A stretch of DNA of 48,363 bases from a virus, in IMG/VR virus record IMGVR_UViG_3300015076_000002, positions 1 to 48,363 of that record; one strand, given 5' to 3'. The first letter of the stretch is position 1; each line of letters opens with the position of its first letter. The notes under the pieces are model-generated. The model had not been told where the DNA came from. It was given only the letters and a program-made list of their open reading frames with translations, and did no database searches. The position numbers were made by a program, and so were the translations under genes. Shown here piece after piece: positions 1-48,363 of this stretch.

Positions 1-265
1 CTCCTTGCCCCGTAACACTCCGTTGGGAAATTAGGGTATATACCCCCTTCCAACCCCCGCGCGTACCCCGGCGTGGTGGCTCAACCTGCACCACGCAGGA
101 CGTGAGGAGTCCCGAACACGCAGCCTCAAGCCCTGCGTCTGGCGTCCGGCAAGCCTCGCGCGTCGCGCAGAAGAAAATGGCGATTTGACGGCCAGCTGAA
201 GGGTATGGCCGATGGAAGTTCCAACGGCGGCTTGAGTGTGGTGAGTGTGGTACAGGGGGTGTGTG
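1..265. other. Left-end non-coding region with palindrome and hairpins
   Basis: No convincing gene lies before 266. A stem of 22-28 with 48-54 encloses the perfect palindrome GGGTATATACCC (34-45). Further on are an 8-bp stem (71-78 with 89-96) and a 6-bp stem (118-123 with 133-138). If the window ends are joined in a circular or permuted genome, this stretch separates the rightward early genes from the leftward late genes (first start at 48342) and would hold divergent promoters or operators. I could not find a convincing -35/-10 pair. Confidence 0.4.
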
Positions 266-490
266 ATGAGCGAGGCGAAGTACACGGTGGTGGTGGGCAA
301 TGTGGGTCAGGTGTGCCATACGGAGAGCGAGCGGTGGGCGAGGGAGCAGTTCGGGGCGTATGTGTCGTTGAGCAAGGCGGGGCGTGGTCGGGTCGGTGGG
401 GAGAGTGTGTCGCTGTTCCACGGGGAGGAGTTGGTGGAGGGGTACATGGGACATCTGGACGACGTGGGAGATGTGACGGACGGGGAGTGA
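266..490 (+). CDS. Small hypothetical early protein (74 aa)
   Basis: I do not recognise a family. The protein opens MSEAKYTVVVGNVGQV and ends in an acidic tail (HLDDVGDVTDGE). It has no membrane segment or cysteine cluster. The ATG at 266 was chosen over one at 245 because it follows a purine-rich GGGGGTGTGTG stretch and because the residues before it look like read-through. It is the first of seven small early genes that run to 2870. Its leader lacks the CTGGCGGG motif of the later ones but does contain hairpins. Confidence 0.55.
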   Translation: MSEAKYTVVVGNVGQVCHTESERWAREQFGAYVSLSKAGRGRVGGESVSLFHGEELVEGYMGHLDDVGDVTDGE

Positions 491-496
491 GGTTAC

Positions 497-536
497 AGGG
501 TACAGCGTAAGCCAGGGGTCGCAGCCTGGCTACCCT
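497..536 (+). promoter_or_regulatory. Structured leader RNA, copy A
   Basis: The outer stem AGGGTA (497-502) pairs with TACCCT (531-536). An 8-base 5' bulge, CAGCGTAA, follows. The inner stem GCCAGG (511-516) pairs with CCTGGC (525-530) around the 8-base loop GGTCGCAG. A second hairpin (544-549 with 553-558) and a CTGGCGGGAGAG leader (567-578) lead to the ATG at 583. The architecture matches copy B with different stem sequences, which indicates selection on RNA structure. Confidence 0.6.
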
Positions 537-582
537 CTTGCTGGCCGCATGTTGTGGCTGGCGTTCCTGGCGGGAGAGTGTC

Positions 583-744
583 ATGGCCGAGCAGATTGCG
601 GCGTTGTGGGTGGCTATCGAGTGGCATCAGGAGCGGTTGAACCGTGGGGTCGCTGACCCGGCGGGAGAGTGTGTGATGCTTGAGCCGCTGTGGGATGAGT
701 TGGAGCAGTTGGAGCGTTACGCTGCTCTTGACCGCCGCGACTAG
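583..744 (+). CDS. Small hypothetical acidic protein (53 aa)
   Basis: The product opens MAEQIAALWVAIEWHQERLN and is probably helical and acidic, with a C-terminal amphipathic stretch (LEPLWDELEQLERYAALDRRD). No family is recognised. The start at 583 follows the conserved leader CTGGCGGGAGAGTGTC with GGAG as Shine-Dalgarno. The same leader sequence (CGGCGGGAGAGTGTGTG) recurs inside the gene just before an in-frame ATG at 676, so a 22-residue internal product is possible. Confidence 0.55.
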   Translation: MAEQIAALWVAIEWHQERLNRGVADPAGECVMLEPLWDELEQLERYAALDRRD

Positions 745-753
745 AGCGTAGGT

Positions 754-793
754 CAGGTGTAGCGTCTTCCGGGGGTCGCGTCCCGGACACCTG
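754..793 (+). promoter_or_regulatory. Structured leader RNA, copy B
   Basis: The outer stem CAGGTGT (754-760) pairs with ACACCTG (787-793). An 8-base bulge AGCGTCTT follows, then the inner stem CCGGG (769-773) with CCCGG (782-786) around the loop GGTCGCGT. The stems differ from copy A while bulge length, loop length, AGCGT and GGTCGC are kept. A second hairpin (803-807 with 812-816) has a C(UUCG)G tetraloop. The CTGGCGGGGAG leader follows at 825 and the ATG is at 841. Confidence 0.6.
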
Positions 794-840
794 CTTGCAG
801 CTGCCGCTTCGGTGGCTGCGTTCCCTGGCGGGGAGTGTCC

Positions 841-1332
841 ATGAATGCTCAAGCGAACGGGTCGGTCGGCGTGGCGGGTCGGGTTCCGGCAGCTGTCCGG
901 CGCGGGAAGGTGGCGAAGGGCGCGCCGAGCGGCAAGGCGGGCCGCAAGGCGATGTCGGCCCGGCGTTGGGTCGCAGCGGGAGTCGGCGGGGTGGGTAGCT
1001 GCCTGCTCAGCCTATCCGTCGCCCACTGTGCGGATGCCCTGGGAGTGACCACCGGACAGCCGGCGTGGGCTTGCTGGGCGATGGCCGTGGGCATCGACTG
1101 CGGCCTGGTCGGGTGCGAGGTCGCTACCACGGTGGCGGGGAAACACGCGAAGCGGTGGGCGAGGGGGTATGTGGTGGCGTCGGTGCTGCTGTCGGCCCTG
1201 CTCAACGCTCTGGCGTCGGGACAGCATGCCGCACCTGGGTATCAGGCGTTGGGGTACGGCGTCGGGGCCATCGTGCCGGTGTTGGTCCTGGTGTTGGGTG
1301 TTGTGGCGTCCCGGTTGTGGACGGAGGGCTGA
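841..1332 (+). CDS. Multi-pass membrane protein (163 aa)
   Basis: The N-terminal 45 residues are basic and rich in Gly/Ala/Arg. Hydrophobic segments then lie at roughly residues 45-62, 73-92, 106-125 and 136-158, the last starting VGAIVPVLVLVLGVVA. The layout resembles the four-helix DUF2637-type proteins of actinobacterial plasmids and phages, but I cannot confirm that. It sits in the host inner membrane by prediction. The ATG at 841 directly follows the CTGGCGGGGAGTGTCC leader; a GTG six bases upstream is less likely. Confidence 0.65.
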   Translation: MNAQANGSVGVAGRVPAAVRRGKVAKGAPSGKAGRKAMSARRWVAAGVGGVGSCLLSLSVAHCADALGVTTGQPAWACWAMAVGIDCGLVGCEVATTVAGKHAKRWARGYVVASVLLSALLNALASGQHAAPGYQALGYGVGAIVPVLVLVLGVVASRLWTEG

Positions 1333-1381
1333 GATCACGTCTCGGGCAATGACGCCGTTTGACGGCTGAACGTAGGTTAGG

Positions 1382-1438
1382 CGCTGACCCCTCACAGTCC
1401 GGGCAGCGTCTACTTGCACCCTGCATTCCGTGGGGTGC
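1382..1438 (+). promoter_or_regulatory. Structured leader RNA, copy C
   Basis: CGCTG (1382-1386) pairs with CAGCG (1404-1408), extended inward by CCC (1388-1390) with GGG (1401-1403) across a bulged A. A second stem pairs GCACCC (1416-1421) with GGGTGC (1433-1438). The upstream text CGTAGGTTAGG aligns with CGTAGGTCAGG of copy B. The common tail GCGTCCCTGGCGGGAGAG runs to the ATG at 1459. Confidence 0.5.
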
Positions 1439-1458
1439 GTCCCTGGCGGGAGAGTGTC

Positions 1459-1797
1459 ATGGGCGACAAGCGGTACAACGGCTGGACGAACTACGAGACG
1501 TGGAACGTGGCGTTGTGGATGGACAACGAAGAGGGCAGCTACAAGAGCGTGCGACGCCTGACAGCCGACATGCTCGAACACCACGGCAATGACCGGGAAG
1601 CGGCGAAGCACGCCATCGCCGAACAACTCAAGGGCGAGTACGAAGAGGCGATGCAATCCATGCTGGACGAAGCGCGGGCTTCGTCCAGCATGTGGGCCGA
1701 CCTGCTGGGCGCGGCACTGTCGGAGGTGGATTGGCGGGAGATCGCGGCCAACCTGATCGACGAGGTGTACGAGCCGACCGAAGCGGAATCGGTTTGA
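1459..1797 (+). CDS. DUF7249-like phage protein (112 aa)
   Basis: The N-terminus carries the signature NYETWNVALWMDNEE (residues 10-24) shared by a widespread phage family, DUF7249, whose function is unknown. The rest is charged and helical, ending in an acidic EVYEPTEAESV tail. It is probably a cytoplasmic early protein. The ATG follows the CTGGCGGGAGAGTGTC leader with GGAG as ribosome binding site. The family assignment rests on the NYETWNVALW motif only. Confidence 0.75.
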   Translation: MGDKRYNGWTNYETWNVALWMDNEEGSYKSVRRLTADMLEHHGNDREAAKHAIAEQLKGEYEEAMQSMLDEARASSSMWADLLGAALSEVDWREIAANLIDEVYEPTEAESV

Positions 1798-1811
1798 CGG
1801 CGTTCCGTAGT

Positions 1812-1832
1812 GCAGGGGAGCGTTTCCCCTGC
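1812..1832 (+). promoter_or_regulatory. Structured leader RNA, copy D (short form)
   Basis: A perfect 8-bp stem pairs GCAGGGGA with TCCCCTGC around the loop GCGTT. It aligns with copies A and B: the outer stem is again CAGG-type and is followed directly by GCGT, but the inner hairpin is missing. Its outer-stem bases differ on both sides, a third compensatory version. CTGGCGGGGAGAGCGATC (1845-1862) then leads to the ATG at 1863. Confidence 0.5.
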
Positions 1833-1862
1833 GTTCCGAGTCTACTGGCGGGGAGAGCGATC

Positions 1863-2102
1863 ATGTTCAGGTGTGAATGCAAGGGCTGCGACTGCTGCAA
1901 GGGGCCGCGCGGCGAGTGTCAGCGCGTGGGGCATGGCCGCGATGACGACGTGGCGGGCATCGGCCCCGGACGCCTGTACTGCGTCGAGTGCGGCGAGCAG
2001 CCCCATGATCCCTGTCCCGCGTGCGGCCAGCCGTGGGACAAGACGAAGATTCCGCCGCCGCGTGTCCCTCTGGACATTCGCTGTGCGTGCTGCTGTCAGT
2101 AG
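1863..2102 (+). CDS. Cys-rich zinc-binding protein (79 aa)
   Basis: Cysteines are packed as CECKGCDCC near the N-terminus, CVEC and CPAC in the middle, and CACCC at the C-terminus. CVEC plus CPAC, separated by about ten residues, looks like a zinc ribbon; the terminal clusters are denser than in a normal ribbon and could bind further metal. No catalytic motif is visible. It follows leader copy D and precedes an orphan CTGGCGGGG motif at 2124. Confidence 0.6.
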   Translation: MFRCECKGCDCCKGPRGECQRVGHGRDDDVAGIGPGRLYCVECGEQPHDPCPACGQPWDKTKIPPPRVPLDIRCACCCQ

Positions 2103-2148
2103 ACTTCAACTAGGCTCTTTCCTCTGGCGGGGAAACCTTACGATACAT

Positions 2149-2204
2149 CCCCCGGCGCGTCTGCGTGTCATCCCGCCAGGACACCATCAACGGCGCGCCG
2201 GGGG
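2149..2204 (+). promoter_or_regulatory. Long early-leader hairpin
   Basis: A perfect 11-bp GC-rich stem pairs CCCCCGGCGCG (2149-2159) with CGCGCCGGGGG (2194-2204). Inside it GTGTC (2165-2169) pairs with GACAC (2180-2184). It lies 18 bases before the ATG at 2223 and after an isolated CTGGCGGGG motif (2124-2132). There is no T run, so processing or translational control is more likely than intrinsic termination. Confidence 0.5.
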
Positions 2205-2222
2205 TCTTACACCGAGGGCAGC

Positions 2223-2474
2223 ATGGCAGACGAACCGAAGGTCGAACTGACGCCGGAACAGAAGACGGCGAAGCGTGCCAAGAACAACGGCGAGACATGG
2301 GCCTTCCCGCCTCACCCTGAATGCGACAGCAGCGGAATGAATCTCCGCGAGTGGTTCGCGGGGCAGGCTCTCGCCGGACTGACAACGCATGGCTACCCGC
2401 CGGATCAGGTTGCGGCCTGCGCGGTGCAGCACGCCGACGCCTTGCTCTTGGAACTGGCGAAAACCTCATCGTGA
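2223..2474 (+). CDS. Small phage protein with LREWFAGQALAGL motif (83 aa)
   Basis: A basic N-terminal third precedes the motif GMNLREWFAGQALAGL and a C-terminal helix AADALLLELA-like (HADALLLEL). This two-part pattern recurs in many phage hypothetical proteins that sit among replication and recombination genes; the function is unknown. A diverged relative lies at 6439-6642 (MTLREYVSCHVMARFAAL ... YADALIEAL). It is preceded by the long hairpin at 2149-2204. Confidence 0.6.
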   Translation: MADEPKVELTPEQKTAKRAKNNGETWAFPPHPECDSSGMNLREWFAGQALAGLTTHGYPPDQVAACAVQHADALLLELAKTSS

Positions 2475-2492
2475 GGTAACGGGGCCGACTCG

Positions 2493-2512
2493 CCGCTGCG
2501 CCATGGCAGCGG
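2493..2512 (+). promoter_or_regulatory. Leader hairpin before the seventh early gene
   Basis: CCGCTGC (2493-2499) pairs perfectly with GCAGCGG (2506-2512) around the loop GCCATG. The conserved CTGGCGGGAG leader follows at 2580, then the ATG at 2598. It continues the pattern of one or two hairpins before each early gene. Confidence 0.4.
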
Positions 2513-2597
2513 GAGGGCCGCATGATGCGGTTGTGCCGAGCTTCAGGGAGTAGGCCCGGCCCCGATCTTTCCTCTTTCCCTGGCGGGAGTCTCAGCA

Positions 2598-2870
2598 ATG
2601 GCAACTATCATCGGCATTCATCCGCGGCTGTTCCGCGACCTCGAAGTGCAAGTCGGTGTCAGCACGCAAGGCGTCCTCGAACCCTGCAACGACAAGTGGC
2701 TCTCGATCCAACTCGGAGGCGATCAGGTGACTTTCTATCACCTGTCCACCGAGGACATCCAGGACATCGCTACCAAGATCGTCGGCGGGCTGATGGAGTT
2801 GCAACGCGGGCCGCTGCGCGAGGAAGACGAACTGTGCGACCTCGGCGCGACCTACACCGCCGAGGAGTGA
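2598..2870 (+). CDS. Hypothetical early protein (90 aa)
   Basis: The protein opens MATIIGIHPRLFRDLEVQVG and is acidic at its C-terminus (EEDELCDLGATYTAEE). No family is recognised and there is no membrane segment. The start follows CTGGCGGGAGTCTCAGCA. An 8-bp inverted repeat downstream (2878-2885 with 2905-2912) may close this early transcript, but it has no T run. Confidence 0.55.
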   Translation: MATIIGIHPRLFRDLEVQVGVSTQGVLEPCNDKWLSIQLGGDQVTFYHLSTEDIQDIATKIVGGLMELQRGPLREEDELCDLGATYTAEE

Positions 2871-2954
2871 ACCACCTTCGGCTTGCTGGACTCATCCTCC
2901 ACGGCAAGCCGAGAACAGCCGTGTGGCACCGAGCGGCGTGGATTCGGTGCATTT

Positions 2955-3006
2955 GGAAAGCGAGTCAAGGCGACGGCTGAAATGGGTTCGAGTCCCACGC
3001 TTTCCG
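2955..3006 (+). tRNA. Short tRNA-like element with acceptor and T arm (about 52 nt)
   Basis: GGAAAGC (2955-2961) pairs perfectly with GCTTTCC (2999-3005), followed by a G discriminator. Directly before the 3' acceptor strand is a T arm, TGGG TTCGAGT CCCA. Between acceptor and T arm only about 21 bases remain, enough for one small D-like hairpin (GTC AAGGC GAC) but no anticodon arm. The 3' end resembles a serine tRNA. It may be a decayed or minimal tRNA, or the upstream bases from about 2913 belong to it in a fold I cannot close. Confidence 0.35.
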
Positions 3007-3008
3007 CT

Positions 3009-3130
3009 GCGAGAGAGGCGGGTGGACCCCGTAGACGAGAAAACCGCAAGGCATCCTTTGGATGGGCAAGCGGCGAGGCTAACCGCTTCGGCCCTCGATT
3101 CACCAGCCGGTTCGACTCCGGCCTCTCGCA
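3009..3130 (+). tRNA. Long tRNA-like element with acceptor and T arm (about 122 nt)
   Basis: GCGAGAG (3009-3015) pairs perfectly with CTCTCGC (3123-3129), followed by an A discriminator. A perfect T arm precedes it: GCCGG TTCGACT CCGGC (3106-3122). The 90 bases between are too long for ordinary D, anticodon and variable arms. They hold other stems (AGCGG/CCGCT at 3069-3087; CATCC/GGATG at 3052-3065) but no clear 7-base anticodon loop. It could be an expanded or intron-containing tRNA or a pseudogene; I cannot name the isotype. Confidence 0.35.
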
Positions 3131-3160
3131 TTCCGCCCAATGTCCCACGGAGAAGGCTAA

Positions 3161-3676
3161 TTGGCTATTTCAATCGAGAAGCTACAGGAGTGGTTCACCT
3201 ACGATCCGCTGACCGGATGGATTCAATGGAAGAAGAAGCCGAACAGGAATACTCGCCCTGGCGACAAAGCCGGATGGACTGTAACCGACCTCAAGAATGG
3301 TATGCACTACATCGTTATTCAGTGCGAAAAGAACAAGATGTTGGCGCACGTTGCCGCCTTCGCTCTACAGACCGGCAAATTGCCGACAGGGGAAATTGAC
3401 CACATCAACGGCAATGGCGTCGATAACCGCTGGGAGAACCTACGCGACGTGTCGCACGCTATCAACGGACGCAACCAGAAGATGAGCAAGGCCAACACAA
3501 GCGGGGCGATGGGAGTGGACTTTCACGCTGCAAGCCAGTCATGGCGAGCAAGGATCATCGTGAACAGGAAAGAGAAGCATCTAGGAATGTTCAAGACGAA
3601 GGAAGACGCAATTGCCGCACGGAAAGCGGCAGAGATGGAACACGGTTTTCACGCCAATCATGGGAGGCTGTCGTAA
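3161..3676 (+). CDS. HNH homing endonuclease with AP2 DNA-binding domain (171 aa)
   Basis: The N-terminal half is an HNH_3-type nuclease: the core EIDHINGNGVDNRWENLR (about residues 85-103) carries the His-Asn spacing of that family. A C-terminal AP2-type domain (GVDFHAASQSWRARI ... KEDAIAARKAAE) would bind DNA. This pairing marks a free-standing homing endonuclease that cuts an intronless or gene-lacking allele. Translation appears to begin at TTG 3161, six bases after the strong GGAGAAGG. Its stop overlaps the next start (TAATG). Confidence 0.85.
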   Translation: MAISIEKLQEWFTYDPLTGWIQWKKKPNRNTRPGDKAGWTVTDLKNGMHYIVIQCEKNKMLAHVAAFALQTGKLPTGEIDHINGNGVDNRWENLRDVSHAINGRNQKMSKANTSGAMGVDFHAASQSWRARIIVNRKEKHLGMFKTKEDAIAARKAAEMEHGFHANHGRLS

Positions 3677-4380
3677 TGTCAACCAGTTTAGAAGAGAGCA
3701 AGTGCATCACCAATCCGATGACGCTGCTTGCTGCCGCTATCGAGCGGAACATCGACCCTGACCAGCTTGGAAAACTCCTTTCCCTTGAGGAGCGATGGAA
3801 CAAGAACCGCGCCGCCGAGGCGTTCGCGGTCGCCATCACCGGCTTCCAGGGCGAGTGTCCCCAGGTGTTCAAGAGCCGCGAAACCACCGGCGGGAACATG
3901 CGCTACAGTTTCGCCAGCTTCGACGACGTGATGCGCGTCGCCGGCCCGCTGCTCGCCAAACACGGCATCGTCGTCACGTTCAGCACGGAGCCGGCCGAGC
4001 GAGGCATGAAGATCAGTTGCCGCGTTCGCGTCGGCACGCACTCCGAGGAATCGACGCTCACGATGCCGATCCCGGAGATGAAGGTCAACGACACCCAGCG
4101 GTTCGGTGCCGCCGTGAGTTACCTGAAGCGGTACGCTCTCTGCGCGGCCTTGAACATCGTCGTCACGTCCGAGGACAACGACGCGGCGCAGCAGTTCGAG
4201 TACATCACCGAGGCGCAAGCGGCGGAACTGCTCGCTCTGATCGACGAGAAGGGAGCCGACATGAAACGCTTCCTCGCTTGGTGTCAGTTGGAACGCCTGG
4301 CCTACATGCCGCAGGCGTTCTTCGGGAAGGCGATTGCCACGCTCAAGCAGAAGAAAGCGAAGGTGCAAAATGGCGTGTGA
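3676..4380 (+). CDS. erf: ERF-family single-strand annealing protein (234 aa)
   Basis: ERF proteins form rings that anneal complementary single strands during phage recombination, often with a 5'-3' exonuclease. The ERF core is visible at about residues 50-165: NMRYSFASFDDVMRVAGPLLAKHGIVV, then a beta-rich stretch with SEESTLTMPIPEMKVNDTQRFGAAVSYLKRYALC, where the QxxGAAxSYxKRYAL motif is diagnostic. The C-terminus is basic. The ATG at 3676 overlaps the upstream stop. The matching exonuclease lies at 4818. Confidence 0.85.
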   Translation: MSTSLEESKCITNPMTLLAAAIERNIDPDQLGKLLSLEERWNKNRAAEAFAVAITGFQGECPQVFKSRETTGGNMRYSFASFDDVMRVAGPLLAKHGIVVTFSTEPAERGMKISCRVRVGTHSEESTLTMPIPEMKVNDTQRFGAAVSYLKRYALCAALNIVVTSEDNDAAQQFEYITEAQAAELLALIDEKGADMKRFLAWCQLERLAYMPQAFFGKAIATLKQKKAKVQNGV

Positions 4381-4630
4381 AACTTGCGGCCACACAATGC
4401 ACCGACTCGGATGCCAGATGACGGAGTGCGGGGGAACATACTTCTGTCCTCGCTGCGGCACGCTCAAGGTTGAGGGTACGATTGTCGTCCCTGCCCTGGT
4501 CGAACGCTGCCGGAAGTTCGAGAAGAACCACCTAGCCGAACACACTGTCTCGGCCAAAGACTTTCGCGCCTGGACTGGACTCGGCATCGCCGAATCGATC
4601 AACACGCCAGACAACAGGAGGCCGACGTGA
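4370..4630 (+). CDS. Zinc-ribbon protein (86 aa)
   Basis: The N-terminal half has three Cys pairs: CETC, a lone Cys plus CGG, and CPRC (residues 3-35), the layout of a zinc ribbon. The second half is charged and helical (ALVERCRKFEKNHLAEH). It overlaps the annealing protein gene by 11 bases and the next gene by 4, so it is translationally coupled inside the recombination operon. The target of the zinc domain is unknown. Confidence 0.6.
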   Translation: MACETCGHTMHRLGCQMTECGGTYFCPRCGTLKVEGTIVVPALVERCRKFEKNHLAEHTVSAKDFRAWTGLGIAESINTPDNRRPT

Positions 4631-4821
4631 TCTTCGTTGAGAAGAATCGCCACTGGCAACAGTGGCTCAATAGCGAATGGATTCCGCTAGTCATCCCTGG
4701 CGAGAGGCACTATGCGATCCGCCGCCAGGTCAAAGGGAACGTCGAGCAGCAGCAGGGGAGATGGCTTAGCCTGGCTCGCGCTCAGGCAGAATGCGACAAA
4801 CTCAACAGGGAGGCGGCATGA
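4627..4821 (+). CDS. Small hypothetical protein (64 aa)
   Basis: Translation starts at GTG 4627, overlapping the previous stop (GTGA). The product opens MIFVEKNRHWQQWLNSEWIP and is aromatic-rich, ending in a helix. No family is recognised. The gene is wedged between a zinc-ribbon protein and the exonuclease, with overlaps on both sides, so it is probably a cytoplasmic partner in the recombination operon. Confidence 0.5.
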   Translation: MIFVEKNRHWQQWLNSEWIPLVIPGERHYAIRRQVKGNVEQQQGRWLSLARAQAECDKLNREAA

Positions 4822-5444
4822 AGATCATCGCTTGCGAGCAAGGTAGCCCGGAGTGGTTCCTTGCTCGCCGTGGCATTCCGACCGCCTCATGCTTCGACCG
4901 CATCCTCACGCCGAAGCAATGCAAGCCATCCGCCCAGGCCGAGGAATACATAGCTGAACTGATCGGCGACCTCTACAACCCAGGCGTTCCCGACCGCGCC
5001 GAGAACTTCACCACGCGGGCCATGCAGAACGGCATTGACCTCGAACCGGAGGCTCGAAGATGGTACGAAATGCACGTCGACCAGGACGTGCAGCGGGTCG
5101 GGTTCGTCGTCTCCGACTGCGGCCGCTGGGGATGCTCCCCGGATGGATTGGTCGGGGAGGATGGACTGTTAGAGTTGAAATGTCCAATGCTCAAGACGCA
5201 GGTGAAGTACCTGCTCGCCGGCACCTTGCCCGACGAGTACCGCTGCCAGGTCCACGGCCAGTTGATCGTCACCGGGCGCAAGTGGGTAGACTTCGCCTCC
5301 TACGCCTCGGCGCGGCTTCAGCCGCTCTTGATCCGGGTCGAGCCGGATGCCTTCACCGACAAACTGCGTACCGCTCTGGAGGCGTTCTCCGAGCGGTACG
5401 CGGAAGTGCTGCGGATGATCCGCGAGGGAGAAACCAATGAATGA
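4818..5444 (+). CDS. YqaJ-type (lambda exonuclease family) viral recombinase (208 aa)
   Basis: The family degrades one strand of duplex ends to feed an annealing protein. The start QGSPEWFLARRGIPTAS (residues 7-23) is the typical YqaJ entry motif. The catalytic block is CSPDGLVGEDGLLELKCP (about 109-126), giving the Asp then Glu-x-Lys metal site. QVHGQLIVTG is the conserved core helix. Length is normal. The start at 4818 overlaps the preceding stop (ATGA). It pairs functionally with the ERF protein at 3676. Confidence 0.85.
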   Translation: MKIIACEQGSPEWFLARRGIPTASCFDRILTPKQCKPSAQAEEYIAELIGDLYNPGVPDRAENFTTRAMQNGIDLEPEARRWYEMHVDQDVQRVGFVVSDCGRWGCSPDGLVGEDGLLELKCPMLKTQVKYLLAGTLPDEYRCQVHGQLIVTGRKWVDFASYASARLQPLLIRVEPDAFTDKLRTALEAFSERYAEVLRMIREGETNE

Positions 5445-5655
5445 CCAAAAGACGCTCACATGCCCGAAGTGCGGGCATCAGGACGACGAGGAACAGTGGG
5501 ACTGCCTCGGCGCGTGCAACGACAACGTGTTCTGTCGCCGGTGTCACTGCGAGTTCGATCCCGAGACCGGAGCGATCCATCGCTGCCAGGTGGACGCAGC
5601 ACAGGCGAGCATCAACAGGGAACACGGCATTGTCTGCGAGGGGGAGACGGCATGA
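5437..5655 (+). CDS. Zinc-ribbon protein (72 aa)
   Basis: CPKCGHQDDEEQWDC (residues 9-23) and CRRCHCEFDP (33-42) give a four-Cys zinc ribbon with an extra Cys/His. The rest is acidic and ends CQVDAAQASINREHGIVCEGETA. It overlaps the exonuclease stop by 8 bases and the next start by 4. The role is unknown; its neighbours suggest nucleic acid contact. Confidence 0.6.
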   Translation: MNDQKTLTCPKCGHQDDEEQWDCLGACNDNVFCRRCHCEFDPETGAIHRCQVDAAQASINREHGIVCEGETA

Positions 5656-6302
5656 ACCCTTACGAGCGTCCTGAGTTCGCCGCGTTCATGTCGGCAATCC
5701 GAGATGATCCCGGTGATGAGGCCAGCCGAGCCGCGTTGCAGGACTGGCTACTCGAACATGACGTGCCGGAGGCGATTGCTCAGCAAAGCCAATTTCTCCG
5801 TCTGTTCTTCACTTACGACATTTGGTCTTTCGGGAGCGGGAGCGGAATCGGGAGCGGAATCGGGAGCGGGAGCGGGATCGGGAGCGGGAGCGGGAGAGGG
5901 AGAGGGAGCGGGAGCGGGATCGGGATCGGGAGCGGGAGCGGGATCGGGAGCGGGAGCGGGATCGGGAGCGGGAGCGGGATTTCGGAACCCTACAGGGTCA
6001 CACACATGCGAATCGGACAATGCTACCTGGTCCACTGCGGCGATTGGCACACCTTCGTCGGCCGGGTGGTCGCGCAGGTCGGCCCCGGAACCTACGAACT
6101 GGAGTGCGTCTCCAAGATCGCTGAGACGAACAACGGTGACTGCTGGGGGCAATTGGCTGCTGGCGACAAGGCACTCCGCAAGGCTTGCACCTACGTTCAC
6201 ACGCCGCGCAACCCGGAAACGGGCCAATGGCTGAAGGCGGTTATCCCGCTTGTGATCGCGGCGTTCGAGTGGGTCGGAAAGCTCCCCCAAGAGGAGAAGT
6301 GA
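5652..6302 (+). CDS. TIGR02996-domain protein with Gly-Ser hexamer-repeat linker (216 aa)
   Basis: Residues 8-50 (FAAFMSAIRDDPGDEASRAA, QDWLLEHD) match the repeat-companion domain TIGR02996, which is expanded in Gemmata and some other large-genome bacteria. A Gly-Ser/Ile/Arg linker of about 50 residues follows, coded by a hexanucleotide repeat. The C-terminal ~100 residues (MRIGQCYLVHCGDWHTFVGRV) form a separate beta-rich domain; its first Met (6006) could be an internal start. The gene was probably acquired from the host. The function is unknown. Confidence 0.65.
   Translation: MNPYERPEFAAFMSAIRDDPGDEASRAALQDWLLEHDVPEAIAQQSQFLRLFFTYDIWSFGSGSGIGSGIGSGSGIGSGSGRGRGSGSGIGIGSGSGIGSGSGIGSGSGISEPYRVTHMRIGQCYLVHCGDWHTFVGRVVAQVGPGTYELECVSKIAETNNGDCWGQLAAGDKALRKACTYVHTPRNPETGQWLKAVIPLVIAAFEWVGKLPQEEK
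5832..5980 (+). repeat. Hexanucleotide GGGAGC/GGGATC repeat
   Basis: About 25 tandem copies of a six-base unit, mostly GGGAGC with GGGATC and GGAATC variants, sit in frame inside the TIGR02996 gene and code for alternating Gly-Ser and Gly-Ile. The unit length of six preserves the frame when copy number changes, so the linker can vary in length. All three forward frames are open through it (Gly-Ser, Glu-Arg and Gly-Ala/Ser-Gly types). Confidence 0.9.
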
Positions 6303-6303
6303 T

Positions 6304-6331
6304 TTGACTTCCCCCACTTCCCAGGTACTAT
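6304..6331 (+). promoter_or_regulatory. Sigma70-like promoter
   Basis: TTGACT (6304-6309) and TACTAT (6326-6331) are spaced by 16 bases and lie in the first real gap after the recombination operon. The predicted transcript would begin near 6338, exactly at the 5' strand of the structured leader. It is the best promoter match I could see in the window. Confidence 0.65.
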
Positions 6332-6337
6332 GAGCCT

Positions 6338-6432
6338 GTCTCCCGCACGAGACACCTCAACACAACCTGAACCAACGCCGCTACCCTGGCACTTCGCCGT
6401 GCGGGAGAACACACCGGGGTAGCGGCGCGGAG
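6338..6432 (+). promoter_or_regulatory. Pseudoknot-type 5' leader RNA
   Basis: Helix 1 pairs 6339-6349 (TCTCCCGCACG) with 6398-6408 (CGTGCGGGAGA), 11 bp. Helix 2 pairs 6376-6386 (CGCCGCTACCC) with 6417-6427 (GGGTAGCGGCG), 11 bp plus a possible wobble. The helices interleave (1-2-1-2), a pseudoknot topology. Local rivals exist: GTCTC/GAGAC (6338-6353) and GCAC/GTGC (6389-6402). Helix 2 ends two bases before the GGAG ribosome binding site (6429-6432) of the gene at 6439, so folding could hide or expose it. No known riboswitch class is recognised. Confidence 0.6.
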
Positions 6433-6438
6433 ATTCCA

Positions 6439-6642
6439 ATGACCGACCCGCACAGCAAACGCATGACTCTACGCGAGTACGTCTCCTGTCACGTCATGGC
6501 CCGGTTCGCGGCCCTCCCACTGAAACACATGCCAGTCTGCAAGCATCACAAGGCTCAAGAAGCGGTCTTGTACGCGGATGCCCTGATTGAAGCGCTCAAT
6601 ATGAATCCGAGCGAACTCGTTGGCGTGCCGTTGGAGGATTGA
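6439..6642 (+). CDS. Small phage protein, diverged relative of the 2223 gene (67 aa)
   Basis: The motif MTLREYVSCHVMARFAAL near the N-terminus and YADALIEAL later match the pattern of the gene at 2223-2474. The function is unknown. It is the first gene behind the promoter at 6304 and the structured leader, so any control by the leader acts first on it. GGAG at 6429 is its ribosome binding site. Confidence 0.6.
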   Translation: MTDPHSKRMTLREYVSCHVMARFAALPLKHMPVCKHHKAQEAVLYADALIEALNMNPSELVGVPLED

Positions 6643-6645
6643 CTC

Positions 6646-7470
6646 ATGAAAAGTGAAGACCTCAACCCGCCCGCCATTGTGAAGAAGCATGCCGAGGCGA
6701 CGGATGTGTTGAAGCGGCGCGTCAAGGAACTCAACGGCGACCTCAGACACGGAGAGCGGCTGAACGTCGGCCGGTTCATGGACATCGCCCGGATGCTCGG
6801 CGAAATCAAGGGGAGGTGCAAGGTCGGCGACTGGACGAAAGAGTTGGAAGAAATGGAAGTCAGTAAGCAAGACGCCTCTTGGATGCTTCGCGCCCTCAAG
6901 GTTCCTTCCGAACAGTTGGCCGAGTGCCAAACGATCACGGACCTGAAGGACAAAATTAAGACCTGCGAAGGAGGGTACGTCGCAAATGCCGACGTACCGG
7001 ACAAATCTGGTAGCAATCTCGCGGGCGAGAAGTGGCGTTGTGATCGCTGCGTCCGGCTAGGCTTGACCGGCGACGACTGCGCGACATGCAAGGAAGGACG
7101 TGCGGAACGCAGCGGAAGGCGTCGGCCCCCCAACGGAGGCCAGAACGAACCCGGCGAGGATTGGCAGGAAGACGTCGTTGTGACCATCGCGGAAGAGCCG
7201 GAGACTCCTGCCGCTCCGAAGCCGCCGAAGAACGGCCAGGTCATCATCGCCCCGGCCGCGCAGGTGGACATATGGTTCAAGGCCAGCGAGAACTCGATAG
7301 GCAGCATCATCCGGCAGTACGACGATCTAGTTCGCCCGCTGGGATTCCTAAACACGCCGGCCTACAACGGAGTACACCGCCGGCTGAACGAACTGCTTGT
7401 CGAACTCAAGGAGATTGAGTTACAAGCAAAGGGTCTAGTGAAAGCACCACGAAAGAAGGAGAACAAGTAA
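6646..7470 (+). CDS. Hypothetical protein with helical N-terminus and central zinc motif (274 aa)
   Basis: Residues 1-100 are helical and charged (KKHAEATDVLKRRVKELNG, FMDIARMLGEIKG, SKQDASWMLRALKV), a layout reminiscent of phage DUF3102-like or ParB-like helical proteins. A CDRC ... CATC zinc motif lies at about 128-148. A Pro-rich linker follows, then a coiled C-terminus ending KAPRKKENK. The ATG at 6646 follows TTGGAGG. Its stop overlaps the next start (TAATG). Function unassigned. Confidence 0.6.
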   Translation: MKSEDLNPPAIVKKHAEATDVLKRRVKELNGDLRHGERLNVGRFMDIARMLGEIKGRCKVGDWTKELEEMEVSKQDASWMLRALKVPSEQLAECQTITDLKDKIKTCEGGYVANADVPDKSGSNLAGEKWRCDRCVRLGLTGDDCATCKEGRAERSGRRRPPNGGQNEPGEDWQEDVVVTIAEEPETPAAPKPPKNGQVIIAPAAQVDIWFKASENSIGSIIRQYDDLVRPLGFLNTPAYNGVHRRLNELLVELKEIELQAKGLVKAPRKKENK

Positions 7471-7784
7471 TGGCGAAGGTCAAAGCGAAACGCGAACGCA
7501 AGCCCCGGTCGAAGCAACCCTTCCTGCACGAGAGCATGGAGCCGCCCTGCATTCCCGACCTCGACGCAGCCGCGGACATCTACTTCGACGCGATGCAGGA
7601 GCGGTGCAAGTTGTCGAAGGAAGAGGACGAGGCGAAGCAAAACCTGATCGCCAAGATGATCGAACACGGCGAGACGCTGTACACGACGAAGGACGGGTTG
7701 GTCGTGTCGATCCTCTCGAAGAACAACGTGAAGGTCAAGAAGAAGGCGGATGGCGAGTCCAACGGAGAAAGCCATGAAGACTGA
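7470..7784 (+). CDS. Basic hypothetical protein (104 aa)
   Basis: Lys/Arg-rich ends (MAKVKAKRERKPRSKQPF and NNVKVKKKADGE) flank an acidic helical middle (DAAADIYFDAMQERCKLSKEEDEAKQNLIAKM cut here by family logic into one helix of about 30 residues). Similar small proteins accompany replication genes in many phages; no function is established that I know of. It overlaps the genes on both sides. Confidence 0.5.
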   Translation: MAKVKAKRERKPRSKQPFLHESMEPPCIPDLDAAADIYFDAMQERCKLSKEEDEAKQNLIAKMIEHGETLYTTKDGLVVSILSKNNVKVKKKADGESNGESHED

Positions 7785-7968
7785 AGCCGAGTTGCGGTCG
7801 ATTCGTGAGGTTGCCAGACGCAGCATCAACCCGCAGTGTCCCGGTTGCACGAACTGCCAGGACTGGAACTACATCGTCTCAGTGACAACGTGGTTGCTCG
7901 ACGGCGACTCCGAATTCGACCGCCTCGTCGAGACTTCGATTGCCAACCTCGCCGAAACCGGGAGATGA
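7774..7968 (+). CDS. Small hypothetical protein with Cys pair (64 aa)
   Basis: The start at 7774 follows GGAGAAAGCC inside the end of the previous gene. CPGCTNC (about residues 21-27) is the only clear feature and may bind zinc or be structural. The stop overlaps the helicase start (ATGA), which suggests coupled translation with the helicase. Confidence 0.5.
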   Translation: MKTEAELRSIREVARRSINPQCPGCTNCQDWNYIVSVTTWLLDGDSEFDRLVETSIANLAETGR

Positions 7969-9512
7969 TCTTGGAACGCTGGTTGCATCAGGAACGAGCC
8001 GTCGAAGCCGTCCACGAAGCGATCAGCCGTGGCGAGCGACGAATCTGCCTAACCTCACCAACAGGAGGCGGCAAGACCGTCATCGCCACGGACCTGATCC
8101 GTGACTGGCTCTCGGCGGACCTGAAAGTGATCCTCTACTCGAACCGGCGAATGCTGATCGAGCAGACAAGCCGGGTGATGCGCGAGGCCGGTTTGGTGCA
8201 TGGAGTCCGTGCAGCGGGCCACGACGAGACTGCGGAGAACCTGCAACTCTCCTCGATCCAGACCGAGGGGGCCAGAGTGGTACGCAGAGGGATGGGCCGA
8301 CTCTTCGAGGCATCACGAGTTCTCGTCGACGAGGCCCACCTTCTCAAGTCCACCGAGGCGGCAGGTATCCTCGCGCAGCACGTCGAGCAGGGAGCCTCGG
8401 TCGTCGGCCTGACCGCTACGCCTCTGGACATCGGCCACTTGTACGATCACCTGATCGTCGCCGGCACACTGACCGATCTAAGAGCGTGCGGCGCCGTTGT
8501 GATGGCCCGGCACTTCGGCTGCGACGAGCCGGACCTGAAGAGCATCAAGAAGATACCGACCGGGGAAGACATCCCGGAGAGTCAATTGAAGAAGGTATAC
8601 CCTTGCACCCAGGCGTTGTTCGGCCGCGTCCTCGGAGAGTTCCGCCGGTTGAACCCGGAGTGCAAGCCGAGCATCCTGTTCGCCTGCGGGGTCGATGAGT
8701 CGGTATGGTTCTGCGGCCAGTTCAACCGGGCCGGGATCACGGCCGCTCACATCGACGGCGACAATGTGTTGATCGGAGACAAGTTGTACCGCTCGTCGCC
8801 AGAAGCGCGGGCGGAAGTCTTAGGAGGCTCAAAAGATGGACGAATCAAAGTCGTCTGCAACCGATTCGTGCTACGAGAAGGTATTGATTGTCCCTGGCTG
8901 GCTCATGCTGTCTTTGCCACCGTCTTCGGAAGTCTACAGTCTTACCTACAAGCTGGAGGACGACTCCTCCGGGCTTACCCTGGAATTAACACTACAACCG
9001 TGCAAGACCACGGCGGGAATTGGTGGAGGCACGGCTCGCTGAACGCCGACCGAGAATGGAACCTCGCCTTCACCCCCGGCATCGTGAGCGGGCTGCGCGA
9101 GGACGCCTTGCGAGCCAAGAAGCTCTTCGAGCCGTTCCTTTGCCCACAGTGCAAGCAAGTCCTGATGAGCCGCCGCTGTCCGTGCGGCTTCGAGATCAAG
9201 AACTTCGTGCGGTCGCGCCCGGTGGTTCAGACAGACGGCACGCTCCGGGAGATGCGGGGCGAGATATTCAAGCCGCGGAGAGTCAGCAAGGCTCCGAACG
9301 GGCCAGCGAAGTGGAAGTCGATGTACTACCGCAGCAAGACCGACAAGGGGTCGCGGACGTTTCGGGCAGCTGCGGCCCTGTTCGCTCAGGAGAACAATTG
9401 GGGCTGGCCTGATCCCACCTGGCCCTTGATGCCGACGCAGCCGTTGGATTGGTTCCGGCTGGTTGCGTCGGTTCCAATGGAGGAGTTGACCCAATCAGAG
9501 ACGCTACCCTAA
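7965..9512 (+). CDS. SF2 DNA/RNA helicase (515 aa)
   Basis: This is a DEAD/DEAH-box-type ATP-dependent helicase. Walker A is SPTGGGKT (31-38), motif II is VDEAHLL (about 120), motif III LTATP (about 148), and motif VI the AGGRLLRAYPG stretch (about 330), so both RecA-like lobes are present. A C-terminal zinc element CPQCKQVLMSRRCPCGFE (about 392-409) is followed by about 100 residues with DNA-binding character. Likely roles are replication or recombination. The ATG at 7965 overlaps the upstream stop. Confidence 0.85.
   Translation: MILERWLHQERAVEAVHEAISRGERRICLTSPTGGGKTVIATDLIRDWLSADLKVILYSNRRMLIEQTSRVMREAGLVHGVRAAGHDETAENLQLSSIQTEGARVVRRGMGRLFEASRVLVDEAHLLKSTEAAGILAQHVEQGASVVGLTATPLDIGHLYDHLIVAGTLTDLRACGAVVMARHFGCDEPDLKSIKKIPTGEDIPESQLKKVYPCTQALFGRVLGEFRRLNPECKPSILFACGVDESVWFCGQFNRAGITAAHIDGDNVLIGDKLYRSSPEARAEVLGGSKDGRIKVVCNRFVLREGIDCPWLAHAVFATVFGSLQSYLQAGGRLLRAYPGINTTTVQDHGGNWWRHGSLNADREWNLAFTPGIVSGLREDALRAKKLFEPFLCPQCKQVLMSRRCPCGFEIKNFVRSRPVVQTDGTLREMRGEIFKPRRVSKAPNGPAKWKSMYYRSKTDKGSRTFRAAAALFAQENNWGWPDPTWPLMPTQPLDWFRLVASVPMEELTQSETLP
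9478..9493 (+). repeat. 16-bp direct repeat, copy 1 (ribosome-binding-site sequence)
   Basis: TGGAGGAGTTGACCCA occurs here at the very end of the helicase gene and again, identically, at 9780-9795, where it is the ribosome binding site and first base of the HNH gene. In copy 1 the position of the start codon is ATC rather than ATG. Confidence 0.85.
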
Positions 9513-9775
9513 CACTGACCCCGAAAGACAAGCGAGCCGCGAAGGAGTCTTACATCGGCAAAGAGTATGTCCACAAGACACCTGATGGCAAACTCTGAAT
9601 CATTACTGCGGTGGCAGTTTGCCACTATCGGACCAAGAAACCTACGCGGGACCAATGGTACACCGCTAGCAACGCTGTGGCAGAGTGGCTTGGTTTGTAC
9701 AGTTGGGTGGACATAGCGATGATGCGGCAACATGACGAGCCTGGCCTACGCAAACTGCTTGATGAAGCAAAGTAA
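9494..9775 (+). pseudogene. Interrupted frame between the helicase and the HNH gene
   Basis: After repeat copy 1 one frame runs ATC AGA GAC ... to TGA at 9596-9598, and the same frame continues without another stop to TAA at 9773-9775. The two halves read LTPKDKRAAKESYIGKEYVH and, after the TGA, AVCHYRTKKPTRDQWYTASN and AVAEWLGLYSWVDIAMMRQH. Both look like real protein. The likely reading is a gene that lost its ATG and gained a stop; a short gene from GTG 9608 is the alternative. Confidence 0.5.
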
Positions 9776-9779
9776 CAAC

Positions 9780-9795
9780 TGGAGGAGTTGACCCA
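9780..9795 (+). repeat. 16-bp direct repeat, copy 2
   Basis: This copy is identical to 9478-9493, 302 bases away, and supplies GGAGGAG to the ATG at 9795. The spacing and the broken gene between the copies suggest that a small insertion or duplication created this arrangement. Confidence 0.85.
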
Positions 9796-10301
9796 TGCCT
9801 GAACCCGTCTCACAGTGCCGGTCCTGCGGAGCTTCGATCCGAGAATCGACTTTTTGGAGCCACGTCCGCAAACAAGACGGTTGTTGGCTGTGGGAAGGCG
9901 GCTGCGACAAGCATGGCTATGGTCGCCAGTGCCATACGCTGACGAATCGTCTGGCTTGGATTTTTACCTTTGGTGATCCTGGCGATCTATTCGTACTGCA
10001 CAAATGTGACAATCCGCCCTGTTGCAATCCCGCTCACTTGTTCCTCGGCACGCAAGCCGACAATATGGCGGATATGAATTCAAAAGGCCGTCGCCGCAAT
10101 AGAGCCTTGCTTGGTGAAGCCAATCCGCAAGCTGTCATGACTGAGGAGTTGGTCAAAAAGATTCGCGGATTGTATGGTCCGCCCCGCGGACAAGGAGTCA
10201 AGATGAAGCCGACCCAAAAGGATATAGCTGCCCTGTTAGGAATCAAGCGTAGCCTGGTGTGCGAAGCAATTCTAGGTCGTTGGTGGAGGCATGTTCAATG
10301 A
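9795..10301 (+). CDS. HNH endonuclease with C-terminal helix-turn-helix (168 aa)
   Basis: The phage HNH_3-type core is clear: CWLWEGGCDKHGYGR, then LHKCDNPPCCNPAHLFLGT (about 76-94) with the catalytic His and structural Cys, and NMADMNSKGRR. The last 50 residues (KPTQKDIAALLGIKRSLVCEAI) form a helix-turn-helix that would read DNA. It is a free-standing homing endonuclease by inference. Its stop overlaps the next ATG. Confidence 0.85.
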   Translation: MPEPVSQCRSCGASIRESTFWSHVRKQDGCWLWEGGCDKHGYGRQCHTLTNRLAWIFTFGDPGDLFVLHKCDNPPCCNPAHLFLGTQADNMADMNSKGRRRNRALLGEANPQAVMTEELVKKIRGLYGPPRGQGVKMKPTQKDIAALLGIKRSLVCEAILGRWWRHVQ

Positions 10302-10522
10302 CTGACAAATGTAAAAGTTGTGGCAAGGAAATCCGCTGGTACAAGACTGTCTCTGGCCGTGCGATGCCCGTTGACGCCGAACCCTCGGAGAAGGGTACAC
10401 TCGACATCAGTAGTGGTGTCGCCAAGACTGCCGTGAAGGGGATCACCCTGCCCGGCACCCCGTTGCACCTGTCCCACTTCGCCACCTGTCCGAACGCCAA
10501 GCAGCACAGGAAGGCGAAATGA
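10298..10522 (+). CDS. Zinc-binding small protein (74 aa)
   Basis: An N-terminal CKSCGKEIRWYKTVSGRAMPVD block with a C-terminal HLSHFATCPNAKQHRK block gives CxxC plus Cys/His ligands for one zinc. This combination (the phrase CGKEIRW...GK.MPVD and ...H..TCP) recurs in many phage and bacterial small proteins of unknown role. It overlaps both neighbours by 4 bases. Confidence 0.65.
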   Translation: MTDKCKSCGKEIRWYKTVSGRAMPVDAEPSEKGTLDISSGVAKTAVKGITLPGTPLHLSHFATCPNAKQHRKAK

Positions 10523-10785
10523 CCTACCCCGACGATCTGCCGCACATGCTGGAGTACCGGGTCGGCACCGTGGTTCTGACCACGCTGTGCCGTCGCCCGG
10601 TCGAGTACATCAGCACGAGCGGCGACACGAACGCCGACATCGTTCGCCCTCGCATACCGTTCGGCTGCGACGGTTGGCGACGTGTTGGTACCCGGCTCTG
10701 GCAACCGCTCTCTACTCTCCCGAAGGAATGGATGCCGTTCTTGAACCGCGAACGTCCCGGCCCTCTTGATCCGAGGAAGGTATGA
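10519..10785 (+). CDS. Hypothetical protein (88 aa)
   Basis: The protein is Arg-, Pro- and Trp-rich (MTYPDDLPHMLEYRVGTVVL at the start, CDGWRRVGTRLWQPL later). No motif is recognised. Stop and start overlap at both ends (ATGA), so it is part of the same translationally coupled run as the zinc protein before it. Confidence 0.5.
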   Translation: MTYPDDLPHMLEYRVGTVVLTTLCRRPVEYISTSGDTNADIVRPRIPFGCDGWRRVGTRLWQPLSTLPKEWMPFLNRERPGPLDPRKV

Positions 10786-11048
10786 AGACGCGAGCCGAGT
10801 TCGAGGCCGAGTTCGCCGACGAGTTTCGCGGCCTGCTGCTGCGATCCTTCTTCGAGGCCACGCGAACGAGCATCACCCAGCACGCGGCGAACGGAGCCGC
10901 GATGTACCAACAGATGAAAGACGGCCAGGCGTTGCTTGGCCGCATCTATGAGTTCCTGAACGAACCCTTGAAAGCGAGTACCACGAATGGCAAAGCACCG
11001 AGAGAATCAAGCCCTGTCCGATCACCCGGTGGACAAGGCACTCCATGA
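10782..11048 (+). CDS. Hypothetical helical protein (88 aa)
   Basis: The first 65 residues form charged helices (MKTRAEFEAEFADEFRGLLL). The last 20 are Ser/Pro/Gly-rich and overlap the next gene by 62 bases in another frame, so the true end or the next start may differ. No family is recognised. Confidence 0.45.
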   Translation: MKTRAEFEAEFADEFRGLLLRSFFEATRTSITQHAANGAAMYQQMKDGQALLGRIYEFLNEPLKASTTNGKAPRESSPVRSPGGQGTP

Positions 11049-11331
11049 CTCCATGCAAGCGGCCAAGCAAGAGACGGAGACGAGGGCCGCGAACGATGGT
11101 CTGCTACCGGAGAGCGTGACCCCTGACCAGCAAGCCATCGCGGAGCCGGCCCGCAAGCGGCGTTCGCTGTCCTGCGAGTTGCAGGCGATGGCGAAGATCG
11201 ACCAGATCATGCTCGACCTGGACGACGACGATCAGTGCCTCGTGCTGGCGTGGTTCGTCGGCAAGTTCGCTCCCAGCGGCTTCACCTGCGAAGTGAGGCC
11301 GACAACCCAAACCGGTGGGCCGGACCTGTGA
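10987..11331 (+). CDS. Hypothetical protein (114 aa)
   Basis: The protein has a polar, disordered-looking first half and a second half with the acidic stretch IMLDLDDDDQCLVLAWFVGK. The ATG at 10987 lies inside the previous gene and has no strong ribosome binding site; a later start is possible. The stop overlaps the GTG of the next HNH gene (GTGA). Confidence 0.45.
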   Translation: MAKHRENQALSDHPVDKALHDSMQAAKQETETRAANDGLLPESVTPDQQAIAEPARKRRSLSCELQAMAKIDQIMLDLDDDDQCLVLAWFVGKFAPSGFTCEVRPTTQTGGPDL

Positions 11332-11618
11332 AGATCATCGACCTGAAACTCCTGGAGTCCTTTCGTCAGAAGACGCGATGCGACTGGTGCCGCCAGCCCT
11401 GCGAGCGGCCCCAACCGCATCACGTCTTCGGCCGAGGGCAGGAAGGATGTCGCCGGCTCGACGTGGCGATCAATCTTCTGAGCCTATGCGTCTACTGCCA
11501 TCACAACGTACATGCGGGCCACATTGAGCGGGCCGACCTGCTCGCTATCGTGGCCAAGAGGGAGAAGACTACCCAGGATGAGATCGAGCGAGAAGTGTAC
11601 AGGTTAAGGAGGCTGTAA
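11328..11618 (+). CDS. Small HNH nuclease (96 aa)
   Basis: Starting at GTG 11328, the protein carries CDWCRQPCERPQPHHVFGRG and LLSLCVYCHHNVHAG: two CxxC zinc pairs, the HH of the active site and the terminal NxxxH. This is a compact HNH domain with a helical tail and no added DNA-binding module. Small HNH proteins of this size act in phage recombination (NinG-like) or packaging, or as homing enzymes; the sequence does not decide which. Confidence 0.75.
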   Translation: MKIIDLKLLESFRQKTRCDWCRQPCERPQPHHVFGRGQEGCRRLDVAINLLSLCVYCHHNVHAGHIERADLLAIVAKREKTTQDEIEREVYRLRRL

Positions 11619-11837
11619 ATGCCACGCAGAACTGATCGCCCAAAGACCTGTGTTCACTGCCTCAAACGACGCGCCCAACGTCGCCGCCAACTCTGCCCAG
11701 CGTGCTTTGCGCTGCCAGGTGTGCTGGAGCAACACGAGCCGACCGCCTCGGAGGATTACCACGAGCCGACCGAGGCCGAACTGGACGCCATGATCGCGGA
11801 GCAACTACCGACAATGCCAAACGGGAAATCCGACTGA
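11619..11837 (+). CDS. Zinc-finger small protein (72 aa)
   Basis: The sequence CVHCLKRRAQRRRQLCPACF (residues 11-30) is a CxxC...CxxC zinc element with a very basic centre, followed by an acidic tail with twin HEPT motifs. It probably binds nucleic acid; the role is unknown. It starts one base after the HNH stop codon. Confidence 0.6.
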   Translation: MPRRTDRPKTCVHCLKRRAQRRRQLCPACFALPGVLEQHEPTASEDYHEPTEAELDAMIAEQLPTMPNGKSD

Positions 11838-11847
11838 GGAGGTTGTG

Positions 11848-12219
11848 ATGCACACGTTCGTTGACGGCCCCGCTGCCGGCGTGAATCTCTGTTGCTCTCG
11901 CGCGCCGCTCTTCCTCCGCGTGGTGTGCGGCCCAGGCATGGATGGCCAGTGGGATGCTCTCGATCAGATCGCCGACATCCCGGAGAGCGACGAGGTAGTT
12001 CACTGCTACCGGATGAAGTCCCACGACGGGACCGTGCATTACGACGGCCGCGACAAGAACGGCAAGCGGTTCGGCCGCTGGGAAGAGATGGCGACCTACG
12101 CTCTCTCGAAGGTGCAGCCGGACGAAGCAACAATGCGGAACAACATCGCCTGGCGCAAGTGGTGTCAGGCTCAGAAGGAAGCCGAAGATAAGGAGAAAGC
12201 CGATGCCGCCGGAACGTGA
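11848..12219 (+). CDS. Hypothetical protein (123 aa)
   Basis: The N-terminal beta-rich region opens MHTFVDGPAAGVNLCCSRAP; the C-terminus is a charged helix (RKWCQAQKEAEDKEKADAAGT). No family recognised. The perfect AGGAGG at 11837-11842 with 5-base spacing selects the ATG at 11848 over a GTG three bases earlier. This is the strongest ribosome binding site in the region, so the product may be abundant. Confidence 0.55.
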   Translation: MHTFVDGPAAGVNLCCSRAPLFLRVVCGPGMDGQWDALDQIADIPESDEVVHCYRMKSHDGTVHYDGRDKNGKRFGRWEEMATYALSKVQPDEATMRNNIAWRKWCQAQKEAEDKEKADAAGT

Positions 12220-12385
12220 TTGTCTGGACTGCGGCCAGTGCGAATCGTGCATCGACCGCGCTATGGATTACGCCCTGCTCGCGGAGGAAGCCCAGGACGA
12301 GCCGGACTACGACGGCATCGGTGACTGCCCCTTCTGCGAAAGGGACGGCTGTATCGAGTGCGATGGAACGGGAGAGTACCGATGA
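12203..12385 (+). CDS. Zinc-ribbon small protein (60 aa)
   Basis: Cys pairs CLDCGQCESC near the start and CPFCERDGCIECDG at the end resemble the CxxCxGxG zinc repeats of DnaJ-like ribbons. It overlaps the previous gene by 17 bases and the methyltransferase by 4. Its function is unknown; position suggests a partner of the methyltransferase, which is inference only. Confidence 0.55.
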   Translation: MPPERDCLDCGQCESCIDRAMDYALLAEEAQDEPDYDGIGDCPFCERDGCIECDGTGEYR

Positions 12386-13032
12386 GCCGTCCTCGACTGC
12401 TCGATCTCTTCTGCGGTGCCGGTGGTTGCGCGGTCGGCTACCACCGGGCCGGGTTCGACGTGGTAGGTGTGGACATCAAGCCGCAGAAGAGGTATCCGTT
12501 CGGGTTTATTCAAGGCGATGCTTTGGAGTATCTGTCGGAGCATGGGCGGGAGTTCGACGCGATCCACGCCTCGCCGCCATGTCAGCGGTACAGTGTGGCG
12601 AGGCAATCCGACAATCATCCCGACCTTGTTCCTCCGATACGCAACCTCCTTTTGGCGATCGCCAAACCGTGGGTAATCGAGAACGTGATTGGCTCGCCAC
12701 TCGGCCCCTCGCTCCTGCTCTGCGGGTCAATGTTCGGTCTGTTGGTTCAAAGGCATAGAGTGTTCGAGTCGTCGAACCTCTTCCTGTCCCCCGGCCCCTG
12801 TAATCACGCCGCGTTCAAAGGTTCTTATCCGTGCGGCCGTTCCAACGGGACGGCCAGGGCGGGCGAGCGTTCCAGAGTCGTTCACGTTTACGGTCAAGGA
12901 TGCAGCCGCGGTCCCCGCGGCTTGTGGGCGAAAGCAATGGGGATCGGCTGGATGACCATGAAAGAAATGGCTCAGGCAATCCCCCCTGCGTACACCGAGT
13001 TCGTGGGCAAGCAACTTCTGGAGGCTCTATGA
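12382..13032 (+). CDS. C5-cytosine DNA methyltransferase (216 aa)
   Basis: The enzyme would transfer a methyl group from S-adenosylmethionine to cytosine C5. Motif I is LLDLFCGAGG (residues 5-14). Motif IV is ASPPCQRYS with the catalytic Cys (about 70-78). Motif VI is ENV, motif VIII QRHRVFE, and motif X AIPPAYTEFVGKQL at the C-terminus. All core motifs are present in a short protein, so the target-recognition region is small. It probably protects phage DNA; it overlaps a nuclease gene, so a modification pair is possible. Confidence 0.88.
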   Translation: MSRPRLLDLFCGAGGCAVGYHRAGFDVVGVDIKPQKRYPFGFIQGDALEYLSEHGREFDAIHASPPCQRYSVARQSDNHPDLVPPIRNLLLAIAKPWVIENVIGSPLGPSLLLCGSMFGLLVQRHRVFESSNLFLSPGPCNHAAFKGSYPCGRSNGTARAGERSRVVHVYGQGCSRGPRGLWAKAMGIGWMTMKEMAQAIPPAYTEFVGKQLLEAL

Positions 13033-13442
13033 AAGTTGATCCCAAACTGATCGCCGAGATGGAGAAGAAAGGGTTGATCCCGAAAGCCGCTCCTTGCACC
13101 GTCATTCGTGACCTACAAGTCTCACTTCGGGAAGCATGGGACGAGAAGACGTTCACGAAGGAAGTCATCGCCCTGGCTCAGTCCCACGGTTGGCACTGCG
13201 CCCACTTCCGAACGTCACAGGGCAAAGCCGGTCGCTGGCTCACTGCTGTCCAGGGAGACGGGAAAGGGTTTTTTGATCTGGTGCTGGCCCGCGAGCGATG
13301 CCTGTTCGCCGAGTTGAAGGTCGGAAAGAACAAACGCACGAAGGAGCAAGAACAATGGGCCGAAGTGATGAACACGGCGGGTCAGTTGGTGTACCTGTGG
13401 AAGCCCCAGGACTGGCCGCAGATCGTGGAAGTGCTGACCTGA
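13029..13442 (+). CDS. VRR-NUC domain nuclease (137 aa)
   Basis: The VRR-NUC fold (PD-(D/E)xK group) is visible: HGWHCAHFRTSQGKAGRW, then GKGFFDLVLARERCLFAELKVGKNKRTKEQ, giving the Asp, Glu-x-Lys metal site. Stand-alone VRR-NUC proteins in phages are thought to process branched or damaged DNA. An N-terminal 40-residue helical extension precedes the domain. The ATG overlaps the methyltransferase stop, and its own stop overlaps the next gene. Confidence 0.82.
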   Translation: MKVDPKLIAEMEKKGLIPKAAPCTVIRDLQVSLREAWDEKTFTKEVIALAQSHGWHCAHFRTSQGKAGRWLTAVQGDGKGFFDLVLARERCLFAELKVGKNKRTKEQEQWAEVMNTAGQLVYLWKPQDWPQIVEVLT

Positions 13443-13780
13443 AGAAATGCCGGACGTGTGGCGTCGAGAAGCCCCAGGATGATTACTACATCTTCGGCAC
13501 GAAGCGGAAAGGGAAGTGGTACCTGCACCACCGCCTCACCTGCAAGAAGTGCGACTGCAAGCGGCGGAACCCGCCCGGTCGCCCGCTGAAGTCCAAAGCA
13601 GGGGAAGGCAACGGCAACTCGCGGCTGACCGCCCAGGACGTGCTGACGATCCGCAGGCGGGTAGGGCAGGGTGAGATGATGTCCACGCTCGGCCGCGAGT
13701 TCGGCGTTCACCCGTCGCATGTGTCGGCGATCATGGCGGGCCGCAAGTGGCCCCATCTGAAGGAGGTTGCCAATGTCTGA
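13439..13780 (+). CDS. Zinc-finger plus helix-turn-helix protein (about 113 aa)
   Basis: The protein begins KKCRTCGVEKPQDDYYIF, then CKKCDCKRR: a four-Cys zinc knuckle often found at the front of HNH enzymes, but here the HNH core is missing. A C-terminal helix-turn-helix follows (LTAQDVLTIRRRVGQGEM, TLGREFGVHPSHVSAIM). The start is uncertain: CTG 13439 overlaps the previous stop in the usual way, while an in-frame GTG lies at 13397. It may be a remnant of a homing gene or a small regulator. Confidence 0.5.
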   Translation: MKKCRTCGVEKPQDDYYIFGTKRKGKWYLHHRLTCKKCDCKRRNPPGRPLKSKAGEGNGNSRLTAQDVLTIRRRVGQGEMMSTLGREFGVHPSHVSAIMAGRKWPHLKEVANV

Positions 13781-14081
13781 GATGACCTACACGAAATGTA
13801 ACCTGTGCGGTGGGACCCTTTTTATTATCCTTCATCCGCGGTACATGAGTACCGCGGCTCTGCAAGAAGGAGCATCTTCGGAAGTGGAGAACTGCCCCTG
13901 CCAGAAGAGCAAAACGCCAGGATGGGCCGAGACCGGGATCACGTTGGGGCAGATCGAGCGGGCGGTGGAGTGTGAACAGGTACTTCGGAACTTGTTCGCT
14001 GACGCTGCACTGTTTCTGAAGAAGTCCAAGATCACTTCAGCCCCATCCGCTTCCGAGCCTTCGGATCGCCCCGCGTCTTGA
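13773..14081 (+). CDS. Hypothetical protein with Cys pairs (102 aa)
   Basis: It opens MSEMTYTKCNLCGGTLFIIL and has CPCQ at about residue 43, so it may bind zinc. The second half is helical. AGGAGG lies upstream at 13761. Its last 17 codons overlap, on the opposite strand, the end of the 1819-residue late gene, so the early and late operons converge here without a visible terminator between them. Confidence 0.55.
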   Translation: MSEMTYTKCNLCGGTLFIILHPRYMSTAALQEGASSEVENCPCQKSKTPGWAETGITLGQIERAVECEQVLRNLFADAALFLKKSKITSAPSASEPSDRPAS

Positions 14082-17000
14082 TCCCGTAGGGGCCGAGGAG
14101 ATGCCCGATCTTCTCGCTCACATCTCGCTTCTCCGAACCCGGTGGTTGATCGGCTCCCGTCGCCGTCGCAACCACCGGGTTCGCGTTCAACAACGCCGTC
14201 TTCACGTTCTGCCAGGACTGCGATGAGCCTTCCGGCGGCTTGCCTAACGCCGCCGCCTGTCGCCGTCCCTCTGGAGTCGTCGCCGTGGAGACCTGCGGCG
14301 CGATGGTCTGGCCGAGCGTGTTCTTGCCCGTCGCCGCCGTCCAGCCGAAAGCGACCGGCGGACCGAGGGCCGGATGCAGGAGGCCGGCGAGAACGTCGTG
14401 CATCACCTTGTCCTCTATCTTCCCTTCACCCTGTCCCTTGCGTGTTCCTTCCGCCAGAGCCAACAATCCCGTCTGCCGGGCGCCGCGTGTGAGGCCGATG
14501 AGGGCCGTCAGGTCGAAGTACGAGGTCTTGCCGTCCTTCTCGCCGATCTTGACGGCTCCGAGCGGCGTCTTGTCGTCGCCGAGGATGTTCCCCCAGGCCA
14601 GATAGTTCGTCAACGCGACCGCGCCGAGAATCGCTCCTGTCTTGGCGAGCATTTCCGCCCGCAGTTGCACGTCGGCCCGGTAGCTCCCCGTCTCCAGGCC
14701 GTGACCGCCGACCAGCGACTTCAACCCTTGCATGTAGTAGTTGCTTCCCGCCGTGGCAAAGGGTCCGAGGCCCAGGTCACGCAGCAGGACGATTGCCTTG
14801 TTCTGGCCGAGCCGGTTGTACTGGCCGAGTTGGTTGATGAAGTCTCGCCGGTTCGTCTCCGTGTCGGGTACGTCATACCCTCGCCGTTGAATACGGTCGA
14901 AAGCGTCGTTCGCCGTGAGTCGCATCACGTCGCCGGTCACGTCGAGGAAGCGGCCCATCCAGGTGAGCGGGTTGTACTTCGAGCCGAGAACGGTTTCACC
15001 CTGCTTCTCGAAGCCCGGTTCCTTCAAGGCCCCGATCCTGGCCAGTTCGACCAACTTCGTCGAGAGGGCCGGATCGCCGGTGATCTTGCCGTAGGCGTTG
15101 CGGATGAAGTCCACCGGGGAGATGCCCGGCTTCATCATGAAGGTCAACAGGTTCTTCGAGTGATAGGCCGCTTCGACCGTGGACGCGAGGGCCGCGCGCG
15201 TCAGCAGACCGGCGGCACTGTTCACGATGGGGAGTCGCGTCGGCAGATCCACCGAGAGGGCCTGCCGCGTCTCGCCGTAGGTCGCTTCGGAGGCGTAGAA
15301 GACTTCGTTCCCTTCAGCCTGTTGCGTCCCGGTCGGCGGCTTCGTGAACGGAATCTCCTTGAACCCTTCGATTTGCTGGCCCGGCCTGGCCCACACGCCG
15401 GTTCCTTCTTCAACCGCGGTGCGGTAGAACTCGGCTTTCTTCGCCGAGGCGTAGCCCCGCTGCATCGTGTTCTCGATCAGGGCTGACGCGCGGGTGTCGT
15501 AGGCGTCGGCCGCGAGCGTGGCCTTCTCCGCGAAACCGTACTTCGGAATCTTCAGGTTCTTCAGGTTCCCGCGACTACCAACGAAGATAGTCCCCGGGCC
15601 GGCGTCCTCCTCGGAGCGGATTGCCTTCGCGTTCATCGGTCGACCGGGGAGTTGCGTCAGACTGTCGATGGGATCGGTTTCGTCGAGTCCCATTGCTCCC
15701 CGGTAGTTGGGTGTGACCTGCTCGTCGGCGAACTTGGCCCACCGCTGCGAGAACGCTTTGTACTCCGGGCTGTTAAGGGACTGCTGGTAGGTTGCTTCGT
15801 CGGCGAGGGGGGAGTCCGTCTTGCCGACGAAGGTTTGCACGTCGTTCGCCGCCTGCATCATTTCCGTGGCCCGCTTGGACGCCGCCGCCGCTTCCTCCAG
15901 AGCGATCCGCTTCACGGTCGGGTCTGTCGCCGTTTGCGCCCGAGATCGGGCCGCAGCCGCAGCGGTGGACGCTTTGGCCGCTTCCTGGCGGTTGGCTTCG
16001 ATGGCGTGCCGGAACCGCTCCTCGTAGAACGTCGTGCCGAGCAGGGAGTCCTGTTCCGGCGTGGCCTTCTTACCGATCACCTCGTCGATGTAATGAGGAA
16101 CGGCCGTCTTCACGAACGTCTTGACCGCGGCGAGCCGGGCGAGGGCTTCGCCGGCTGGTTTGCTCTCTCGCGTGGTGCGAGGGAACATTTGACCGGACAG
16201 TTCCTTGAGGTTGTCGCCGACGTACTGCGTGCCGGCTTTCAACTTCTCGTAGAAGCGGGCGGCGAGTTCGTGCATCTTGTTCAGATCGAGGTAGCCGCCT
16301 TCATCGGCGGCGAAGTCTTGGGCGAGTTTGAGAGCCTTGCCCATCACTCCGGGGCTGAGTCCTCGGTCGGCTCCTGCGTCTCCGGTTGCTCCTGGCTGTC
16401 CGGTTGGCTCGGCTGGCTGCTCTGCTGCGGTGCCGGGCTGGACATTCCCCCGGCTTGCATGTTCCTCAGATGCAAGCCTTTGAGCTTCTGCGTTAGCGCT
16501 AGCAATGCCTTCCTCTGTCGCGGCGTGCGAGAGGCCAGCAGCTTTGTCAGCGGCCTGAACTTCGGCAACTTCATCGGGAGCCTCCGTGTGGGGACGCACT
16601 TCCATTGCGGACTGATAGATCGCTTCCGGGTCACGATACGCTGGGTCGATCTGCCTCTCGCTGGCATCGTCATAGTCCGCATCCCCAGGCTTAAGCAGTT
16701 TCACGCCGTTGCGTTTCGCTTCCGCTCGAAGCCTGGCGACTTCGGACTGAATCAACTCGTTACGACGGGCCTCACCGCGTTCGGCAACGGGAGCCGCACT
16801 CCGGGACTCCCCGGCGTCTTCGGCACCCCGGCCAGTTGGCGGTTGCGCAGGAGCAACGTCAGGAGCCTGGTCGCCTTCTTGTACGCTCCCGGTGCCTGCG
16901 CGTCGAACGGGTGTCGGCTGCTTTCCGAGGGGCTGGCTTGCTTCAGGTTCTTGACCCTCTGTTTCAAGTCGGCCCTTGCGGAGTTGATCGAGTCGAGCAA

Positions 17001-19491
17001 ATTCGTCTTCATAGAACTGTGACCTTTCTGGTGAGAGATCGCCCTTTTCTGATTCGGCGATGAACTTGTTGGCCAACGTCTCCATGCGCCCGTCGAGCTT
17101 GGTAAGGAAGTCCGCGCGGCGAGAGATGACGCCCGCCGTCTGATCGTTCAATTCGCCCTGAGCCAGACCGTCTTTGCCTTGCCGCTCCACACGGTCGAGC
17201 ATCGCGTTGTTCTTCTGGCCGTCGAAGTATTGGTTGTACTCCTCGCGGGTGATGCCCAACTTCTTCAACGCTTCCTTGAAGTGGTAATCGACCGCCTGCT
17301 TGCGAACTGGTCGGCCCTTGAAGTGCATCTCGGGGTCTTCCGCGATCTCTCCAAACTCACGGCCCCATTCCAATTCACGCATGACGTGCTTTTGCTTGGC
17401 GGTCAGGCCGGCGGCGTCGAACACTTCATCGTGATTGATCTTCAGTCCGCCCATCCACTTCTTGACAGCGGCTTGAAGGTCGGACTCTCGTTTCTCCGGT
17501 GGCGGCTCCGGGTCTTTCTCGTCTGCCACGTCTGGCGGTTCGGGTCGGAGATTGCGGAGGTTCTGTAGAGTCCCCTGCTCGCTCTGTTCGTGAGCAAGGA
17601 AGGCGTCGAGATGCTTGTTCCTGGCAACCGCTTCCGGCGTGTTGGAGCGGCGGTCAATCTCGGCCTTGAGTGCGGCGTACTGCTCTTTCTCTCCGGTTGT
17701 GGCCCGCTTCTCCTGCACCAACTGTTCGAGATCGTCGAGAGCCTGCGTCAGTTGCTCGTCCGACATCTTTCCAAGTTCGCGGGCCAGCGGTGGCTCGAAC
17801 GTGGCGGGCTTCTGAGGCTGGGCTTGAGTCGGCGACTTGCCCGCGGCCGCGTCGAGCATCATCTGGCCCTGCGGATGCTTCAGAACGCGAGCCAGCACGT
17901 CCTCCACCGATCCCGTCTTCTTCAGGCCGAGCCACGCTGCCGTGTCGCGTACCGTGGCTTCGTCCGGTGGTAGCGATGGCGGCGGTGCAGGCTGTGGCGG
18001 CGAGGGAGGGGCAGCAGGTTGAGTTCCCGCTTGCGGTCCCTGCTGGGGAGGAGTCGGTCCTTGCGGCTGTGCATTCGGAGGCTCCGGGGGAGGAGTGGGT
18101 GTCGTCGGTGGTTTCTCAGGCAGGCTCTTCGCCATCGCCAGGCCGAAGTCGCGGATCGAGCCGTCCGGCCAGCCGTCGAACATCGCCTCGGCCTGCGACC
18201 GCGTCATGTCCGGGTTCTTCTCCAAACCCGACATCAGGTGATCCACCGCGGCGTTGAGTCGCGTCCCAGCCACGTTCGCGGGAATGCCTTGATCCGCCAT
18301 CTCCTTCATCTTGGCGACCAGTTCCTTCGGGGCGCCCGACCGCATCTCGTCCGGCCCGCCGTGGAGTGCGGAGAACGCGGCAAAGGTAATCGCCGTGATC
18401 GCCAGACGTTGCAGAGCCTTGTCGCCGTTGCCGCGGGCCAGGTCGCCGAGCGCCCCGTAGCCCGTCTCCAGTTTGTACGCTTCGGGCAGCGCCTCGGAGA
18501 TGAGCGAAGCGCCGGGGTCGATGATCCCCGTCTGTCCGGCCGTGCCGATAGCGGCTCGCACTCCGACGCGACCGAGGTAGGCGGCGGCGTCGGTGCCGGC
18601 GATCCCCGTTGGAATCTTCCCCAGGCCGTGCAGGACGGCGACCTGGGCGAAGCCGAGAGCGTAGGCCGGTCCCAGGTTCTTCGGGCTGTAGAATTCGCCC
18701 CCTTGAGCCTCGGAGCGTTCGCCGGCTTGGGCGAGGTACATGCTCGGCATCACCACCGTCTGAGCGGCTGTCCGACCGATGTAACCCGGAGCCGCTTGCA
18801 GGCCAGCCTTTAACGCTTCGCGGCTCAGGGCCGGTGCCGCCGCTTCCGCCGACATGATCGCTGGCGTGGTTCCCTCGGCGCCAATGCCCAGCCCCTTGAG
18901 CAGATGCCCGCCGATGATGCTCTCAAGGACGAGCGGCACGACGTGACCGAGTGCGACCGCGGCTTGCGCCCCGCCTGAGCGACCGGATTCCAACTCCTTC
19001 ATGCGTTCGTGGAAAGCCATGTTCTTCATGTCGTCGTCTGTCGATTGACCGGCGACGAAGCGGTCGCGAGCGTGCGTGTACGCGATGGAGTCGGCGAGAC
19101 GGATCAAGGGGGAAGCGAAGGGTGCGAAGTTCCGGTTGAGGAAGTAGCCCCAATCCTGCTCGCTGATCTGCTGCTTGGCTCCCGTTCGCCAACCCTCAAG
19201 TTTGGCCGAACGCTCGTAGATGTCTTTGAGGGGCTTGGGATCGCCGCCGGGAAAGTAGACGTGAAAGTTCTTCTCCACGTCCTCCCACGGTCGCAACTCT
19301 TTGGAGTGATCCTCAAGGAACGTACTGAGCCGTCGGTCTGGAGGGATCGCCGGGTTCGTCCACTGCGGCCGCACTGGAGGTAGAGATTCCCCGTTCACCC
19401 GGTCGCGCAGGTTGTCGAGGCTTTCGGGCTTGTCGCCTGGGTCGCGCAGTTCGTCGAGACCACCAACGGGAGGAGTTGCGGAAGGACTCAT
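14032..19491 (-). CDS. Very large virion protein, probable DNA-ejection protein (1819 aa)
   Basis: The last gene of the late operon. Residues 1-450 hold several hydrophobic Ala/Gly-rich stretches; a Pro/Gln-rich linker lies at about 455-515; residues 520-1100 are charged and coiled-coil-like; the C-terminal ~450 residues (AYHSKNLLTFMMKPGISPVD onward) form a separate domain resembling large polyvalent phage proteins. I see no lysozyme or transglycosylase motif. By position after the tail genes it matches the gp16-type internal proteins of podoviruses, which line the ejection channel. Assignment is by context. Confidence 0.6.
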   Translation of the reverse strand: MSPSATPPVGGLDELRDPGDKPESLDNLRDRVNGESLPPVRPQWTNPAIPPDRRLSTFLEDHSKELRPWEDVEKNFHVYFPGGDPKPLKDIYERSAKLEGWRTGAKQQISEQDWGYFLNRNFAPFASPLIRLADSIAYTHARDRFVAGQSTDDDMKNMAFHERMKELESGRSGGAQAAVALGHVVPLVLESIIGGHLLKGLGIGAEGTTPAIMSAEAAAPALSREALKAGLQAAPGYIGRTAAQTVVMPSMYLAQAGERSEAQGGEFYSPKNLGPAYALGFAQVAVLHGLGKIPTGIAGTDAAAYLGRVGVRAAIGTAGQTGIIDPGASLISEALPEAYKLETGYGALGDLARGNGDKALQRLAITAITFAAFSALHGGPDEMRSGAPKELVAKMKEMADQGIPANVAGTRLNAAVDHLMSGLEKNPDMTRSQAEAMFDGWPDGSIRDFGLAMAKSLPEKPPTTPTPPPEPPNAQPQGPTPPQQGPQAGTQPAAPPSPPQPAPPPSLPPDEATVRDTAAWLGLKKTGSVEDVLARVLKHPQGQMMLDAAAGKSPTQAQPQKPATFEPPLARELGKMSDEQLTQALDDLEQLVQEKRATTGEKEQYAALKAEIDRRSNTPEAVARNKHLDAFLAHEQSEQGTLQNLRNLRPEPPDVADEKDPEPPPEKRESDLQAAVKKWMGGLKINHDEVFDAAGLTAKQKHVMRELEWGREFGEIAEDPEMHFKGRPVRKQAVDYHFKEALKKLGITREEYNQYFDGQKNNAMLDRVERQGKDGLAQGELNDQTAGVISRRADFLTKLDGRMETLANKFIAESEKGDLSPERSQFYEDEFARLDQLRKGRLETEGQEPEASQPLGKQPTPVRRAGTGSVQEGDQAPDVAPAQPPTGRGAEDAGESRSAAPVAERGEARRNELIQSEVARLRAEAKRNGVKLLKPGDADYDDASERQIDPAYRDPEAIYQSAMEVRPHTEAPDEVAEVQAADKAAGLSHAATEEGIASANAEAQRLASEEHASRGNVQPGTAAEQPAEPTGQPGATGDAGADRGLSPGVMGKALKLAQDFAADEGGYLDLNKMHELAARFYEKLKAGTQYVGDNLKELSGQMFPRTTRESKPAGEALARLAAVKTFVKTAVPHYIDEVIGKKATPEQDSLLGTTFYEERFRHAIEANRQEAAKASTAAAAARSRAQTATDPTVKRIALEEAAAASKRATEMMQAANDVQTFVGKTDSPLADEATYQQSLNSPEYKAFSQRWAKFADEQVTPNYRGAMGLDETDPIDSLTQLPGRPMNAKAIRSEEDAGPGTIFVGSRGNLKNLKIPKYGFAEKATLAADAYDTRASALIENTMQRGYASAKKAEFYRTAVEEGTGVWARPGQQIEGFKEIPFTKPPTGTQQAEGNEVFYASEATYGETRQALSVDLPTRLPIVNSAAGLLTRAALASTVEAAYHSKNLLTFMMKPGISPVDFIRNAYGKITGDPALSTKLVELARIGALKEPGFEKQGETVLGSKYNPLTWMGRFLDVTGDVMRLTANDAFDRIQRRGYDVPDTETNRRDFINQLGQYNRLGQNKAIVLLRDLGLGPFATAGSNYYMQGLKSLVGGHGLETGSYRADVQLRAEMLAKTGAILGAVALTNYLAWGNILGDDKTPLGAVKIGEKDGKTSYFDLTALIGLTRGARQTGLLALAEGTRKGQGEGKIEDKVMHDVLAGLLHPALGPPVAFGWTAATGKNTLGQTIAPQVSTATTPEGRRQAAALGKPPEGSSQSWQNVKTALLNANPVVATATGADQPPGSEKRDVSEKIGHLLGPYGIKTRGDPKARKRMGLK

Positions 19492-20885
19492 TACGGTACT
19501 CCAGGGCCGCGGGGTGAGAAGTTGATCGAGCGGGCTTTCTTACCCAACCAGTCCCCCACGTCCTTCAAGCCTTGCATGTTGAACGATGCTCCTTCGGTCG
19601 CCTCGCCGAACGGCGTACCCGGCGGCGCGAGGTAGACCTTGCCGTCCTTGTCCTGCATGTACAACTTCTCGTCGCTGCCCTTGATCCAGGTCTTGCCGTC
19701 TTTACCTTTGTAGAGCAGTTGCCCGTTGAGCCAGGGTTCGTCGCCCGTCGAGGCATTTCCCTTCGCATCCGTCGAGACGCCAGCGGGTGCGGTGCCGGCG
19801 TGTTCCTCACCCGGCACGGTTGCTGTCGGCCGCGCCTTGGCCGAGTTGAGCATGGTCTTGTACTGGCGGTACTTCGCGGCCTGCGTCGGCGTGATCTGGC
19901 CCTGCTGAGCGGCCGCGTCCAGACTCGGATAGGCCGACTCCATCGCCACGGTGTAACGGGCCGCGTGTTCGAGTTCGGCCTTCGCCTTCATCCTCTCCTG
20001 TCCTGCCATCAGTTCCTCGTGACGCTTCAGCACTTCCTCACTGGTCGGCGTCTTGTCCCCGCCCTCGGCCGTCTTCGTGGTGAGAGCCTTCGTGATCTCG
20101 TGGATGTTCTTCCAGTAGTCGTCTGCGTGCGTGGCTGTCCCGCGAGACTTGGAAGCACCGCCGGCCGCGTCAGCCCCCCCGCCTGCGAGCGCGTCGAACG
20201 GGTCGCCTTCGTCCTGCTGTTCCGGCTTGTGGTACTGCACCTTCCCGTCCGGTTGATAGACGAGCATCCCGCCACCGGGAATCTTCTGAATGGGCGGCTT
20301 GCCCGCGGCAACGAAGTCTTGGAACGTCTTGGCGTTCACCGCGTGGACCTTCGCTTGTTCCTGAGCCTGTTCCATTTGCTGCTGATACATCTGTTGCTTG
20401 GTGGCTTCCTGCCGTTGCTTGAGCGGGTCGATCCCCGTCTGGAGTTGCAACTTGTACGCGGCCTTCTCCTCCGGTTCGAGCGTGTCGTCCCCCTCGACCG
20501 CGGAGAGTTGCTGCTGGAGACGCTGCATCCTCAGATTGTCGGCGTAGGTGAACTCCTCCATCTGCTGGCCGGACCGCTGCTGCAACAACTGCTGCTGTTG
20601 GGATGCCTGAGCCTGCTGAGCCTGAGCCTGCTGGTTGGCCGCGAAGATGTCTCGGCCTGACGGTTGCAGCCGGGCGCTCGCCTCGGCCGCTTGCGTGGAG
20701 CGGTTCGCGTTGCCCTCGTTCGTCGCCGCTGACGACGCGCGGGCCGCGTTCTGGCTCTGTGCGGCGATGCTGGCCGCTTGGAGCATGAACTGGCGATCCT
20801 GGTTGTACTGGTTGACGTAGCCGCCGGCCGAAGCCAGTTCGGGGAACTTGCCTACGGGGTCCGGTTGCTCGAAGACGATAGGCAT
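19491..20885 (-). CDS. Gln-rich coiled-coil internal virion protein candidate (464 aa)
   Basis: The start MPIVFEQPDPVGKFPELASA is followed by about 200 residues of Gln/Ala-rich coiled coil (AQAQQAQASQQQQLLQQRSG), then polar linkers. A short beta-type C-terminal segment has repeated KDGK motifs (YKGKDGKTWIKGSDEKLYMQ). The composition and position, between a Pro-rich protein and the giant 1819-residue protein, fit podovirus internal core proteins (T7 gp14/gp15 role). Start and stop overlap both neighbours (TAATG). Confidence 0.55.
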   Translation of the reverse strand: MPIVFEQPDPVGKFPELASAGGYVNQYNQDRQFMLQAASIAAQSQNAARASSAATNEGNANRSTQAAEASARLQPSGRDIFAANQQAQAQQAQASQQQQLLQQRSGQQMEEFTYADNLRMQRLQQQLSAVEGDDTLEPEEKAAYKLQLQTGIDPLKQRQEATKQQMYQQQMEQAQEQAKVHAVNAKTFQDFVAAGKPPIQKIPGGGMLVYQPDGKVQYHKPEQQDEGDPFDALAGGGADAAGGASKSRGTATHADDYWKNIHEITKALTTKTAEGGDKTPTSEEVLKRHEELMAGQERMKAKAELEHAARYTVAMESAYPSLDAAAQQGQITPTQAAKYRQYKTMLNSAKARPTATVPGEEHAGTAPAGVSTDAKGNASTGDEPWLNGQLLYKGKDGKTWIKGSDEKLYMQDKDGKVYLAPPGTPFGEATEGASFNMQGLKDVGDWLGKKARSINFSPRGPGVP

Positions 20886-21802
20886 TAGAATGGACCTTTC
20901 CAAATCGCGGAGCCGACAGAGTTCCGCACGTTGAACCACACCGTTCCGGCCGTCGTATCAACCCACTGAACACCCGGCACAACCCCGATGGTCAGATCGT
21001 CGTGAGGGCCGGGAGGCCGGCTGTTGACGTACCCACCGGCACGGATGACGTAGGAGCCGATGGCCGTCTTCTGAAGGATACCGGATTGAACGAGCGAGTT
21101 GAAGATTTCCGCGACTTGATCCATGTGCCGCCGCGTCCGCTCGTCCGCCGCCGGATCGCGGATCACCAGCGGCTTAGCCGAGACTGGCCGGCCGGGAACC
21201 ACGTTCGGGGGCGGGGGAGGCGGTGGAACCGGCGGTGGGGGAGGACTGACCGGAGGCGTGCGACCGGCCAGGCCGACCGGGAGGTTCCACGGCACGCCCC
21301 TGATCGGCACGCCCGGTTGCTGCGAGGGGACGTAGGACGACGAGCCGACCGGAGCCGGGAGAGGGACCGGGATGTTCATGTTCCGCGTCTGAGCGAACAT
21401 GAAGGGAGCAAGGAACGGCACGCCGAGCAGCGGCCCCCCGACCAGTCCGAGCGGAGCGAACCGGGGCGGCGCCGGAACCGGAGCGACGGACTGCTGCGAG
21501 GTCAGGACCGGGCGAGGCAGTATCCATCTCCACGGCACGCCGAGGATAGGGGGACTGTACCTCAACAGCGGTGCGAACTGACCTGACCCGACCGTGGTTG
21601 CTCCGGGCAGTGGCCGGTTCTGCGCGAGACGGACAGGCTGAAACAGGAGCCAGGGAACGCCGCGAATTGGCGGGCCGAAGGAGATGACGGGCCGGAACGT
21701 CAGGACAGGTTGCGGGACGGGAGGGGGAGATGACGCGACGGTCCCTAGCTCGATGTTGCCGAGTTGCGACTGAGCCGTGCCGAGTTGTCCGGTGAAAGCC
21801 AC
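20885..21802 (-). CDS. GVPW-repeat, Pro-rich virion protein (305 aa)
   Basis: Four copies of a P-(I/L)-(R/L)-G-V-P-(W/F) element occur: PPIRGVPWLLF, PPILGVPWRWI, GPLLGVPFLAP and VPIRGVPWNLP, spaced about 40-50 residues. A polyproline tract (PPPPPVPPPPPPP) follows, then a 90-residue folded C-terminus (DERTRRHMDQVAEIFNSLVQ). GTG 21802 is the start, one base after the previous stop. No family is recognised; it lies among tail and internal virion genes. Confidence 0.55.
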   Translation of the reverse strand: MAFTGQLGTAQSQLGNIELGTVASSPPPVPQPVLTFRPVISFGPPIRGVPWLLFQPVRLAQNRPLPGATTVGSGQFAPLLRYSPPILGVPWRWILPRPVLTSQQSVAPVPAPPRFAPLGLVGGPLLGVPFLAPFMFAQTRNMNIPVPLPAPVGSSSYVPSQQPGVPIRGVPWNLPVGLAGRTPPVSPPPPPVPPPPPPPNVVPGRPVSAKPLVIRDPAADERTRRHMDQVAEIFNSLVQSGILQKTAIGSYVIRAGGYVNSRPPGPHDDLTIGVVPGVQWVDTTAGTVWFNVRNSVGSAIWKGPF

Positions 21803-21803
21803 A

Positions 21804-22805
21804 TCACGACTCCGTGTACGACACAAGCGAGATGCGGGTTTCCCACGAAGCGTTCGCGTTCGGGTTGCCGCCGAAGACGACGTTCGTTGGCGCGACGAAA
21901 TCCGTGTTCGTCTGATTCGCTACCTCGGTGAAGTGAACGCCGTCAACGCCTACCCTCCACCGCCGCGTCGTGCCGTCGTCGGCGATCTGCACCCACAGCA
22001 GCTGACCCCACATCACACCCTGCGTGGCGAGCTTCGTTGTGCCGCTGATGAAATTGTAACTCGCCGAGTAGGTCGTTACCGTCGTCCACTTGTTGAGCAG
22101 GAAATAGACCTGCGGCGACGTGTTCCCGGTCTGGTCGGCGAACAGGTCGAGCGTGACCAACTTGCCGCCAATCGGATCGTACACCCCCACAAAGACCGTG
22201 CTGTTGTTCACCACCGGGTTCAACGCCTGGATTGCGAACGTCAGCGTGTACGGGGCCGCGGGCAGCGTCTTCGTTTGGCCGCGGAGGTTGGCCGTCGAGC
22301 CGCCCGGAACCGCGACGTGCATGTACCCCTTCGTGGAGTCCAGCGTCGAGGCCCCCTGATTGAACCAACTCCAATCCCCAGGCGTCGGCGGCTTCACCGG
22401 ATAGACCGGGCCGAAGTAACTCCACGCCGAGCCGCTGTCTACCGCGACGTAGGTTCCCCCGGTCGAGATGAACAACCGCCCGGTGATCGCGGCAGCGGGA
22501 AGATTCGGGAAGGTGTCGTCGATGATCGTGTCGGCCCGGAACTGTTGGAGCGAGCCGTTCGTGAGCAGTTGAGTCACCGCGGCGGCTGCGAGGTGCGAGG
22601 CAGCGGACGTGCCTTCGACCGCGCGCGTCACGGTGAAGGTCGAACCGCTCACCCCGGTCACGAGCATGAGTTCCGAGTCGATGAGGATGCGGAAGTTGCC
22701 GGTGGTGGGAAACGCCGCCGCGGAGACAACAACCAGCGATGTCACGCTGTTGTTGATCCCCGCGTTGAGCGTCGAGGCCGCGTTGTTGGCGAAGACTTCA
22801 GGCAT
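21804..22805 (-). CDS. Tail or fibre-like virion protein (333 aa)
   Basis: The N-terminus (MPEVFANNAASTLNAGINNS) and the stretch ILIDSELMLVTGVSGSTFTVTR match a short module widespread in phage tail and baseplate proteins. The C-terminal 200 residues are beta-rich, with WSYFGPVYPVKPPTPGDWSW and alternating polar/hydrophobic strands as in jelly-roll or lectin folds. Receptor binding is possible. Its start overlaps the stop of the endonuclease VII-like gene. Confidence 0.6.
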   Translation of the reverse strand: MPEVFANNAASTLNAGINNSVTSLVVVSAAAFPTTGNFRILIDSELMLVTGVSGSTFTVTRAVEGTSAASHLAAAAVTQLLTNGSLQQFRADTIIDDTFPNLPAAAITGRLFISTGGTYVAVDSGSAWSYFGPVYPVKPPTPGDWSWFNQGASTLDSTKGYMHVAVPGGSTANLRGQTKTLPAAPYTLTFAIQALNPVVNNSTVFVGVYDPIGGKLVTLDLFADQTGNTSPQVYFLLNKWTTVTTYSASYNFISGTTKLATQGVMWGQLLWVQIADDGTTRRWRVGVDGVHFTEVANQTNTDFVAPTNVVFGGNPNANASWETRISLVSYTES

Positions 22806-23383
22806 TAGTTCTCCACCAAGTAATCGATCAAGCCCTGCAATACTGCTGGATCGTCTTTGGCGAGACCAAGAGCGACATTGCACGCATGACAGACCAAGCC
22901 CCGAATACGGCCCGTCTTGTGATCGTGGTCAACACAAAGCCGGTTCTTGCCAAGCCCAACAAGATCGCACTTGCGACGACAGTTCTTGTTGGCACACCGG
23001 CCCTTTTGTTTAGCCCACATCTCTTCGTATTCGGCGAGGGTGATCCCGTACCACTTCATCAGCGAATGTTTCCTCGCGTACTGGCGTAGCGTTTCAGGTG
23101 AAACATTTTCTCTCGTCCAGTTCGCGTGATAGACCCGCTTCTTCTCTTGCCAACAAGCCTTGCATAAGCCTTCGGCGTGGTGCGGCTGATCTGTGTGTTC
23201 GCACTCCAATTGTCGTGAGCGATTTTTCACCGCCTTGCGTTCGCCCGAACAGGTAGTGCTGCAAAACCGGCGAGCCGCAAACCTATCTGGAGTTTCCCAG
23301 CCTGCTTTGAACTTCTTCCTGCCGAACAGTTTTCCACACTGCTCGCAGGGTTTTGGTGGCGTCTTTGAAAGCGGCATCGCCAT
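22805..23383 (-). CDS. Recombination endonuclease VII-like protein (192 aa)
   Basis: The C-terminal half matches the endonuclease VII family (T4 gp49 fold): YGITLAEYEEMWAKQKGRCA, then LCVDHDHKTGRIRGLVCHAC and NVALGLAKDDP. The catalytic HDH and the zinc Cys pairs are intact. The first 75 residues carry a separate four-Cys zinc element (CEQCGK, CSTTC). Family members cut branched DNA, or act as homing enzymes when free-standing. It is inserted between two tail genes in operon direction. Confidence 0.85.
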   Translation of the reverse strand: MAMPLSKTPPKPCEQCGKLFGRKKFKAGWETPDRFAARRFCSTTCSGERKAVKNRSRQLECEHTDQPHHAEGLCKACWQEKKRVYHANWTRENVSPETLRQYARKHSLMKWYGITLAEYEEMWAKQKGRCANKNCRRKCDLVGLGKNRLCVDHDHKTGRIRGLVCHACNVALGLAKDDPAVLQGLIDYLVEN

Positions 23384-23400
23384 TAGCTACACCTCTGGGT

Positions 23401-24138
23401 TTAGTTTTCGCAGAAGCCCTTCAAACTCTTGCACGTAATGGTATTGCTCGCGCTGGAAGCTGACCACACGGCCGACAGATTGAGAAACTGTGTGACCGAG
23501 TCGTCAATCGTCGCCGTCCACGTCCCGGTCGGCGGCGTCGTCGGCAGGAGGGCGTACACGAACGGCGAAGCGAAACCGCCCGGCGACATGACGTAGCCGT
23601 TGGCCTGAAGGGTGCAGTTGCCGGCCCCGATGCCCGGCGTCGTGCAGATCAGATCGAGCCGGGATTCCCACCACTGATTCGTCACGCCCGAGCCGGTCGT
23701 GATCGCAGCCGAGACGCCGACCGACGCGCCCGAGAGGAAGGACGAACCGGAGGTCGTGCCGAGCCGCCACTGGAAGATGAGCGTCGGCGTTGACGTGTTG
23801 GAGAAGACGCCGCGCGCGAGGAAGGAGATGCACTTGCCCGCGCCTCTTGCCCCCTGGTCGAACGTGAACGGCGGGATCGACGGCTGAAGGTTCCCGCCGA
23901 GGAGCGAGCCTTCCGCCGAGGAGGTCGAGAAGGCCGTGAAGTTGACGCCGGTGAAGAAGGACTCGGCGTAGGTCTGCGTCAGGCCCGACATCGACTCCTG
24001 CTCGCGGCGAAGGGAGCGAGCCTGCTGAAGTGCCAGCAGATCGGCCAGGCGGTACGGCTCGACCCGGTTCGGCATCTCGGCGACGGGCCGGAAGTGCCGG
24101 GGAATCTGGCGTGGCCAGGGAGGGAGCAAAGACTTCAT
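23401..24138 (-). CDS. Virion protein with beta-rich C-terminus (245 aa)
   Basis: A basic, Pro-rich N-terminus (LLPPWPRQIPRHFRPVAEMP) is followed by a helix and then a beta-rich domain of about 180 residues that resembles small phage decoration or fibre domains. Two Cys pairs near the C-terminus may form disulphides. The ATG at 24138 is chosen because GAAAGGA sits six bases upstream, although an in-frame TTG at 24153 overlaps the upstream stop. Its exact role is unknown. Confidence 0.55.
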   Translation of the reverse strand: MKSLLPPWPRQIPRHFRPVAEMPNRVEPYRLADLLALQQARSLRREQESMSGLTQTYAESFFTGVNFTAFSTSSAEGSLLGGNLQPSIPPFTFDQGARGAGKCISFLARGVFSNTSTPTLIFQWRLGTTSGSSFLSGASVGVSAAITTGSGVTNQWWESRLDLICTTPGIGAGNCTLQANGYVMSPGGFASPFVYALLPTTPPTGTWTATIDDSVTQFLNLSAVWSASSASNTITCKSLKGFCEN

Positions 24139-24149
24139 GATCGGTCCTT

Positions 24150-25454
24150 TCAATAGTCGCCGTAGGAGGGAGCCAGATCGGGACCGTAGTAATCCCCGCC
24201 GCTCTGGTAGTCGTTGGTGATGATGTCTGTACCGCCGCCGGTGAAGTTGCCCGACTGATCGTAGCCGTACCCAGGCGACGGGTAGCCCGTCGCCTGCATC
24301 TGTGGATTGGCCCCTTGCTGCGTCGGACCGTAGGAGTCGGGATAGCCCGTCGCGCCGAGTTGCGGATTGCCGGGTCCGGGATAGTTCCCTGCCTGCTGCT
24401 GCGGATTGCCGGGACCGGGATACCCGTTGGCTCCCATCTGCTGACCGCCTGCACCCATCCCAGCCGGGACGCGCATCCCGTAGCCACCCATCGACTGCTG
24501 ACCCCCGCCGTAGTTCGGCTGGCCATAGCCCCCCTGGGCAAGCCCGCTCTGCGTGTTCACCCGCCCGCCGATGGGGGGAGCCGGCGATCCTTGAACAAGC
24601 CCGCGGTTCGCCAACGCCATCGCGTTTTGCTGCCCCTGCTGCGCGAGACCGAGCGCGCCCTGGTTGTAGAGCAGTTGCCCGTAAGCCTGCGCGTTGGGGT
24701 ACTGCATCTGGACGCTGTTCATGAAGCCGAGTTGGTTGTTGGCCTGCTGCGTGTTCTGCATGTTGGCCTGGTTCTGATACCCCAGCCCGGCCAGACCGAG
24801 TTGCGACCCGTAGGCCGCTTGCTGCTCGGCCGACAGGTTCGACTGCTGCGTGTTGGCCTGCACCGACTGACCCGCGTAGCCGAGGCCCGCCAGTCCGAGT
24901 TGCGACTGATACCCCGCGGAGAGTTGAGCCTGTTGGTTGGCGAGAGCGATAGACGCCTTCTGCTGGTCGAGTTGGAGGCCGCGTTGCATCGTCCCCTGAA
25001 TCGTCGTGTTGCCGAGGCCCCGGTTGATGAGGCTCTGAGAGGCACTGCCCGACTGCTGCGTGTAGGCGTCGTTGATCGCCTGTTGCTGGGAGGCGGTGAT
25101 GCCCTGGATCGTCCCCTGCACGTTACCCGCGAGTTGGCCGTAGCCCTGCTGGATGTTGTTCTGGCCCTGCGCCTGCGACGCCCCGGCGTTGTTGAGTTGC
25201 GTGCCGAGATTCGTGGTGATCCCGTTCTGGAGTGAGCCGTAGCCTCCCTGGATGCCCTGCTGTGTGTTGAACTGGTTGCCGGCGGTCTGCTGGTAGCCTT
25301 GCAAAATGTTACCGTATTGGGCTTGGTTCTGGCTCAGTGCAGCATTGTAAGCCGAAGTATAAGCCGCTCCTACACCGCCACCCAACGCGCTTCCCAATGC
25401 ACCAGACCCAGCATCGAAAGGAATCTGCCCTGAGATTTGATACGGGTTGTCCAC
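24150..25454 (-). CDS. Gln/Gly-rich internal virion protein candidate (434 aa)
   Basis: The first 290 residues are Gln/Ala/Gly-rich and helical, with an internal duplication: QSQLGLAGLGYAGQ and GSQLGLAGLGYQNQ. The last 140 residues are Gly/Pro/Tyr-rich with repeats of the type GYPGPGNPQ and end in an acidic, Tyr-rich tail. Composition and place behind the nozzle gene fit a small internal (ejection) protein. Translation begins at GTG 25454, 21 bases after the hairpin at 25475-25507. Confidence 0.55.
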   Translation of the reverse strand: MDNPYQISGQIPFDAGSGALGSALGGGVGAAYTSAYNAALSQNQAQYGNILQGYQQTAGNQFNTQQGIQGGYGSLQNGITTNLGTQLNNAGASQAQGQNNIQQGYGQLAGNVQGTIQGITASQQQAINDAYTQQSGSASQSLINRGLGNTTIQGTMQRGLQLDQQKASIALANQQAQLSAGYQSQLGLAGLGYAGQSVQANTQQSNLSAEQQAAYGSQLGLAGLGYQNQANMQNTQQANNQLGFMNSVQMQYPNAQAYGQLLYNQGALGLAQQGQQNAMALANRGLVQGSPAPPIGGRVNTQSGLAQGGYGQPNYGGGQQSMGGYGMRVPAGMGAGGQQMGANGYPGPGNPQQQAGNYPGPGNPQLGATGYPDSYGPTQQGANPQMQATGYPSPGYGYDQSGNFTGGGTDIITNDYQSGGDYYGPDLAPSYGDY

Positions 25455-25474
25455 GTCGAACCTCCCTAGAATGA

Positions 25475-25507
25475 GAACGGCGTGCGGGTTGGCCCCCGCA
25501 GCCGTTC
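25475..25507 (-). terminator. Stable hairpin upstream of a late gene
   Basis: GAACGGC (25475-25481) pairs with GCCGTTC (25501-25507), and TGCGGG (25483-25488) with CCCGCA (25495-25500), giving 13 bp with one bulged base. On the - strand it is followed by TCATTCT, a weak T tract. It separates the nozzle gene plus its HNH insertion from the genes downstream and could be a leaky terminator or a processing site. Confidence 0.45.
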
Positions 25508-25535
25508 AACACAAACCGCTTTCCAGGAGCGATTC

Positions 25536-26087
25536 ATGTCTGTCGGACATTCTACCACCGAATACCGTCTCGTCGAAGGTTTCCCTGCCTATCGCGTCGG
25601 TTCGGACGGTTCATTTTGGAGCCGTTGGCAGCGAATGGGAATTGCTGGGAAGGCTGGATTGCAGTCCGTCTTAACTGATGAATGGACGCAACTGTTCCCG
25701 GCGAACGAGCCGGACGGTTACATTCGTGTCATCCTCTGTCCTGGACGCAAGCGACGATGGCTTCACCATCTCGTCCTTGAGGCGTTCGTCGGCCCTTGCC
25801 CGCCCGGACTGGAATGCTGTCACAACGACGGGAATACTTGGAATAACGCGGCGAGCAATCTTCGCTGGGACACCAAGAAATCCAACCAAGCCGATCGAGT
25901 GTGTCATGGAACATCTTGCCGAGGTGAAGGACACAAAAGATCAAAACTGACTGAGCAACAGGTTCGAGAAATTCGGCGTCAGAGTGCCGAGGTCGGAACG
26001 AGTGCCGCTCGCCTCGGCAAAAAATATTCGATGACTGGAACAGCCATCTTGAACATCTTGCATCGCCGAACCTGGAAACACATCTAG
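25536..26087 (+). CDS. HNH homing endonuclease opposite to the late operon (183 aa)
   Basis: The N-terminus (YRLVEGFPAYRVGSDGSFWS) is a NUMOD4-type module. The HNH_3 core follows: HHLVLEAFVGPCPPGLECCH, NDGNTWNNAASNLRW. The C-terminal helix-turn-helix (LTEQQVREIRRQSAEVGTS) completes the homing endonuclease layout. AGGAG lies seven bases before ATG 25536. The gene runs against all surrounding late genes, and its stop overlaps, tail to tail, the stop of the nozzle gene. Confidence 0.87.
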   Translation: MSVGHSTTEYRLVEGFPAYRVGSDGSFWSRWQRMGIAGKAGLQSVLTDEWTQLFPANEPDGYIRVILCPGRKRRWLHHLVLEAFVGPCPPGLECCHNDGNTWNNAASNLRWDTKKSNQADRVCHGTSCRGEGHKRSKLTEQQVREIRRQSAEVGTSAARLGKKYSMTGTAILNILHRRTWKHI

Positions 26088-27700
26088 CGTCCGCGCTGAC
26101 GCACTTTCCCCGTTCCTGCGAAACGACACCGAATCTGCTCGAACGCCCAGGGTACGGTAGCACTTAAAGTCACGTACAACGCGTGTCCGGCCCATCGAAT
26201 GTGCGTATTCAGGTTGCGGCCTGGCCCCCACACTCCCTGAACGACCGGAACAGACGTGAGCGCGATTTCAGCAGTTGCTCCTGTCTGCACAGAAAACGTT
26301 ACGCTCCCGCTCGTCGCGCCAAGAATGGCCTGAAGATCTTTCAAGAGGAGCGTTGTTTGTGTCTGAGTCAGGAGCGGCCCGATTGTCACCGTCGAGGCAA
26401 TCGGCGTCCCGTCGTCGTCCGGTGCGTCCGGGGAGAGCGCCCGGACATACCCGTCCCACGAGCCGAGCAGCACAACACGATCCGCGGCCGTGTTGCCGTC
26501 CAGCGTCACCGTGGCGATGGGGTTCAGGTCCGTGTTGCCGAACGTGTCCGTCCACCACGCGCCCGAACGCTGCTCGTAGAAGAAGTGGATCGTCGAGGCC
26601 GGGTTCGCCAAGAGCGTGATGTAGAAGTGGCAGCCTTGAGCGCGATCATCCCACACCGCCCGGATCGAGTTGGCCCCGGTGTCGATGTCCTTAAGCAGTT
26701 GCTCGATGGCCTGGCTGATGCGCTGCGGCTGCTGGCCGGGAACCATCGTGTAGATGCCCATTTTGTTGCTGACGAAGAAGATGTTGCCGTAGGGGTCTTT
26801 GCACCACGGAATGCCCCACGCCATGCCGATGATGTCGGACACGAGAGCCAGTTGCCCGCCGTCCGCCGGATCGCCCTGCATCAACCAAATCTGATGATCG
26901 GCTCCGAACACGAGAACATCGTCCGTGTACGGGATGATCGTCGTGATCGCCGAACCGATCAGGCCGAGCGGCGAGTTGTTGCCCGCGACGGCCATTGTCG
27001 GGCTGATCGACAGGGGTGAGTAATCGAAGTTGGTGGGGTCGCCCACCGCCGACATGAACCAGTTCTGCGGGTCGAGGATCAAACCGGACAGCACGGTTCG
27101 ACCTCGCCATGTCTGAATCAACCGCGGGGTGTTGTTCGCCGAGTCTACCGGGAGAACCCCGGCAGACGCGATCCAGGGAAGCACCGCGTTCGGCGCCGGG
27201 TCGAAGTAGGCGTAGTTGATGCCGTCCGCGAACCAGAGCTTTTGAATGTTGGCAGCGCTGAAGATCACCCCGGAGATGTTGAGCGGGGGAGTCTCGCCGG
27301 TGTTGTTCGCGGCTGGGGTCCAGAAGGTTCCGCCGGGAGTCGTGGTGTACACGTTCCCCTGAGAGATGGCGACGATGTTGATGATCCGCCCGGACTGGCT
27401 GAGTTGCATGGAGGTTCCCCGGTCGGAGACGAGGATGTCGAGCAGTTGGGTAATCCATGTTACGCCGCCCGGCTGGAAGTTGACGTACTTCACGAGGCCG
27501 GGCCTTGCGCCGCCCCGCGCGCGGTTCGCCGCCGGGTCATAGCCCCGCACGTTCACGCCGAGGGCTGTTGTCCTCGCGTACTCCCCGCCGGCTACAGGGC
27601 GGTTCGGTTGCTGGCCGAAGGGAGCGGACACGTCCACGCCCGCTTTCGGGAAGTGGAGGTCGATCAACTCTTCTTGCGCGAGGATGGGTTTGCGTGGCAT
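26084..27700 (-). CDS. Tail nozzle / tail-tube B-like beta-propeller protein (538 aa)
   Basis: The protein begins MPRKPILAQEELIDLHFPKA. It has a shared N-terminal module (about 1-95) and then a repetitive beta-rich region with WFADGINYAYFDP, TVLSGLILDPQNWFMSAVGD, DDVLVFGADHQIWLMQGDPA and VSNKMGIYTMVPG motifs, the blades of a propeller. Proteins of this type (P22 gp10, T7 gp12) form the nozzle below the connector. It follows an 8-base gap after its shortened sister gene. Upstream in-frame codons were rejected because they overlap that gene. Confidence 0.7.
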   Translation of the reverse strand: MPRKPILAQEELIDLHFPKAGVDVSAPFGQQPNRPVAGGEYARTTALGVNVRGYDPAANRARGGARPGLVKYVNFQPGGVTWITQLLDILVSDRGTSMQLSQSGRIINIVAISQGNVYTTTPGGTFWTPAANNTGETPPLNISGVIFSAANIQKLWFADGINYAYFDPAPNAVLPWIASAGVLPVDSANNTPRLIQTWRGRTVLSGLILDPQNWFMSAVGDPTNFDYSPLSISPTMAVAGNNSPLGLIGSAITTIIPYTDDVLVFGADHQIWLMQGDPADGGQLALVSDIIGMAWGIPWCKDPYGNIFFVSNKMGIYTMVPGQQPQRISQAIEQLLKDIDTGANSIRAVWDDRAQGCHFYITLLANPASTIHFFYEQRSGAWWTDTFGNTDLNPIATVTLDGNTAADRVVLLGSWDGYVRALSPDAPDDDGTPIASTVTIGPLLTQTQTTLLLKDLQAILGATSGSVTFSVQTGATAEIALTSVPVVQGVWGPGRNLNTHIRWAGHALYVTLSATVPWAFEQIRCRFAGTGKVRQRGR

Positions 27701-27708
27701 GACGTGCC

Positions 27709-28941
27709 TCAGAGGGGCTTGAAGGCTACACCGATCCCCGTGAAGTTGTCCGGGTCGGCCCCGTTCGCAGTCGGGGCGAGCGGCGATGAGACGCCGATCC
27801 TGTCTTCGATCAACACGTTCGCCGATGGCGTGCGATTGTTGAAGCCTGACCCTGGAGACACGCTGCCGAGCGTGGAGAACACGCCGATGACGGTATAAGG
27901 TCCGCCGATACTTCCCACCGTCCCGGTCACCAACGGATTCGACGCCCCTCGCCCGCTGTTGATGCTGACCCCGTCGAGAGGCAGCGTCGGCACAACTCCC
28001 GCATACTCGGCTATCGTCATGTGCAAGCCGGGGAAGAAGCCGTCGTCGGCCGGGTTCACGCACTCGCGCGAGACAGCCAGTCGAGCCTGCACGGTGCAAG
28101 TTCCGGCCGAGCGGCTGAAGGCGTAGAAGAGCGACAGTTCGGCCGCGTCCAGGTTGTCCATGACGCTCGGCCACGCCGCAGTATCACCGATCTGAATGTA
28201 GCCGTTCCCGAGCGAGTCTGTCACGGTCACCGGAGCCGAGTAGGACAGCACGTTCACCTGAGAGAAGTCGTAGACAGCGACGAGGAGAAGGTCACCCGCT
28301 CGGACCGTCGAAGGGTAGTCCAGCGTGCCGAACATGTTTGTCGGCTCCCCTCCCGTCGTCAGCACGTTCGCTACGTCGTTTGCTTGCTGCACGAAGCGGA
28401 TGCCCATGACTGGCGGCGGTGGAGGAGGGAGGGGTGCGCGCCGAGGCGTGAAGGCGTGCCGGTTGTTCGGGATGCCCGAGCCGCCGTCCCTGATCTCTCG
28501 CCCCGGATTGCGGAAGCCGATGCCGTCGGCCGGTAGTCCATCCGGGCCGATGCCAGGTCCTCCCGGTCCGCCGACCGGGGTTGTGCCGGGGAACCCTCCC
28601 TGCGGCGGTGTGCCGAAGTTGATGTTGTTCGTGCTGGGGTCCGGGATGAAGAGCGTACCCGAGGCGGATTCCGTCTCTTCGCTGCTGGTGAGGAGTGCGA
28701 TCCCGGAAGTGAGGACGACGTAGTTGAGATGCTGGATCAGGAAGTCGCCGCCGGCCTGAACCGGGACATACTTGAGTAGCCCGCTGCGATTGCCCCCGCG
28801 AGCGCGTTGGGTCAACTGTTCGTAGGTCCGCACGTTCTGGCCGGCGACGGTGGTTTGGTCCGGCTGGCGTTCGTACTCGACCGCGACGTTAATGCCCTTT
28901 GTGGGAAAGGGCATGTTCAGGAGTTGTTCGTCGGCTGGCAT
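27709..28941 (-). CDS. Shortened sister of the nozzle protein with a new C-terminus (410 aa)
   Basis: Residues 1-80 align with the nozzle protein: both have (FP)xxG(I/V)(N/D)V, then RARGG-R-GL-KYV--Q-GG---I--L. The rest differs: a Gly/Pro linker with FGTPPQGGFPGTTPVGGPGG, and a 230-residue beta-rich domain (LTTGGEPTNMFGTLDYPSTV) like those on fibres or surface proteins. ATG 28941 shares one base with the previous stop. A tail-attached decoration protein that docks through the copied module is a reasonable guess. Confidence 0.6.
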   Translation of the reverse strand: MPADEQLLNMPFPTKGINVAVEYERQPDQTTVAGQNVRTYEQLTQRARGGNRSGLLKYVPVQAGGDFLIQHLNYVVLTSGIALLTSSEETESASGTLFIPDPSTNNINFGTPPQGGFPGTTPVGGPGGPGIGPDGLPADGIGFRNPGREIRDGGSGIPNNRHAFTPRRAPLPPPPPPVMGIRFVQQANDVANVLTTGGEPTNMFGTLDYPSTVRAGDLLLVAVYDFSQVNVLSYSAPVTVTDSLGNGYIQIGDTAAWPSVMDNLDAAELSLFYAFSRSAGTCTVQARLAVSRECVNPADDGFFPGLHMTIAEYAGVVPTLPLDGVSINSGRGASNPLVTGTVGSIGGPYTVIGVFSTLGSVSPGSGFNNRTPSANVLIEDRIGVSSPLAPTANGADPDNFTGIGVAFKPL

Positions 28942-29162
28942 CAATCGAACGCCTGTACGTTGCGGAGGGGGGACACCTGATAGATCGCTCCGTCTGCCAG
29001 CCGAGTCACGTTGAAGTTGCTGCCGGTGTCGGAGGGATCGACCTGAACGCCGGTGAGATAGAACACGGCCGGGTCGTTGTCGAAGATCACCACCGAGCCT
29101 TGCGGGACCATGTTCATCGTCACCCAACTGGCCGTGGCGACGGGCTTCACAGAGATTCGCAT
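28941..29162 (-). CDS. Small hypothetical virion-region protein (73 aa)
   Basis: The protein is beta-rich (MRISVKPVATASWVTMNMVP, then FYLTGVQVDPSDTGSNFNVT) with no cysteines or membrane segment. It lies between the fibre gene and the nozzle sister gene, so a small tail component or chaperone is possible. No family recognised. Confidence 0.5.
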   Translation of the reverse strand: MRISVKPVATASWVTMNMVPQGSVVIFDNDPAVFYLTGVQVDPSDTGSNFNVTRLADGAIYQVSPLRNVQAFD

Positions 29163-29201
29163 TTCCGCTCCTGAGTTCGGGTGTCTGAGATCACACCGGC
29201 A

Positions 29202-30545
29202 TTATAGCGGATTGAAGATCACCCAATTGAACGTAGACGTGTCCGCGACGTTGCTGCTCTTCACCGTGAAGGAAGTACCTGCCGAGATCGCACTGACGGT
29301 CAACGCGCCGAGGTTGACGATGCTGGTACCGGTGTCGGTCAGGAAGATGCGGGAGTTCGCGGCCACGGCTGTTGTGCTGATCGTCGCGGAACCGGAGGAG
29401 AGGGTTCCCGTTCCCATGCAAGCGTTCGAGCCTTCCTTGATGCCGAGCGTCTGACCGGCGACGTTGATGGTGATGCCTGAAGCGGCGAGTTTGGAATAAC
29501 CGCTTGCTCCGTCCGTGCAGATCAAGGAGTTCACGCCGAGGCGAGCGAACCCGGCATCCCCTGTTGTTCCCGCCGCAGCTGTGGAGGAGAAAAGCAACTG
29601 GACCGTGTTGCCGATCACCGGGCCGAGGTAGGTCAAGCTGACAACGCGAACGCTGTTGTTGTAGAAACCGAGACTGGTTGCCGTGCCGAGGTTTTCGTAA
29701 GCGGCCTTGTACGCCGAGCCGATGGAGCCGGTCACAATGTCGATGTTGTTCAGCGACTCGGTGATCTGCGACGAGGCGAAGAACCCCGCGATGCTCAGGT
29801 TGCTCGTCGCCTTCACGAACGTGAACGACGCCGACCCGCCGAACGAGCCTGAGTCGTTGAACTGGACCTGCGTGTTGCTCCCGCCCGGAGTCCCGCCGCC
29901 CGAAGCCGCGAACGTGATCGAACTGCTCGACCGCGTGATCGTGATGTTCGACCCTGCCACCAGATGCACGTTGCCCACGGCCGAGCCGGTCGAGTCTGTG
30001 CCGACAAGGGAGAGCGTGTCCGCTGACGGCGCGGCGAGTTCGACGATCTTCCCGCCGACTGACACCATCACGCAGCCGTTGTTCAGCGCGACCGAGGAGT
30101 TCGAGCCGCCATGCGCGATGTCCGTGATTACCGTGCCGGACGTGGTAAGCCCCTTCGCGTTCACCGTGACCTGGCCGAACGTCCCCGCCGAGCCGACCGT
30201 GGCGAGCGTGGCCGCACCCGTCGCGGCCAGGGTGATGTCGCCCGAGATCGCCTGGAACGCGGGATCGGCCCCGGCTCCCTGGTCGATCAGGGCGCGGCCC
30301 CCGGTCCCGATGCTGGCCGAAGAGATCGCCGACGCGCCCTCGCCGAGCAGGACTGCGTGGGCCGCGAGCGTGGTTTGCCCGGTCCCGCCCTTTGGCACGG
30401 TCAGCGTGCCGGTGAAGTTGCCGGGGGTGACGAGTTGGGCCGGCGTGCAGTTGAACGTCGCGGAGTCCGAGGCCCGGTCGAACGGCAACACGTCCGTCGC
30501 GCCGATGGTGTTGTTGCCGAGTTGGATGATTTGTTCGTTGGCCAT
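29202..30545 (-). CDS. Tail fibre protein (447 aa)
   Basis: The N-terminus has the common fibre module VPKGGTGQTTLAAHAVLLGE, seen in many phage fibres that trimerise. Long beta-repeat regions with Gly/Ser/Thr/Ala follow (TPGGSNTQVQFNDSGSFGGS is another recurrent fibre module). The C-terminal 120 residues are again beta-rich and would carry receptor contacts. No chaperone or hydrolase motif is visible. ATG 30545 follows the upstream 61-residue gene by 4 bases. Confidence 0.72.
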   Translation of the reverse strand: MANEQIIQLGNNTIGATDVLPFDRASDSATFNCTPAQLVTPGNFTGTLTVPKGGTGQTTLAAHAVLLGEGASAISSASIGTGGRALIDQGAGADPAFQAISGDITLAATGAATLATVGSAGTFGQVTVNAKGLTTSGTVITDIAHGGSNSSVALNNGCVMVSVGGKIVELAAPSADTLSLVGTDSTGSAVGNVHLVAGSNITITRSSSSITFAASGGGTPGGSNTQVQFNDSGSFGGSASFTFVKATSNLSIAGFFASSQITESLNNIDIVTGSIGSAYKAAYENLGTATSLGFYNNSVRVVSLTYLGPVIGNTVQLLFSSTAAAGTTGDAGFARLGVNSLICTDGASGYSKLAASGITINVAGQTLGIKEGSNACMGTGTLSSGSATISTTAVAANSRIFLTDTGTSIVNLGALTVSAISAGTSFTVKSSNVADTSTFNWVIFNPL

Positions 30546-30549
30546 CGGT

Positions 30550-30735
30550 CTACCCGGTGATGATTGTGTTCGTGTCGGAGGAGAGGAAGAGGTTGCCGTT
30601 CGACCAGATGAGGTTGACTCCCGGAACGTGTGGGGGAGCCTTATTCGCCGTGCCGCCCGATGCACCCAGCCCTGGACCCAGGCCGAAGAGCGGATTCGTG
30701 CCGGCGAGCGGGGCCGTGGCTTCTGGATAAATCAT
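30550..30735 (-). CDS. Small Gly/Pro-rich protein (61 aa)
   Basis: The protein reads MIYPEATAPLAGTNPLFGLG at the start and ends SSDTNTIITG. ATG 30735 overlaps the previous stop (TGATG). It is rich in Gly, Pro and Asn and could be a collar or fibre connector, or a small structural piece that folds with the fibre. No family recognised. Confidence 0.45.
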   Translation of the reverse strand: MIYPEATAPLAGTNPLFGLGPGLGASGGTANKAPPHVPGVNLIWSNGNLFLSSDTNTIITG

Positions 30736-31286
30736 CAAAGCCTCTTGATGAGACAGTTGCAGGACGTGGCCGAGGAGCCGGTGCCGAACAGCACTTCAAT
30801 GAACCGCGGCCCCTTCGTCGAGATGACCGCGTGGGCAATCTCATGCGCCGCGTGGCCGGGAGACACCACTTCGACGCTGATCCCTGAGTTGCCCACCCCC
30901 AGCGTGATCGCCGAGGCGAAGAAGTTGTTCGCCGGGATGTCCGTCGCGTTCACCCCCGGAATGGCCGTGTCCAGCGTGATCCCGGTGAACGTCGCCAGCA
31001 GCGTCGGCACCCACAAGTCTTTATTCCCGGCGAACGACTTGCTGATTTCCCAGCCGTAGACGTAGGCCGAGAACGTGCTGGAGTCGGAGCCTACCCCGAA
31101 GAACACGAGCTTGACGCCCGACACCGAGGCCGCTCCTCCGTGGCCCATGCCCACCACGCCGCTTTGCAGGCGGGCGACAGGACTGGTCAGCGTCGGCACC
31201 GGCTCCGTGACCGTCGTTGTGGTGACGTTGGCCCCGTTGGTGATCTGCATCGGCGTCGAGAGCGTGTCGATCAGAACGGTGTCCAC
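30735..31286 (-). CDS. Virion-region protein, beta-rich (183 aa)
   Basis: Translation starts at GTG 31286, just past a strong terminator-like hairpin. The protein is Thr/Val-rich at the N-terminus (QITNGANVTTTTVTEPVPTL), then has mixed strands and helices (FGVGSDSSTFSAYVYGWEIS). The C-terminus has CNCLIKRL. It probably belongs to the tail or fibre set; I do not recognise it. Confidence 0.5.
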   Translation of the reverse strand: MDTVLIDTLSTPMQITNGANVTTTTVTEPVPTLTSPVARLQSGVVGMGHGGAASVSGVKLVFFGVGSDSSTFSAYVYGWEISKSFAGNKDLWVPTLLATFTGITLDTAIPGVNATDIPANNFFASAITLGVGNSGISVEVVSPGHAAHEIAHAVISTKGPRFIEVLFGTGSSATSCNCLIKRL

Positions 31287-31301
31287 AACTGCACCCCCAT
31301 G

Positions 31302-31369
31302 AAAAAAGCCGCCGCCCGGAGTCTCGCGGGGAAAGCGAAATTAACCCCGCCGACTCCCAGGCGAGCGGC
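31302..31369 (-). terminator. Intrinsic terminator or attenuator in the late operon
   Basis: Reading the - strand, a long interrupted stem (31365-31369 with 31308-31312, 31360-31363 with 31313-31316, 31352-31357 with 31318-31323, 31345-31350 with 31326-31331; 21 bp) is followed directly by TTTTTT (31307-31302). The loop is 13 bases. It lies after the 31396-31956 gene and 16 bases before the GTG of the next gene, so transcription of the fibre module must pass it. Confidence 0.7.
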
Positions 31370-31395
31370 GACCCAGGACACCCGTAGCCTGAGCT

Positions 31396-31956
31396 TCACG
31401 TCCCAATCGCAACCCAATTCACAGACTTCGCCGCCGTCGCCGCGATCAGCGTGGCGTCTCCGGTCGCTGTCACCTTCCACGTCTTCAGGATCACGCTGCC
31501 CGCGGCCGGCGTTCCCGCCTGATCCCCAATCGTGGCAGACACCATCGCCAGCGTCACGCCGTCCGGATCGGTCTGCGGCGTTGCCGTGACCGCTACCACC
31601 GTGGTAAGCCCGGTCACCACGGTTAGCGTCCCGGTGACAGACGAGACGCCGCGGGCGATCTTGTAGCCATTGGCGACACCGCCGACTCCGGTATCCAGGT
31701 TGCGCCAACTGGCGTTCGTCTGCGACCCCAAGTTCTCCCACAACATGCTACCGACGATGGCGGTCTGCACGTTGATGAAGAGAGCGCCCGGCGCCCAGCC
31801 GACCTCGCCGTTGATCGGGTTGCCCGCGATCCCGCCGATGGTCTTGGTGGTGTCCTGGTAGGCCGTGCCGATGCCGTAGCCTCGCGTGAAGCCACGGCCG
31901 GGAATCTTGGACCGCTGGCCGGAAGGGTCTTGAATGTCGTCTCGCGTCACTGCCAT
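31396..31956 (-). CDS. Virion-region protein (186 aa)
   Basis: It opens MAVTRDDIQDPSGQRSKIPG with polar, Gly-rich text and continues with Thr/Val-rich strands (SSVTGTLTVVTGLTTVVAVT) resembling a small beta-sandwich head or tail decoration domain. It sits between the tail-tube adaptor and a terminator, so its mRNA level is grouped with head and connector genes. No family recognised. Confidence 0.5.
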   Translation of the reverse strand: MAVTRDDIQDPSGQRSKIPGRGFTRGYGIGTAYQDTTKTIGGIAGNPINGEVGWAPGALFINVQTAIVGSMLWENLGSQTNASWRNLDTGVGGVANGYKIARGVSSVTGTLTVVTGLTTVVAVTATPQTDPDGVTLAMVSATIGDQAGTPAAGSVILKTWKVTATGDATLIAATAAKSVNWVAIGT

Positions 31957-31966
31957 GATTCACCCC

Positions 31967-32743
31967 TCAATACTGCTGACCGTTGTACAGGATGCGATCC
32001 TGGTAGTGGTTGAATGGATTGCGGTAGTTCGGCCCGTCCGAGCGGTCGCGGTTATATCCGAGAGTCTGAGGCTTGTTCCGGCGGTCGAGGCCGATGCTCG
32101 CCATCAACCTTTGCTGGAACGCGGCCGCGTGAACCCCTGCCATGTCGTCCAGCCGGCTCTCGGCAATGGCCAGGCAACTCTCGATGTACAGTTCCGCTAG
32201 GCCCGCCCCGCCGAGCGGGTATGGCGTCGCGCCGGTCAGGTAGTCCGGCAGCAGGTAATACTGGAACTGCATCGTGTAGTTCGTGTCCGGCAGCGGGAAC
32301 ACGATCAACTGGAACCGCTGCCCCTGAGTCGGCGTCGTGCCTTTCAAGGGCTGGATCGCTGCCATCAGGGGACGGCCCGTTGTCGCCGGCGTCAGACTGT
32401 ACCTCACCCGCACTTCCCCTTCGTTGTACAGGCGGATCGGACCCCACATCAGGCCCGCCGTCGTGACAAGCGTGATCTCTCCCTCGAAGCCCCCGAAGTC
32501 GTCCGGGAGCGGGATCGCCGAGACGCCCTGCTGCAAGCCCAGCGTTGCTGTCGGCTTGAGCCAACTCCAATCGTAGGGTTGCGACGTGCCTTCGATGGGC
32601 GGCGGGTGGATCACCTGGCGGATGCCGGACGCCACACACCCGTCAAGTTCAAACTGCTGCGTCGAGTTATAAGCGGGATCGCCGTAGACCGCTCCCCTTC
32701 CCCAGCCCCAGAATGAGCCGACGCGAGCCTGTAGTTCGTTCAA
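31967..32743 (-). CDS. Connector / tail-tube A-like adaptor protein (258 aa, start uncertain)
   Basis: The N-terminus TLNELQARVGSFWGWGRG and the central helical/beta pattern (LAIAESRLDDMAGVHAAAFQ; RPLMAAIQPLKG) fit the head-to-tail adaptor family of podoviruses (T7 gp11 / P22 gp4 role). The first usable codon is TTG 32743, with no ribosome binding site. A natural N-terminus IESTLAVTLNEL would begin at an ATC codon, 32767, eight bases after GAGGG. A HNH gene is inserted just upstream, so the original start may have been lost or replaced. Confidence 0.6.
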   Translation of the reverse strand: MNELQARVGSFWGWGRGAVYGDPAYNSTQQFELDGCVASGIRQVIHPPPIEGTSQPYDWSWLKPTATLGLQQGVSAIPLPDDFGGFEGEITLVTTAGLMWGPIRLYNEGEVRVRYSLTPATTGRPLMAAIQPLKGTTPTQGQRFQLIVFPLPDTNYTMQFQYYLLPDYLTGATPYPLGGAGLAELYIESCLAIAESRLDDMAGVHAAAFQQRLMASIGLDRRNKPQTLGYNRDRSDGPNYRNPFNHYQDRILYNGQQY

Positions 32744-32860
32744 GGTGACTGCGAGGGTTGATTCGATGTTTCATCCCTCTACAACAAGATGAGCCTCGCG
32801 GAGCGTGAAGCACTCCACGAAGCTCTGACCCAACGCAACCTTCTTCCGAAAGGTCACGTC

Positions 32861-33295
32861 ATGGCTACCGTTGTTGTACGGCAAAAGCGATGTCCGCAGT
32901 GCTTCGCAACGAAAAGCATCGACAACTTCACGAAGCGAACCCAGTCCAAAGACGGCTTGTGTCCGTGGTGCAAGGATTGTTGCCGGAAAGCCAACAAAGC
33001 CTACCGTCACAGCGAGAAGGGCGAGGCTCGCGCTCGCCGTCCCGACGTGCAAGACTACAACCGTCGCAAGCGAGCGAAGTACGCCGCACGGAACCCTCTG
33101 AAAATGGCCGCTCGTGAAGCCGTGAAACGTGAACGCAAGGCGAAACGCATCCCGAGCGCCCGCACACTTCCATGCCAGCAGTGCGGCCAGCCCGCTCAAG
33201 GCTACCACCATCACAAGGGTTACGAGCCAGTTCACCATCTCGATGTCATCCCGTTATGCAAAATCTGCCACTGCCGTGAAGACGGACAGATTTAG
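32861..33295 (+). CDS. HNH-type endonuclease opposite to the late operon (144 aa)
   Basis: Two zinc parts are visible: CPQCFATKSIDNFTKR ... CPWCKDCC at the N-terminus and a C-terminal HNH-like unit CQQCGQPAQGYHHHKGYEPV, PLCKICHC. A basic helical bridge lies between. GAAAGG precedes ATG 32861 by about seven bases; an in-frame ATG at 32789 is less likely. It runs against the late operon and its stop overlaps the end of the small gene at 33292. Confidence 0.72.
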   Translation: MATVVVRQKRCPQCFATKSIDNFTKRTQSKDGLCPWCKDCCRKANKAYRHSEKGEARARRPDVQDYNRRKRAKYAARNPLKMAAREAVKRERKAKRIPSARTLPCQQCGQPAQGYHHHKGYEPVHHLDVIPLCKICHCREDGQI

Positions 33296-33507
33296 TCTTC
33301 CGAGCAGCAGTTCGATTCCATGCTCGGCGCGCCGCCCGTCTCCTTGCCGCCGTGTTCGTAGCCCTCGCCGGGCGAGAACCCTTCGTCCATGCCGTGTGCG
33401 GCGTTGGCCGCGTGATGCTCCTTCGACGCCATCTTGTCCTTGCCGCCGTGCGAACGCAGGTGGTTCACATGGTCCGCGTGCCTGATCTTGCCTGTGTGAC
33501 CCTTCAT
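33292..33507 (-). CDS. Small His-rich protein (71 aa)
   Basis: The protein begins MKGHTGKIRHADHVNHLRSH and continues with many His, Lys and Glu residues (ASKEHHAANAAHGMDEGFSP), ending CCSED. The His-rich text could bind metal. GAGGAGG lies upstream inside the preceding gene, whose stop overlaps its ATG. Small charged proteins like this are common between capsid and connector genes; its role is unknown. Confidence 0.55.
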   Translation of the reverse strand: MKGHTGKIRHADHVNHLRSHGGKDKMASKEHHAANAAHGMDEGFSPGEGYEHGGKETGGAPSMESNCCSED

Positions 33508-33662
33508 CTTTTCCTCCTCTTCTTGATGGACTTCTTGGGGGTCTTCTTCTTGGCGACTCGCTTGGGGAGCTTCCCAGGATTGTCGTAGTGGTGTTTCTTG
33601 GCCCACTCCGCGCCCTTGACGCCGTAGACCCATTTGCGTTGCGCCTCGCTCTTGGCCGGCAT
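33504..33662 (-). CDS. Small basic protein (52 aa)
   Basis: The protein reads MPAKSEAQRKWVYGVKGAEW, then GKLPKRVAKKKTPKKS and IKKRRKR. The opening MPAKSxAQ and the GKLPxRV phrase are typical of a short basic phage protein found near capsid genes. The Lys/Arg tail would bind nucleic acid or the acidic scaffold. Stop and next start overlap (ATGA). Confidence 0.65.
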   Translation of the reverse strand: MPAKSEAQRKWVYGVKGAEWAKKHHYDNPGKLPKRVAKKKTPKKSIKKRRKR

Positions 33663-33670
33663 GACTCACC

Positions 33671-33886
33671 TCAGATGAAGGGTTCGTTGGGGCCGGGAGG
33701 ACTGCCCATGAAGACGCGGTACGCCAGGTAGCAGAGGCAGAGCAAACCGATGATCCCGATGATGACCGTCGCAACATGGGCGATCTCGACCGGCAGCCCG
33801 AGGAACGGAATGACCTCGTGGAATCCCCACAAGACCACGATCAAGACCAAGATGCCGACGAGGAAAACCACGACGTTCCGAATCAT
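33671..33886 (-). CDS. Two-helix membrane protein, holin-like (71 aa)
   Basis: Two membrane segments are clear: about residues 4-21 (NVVVFLVGILVLIVVLWG) and 38-58 (HVATVIIGIIGLLCLCYLAY), followed by a short polar tail. AGGAG precedes ATG 33886. Size and topology fit a class II holin, which would open the inner membrane at lysis, but no endolysin is next to it, so another membrane role is possible. Confidence 0.6.
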   Translation of the reverse strand: MIRNVVVFLVGILVLIVVLWGFHEVIPFLGLPVEIAHVATVIIGIIGLLCLCYLAYRVFMGSPPGPNEPFI

Positions 33887-33894
33887 ACTCACTC

Positions 33895-34875
33895 CTACAG
33901 TTGTGCGCCCTGACAGCAACGAATCCAATCGACGTACAGACCGCCCGCCGACGTGCCGGAACGAGACGTGTACGAGATGACCGGCGACATGTACCCGGTC
34001 GGGAACGTCGCCGCCTGAAGGTTCGCCGAAGTCAGGAACGGCACCATCGGCAGGCCGTTCACGAATACCTGGATCAGCGCCTTCGCCACCACGCCGACCG
34101 TCTGGCCCGACGAGGCGGTCACAATCGCCATCGGCACCGCGAACGGGTTGTACCGGAAGCCGAGCTTGATGAAGCCCGTCGCCGGCAGACCCGTGGCGCC
34201 GGCGGTGAAGGCCGTCAACGCCGCTCCCGTTCCTCCGAACGTCGCCGCCGCCCCCGAGAGCGAAAGAGTCTGAAGCGCCGTCGGGTACTGGACGGTTCCG
34301 CCGGCGACGTTGAACGCCAGCCCTACATCGGTCGGGTTCGTCGTGCTGCGGAAGTGGAACCCGAAGATGTTGTTGATCGTCGCCAGCGTGTTCGTCGTCG
34401 TGGCGATGACCTTGATCGCGCTCGCCGTCGTCTGGTTCGTGTTGTCGGACAGGCCGATGAACACGTCCCGCTTCGCTGTCGTGATCGAGCCGACCGCCAC
34501 GCGGCACTCGAACCACAGCGACGGGTTGAGCGGGAACAGAGAGGCCGGCGACACCAGACGGAACGCGCCGGCCGTCGAGCCGAGCGTCAAGTTGACCGTC
34601 GTGTTGCCGCCGTCGCTCAACAGGATCACCCCGCCTTCCTGCTGGGGGTCGGTGCCGAGGACGCCGTTGGTGTCGACCCACGACGCCCAATGCCCGAAGT
34701 TCCCGATGGCGTTGGCCGTGGCCGCGTTCCCGGCGACAATGAAGTCGTCGAAGAAGTACATCCCCTTGCCGGGGTTCTCCAGGATGTCGAGTACCGGAGC
34801 GTCGGCCCACAGCGCGTCGGAGGGACCGCGGAAAGTGTTGGCCACGAGGTTATTTTTGTAGTCGATGGTCTGCAC
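33895..34875 (-). CDS. Capsid-associated beta-sandwich protein (326 aa)
   Basis: The N-terminus MQTIDYKNNLVANTFRGPSD and GKGMYFFDDFIVAGNAATAN resemble a phage structural family with a jelly-roll/lectin-like fold, continued by regular strands (FECRVAVGSITTAKRDVFIG, GFIKLGFRYNPFAVPM). It lies just after the capsid genes, so a head decoration or surface protein is likely. Membrane or catalytic motifs are absent. Identity is inferred from fold and place. Confidence 0.6.
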   Translation of the reverse strand: MQTIDYKNNLVANTFRGPSDALWADAPVLDILENPGKGMYFFDDFIVAGNAATANAIGNFGHWASWVDTNGVLGTDPQQEGGVILLSDGGNTTVNLTLGSTAGAFRLVSPASLFPLNPSLWFECRVAVGSITTAKRDVFIGLSDNTNQTTASAIKVIATTTNTLATINNIFGFHFRSTTNPTDVGLAFNVAGGTVQYPTALQTLSLSGAAATFGGTGAALTAFTAGATGLPATGFIKLGFRYNPFAVPMAIVTASSGQTVGVVAKALIQVFVNGLPMVPFLTSANLQAATFPTGYMSPVISYTSRSGTSAGGLYVDWIRCCQGAQL

Positions 34876-34885
34876 TGGAGGCTCC

Positions 34886-35296
34886 TCAACTCGCGGCCTT
34901 CTTCAACTGCACGTCCCGGTACACCCGGAAACTGGTGGTGATCTGCACGAACACGTCGCCGCGCTCGCACCGCGGATAGTCCGGGACCATGATCGGCTTC
35001 TCGGAGTACGTCCCGTCGTCGTTCTCGACCTGTTCCATCTCGCCCGACGGCTTCATGGGAACCTGCACGATCCGCCGGCCCCCTCGCCGTACCATCGGCT
35101 CGTAGGTCTTCTTGTCCTCGGTGAACCCGACCAGATGCTTGCAGTAGCCGTGTTCGTCGAGGTCGCCGACCTTGCACCCGTAAGGGCAGGCATTCACCTT
35201 CTGGCCGGCGAGGGACTTGCTCTTCGCCTTCATCAGCGAGGATCGCGTGTCCTTCTTCGTGTCCGGCGGTGCGTTCAGTTCTTCGATACTTGCCAT
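34886..35296 (-). CDS. Hypothetical protein after the capsid gene (136 aa)
   Basis: It starts MASIEELNAPPDTKKDTRSS, then has CPYGCKVGDLDEHGYCKHLV, a Cys/His set that may bind one zinc. The C-terminal 60 residues are beta-rich and basic (CERGDVFVQITTSFRVYRDV). It lies between the major capsid and decoration genes with short gaps, so it is probably a head component or head-completion factor. No family recognised. Confidence 0.55.
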   Translation of the reverse strand: MASIEELNAPPDTKKDTRSSLMKAKSKSLAGQKVNACPYGCKVGDLDEHGYCKHLVGFTEDKKTYEPMVRRGGRRIVQVPMKPSGEMEQVENDDGTYSEKPIMVPDYPRCERGDVFVQITTSFRVYRDVQLKKAAS

Positions 35297-35314
35297 CGTG
35301 GTTCTCTCTGTGGA

Positions 35315-36367
35315 TTAGGAGGGCGTAGTCGTGCCGGTGGCGATCACGAAATGCACACGGCGGTTCTTGACAATCCAGTTGTAAGTGCTGTCCAAGAAAT
35401 GCGCCGAGATCGTGTGCTGCATCGGGTAGACCGGAACGTGCGTCTCGCGCAGCCACCAGTCCTTGAGGATGTACGTCTTGAACACGCCCCACTGGATGCC
35501 GTAGACCGGGTTCGTGGTGTCCGCTTCGAGCTTCGGCACCCACATCACCGGCACGCGCCTGAAGTGGACCTTGCCGTCCTGCGAGGCGATGTCGTTGCCG
35601 AGGTTGTCGTTCTGGCCCATCAACGCCTCTTCGAGCGGACCCAGGACGCCGTAGTTCGTGTAGAACCCGTAGTCCTCGCCGGTGTCGAACGTCGGGATGC
35701 CGTCCACCGGCGGCTGGAAGTCGGTGAACGTCGCCGCCTTCCTCCACTTCCGAATCAGGTCATCCTGGCTTACCGCGGTGTACTGGTCCGTCCAGTTGTT
35801 CCAGTTCGGGTACGTCGTCGGGTTGAGGCCGATGGTCGTGTAGCCCGACGGCGCGCCGCCGTTGAACCCCTGCGTGGCGTTCTTCACGATCCAGGTGTTC
35901 ACGCCCCACGGAGTCAGGTTGTCCGTGATGGCGACCGGCGGACCCCAGAAGTTGCCTTCCATGAGTTCCGCGAGCGAGATCATCGCGGCGATCCGCTTCA
36001 CCTTCACGAAGTCCACGATCCGCGACGGCTCGCGGTTCATACTCATCACCTGGCCGATGATCGAGTAGTTCGTGGACGTGTTCCGCCAGTCGGCCGTCGC
36101 CTGCGTCATCACGTCCACGTCGTTCACGTTGTCCGTGGCGCCGAGGCCGACGTTGGCGGCTGCCCCGGACTGGCCGACCATCACGTCCCACTGGACGCCG
36201 TAGCCGGATTCCAGCTGCACCCGGTTCTTCTTCAGCAGGTTCCGCATGGCGGTGTGCCGCTGAAGGTTGGTTGCGATTTCCGTGAACTTCGGCTTGCCGA
36301 GGTCGCGGAGGGTGGTCTGTACGAGGTCGCCGACCTGAACGGCGGTCAAGACATTCGGAGTCGCCAT
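35315..36367 (-). CDS. Major capsid protein (350 aa)
   Basis: The HK97-type coat protein builds the head shell. The N-terminus MATPNVLTAVQVGDLVQTTL and the helix following it, then TDNVNDVDVMTQATADWRNT and SMNREPSRIVDFVKVKRIAA, then the C-terminal WLRETHVPVYPMQHT fit this group. Length is usual for podovirus coats. The scaffold gene precedes it by 33 bases and the portal and terminase lie upstream, which is the standard head-gene order. Identification rests on order, length and composition. Confidence 0.75.
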   Translation of the reverse strand: MATPNVLTAVQVGDLVQTTLRDLGKPKFTEIATNLQRHTAMRNLLKKNRVQLESGYGVQWDVMVGQSGAAANVGLGATDNVNDVDVMTQATADWRNTSTNYSIIGQVMSMNREPSRIVDFVKVKRIAAMISLAELMEGNFWGPPVAITDNLTPWGVNTWIVKNATQGFNGGAPSGYTTIGLNPTTYPNWNNWTDQYTAVSQDDLIRKWRKAATFTDFQPPVDGIPTFDTGEDYGFYTNYGVLGPLEEALMGQNDNLGNDIASQDGKVHFRRVPVMWVPKLEADTTNPVYGIQWGVFKTYILKDWWLRETHVPVYPMQHTISAHFLDSTYNWIVKNRRVHFVIATGTTTPS

Positions 36368-36400
36368 CGCTGTGTCCTTGTGGTTTCGCTTTCAGGCCGG

Positions 36401-37357
36401 TTACAGGAAGTCTTCCTCGGTCGCCGATCCGCTTTGTTCCGCGCCGTTGCGCCCGGCTTCCGCCAGGATCGCCGCCACGCTCTTCTCGGCCTTACGCACT
36501 CCGGGAGGTTCGGGAGCCGCTTCCCGGTGCGTCGGCTTGGCCACGCCGCCCTTGAGCCAGGCTTCTTGCGTCGGAGTGGTGGGAGCCGGGGTTGCGGGCG
36601 GTGGAGTTGGGGCGGGCGTCTTGCCGGCCTCGCCGTACATCGTGACGAGCGCCTTCTTCAGTTTGTTCTCGAAGGACGTGCGCGACTGGTCCATTTCGGC
36701 CATTGCCAGGATCGCCCGGCGGCGGGTGAGTTCCGCGGAGTCGGACGCCAGTTCGTGGCCGCGCCCCTCGCCGAGAAAGGTCTTGTAGTCCGCGAAGTGC
36801 CTGTCGGCGATGTCGCTCAGCCGCTCGTTCTCGCGGCGAACTTCGTTGCCCTTGAGTTGCTGCATCTCGGCCTTGAGTGCCTTCAGTTCCTTCGCCTGCT
36901 GACGGACCAGCGACAACGCCTCCGCGATCCCCGGATCGTACTGACTCATGTCCAGACCGGAGAGGGGTTCCGGTTCGGGGGCGGGCGCCGGGGCTTGCGT
37001 GGTGATGTTCCGGTCGATGCTGGAGAGAAGGGTTTGCTGGCGGGCCTGCGCCTCGCGTTCGAGCCGCTGTGCCTGCCGCGCGACGGAGTTGACGACGGCC
37101 TGCAACGCCTCGGTCGGCATCTCTCGGATGTCCTCCGAGGGAATGCCGAGATCGGTTGCCAGGTCGAACAACTGCCGTGGGTGGGTTGGCTTGGTGAAAG
37201 TGCCGTCCGTGGCACGCGGCGGCAACACTCTGGCGGGAGTGACTTCGGGAGGGGAAGGAGCGGCCACTTCGGGGGCTGGGAGGTCCGCGTGGCCGCTCTC
37301 GATGTCGTACTGCTCGCTTATCGTCGGGGCCGGGGTCGGCGGTGTTTCTGCTGGCAC
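36401..37357 (-). CDS. Scaffolding protein (318 aa)
   Basis: The protein is hydrophilic, acidic and mostly helical, with Pro-rich ends (MPAETPPTPAPTISEQYDIE; PAPTPPPATPAPTTPTQEAW) and a long central coiled-coil-like part (LSLVRQQAKELKALKAEMQQ). No membrane segment. This composition directly before the coat gene is typical of internal scaffolds that guide shell assembly and then leave. A maturation-protease fold is not visible. The functional call is from composition and position. Confidence 0.65.
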   Translation of the reverse strand: MPAETPPTPAPTISEQYDIESGHADLPAPEVAAPSPPEVTPARVLPPRATDGTFTKPTHPRQLFDLATDLGIPSEDIREMPTEALQAVVNSVARQAQRLEREAQARQQTLLSSIDRNITTQAPAPAPEPEPLSGLDMSQYDPGIAEALSLVRQQAKELKALKAEMQQLKGNEVRRENERLSDIADRHFADYKTFLGEGRGHELASDSAELTRRRAILAMAEMDQSRTSFENKLKKALVTMYGEAGKTPAPTPPPATPAPTTPTQEAWLKGGVAKPTHREAAPEPPGVRKAEKSVAAILAEAGRNGAEQSGSATEEDFL

Positions 37358-37425
37358 CTTCGCTTTCCTGTCTTTTCGCTTCTGCCAGCAATCATACGAG
37401 CGGCTTTCAAGTTACACAAGGAAGT

Positions 37426-37590
37426 TCACTCCTTCCCTTGCTTCCAGATCGCCAAAATCTCTTCCGCCGTGTAGTCCCCGAACTCCGCGTTGATCGCGTT
37501 CACCACCCACTGCGGCACGGTCGCCGCCTTCGGGTGCATCAAGGCGTCTACCCGCACCTTGAGCTTTCTCGCTTCTTCCCATTCGCTCAT
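37426..37590 (-). CDS. Small helical protein (54 aa)
   Basis: The protein reads MSEWEEARKLKVRVDALMHP, then VPQWVVNAINAEFGDYTAEE and ILAIWKQGKE. It has two amphipathic helices and no cysteines. The first Met at 37590 was chosen because GGAG lies upstream and the preceding codons read through untranslated text. It lies just ahead of the scaffold gene and may be a small head protein. Confidence 0.55.
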   Translation of the reverse strand: MSEWEEARKLKVRVDALMHPKAATVPQWVVNAINAEFGDYTAEEILAIWKQGKE

Positions 37591-37601
37591 CGGAGGACTC
37601 C

Positions 37602-37907
37602 TTACACGCCGGAACCCTGAGAGACTCCACCCGCCACCTTCTCGGGAACCGGCTCGGGCAAGATCAACTCGAAGTCCCGCAGCCAGTCCGACAGACACGC
37701 CACATGGTTGTTCCCGTCGTCCCAGCCCCCTACCCCGGTGTAGAACACCAGCGGTTGCCGCGTCCGGTCACTCGTCGCCAGTCCCACGAAGACGTAGTTC
37801 CCCGGCGGATACTTCCACCGCTGCTTGCCGTTCACCACCGGACCCTTGATCCCCCGGAAGCGGTACATCTGGCCCGGCAGAAGAGTGTGTTCCTTGTCTT
37901 CGCTCAT
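37602..37907 (-). CDS. Hypothetical protein (101 aa)
   Basis: It begins MSEDKEHTLLPGQMYRFRGI and contains a beta-rich centre (WKYPPGNYVFVGLATSDRTR). The C-terminus is Pro/Glu-rich. The ATG overlaps the HNH stop by 4 bases, so its translation is coupled to the inserted HNH gene. Role unknown. Confidence 0.5.
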   Translation of the reverse strand: MSEDKEHTLLPGQMYRFRGIKGPVVNGKQRWKYPPGNYVFVGLATSDRTRQPLVFYTGVGGWDDGNNHVACLSDWLRDFELILPEPVPEKVAGGVSQGSGV

Positions 37908-38536
37908 GACTTTGGCCTCCTCAACCCGCGAGCAATTGCCTGCATTTCAAACACTGGATTATCCCACCGATCCTTTGCGGCTTGCCTTTGTTGCTCAACT
38001 TTCTGACGCTGCTCAAGTCGGCGTTGATGTTTCGTTGCACGGCGAGGATGGCCGTGCAACGCCTCGAACTCTGCTCGCCGCCGCTTCGTTTCTTCCTTGT
38101 GTTGCTTCTTCCTCTCGGCTGCAAGGGCTTCCTCAACTGCTCGCTTCTTTCGCTTCTCAGCAAGTTTAGCCTCTCGCTCCGGGCTTGACCGCTTCCCCTT
38201 TCGCTTCTTCTTCCGACGCTGCGGCTGACTCACGTTCCCCTTGAGGACACTGATGGCCCACTGCGTTTCTCGGACGAACTTGTTGTCCCGCTTCAGCAAC
38301 GCATGAACTTCCTCATGGTGCGGTCCACAGAGCGGCGTTACATCGCTCAACTCTTCTTTGCCGAGGTTGTCATAGGTGTGGTGATGCAGTTGAATCGGCC
38401 CTCCCTCACACACCGCACACCGCATCTTCCGGCCACTCTCCTGATAGCGTTTCTTGAAGTCCTTCCAATGTTCCGACTTCAAGTAGTCCTTGTAACTCGC
38501 GCACCCAAGCTCCGTCAGACGCGCTACAAACTTCAT
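37904..38536 (-). CDS. HNH endonuclease with long basic tail (210 aa)
   Basis: An HNH core is clear: YKDYLKSEHWKDFKKRYQES, CAVCEGGPIQLHHHTYDNLG, VTPLCGPHHEEVHALL, with the catalytic HH and paired Cys/His zinc ligands. The C-terminal 110 residues are extremely Lys/Arg/Glu-rich coiled coil and would grip DNA. GGAGGAGAGG directly precedes ATG 38536. It is likely a homing endonuclease carried in the late region, behind an unusual 450-base non-coding stretch. Confidence 0.82.
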   Translation of the reverse strand: MKFVARLTELGCASYKDYLKSEHWKDFKKRYQESGRKMRCAVCEGGPIQLHHHTYDNLGKEELSDVTPLCGPHHEEVHALLKRDNKFVRETQWAISVLKGNVSQPQRRKKKRKGKRSSPEREAKLAEKRKKRAVEEALAAERKKQHKEETKRRRAEFEALHGHPRRATKHQRRLEQRQKVEQQRQAAKDRWDNPVFEMQAIARGLRRPKS

Positions 38537-38985
38537 CCTCTCCTCCAATCGCAGACCCAAGAGGCTGAGCGCACTTCACCTGTATTCGGTGAAGTGCAGC
38601 GTTCGCATCCCCTGTCAGCTTCGCTTTCCTTCCGCTACTCGCGTCTTTCTCTGGGAGCCAGTGCCGGCCCATGATGCTCTCCCCCCTCGACGCTTTCGCC
38701 CGGCGGATCATCCTGGTAGAACAGGTCAGCTTAACCGTACTCGACGGCGGCGCTTGCAGCCTACCTCCGTTGGACGCTCGCAGCCGTCCTCAGCCCACGG
38801 AGAAACAGGTTGGCCGAACGCATTGGCCCTTGTCGGTTTGTGGGAAGATTGCTTTGCAAGAAGTGAAACAGCCCGTAAGATTACTGAGCCGTTGTTCGCT
38901 CTGGCAAGCGTTCAACCGAACGCCGCTGATCCCACTCAGCGGCGTTCACTTTTCTACCCCGCCTCCCTGCCCCTGTCCACAAGAT
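38537..38985. other. 449-base stretch with hairpins and a candidate promoter, no confident gene
   Basis: The gap lies between a small membrane protein gene (38986) and the HNH gene. It has a 10-bp hairpin (38571-38580 with 38588-38597), a 12-bp perfect hairpin GAACGCCGCTGA/TCAGCGGCGTTC (38918-38947) followed on the + strand by ACTTTTCT, and a promoter-like pair on the - strand. A - strand frame from ATG 38672 with a good ribosome binding site overlaps the HNH start and may be a gene truncated by the insertion. Confidence 0.4.
38878..38907 (-). promoter_or_regulatory. Candidate promoter for the HNH region
   Basis: On the - strand TTGCCA (38907-38902) and TAATCT (38883-38878) are spaced by 18 bases. 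It lies just behind the 38918-38947 hairpin and would drive the HNH gene and the head genes that follow. The match is moderate and unsupported by other data. Confidence 0.3.
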
Positions 38986-39156
38986 TCACCACGGCCCGCC
39001 CCCTTCGTCGTCTTTCTGTTCCAGGCCAAGCATCTCCCGGTAGCGCTCGCACTCCCTCTTCCAGTAGCGCTTTTCCGCCACTTCCAGCCGCCACGCGACG
39101 AGGAGAGCCACGGAGAGGAAGGCGAGAACCGCCATCATGATTACCACTTCAGGCAT
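38986..39156 (-). CDS. Small single-helix membrane protein (56 aa)
   Basis: A hydrophobic helix (VVIMMAVLAFLSVALLVAWR, residues 4-23) is followed by a charged helix (KRYWKRECERYREMLGLEQK) and an acidic tail. This is the shape of an i-spanin or a small holin accessory, although it is short. GGAG lies about ten bases before ATG 39156. The function is inferred only from shape. Confidence 0.55.
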   Translation of the reverse strand: MPEVVIMMAVLAFLSVALLVAWRLEVAEKRYWKRECERYREMLGLEQKDDEGGGPW

Positions 39157-39167
39157 CGCTTTTTCTC

Positions 39168-39539
39168 CTACAGTTGGGCGATGAGGTACTCCAGCAAGAC
39201 CGCCGCCGTGTTCGCCTGCGCGTATGGAACGCAGGTCGGATCGAGCGGTAGCGGGTAAGCCTCGCCCGGCAGTAACCGGCACAGCACGGCCCCGCTCACG
39301 CCATTGAACAGCGTGACGTAGTTCGCCCCGTCGCAGTTGTGGAACCAGGATGCGTGCGGCTGGGTCACCTGGCCGAGCGGGATTGCCGTGGGAGTGATGC
39401 CGACGAGAATTGTGCTTTCGATGGTGAAGTTGCCGTTCATCGTTTGCAGAGCGCCCGCGACCGAGCGGCCGATCGCGCTGCCCATGATGGACGGCTTGAA
39501 GATGGACAGGGCGGCGTTTAGCGTTATTTCGTTGGCCAC
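39168..39539 (-). CDS. Small virion-region protein (123 aa)
   Basis: Translation starts at GTG 39539, 15 bases after the T run of a strong intrinsic terminator. The protein opens MANEITLNAALSIFKPSIMG and is beta-rich (CDGANYVTLFNGVSGAVLCR; LLPGEAYPLPLDPTC). It looks like the short structural proteins that phages encode near fibres or capsid decorations. No family recognised. Confidence 0.5.
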   Translation of the reverse strand: MANEITLNAALSIFKPSIMGSAIGRSVAGALQTMNGNFTIESTILVGITPTAIPLGQVTQPHASWFHNCDGANYVTLFNGVSGAVLCRLLPGEAYPLPLDPTCVPYAQANTAAVLLEYLIAQL

Positions 39540-39554
39540 GGCTCACCCCGAACG

Positions 39555-39591
39555 AAAAAGGCCCCGCTGACCTCTCCAAGTCAGCGGGGCC
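39555..39591 (-). terminator. Intrinsic terminator (- strand)
   Basis: A perfect 12-bp stem, GGCCCCGCTGAC (39560-39571) with GTCAGCGGGGCC (39580-39591), has an 8-base loop. On the - strand it is followed at once by TTTTT (39559-39555). This is the clearest rho-independent terminator in the window. The gene downstream starts only 15 bases later, so the signal is probably leaky or acts as an attenuator. Confidence 0.8.
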
Positions 39592-39694
39592 AGCCATCCC
39601 ATCTCACCGAGACGATCTCAGTCTACGCTTGTATCGCGGGCATTGCAAGAAGGGACCGCCGCTCCCCGCCCTCCCCGGGGAAACGGCGGCGGGA

Positions 39695-40174
39695 TCACTT
39701 GCAGCGGCCGAGCAGCCGGCGGATCGGCCCGCAACGGCCCCCTGCGCTCGCTCCGCTGTCGCTGCCCGACGAACTGCACGCACCAGAGTTCGGATCGGCT
39801 CCAAAGCCGGACGAGCCGCAGGAGCCGGCCTGCGACGTGTAGTAGACCGGCGACGAGGCATAGGTGTAGTTCGGCACGCTGTACGTCACCGGAGGCTGGT
39901 AGTCGGGAACGAGTTTCCAGCCATCCGGCACCGCGACCTGAACCACGGTGGGAGCCACCGGCTTGACCGCCGTGGTGACAACGGGAGGATCGACGGCCTT
40001 GTCGCGCAGGGCGCGGGCCGCGATCAGTGCGTCGAGGCGGACCTGTAGGTCGCTGATCTGTTTCCGAACCGTGGCGATCTGCTCGTCGAGGGTCGGCTCA
40101 GCCGTCTCGCAGCGGCTCGGCAAGACGCACACACCGAGAGCCAGGATGGACAGGATGATTCCGATCTTCCGCAT
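39695..40174 (-). CDS. Secreted or membrane-anchored protein with Cys/Gly-rich tail (159 aa)
   Basis: A signal peptide (MRKIGIILSILALGVCVLPS) is followed by a helical coil (EQIATVRKQISDLQVRLDAL), a Pro/Val linker and a beta/Tyr-rich part. The C-terminus is Cys/Ser/Gly-rich (GSCGSSGFGADPNSGACSSS) and ends GRCGPIRRLLGRCK, a tail of the type seen on planctomycete exported proteins. It could be an outer spanin-like or surface protein. AAAGGAG precedes the ATG. Confidence 0.6.
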   Translation of the reverse strand: MRKIGIILSILALGVCVLPSRCETAEPTLDEQIATVRKQISDLQVRLDALIAARALRDKAVDPPVVTTAVKPVAPTVVQVAVPDGWKLVPDYQPPVTYSVPNYTYASSPVYYTSQAGSCGSSGFGADPNSGACSSSGSDSGASAGGRCGPIRRLLGRCK

Positions 40175-40185
40175 GGGATTCTCCT

Positions 40186-40563
40186 TTACACTCCGAGGTC
40201 ATTGATCGCTTGCAACACGTCGGGCGGGGTCGCATTGGCCCCGACCTTGATGATCTCCGTCGTGAGCGGGCCGAGCAACAGTCCCTCCATCTCCGAGTCC
40301 CCGATGGCATGACGAAGGACACGTTTGAGATGCCAGCGCTGGAAGACGTTCAGGTTCTTCATCGCGGCCGTGGCGATGTCCGCCTGAGTAGCCGGGTTCT
40401 TCCCGGCGACCGGAAGGCACGTCAGCAGCATCGGAAGGAACTGCTTCAAGAGGCCGACGAGGAAGTCAATGAAGGGGCTGGCCTTCACCTGCACGGCGTC
40501 CAGTTTGTGATCGGTCGCCATCGCCTCGGCAATGACCGCTGCTTTGTCGTGGAACATGCACAT
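40186..40563 (-). CDS. Hypothetical protein with hydrophobic helix (125 aa)
   Basis: It starts MCMFHDKAAVIAEAMATDHK and has a hydrophobic stretch at about residues 31-52 (FIDFLVGLLKQFLPMLLTCL), possibly a membrane or hairpin anchor. The second half is helical and charged. AGGAG lies seven bases before ATG 40563. A holin-associated or lysis role is possible from its position among single-helix membrane proteins, but no family is recognised. Confidence 0.5.
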   Translation of the reverse strand: MCMFHDKAAVIAEAMATDHKLDAVQVKASPFIDFLVGLLKQFLPMLLTCLPVAGKNPATQADIATAAMKNLNVFQRWHLKRVLRHAIGDSEMEGLLLGPLTTEIIKVGANATPPDVLQAINDLGV

Positions 40564-40608
40564 TTGCGTTCTCCTGATGTTGCGGGGTCGGAACGGGCGA
40601 ACGGGTCT

Positions 40609-42075
40609 TCAGTGATTCCAGACCTTGCGCGCCGCATCCCCGGCTTCAACGAGTCGGTCGATGCTCTCCCCCGACGCCTTGAGGATCGCGGCCGTCGCCG
40701 GGCTGATGAGTTGGTAGACGCCGGCCGTCGGCACGGTGATCTGCGTCCCGCCGCCGCCGCCGGGACTGACCACCTGCACGGTCGCGTCTACGCTGTCGAT
40801 GATCGTCACCGGGCCGTGCGTTCGGTTGGCCGCACTCTGAGCCGCGAAGAGGGCCGCGCCCTGTTCGGCGAACGGGCCAGCCACCACGCCGGCCCCCACG
40901 ATGAAGTAGGGCGGCACGAACAGGCCGGGTGTCGGAGGCGTCGGGGCCGGGAACGGCGAGGGGGGCAACGCCTTCCCGCCGAGCGTTGTCCACAGCGGGG
41001 CGAGGACGGTGTAGTGCAGGCCGTTCGGAGCGTAGCCGGCCGCGTTGAACATCTCCAGGCTAAACTGCACGGTGACTTCAGGATCGGCCGCTTTCAGACC
41101 GCCAGGAGTGAGCCGGATACAGGGGTCGATGGCCCATGTCTCGTCGAAGTAGTACGTCGGATCGTAACCGCTCAGGTGCATTGCGTGGCCGGCGTTGGGG
41201 TTGGGCCGTCCCATCGTCTCGTCCCAAACCGTTCCCGGTGCTGTGGCGTTCAGCCAGCCGGACAGGAGCGAGCAGGTCCACGAGCCGCCGCAGAAGAGCC
41301 ACAGGCCCAGGCGGATCGCGTTGTCGTCCGTGGGAACGATGGTCATGTAGTCGAGAATCTTGTGGCCGAAGAACCCCTTTGAAATCCACGGCGGGAACAC
41401 GTCAGAGTCGTTCAGGCCGTTGTCTCCCCCGCTCATCTGCTCGTAGAGGGCGAGGACCGCCCGCACGTCGAACTGAGCCGCCGGGCCGTTGTTGCCGGTC
41501 CACGTCTGGACGCAGTGCAGGGCGTCCGCCAGGTAGCAGTCGCCCTCCTGGTCGTTACCCAGGATCGGGTACTTGATTGACCGCCCCTTCGAGCCGTCGA
41601 ACGTCGCCGGGGCCGACGGGATCGCCGCCATCAACCCCGGCAAGTGTTTTGGGATTACGAGTGTCTTTACCGGACCCTTCAGCCGCAACTGCTCGCGCGG
41701 CACGAGCGTTACTTTCTGGCCGTTCGCCAGGGTGATCTGCTTGAACTTCGCCACGATAGTCTCCTCCGTTGTGGTGCCGTCTGGTTTCGTCGTCTTCCGC
41801 CTGAGCATCAGCCAGGCTCCCGCGACCGACGCGCCGCCGACGCCGAGGATGGTCGCCCCGGTGATGAAGCCGGTGGTTGGGTCGCGTTCGACTTGTAGCG
41901 TGACGCCGGGAGATGCGACGTTAACGTCGCTTTTGGGAACCGGCTTGGCGGCTTCTTCCTTCTGTTTCGCTTCGAGGGCCGCGAGGTTGGCTTTGGCGGC
42001 GGCGAGGTCGCGTTTGATGGCGTCGAGATCGGGGTCTTGCCCCATGGCCAGGAACAACAGCAGGCTCGTCATCAT
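40609..42075 (-). CDS. Membrane-linked papain-like cysteine protease candidate (488 aa)
   Basis: A coiled coil (about 14-48) and a hydrophobic segment (74-91, ATILGVGGASVAGAWLML) precede a globular domain. That domain has GNDQEGDCYLADALHCVQTW (173-192), with the Gln and Cys (176, 180) of a papain-type site, then AGHAMHLSGYDP (295-306) with the candidate His (297), and WAIDPC (314-319) where the Asn/Asp would lie. The phrase NDxxGDCxxA is shared by phage and bacterial C1-like peptidases. A Pro-rich linker and a 110-residue C-terminal region follow. Cleavage activity is inferred. Confidence 0.55.
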   Translation of the reverse strand: MMTSLLLFLAMGQDPDLDAIKRDLAAAKANLAALEAKQKEEAAKPVPKSDVNVASPGVTLQVERDPTTGFITGATILGVGGASVAGAWLMLRRKTTKPDGTTTEETIVAKFKQITLANGQKVTLVPREQLRLKGPVKTLVIPKHLPGLMAAIPSAPATFDGSKGRSIKYPILGNDQEGDCYLADALHCVQTWTGNNGPAAQFDVRAVLALYEQMSGGDNGLNDSDVFPPWISKGFFGHKILDYMTIVPTDDNAIRLGLWLFCGGSWTCSLLSGWLNATAPGTVWDETMGRPNPNAGHAMHLSGYDPTYYFDETWAIDPCIRLTPGGLKAADPEVTVQFSLEMFNAAGYAPNGLHYTVLAPLWTTLGGKALPPSPFPAPTPPTPGLFVPPYFIVGAGVVAGPFAEQGAALFAAQSAANRTHGPVTIIDSVDATVQVVSPGGGGGTQITVPTAGVYQLISPATAAILKASGESIDRLVEAGDAARKVWNH

Positions 42076-42245
42076 TCACCTGCATTGGTGTTGAGGATAA
42101 TCGCCACGGTCTTTTTCATCGACACAACCGGGACGACGATTTCCAGCGACACGACTTCCTTGCCATCCACCTTGTCGTACAACTCGGCATCGCCGAACTC
42201 CTTCTCGCTCCTCTTCAAGACCTTGATGTACTCTTTGAGAGTCAC
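42072..42245 (-). CDS. Small hypothetical protein (57 aa)
   Basis: Translation starts at GTG 42245, overlapping the preceding stop, and reads MTLKEYIKVLKRSEKEFGDA with a beta-rich end (VVSLEIVVPVVSMKKTVAII). Its stop overlaps the start of the protease gene. Small size, overlaps at both ends and normal codon use support a real gene. No function can be assigned. Confidence 0.55.
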   Translation of the reverse strand: MTLKEYIKVLKRSEKEFGDAELYDKVDGKEVVSLEIVVPVVSMKKTVAIILNTNAGE

Positions 42246-42493
42246 GGCTTCTTTCCTTTCTCCAGAGCGTCAATCCTGTCCTTCAACGCCTTCACTTCCG
42301 GCGAGTCCGCCGGGGCGACCACCTGAACCGGCTGGACGGGTTTGGGTCCGAGGTTGCTTTGGAGGTAGATGATCATGCCGCCGATGACGCCCACGATGGC
42401 GGCTGCGGTGGAGAGCCAGGCGTGCAGTTTCGTCTGCCAGTCCGAAGCGTCGAGGTCCGCTTTGGTGACTGGCGATCCGGGTGGGGTACTCAT
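42242..42493 (-). CDS. Single-helix membrane protein with C-terminal coil (83 aa)
   Basis: The protein begins MSTPPGSPVTKADLDASDWQ and has one membrane segment at about residues 25-45 (LSTAAAIVGVIGGMIIYLQS). A Pro-rich linker and a short coiled coil (PEVKALKDRIDALEKGKKP) follow. The shape fits a holin or spanin-type protein. It lies 18 bases after a 12-bp hairpin. Confidence 0.58.
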   Translation of the reverse strand: MSTPPGSPVTKADLDASDWQTKLHAWLSTAAAIVGVIGGMIIYLQSNLGPKPVQPVQVVAPADSPEVKALKDRIDALEKGKKP

Positions 42494-42510
42494 GTTGTCT
42501 CCAGAGAGAA

Positions 42511-42538
42511 CCCGCCGCTGTGCAACCACAGCGGCGGG
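42511..42538 (-). terminator. 12-bp hairpin between late genes
   Basis: CCCGCCGCTGTG (42511-42522) pairs perfectly with CACAGCGGCGGG (42527-42538) around a four-base loop. On the - strand TTCTCTCTGG follows, a weak T tract. It lies between the Ig-like gene and the single-helix membrane protein gene and 18 bases before the latter's ATG, like the hairpins at 39555 and 31302. Confidence 0.5.
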
Positions 42539-42551
42539 GAAGGAATTGAGA

Positions 42552-43103
42552 TCAGGGGCCGAACGAGATGTTGATCTTCAGGTCGCTCGGCAGCGGAGCC
42601 GCCGGGGTGATGACCACCTGCTGCGCGGCCAGGTCCGGGAAGGAACCGTCTGCCGCGTGGTCCGTGGCGGACAACGTGATCGACGTACTCGGCGGCGTAC
42701 CCTTCGGCACGACGGCGGTGAAGTGCAGCGTGTCCGCCCCCGGCGAGACGACGAACGCGGCCGGGTTGTCGACCGTCAACGTCCCCTGATGGTTCGCCGG
42801 GTTCGTCACCGGCACGTCGTTGCCCTGCGCGTCAATCGGGTCGAGGAAGATGTTGATCGGGCCGGGGACTTTCAACTGGATCGGCGTCGGCGCGACCAAC
42901 TTCTTCGCCCCAGTCTTCGGCCCCATCTTGCAGTGGAAATCTGCCATAGCGTTCTCTCCTGAAGTGATGGGCGACGTTGTGACTCTGATCTTCATGTCGG
43001 AGGGTTCGGCCTCCGGTTTCGTGTTCGCGGCGATCCGTTCGAGAGCGGCTGCGATGCGGGCGAGGACGACGGCCAGGTCGGGACAGAAGATGCTGATTTT
43101 CAT
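42552..43103 (-). CDS. Ig-like domain protein with an internal start (183 aa, or 131 aa from 42947)
   Basis: From ATG 43103 (after AGGAGA) the protein has a short helical leader (DLAVVLARIAAALERIAANT). From in-frame ATG 42947, which has its own AGGAGAG six bases upstream, it reads MADFHCKMGPKTGAKKLVAP and a beta-sandwich domain of bacterial Ig type (TLTVDNPAAFVVSPGADTLH; VVPKGTPPSTSITLSATDHA). Two products from one frame are likely, or a fusion of two former genes. Ig-like domains on phage particles bind surfaces or polysaccharides. Confidence 0.62.
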   Translation of the reverse strand: MKISIFCPDLAVVLARIAAALERIAANTKPEAEPSDMKIRVTTSPITSGENAMADFHCKMGPKTGAKKLVAPTPIQLKVPGPINIFLDPIDAQGNDVPVTNPANHQGTLTVDNPAAFVVSPGADTLHFTAVVPKGTPPSTSITLSATDHAADGSFPDLAAQQVVITPAAPLPSDLKINISFGP

Positions 43104-43141
43104 GGGTTCTCCTGGGTCTGTCTACCTTCATCGTAGCAGAT

Positions 43142-43528
43142 TCAGCCGGGCGACAGCGGCCTGTCGCCCGGCTGGGGAGGAGGTTTCGAGACGGCCAGCA
43201 TCGCCGCCGCCAGTCTCGCCTTGAGCGCTTCCGACTCGGCCGCGAACTTCTGCGCTTCGGACACCGGGGAATTGTGGCTCGGAATCACCGGGGCCAGCAG
43301 TGGAACCTGGACACCGGCTCCGTAGCGCTGGGCCAGCACTTCGCACATGGCCACGGCTTGATCGGCGATCTTTTGGGCCGTGTTGTAGCGTTCCTTCCAT
43401 TCGTTGATTTGCGCTTCCTTTGCGGTGATCAGGAGTTTGAAGACCGTGCCGAGCGCCCCGACCACCGCCAACAGGATCGCCGACACCGCGGCGGCTGTCG
43501 GCACGTTGAGAGAAATGCCTTCGTTCAC
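43142..43528 (-). CDS. Single-helix membrane protein with long coil, i-spanin-like (128 aa)
   Basis: Translation starts at GTG 43528. A membrane segment lies at about 11-33 (AAAVSAILLAVVGALGTVFK), followed by a charged helix (KEAQINEWKERYNTAQKIAD) and a second, Ala/Glu-rich helix (SEAQKFAAESEALKARLAAA). N-terminal anchor plus periplasmic coil is the Rz-type spanin layout. Whether an outer spanin partner exists is unclear; the exported 39695 protein is one candidate. Confidence 0.5.
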   Translation of the reverse strand: MNEGISLNVPTAAAVSAILLAVVGALGTVFKLLITAKEAQINEWKERYNTAQKIADQAVAMCEVLAQRYGAGVQVPLLAPVIPSHNSPVSEAQKFAAESEALKARLAAAMLAVSKPPPQPGDRPLSPG

Positions 43529-43532
43529 AAGC

Positions 43533-43760
43533 CTACCCTCGCAGTTTTCGGGGGTCGATGATCGGGGAGGGAACCTGAACCTTTGGAGCGATTTCGTTGG
43601 CGACCATCTGCTTCTTGAAGGCTTCGACGGCCATCTCCAGACAGTGCAGGACCATCCAGGGGCCGATCTCTCCCATGCACTGCGTACCGAGTTGACCGCT
43701 CTTCATCAGGGTCAGCACAATCTGGCCCTTCGGTTCGTCTACTACGCCGTTCTCACCCAT
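43533..43760 (-). CDS. Small hypothetical protein (75 aa)
   Basis: It reads MGENGVVDEPKGQIVLTLMK, then MVLHCLEMAVEAFKKQMVAN and a Pro-rich end. The ATG at 43760 overlaps the previous stop region by 8 bases. The protein appears soluble and mixed alpha/beta. No family recognised; it sits between head genes and lysis-like genes. Confidence 0.5.
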   Translation of the reverse strand: MGENGVVDEPKGQIVLTLMKSGQLGTQCMGEIGPWMVLHCLEMAVEAFKKQMVANEIAPKVQVPSPIIDPRKLRG

Positions 43761-44094
43761 CGCCGTACCCTCCAGAATTGTCATGGAGACCTTGCGACTT
43801 CATCACCTTCCGCCGGTGACTTCTGCTCGTCAGCACCGGCCGGCCGAGCCGGTCGATCTCCGTGGGTATGCCTAGTTTACGGAAATGCTCCTCCGCTTCC
43901 TTCACCTGCTTGGGGTGATAGGCCATCGCCTCGGAGTGGATCGGCTTCCAGCCACACAGCGAGGAGCCGGCGTCCGGGCCGTCCGGCTCGACCGCGGGCG
44001 GGAACGCGGCGTTGAACTCGGCCTCGGTGCAGGACTGACCGTCGAGGAAGTACAGGCGTGTGTCGTCCGGCTTGAACACGATGCGACCCTTCAT
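43753..44094 (-). CDS. Hypothetical protein (113 aa)
   Basis: The N-terminus MKGRIVFKPDDTRLYFLDGQ is beta-rich; the second half is charged (YHPKQVKEAEEHFRKLGIPT; LTSRSHRRKVMKSQG). It overlaps the previous gene by 4 bases and the next by 8. No family recognised. The order portal, small gene, this gene is kept tight, so it may be a virion or packaging accessory. Confidence 0.52.
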   Translation of the reverse strand: MKGRIVFKPDDTRLYFLDGQSCTEAEFNAAFPPAVEPDGPDAGSSLCGWKPIHSEAMAYHPKQVKEAEEHFRKLGIPTEIDRLGRPVLTSRSHRRKVMKSQGLHDNSGGYGDG

Positions 44095-44288
44095 GACCGG
44101 ACACTCCTCAAGGCTGCGGCCTCGGTGAACATCTCTCCCTGTTTAGCCCACATCGCCGGACCATTCTTGGGTCGAGCGTGAATCTTGAAGCCGTGCCGTC
44201 GCAAGAGTTGATCGTCGGGTTTCAAGTCTCGCGTCTCGACTGCGGGATGTCCTTCAGGAATGTCTTCGTCGTACTTCTGCTGTTTCAT
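44091..44288 (-). CDS. Small hypothetical protein (65 aa)
   Basis: It reads MKQQKYDEDIPEGHPAVETR, then LLRRHGFKIHARPKNGPAMW and a short helical end. ATG 44288 overlaps the portal stop (ATGA). It is polar, without cysteines or membrane segments. Function unknown; it is coupled to the portal gene. Confidence 0.5.
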   Translation of the reverse strand: MKQQKYDEDIPEGHPAVETRDLKPDDQLLRRHGFKIHARPKNGPAMWAKQGEMFTEAAALRSVRS

Positions 44289-46120
44289 TGCCGGCTCCCG
44301 TTCCGGTTTGCTTCCCCGGCTTTCATCATGTTGGTCATCTGTGCCTGATTGTTGGCCTGCGTCCCCGCGCCGACTGATCTCCTGACGTACTCCCGGCTCG
44401 TCTGGTTCGGCGTCGTCGTCTGCGGTGCCGAGGGAGGCCCGCCTTCCCCGGCCTGCTGCTGGGGAGGCTCCTGCATGGTCACGATCTCGGCCAGGTCCGG
44501 CATGTCCATGTACTTGCTGATCTTCTGCAAGAACGTGTTGATGTCGAACGCCACGCCCTGCTGCTGCAACAGCGGCATCATCGGCGTGATGAGGTTCTGC
44601 ACCAGTTGCGTGAGCGCCTGCACCCGCTGCTGCGGCGTCTGCCTCTGGAGGGAGTACGGATCGACTTCCACGTCCAGGTCTTCAAAGCGGCCCCGCTGCC
44701 GCATCTGCGGAGTCACCTTCCGGTTGATGCTCATCTCCGGCATCCCCGGCAAACTGTGCTTCACCTGCATCGTCTGGAAGGGGTCGTGCCACCAGTACCA
44801 ACAGAGGGCCGACACGGTCTTGCTCACGAACTCGACCGTCGTGTCCTGCATGTCCGACACCTGCCCGCTCGCGTTCTGGTTCAGCATCTTGTCCTGGCCC
44901 AGCGTCTTCGACTGCGGCGCCAGTCCGCCGAGGAGACTCAAGCCGCCGGCCATGAAGTCGTACAAGTCCTTGTAGTGCTGCGCGATCAGCAGCAACGTCT
45001 GGTCAGGCCCGCCCTGCACCACTTCCTTGAAGTTGTTCGGGTCGTCCACGCCGACCATGTCGCCGTCGTTGGCCGACATCAGGCGTTGCCCGTCCCCGTC
45101 CATCGCCCCCTTCGAGACGAGGACGTTCTTCTTCAGCCGGGCCGACTGGCGTTCGAGCTTCCGGTAGGACTCGTTCGTGACCATGTGCAGGTCGTACAGG
45201 TCTTGCAGCGGAGCCTTCGGCATGGCGTTGCCGGGAACCGTGGCGTAACTCAGGATGTGATACGGTCCCGTCTCCGGTCCCAGCCACTTCTGCACGCGGA
45301 GCGCACCCCCGGTGAAGTTCTTGATCCCGTTGAACTCTTTGTTGTTGCCGCTGACCGCGGCCGCGAGGTTGTCGTCCTGAAGGGTCACGATCAGCCGGTG
45401 CCGGGGAAGGTAAATCTCCCACAGGTCCACCATGTCCTCGAACTCTTCGTCCTGCCCGCCCCCCGCGTAGAACCCTCGCCCGAGGACGCTGATCCGCTCG
45501 TCGCCTTCCAGGTTGTAGAAGGAGTCGTCGGAGGCCGTCAGGTCGAGGCGTGCTTTGGAGTAGAGCTTGGAATTGCGGACTACTTCAAGGGGGGCGCGGT
45601 AGCGGTGTCCGATGAAGGAACACTCGCTGAAGTCTCTGGCGTGGACGTCGAATACAAAATCGTCGAGGTCCACTCGTTCGGCGAATGGCATACCGGCCCT
45701 AAGATTCCATCCTGCGGTTGCCGAATCCGCAGGTGTAGCAAGGGCAACCTTACACACGCCAATTGAGAACAGAGCATCTAACACCACCCTCTGAAGTGTT
45801 CCGGCCAGATTCATCCGGCCGATCTGTTGGTTGACCCACGACTCCATTGCGTTCACGGCGGGCTTCTGCGACTTGTCGAACGTCGAGAGCATCACCCGCG
45901 GTTGCTTGGCGATCAGCCCCCGCCCGACGATGGATACGTACAGGGCCAGCAGGTTGACCGGCACCTGCTTGTACGCGCCCTCCTCCGACCAGTGGAAACC
46001 GACGTACTGACGGACCATCTCCCGCCGCGTCTCCCGGAAGTAGCGGAGTACCCACCGGCTCCGCTGCATGGCGTAGGTCAGCCGGTCGAAGTCTACCGTC
46101 GCTTCTTTGGCCTTCTTCAC
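44285..46120 (-). CDS. Portal protein (611 aa)
   Basis: The portal forms the 12-fold ring at one head vertex through which DNA enters and leaves. The N-terminal helices (YFRETRREMVRQYVGFHWSE), the segment MESWVNQQIGRMNLAGTLQR, the beta-rich wing (VDLDDFVFDVHARDFSECSF) and a Gln-rich coiled C-terminus (NLITPMMPLLQQQGVAFDIN) fit podovirus portals, as does length. It follows the large terminase by 12 bases. The start is GTG 46120. Identity is supported by order and composition. Confidence 0.75.
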   Translation of the reverse strand: MKKAKEATVDFDRLTYAMQRSRWVLRYFRETRREMVRQYVGFHWSEEGAYKQVPVNLLALYVSIVGRGLIAKQPRVMLSTFDKSQKPAVNAMESWVNQQIGRMNLAGTLQRVVLDALFSIGVCKVALATPADSATAGWNLRAGMPFAERVDLDDFVFDVHARDFSECSFIGHRYRAPLEVVRNSKLYSKARLDLTASDDSFYNLEGDERISVLGRGFYAGGGQDEEFEDMVDLWEIYLPRHRLIVTLQDDNLAAAVSGNNKEFNGIKNFTGGALRVQKWLGPETGPYHILSYATVPGNAMPKAPLQDLYDLHMVTNESYRKLERQSARLKKNVLVSKGAMDGDGQRLMSANDGDMVGVDDPNNFKEVVQGGPDQTLLLIAQHYKDLYDFMAGGLSLLGGLAPQSKTLGQDKMLNQNASGQVSDMQDTTVEFVSKTVSALCWYWWHDPFQTMQVKHSLPGMPEMSINRKVTPQMRQRGRFEDLDVEVDPYSLQRQTPQQRVQALTQLVQNLITPMMPLLQQQGVAFDINTFLQKISKYMDMPDLAEIVTMQEPPQQQAGEGGPPSAPQTTTPNQTSREYVRRSVGAGTQANNQAQMTNMMKAGEANRNGSRQ

Positions 46121-46132
46121 GCTGCACCCCGT

Positions 46133-47971
46133 TCAAACCCACGCCTCTTCCTTCACGCGCTCATTCTCCGCTATCAGTCTCCTCCAAGCAAGGGAGCCGA
46201 CCACGACACCCTCTTTCCTCGCCGTGTCCCCGCCCCGGAAGAAGTCCTTCGACACCATCCACGCCAGCGCGTCCGCTATCGTATGGTCCGCGTGGTTCAC
46301 CCGCGCCGCCCCAGGATTGTTCGGCGAGTCCTCCCCCCCATGAACGATCTCCCCCCGCTGGTCCCACTTGAAGAACCGGCACTCGTCCATCGCCTCCTTC
46401 GAGCGGTTCAAGAACTGCCGCGTCTCCAGCGCGTTCCGGTATTCCTCCAACAACAACCGCTTCGGCCCCGCCTGCGGATACCAGCCCCAGTTGTCCGAAT
46501 GCTTCCGGGCGATCTTGTCGTAGGGCGTCCGGTAGTACACGTTCCGGTACCCCAGGTCGATCACCCTCCTGCCGAACACCAACCCCGGACCCGGACACTC
46601 CCACGCGAACGCCGCCCCCTCCCCGTCCAGCGTCGAGAACCACCGGCACAACGCGATCGCCAGCGGCGCCAGCGGCGTCGGCTCGATGTGCGCGTTCGTG
46701 TACTCCGCGACCTTCTCCCCCGTCTCCCCGTTCACAATGCTTAAACATGAAGGGGTCGCCCCCAGCCCCGCCGCGAGGTCGGCCCCCATCCCGTACCTCG
46801 CCGCCGGCGGCCGCCCGTTCCCCGTCGGGTTGAGCCACAACTTGAGGGGGCCGTTCGGAGATTGCACGAACTCAAGCGGCCGAGCCGTCTCCGCGTTGAA
46901 CGTCAAATCCCCCCTCCAGTACGGCGCACAGCAGTAAGCGGCCACGAGTTGACTGATCTTCCCCATGTCGAAGAACTGACTCACCGATCCCGCCGGGTCG
47001 ATGTCCAAATCCATCGCTATCGCCCGCGGGTCGCCCTTCCGCCGGCACTGCTCGTCATACCACGGACTGCGGAGCTTCCCGTCCATCACGAACGCGAAAT
47101 CCTCCCTGAACACATACCGCTTGTCGTACACCTCCACGTGCGGGTTCGGCTCCGTCACATACTTGTACAGCCCATGCACCTTGTCCGGGTGACTCGACCA
47201 ATGGAGCCGCAACTTCCTCATATCGACCCGCTGCGTCAACTCGTAGGCCGCTGTGTCCAGCCCCTTGTGCGTGAAGTTAAAGATGCGGCAGCCCGTCGTA
47301 TCCGAGGTGCGGTGCAAGACTTCATAGTCGTCGTCGATCTGCGAGAACTCGTCGATTCCCATTGCCGTAGCCCGCCCGCCCACACCGGCCTTGCCCGTTG
47401 ACGCCTGCCCTGTGATCGTCGAGCCGTTGTCCTCGTTCCCGTAGAAGAGCTTCCTCCGCTTGATCCTCGGCTTCAACCAATCCGGTTGGTGCCGGTGCAT
47501 GAAGTCGATCTTCCAGAACAGCGAGTCCGGGTCTTCATCCTCCACCGCCTTCTCATTCCTGGAGATCAGCAGGAACTTCTGCCACGGATGGAAATGCCAC
47601 AGCCATTCAAAGACGATCAGGAGCATCCACGACGCCCCCATCTCCCGGCTCTTCTCGATGCACAGGTCGTGCTGGTGAATCTCCGGTGACTCCCCGCAGT
47701 CGCACCGGATACAACGCAGCATCTCCCGGAACCCCTCATCCTGGTAGCCCCAGGTGATGAACGGCCCTACCTGCACATCGGTCTTGCGTGGGTTAAACTG
47801 CCACAGAAATGTGTTCACATAGAAGAGCAAATCCCGCCGGCACATCTCCACCAGCCCGCGCTGAAACTCCCGGCTCGTCTTGCTGTGCCTCAGCAGGTCC
47901 ACCCGGTACTTCACGTTCTCCACCGGGTCTTTCGGCACCCGCTTGTGGTACTCCCCCGGTGATAGGATCAC
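46133..47971 (-). CDS. terL: Large terminase subunit (612 aa)
   Basis: The enzyme is the ATP-driven packaging motor and nuclease. The Walker A-like motif is KSREMGASW (107-115), Walker B is GIDEFSQ (205-211), the region after it contains HRTSDTTGCRIFNFTHKG, and the nuclease part has the acidic YGMGADLAAGLG (about 390-401) and the C-terminal NHADHTIADALAWM (about 572-585) with Asp residues for metal. GTG 47971 was chosen: it overlaps the previous stop and follows AAGGAG. Confidence 0.85.
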   Translation of the reverse strand: MILSPGEYHKRVPKDPVENVKYRVDLLRHSKTSREFQRGLVEMCRRDLLFYVNTFLWQFNPRKTDVQVGPFITWGYQDEGFREMLRCIRCDCGESPEIHQHDLCIEKSREMGASWMLLIVFEWLWHFHPWQKFLLISRNEKAVEDEDPDSLFWKIDFMHRHQPDWLKPRIKRRKLFYGNEDNGSTITGQASTGKAGVGGRATAMGIDEFSQIDDDYEVLHRTSDTTGCRIFNFTHKGLDTAAYELTQRVDMRKLRLHWSSHPDKVHGLYKYVTEPNPHVEVYDKRYVFREDFAFVMDGKLRSPWYDEQCRRKGDPRAIAMDLDIDPAGSVSQFFDMGKISQLVAAYCCAPYWRGDLTFNAETARPLEFVQSPNGPLKLWLNPTGNGRPPAARYGMGADLAAGLGATPSCLSIVNGETGEKVAEYTNAHIEPTPLAPLAIALCRWFSTLDGEGAAFAWECPGPGLVFGRRVIDLGYRNVYYRTPYDKIARKHSDNWGWYPQAGPKRLLLEEYRNALETRQFLNRSKEAMDECRFFKWDQRGEIVHGGEDSPNNPGAARVNHADHTIADALAWMVSKDFFRGGDTARKEGVVVGSLAWRRLIAENERVKEEAWV

Positions 47972-48342
47972 ACCCGCTCCTTCAACCACCTGTCGGCCAC
48001 TTCCAGGCACTTCTCCACCCCGTCGTCCGGCTCCCCGGCGGCTTCCTTGCCCGACTTCTCCTCCCCAACAACAGGAACATTTCGTCGCTCCTCCGCCTCC
48101 ACTTCCTTGTAGTACGCCGCCATGAACCCCTTCCTGTCAGCCTTCATCCACGCCCGCGTCTCCCTCTGTTGCATCGTCTTGTCCGCGTCCGTGTGCGTAC
48201 TCATCACCCACTTCATACACCCCAGCAGCGGACCCGTCTCCGTTGACAGCCTTTTCGCTCTGTGCCGAGGGCTGATGAACTTCTTCTTACCCCCCACTTC
48301 CTCCCCACTTGCCACTTCAGAGGCTACTTCCGGCGTCTCCAT
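47968..48342 (-). CDS. Probable small terminase subunit (124 aa)
   Basis: The gene sits directly before the large terminase with a 4-base overlap, the usual place for the DNA-recognition subunit. The protein is polar and helical: a basic KKKFISPRHRAKRLS segment, a helical centre (WMKADRKGFMAAYYKEVEAE) and an acidic C-terminus. No typed helix-turn-helix is visible, so the call is positional. ATG 48342 was preferred to a GTG nine bases upstream. Confidence 0.5.
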   Translation of the reverse strand: METPEVASEVASGEEVGGKKKFISPRHRAKRLSTETGPLLGCMKWVMSTHTDADKTMQQRETRAWMKADRKGFMAAYYKEVEAEERRNVPVVGEEKSGKEAAGEPDDGVEKCLEVADRWLKERV

Positions 48343-48363
48343 ACCACCCACCCTACACCACCA

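Follow-up and report, generated by a model that had tools for sequence, protein, structure and literature searches.

What is the function of two long RNA helices, interleaved with each other, that separate a phage promoter from the first ribosome-binding site of its operon? The window, by which we mean the whole stretch of DNA analysed here, is a virus contig of 48,363 bp, and the initial annotation had read this locus as a promoter-proximal pseudoknot acting as a cis-acting switch for the genes that begin at 6439. The promoter is as described there: read from the sequence, it is a sigma70-like promoter at 6304-6331 on the plus strand (TTGACT at 6304-6309, a 16-base spacer, TACTAT at 6326-6331), and it is the only match to a strict TTGAC-N16..18-TANNNT pattern in the 48-kb record. 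Placed from the -10 element, the predicted transcription start falls at about 6337-6338, and the main early transcript of the phage most likely has bases 6338-6432 as its 5′ leader. The leader lies between the gene for a YqaJ exonuclease, itself preceded by an ERF annealing protein gene, and a superfamily II helicase operon. Upstream is a match to TIGR02996, a family named for Gemmata obscuriglobus, which indicates a planctomycete-type host; the leader-bearing phages are uncultured and apparently of planctomycete type. Scanning genome contigs with the helicase turned up no planctomycete genome. The protein with the Gemmata-type TIGR02996 domain also contains a long in-frame GSGSGI-type repeat run (5820-5985).

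Anatomy of the leader

Both proposed 11-bp helices are present, perfect and interleaved. In helix H1, TCTCCCGCACG (6339-6349), which begins at the predicted transcription start, pairs with CGTGCGGGAGA (6398-6408). In helix H2, CGCCGCTACCC (6376-6386) pairs with GGGTAGCGGCG (6417-6427), and H2 is longer than first described, extending to 14 bp (6376-6389 with 6414-6427) with one U.G pair. The two 5′ strands are separated by an A/C-rich loop 1 (6350-6375); loop 2 (CACTTCGC, 6390-6397), with a shared CAN(1-3)TC motif, leads into the 3′ strand of H1, and loop 3 (6409-6413) into that of H2. One base after H2 comes the Shine-Dalgarno (SD) sequence GGAG (6429-6432), followed by the ATG at 6439, all on the plus strand; no U-run follows H2 in this element (6339-6427). 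The helix order, 5′-H1-H2-H1′-H2′, is that of an H-type RNA pseudoknot, and we consider the interleaved structure near certain, its mechanism being a matter for the more conditional discussion below.

Two local hairpins had been proposed as rivals of the helices. The first, P0 (GUCUC-CCGCAC-GAGAC, 6338-6353), is real, competes with H1 and is included in the nested minimum free energy fold of the leader (-43.1 kcal/mol, z -4.3), whereas the second (GCAC/GUGC, 6389-6402) amounts to merely 4 bp. The estimated pseudoknot energy of the window element is -49 vs. -41.5 for the best nested fold, using a crude penalty in a home-made score that stops short of full pseudoknot thermodynamics. This advantage is not universal by the same crude score, the L045 leader and one of the L023 leaders (L023-4970) clearly failing and others coming out about even. 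That the knot forms in vivo, and the order in which its helices would fold, are inferences.

The initial annotation had judged this arrangement very unlikely to arise by chance, and simulation bears this out: none of 160 second-order Markov genomes equalled the stacking energy of the H1+H2 pair (-59.8). H1/H2 is the one pair of interleaved perfect stems of at least 9 bp within 120 nt in the whole window, with 0.39 such pairs expected per genome at this length and 0.02 at 10 bp or more.

A second pseudoknot of the same architecture occurs at 2124-2204 on the plus strand, where it precedes an SD sequence and an ATG at 2223. Its H1 pairs CTGGCGGG with CCCGCCAG, and its H2, 13 bp with a G.U pair, CCCCCGGCGCG with CGCGCCGGGGG. 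By eye, a -10-like TAGGCT (2111-2116, plus strand) can be seen upstream with no good -35, and this may possibly be an activator-dependent early promoter. The 67-aa ORF at 6439 and the 83-aa ORF at 2223 looked like paralogues by eye, but BLASTP did not support this. Elsewhere in this early region, CTGGCGGGGAG recurs at 825-835 and 1845-1855 as the ribosome-binding region of early genes, with similar copies by eye near 1443 and 2580; CTGGCGGG serves in addition as the H1 5′ strand of the element at 2124. Inside an early gene, at 1659-1692, lies a 15-bp inverted repeat whose arms match perfectly around a loop of 4 bases (CATGCTGGACGAAGC / GCTTCGTCCAGCATG).

Relatives, covariation and position at the 5′ end

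The initial annotation had suggested looking for the leader in related phages, and the same architecture was found in 23 tabulated leaders, including the two from the window (6339-6427 and 2124-2204) and two from L023. Relatives of the helicase and of YqaJ were fetched and scanned for interleaved helices lying after strict promoters. The helicase relatives gave 23 promoter-position matches below -40 kcal/mol of stacking energy, a few of them doubtful or duplicates, vs. none in 185 shuffles; the YqaJ relatives gave 6 of 631 below -36 vs. 0 of 1893 shuffles, two of the six being the already known L023/L107 phage. Family membership is partly defined by the same score that found the members. Since these were picked by complementarity, the argument is carried by the shuffled controls and by close pairs of leaders rather than by the raw count of pairings.

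The common order is promoter, H1 5′ strand, A/C-rich loop 1, H2 5′ strand, loop 2, H1 3′ strand, loop 3 and H2 3′ strand, followed in most of the 23 leaders by a U-run and an SD sequence; at least four T follow H2 in 14/23 (1.5 expected). H1 measures 8-15 bp and H2 6-14 bp, with helix sequences unrelated between members (23 distinct H1 and 22 distinct H2 in 23). The loop-2 motif CAN(1-3)TC is found in 15 of the 23 leaders, vs. a mean of 3.8 and a maximum of 10 in 2000 shuffles. The P0 hairpin is clear in only about half of the members (combined p about 0.01), and we therefore dropped it as a universal part. The initial annotation had held that homologues losing the helices would count against its proposal; some relatives of the neighbouring helicase do lack the leader, which makes it a facultative module, and the family itself stands.

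Several candidates lie outside these statistics. L025 5670, found later, looks like a member and was left out of the 23. Among the helicase-scan matches, those in L054/L064, L089 and L095 have an incomplete architecture and were not taken as members, and a candidate in L220 was dropped as reading-frame-like sequence with no promoter match. Scans with a ParB trio (A3) and with a 104-aa protein (A2) added no member. A lax promoter-plus-pseudoknot scan returned mostly noise, and strict promoters together with shuffled controls were used in its place; an exact-helix DNA-pattern search of IMG/VR gave four chance matches, all in unrelated sequence. For the 67-aa and 274-aa proteins encoded after the leader, viral contigs yielded no direct homologue, and sequenced phages neither similar DNA nor the 274-aa protein.

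Other 5′ structures were seen along the way. A long 19-bp imperfect stem with a large loop follows a strong promoter on the minus strands of L054 (6998-7113) and L064 (13437-13552), an architecture that differs from the knot and was set aside. After a further strong promoter in L206, the RNA opens with a hairpin near +1 that is near-perfect and about 16 bp long, with a start codon soon after; L211 too has a plain stable hairpin near +1 after another strong promoter, and the minus strand of L022 near 11268 holds a plain-hairpin counterpart of the knot, like that of L206. Plain +1 hairpins at other strong promoters in two phages suggest that 5′ structure itself matters.

Covariation, which the initial annotation had proposed as a check, was found in close pairs. 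The L033 and L142 leaders, 70% identical across their length, differ by at least five compensatory pair changes: three adjacent ones in H2 (TGC/GCA to CTA/TAG) and two in H1. The L052/L112 pair shows a single compensated difference, a G-C to C-G pair in H1. Compensatory changes thus occur in both helices, consistent with an H-type pseudoknot. At bridged non-Watson-Crick positions, GU outnumbers AC (12 vs. 3, in a search that itself allowed GU), an indication that the RNA of the plus strand is the form concerned.

The position of the knot is also constrained. In a scan from -130 to +260, 19 of 22 strong pseudoknots began between +0 and +15 of the predicted transcription start, while the shuffled control gave one match, at +80 to +99. 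In 16/23 members, no more than 4 nt separate the beginning of H1 from the predicted start; all starts in these counts are predictions from the -10 element.

Downstream genes and possible functions

In the window, the leader is followed on the plus strand by a 67-aa ORF with no family match (6439-6642), a 274-aa ORF with no library match itself (6646-7470), homologous to an ORF of L009/L027 (28% over 152 aa), and, in the same operon, the superfamily II DNA helicase (7836-9512) used as the query for finding relatives. In L022, a DUF3102 protein takes the place of the 274-aa ORF. Across the family, the element precedes this 67-aa ORF, DUF3102, ParB/HTH-like or GroES-like genes, other small ORFs and one tRNA: in L023 (4971-5155), a predicted tRNA-Thr (CGT) begins 9 nt after H2 of the second element and is followed by a ParB-like gene. 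The element therefore belongs to the promoter and transcript and not to a gene, which argues against a gene-specific riboswitch. What survives of the initial proposal is a conserved, covarying, promoter-proximal pseudoknot before a ribosome-binding site; a switching role for the genes beginning at 6439 is not supported.

The structure is tied to the 5′ end, free in helix sequence and used whatever the gene, which is in keeping with a constitutive role exerted on the transcript that carries it. Our preferred reading, held tentatively and at rather less than even confidence, is a constitutive, cis-acting 5′-terminal lock that would shield the early phage mRNA from 5′-end-dependent decay. The 5′ end would be buried in H1, the other strand of which would sit inside the loop closed by H2, with H2 terminating at the ribosome-binding site. 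A paired and threaded 5′ end would offer no single-stranded foothold to decay of the RppH/RNase E or RNase J type, and the U-rich/SD region right after H2 would be left outside the knot for ribosomes. A helix of 11 bp or more should require a full turn of winding, which would be easy only with an end free to thread; the 5′ tail beyond H1 consists of a few bases and would be able to thread the H2 loop. Where present, P0 may hold back H1 so that H2 forms first. Since a 5′ end would likewise be protected by a simple hairpin, the knot and the shared loop-2 motif call for something more specific. The tRNA-Thr in L023 counts against the lock, as RNase P cleavage there would sever it from the downstream mRNA.

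The main rival to the lock is processive antitermination of the type mediated by HK022 put RNA, in which the nascent knot would bind RNA polymerase via loop 2 and promote read-through of the early operon; we consider it unlikely, though a serious contender. It would account for use at early promoters regardless of gene, for an element of about 90 nt starting at the 5′ end, and, better than the lock, for both the shared loop motif and the tRNA-preceding element, which could influence the genes behind the tRNA only by acting co-transcriptionally. Two elements per phage, as in the window and in L023, also recall putL and putR of HK022 (PMC9378689). However, neither the window nor any of 11 relatives has a strong intrinsic terminator close downstream, and the helices share no sequence. 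Moreover, putR is active 270 nt from its start, so the put mechanism does not demand the strict 5′-terminal position seen here.

Regulation by a switch or attenuator seems improbable to us. P0 or H2 would be set against H1, H2 with its U-run acting as a slow terminator or gating the SD, under protein or ligand control. Competition between P0 and H1 in about half of the members, the excess of T-runs after H2 and the proximity of H2 to the SD are all in keeping with such a device, but a U-run is missing from the window element, and the many different genes downstream suggest no common product or metabolite. H1 and H2 can also coexist, so that base pairing does not make them mutually exclusive. 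On average, SD accessibility hardly changes between states (mean unpaired 0.26 in the nested fold vs. 0.22 with both helices imposed), the SD becoming more masked with both helices imposed in L022 and L045.

The knot could also be a stable small RNA precursor or a trans-acting RNA of the immunity or antisense type, its helices drifting because self-pairing alone matters. A compact, stable RNA with its own promoter and, in many members, a terminator-like H2 with U-run would suit this role, which is nevertheless very unlikely: an SD and a start codon follow the element in nearly all members, and further targets of the helix strands in the window are at chance level (none for H1, one 2-mismatch site for H2). 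Less probable again is a DNA-level feature, with the interleaved inverted repeats serving as repressor operators or as part of a replication origin; the position within a replication/recombination module would fit, but the arms are 20-80 nt apart and unrelated in sequence, the flanking signals are strand-specific and mismatches are GU rather than AC. Chance inverted repeats, for which nothing speaks except that G+C-rich repeats are generally abundant (62% GC), are practically out of the question given the simulated genomes, and the reading was already refuted by the relatives, whose leaders at syntenic sites repeat the architecture.

Comparison with known RNAs

The initial annotation recognized no known riboswitch class in the leader, and Rfam 15 likewise gave 0 matches in the window; a search of nine relatives returned a tRNA only. 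The best local scores stayed below gathering (17.1 vs. 60 and 15.8 vs. 50). A full-text literature search of limited scope found no described planctomycete-phage leader pseudoknot. The nearest systems in function or form are the HK022 put RNA and the T4 gene 32 pseudoknot, each of which fails a defining feature. The put RNA is about 70 nt long and structured, occurs twice per genome at or near the start of early transcripts, and has its 5′ end paired from A3 (PMC9378689). Both put and the leader element lie at or near an early promoter's transcription start (predicted here) with any gene downstream. Put, however, consists of two consecutive stem-loops with a triplex and is conserved in sequence, whereas the element has two interleaved long helices of free sequence; the helices interleave in all 23 members, which were selected for this. 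A further defining trait of put is terminator read-through via the zinc-binding domain of RNAP beta′. Like ours, the T4-type gene 32 leader is a phage mRNA leader with an H-type pseudoknot ahead of the start codon (PMC3014915). That pseudoknot serves one gene, whose product gp32 binds it, and is placed 67 nt before the start codon, whereas the present element has longer helices, lies at the 5′ end, adjoins the SD and precedes many genes, varied in kind rather than encoding a single-stranded DNA-binding protein.

The 5′-terminal stabilising stem-loops of bacterial mRNAs of the ompA type are single hairpins with a paired 5′ end, in principle gene-independent. They share the paired 5′ end with our element but have neither the interleaved knot nor the shared loop motif. 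Pseudoknotted riboswitches of the preQ1 and SAM-II type have a conserved ligand-pocket sequence and control genes of one pathway; they resemble the element in placing a pseudoknot near the ribosome-binding site, but no conserved pocket is seen here, and the downstream genes are varied phage genes rather than those of one pathway.

The leader knot is a real and previously undescribed RNA device that, on our preferred reading, would shield the front end of the message. Whether it founds a new 5′-terminal RNA class we regard as an even call: this would be a self-threading knot of two long helices, free in sequence with a shared loop motif, exchangeable at phage early promoters and acting on polymerase or decay enzymes independently of the gene. 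Being conserved in shape and position and not in helix sequence, it is missed by ordinary covariance-model searches. Its strict 5′-terminal place offers a clean test of bacterial mRNA protection by a threaded 5′ end vs. conversion of RNA polymerase, and a use as a sequence-free leader part is conceivable. The main early promoters of these seemingly planctomycete-associated phages, a group whose gene control is almost unknown, are marked by the element.
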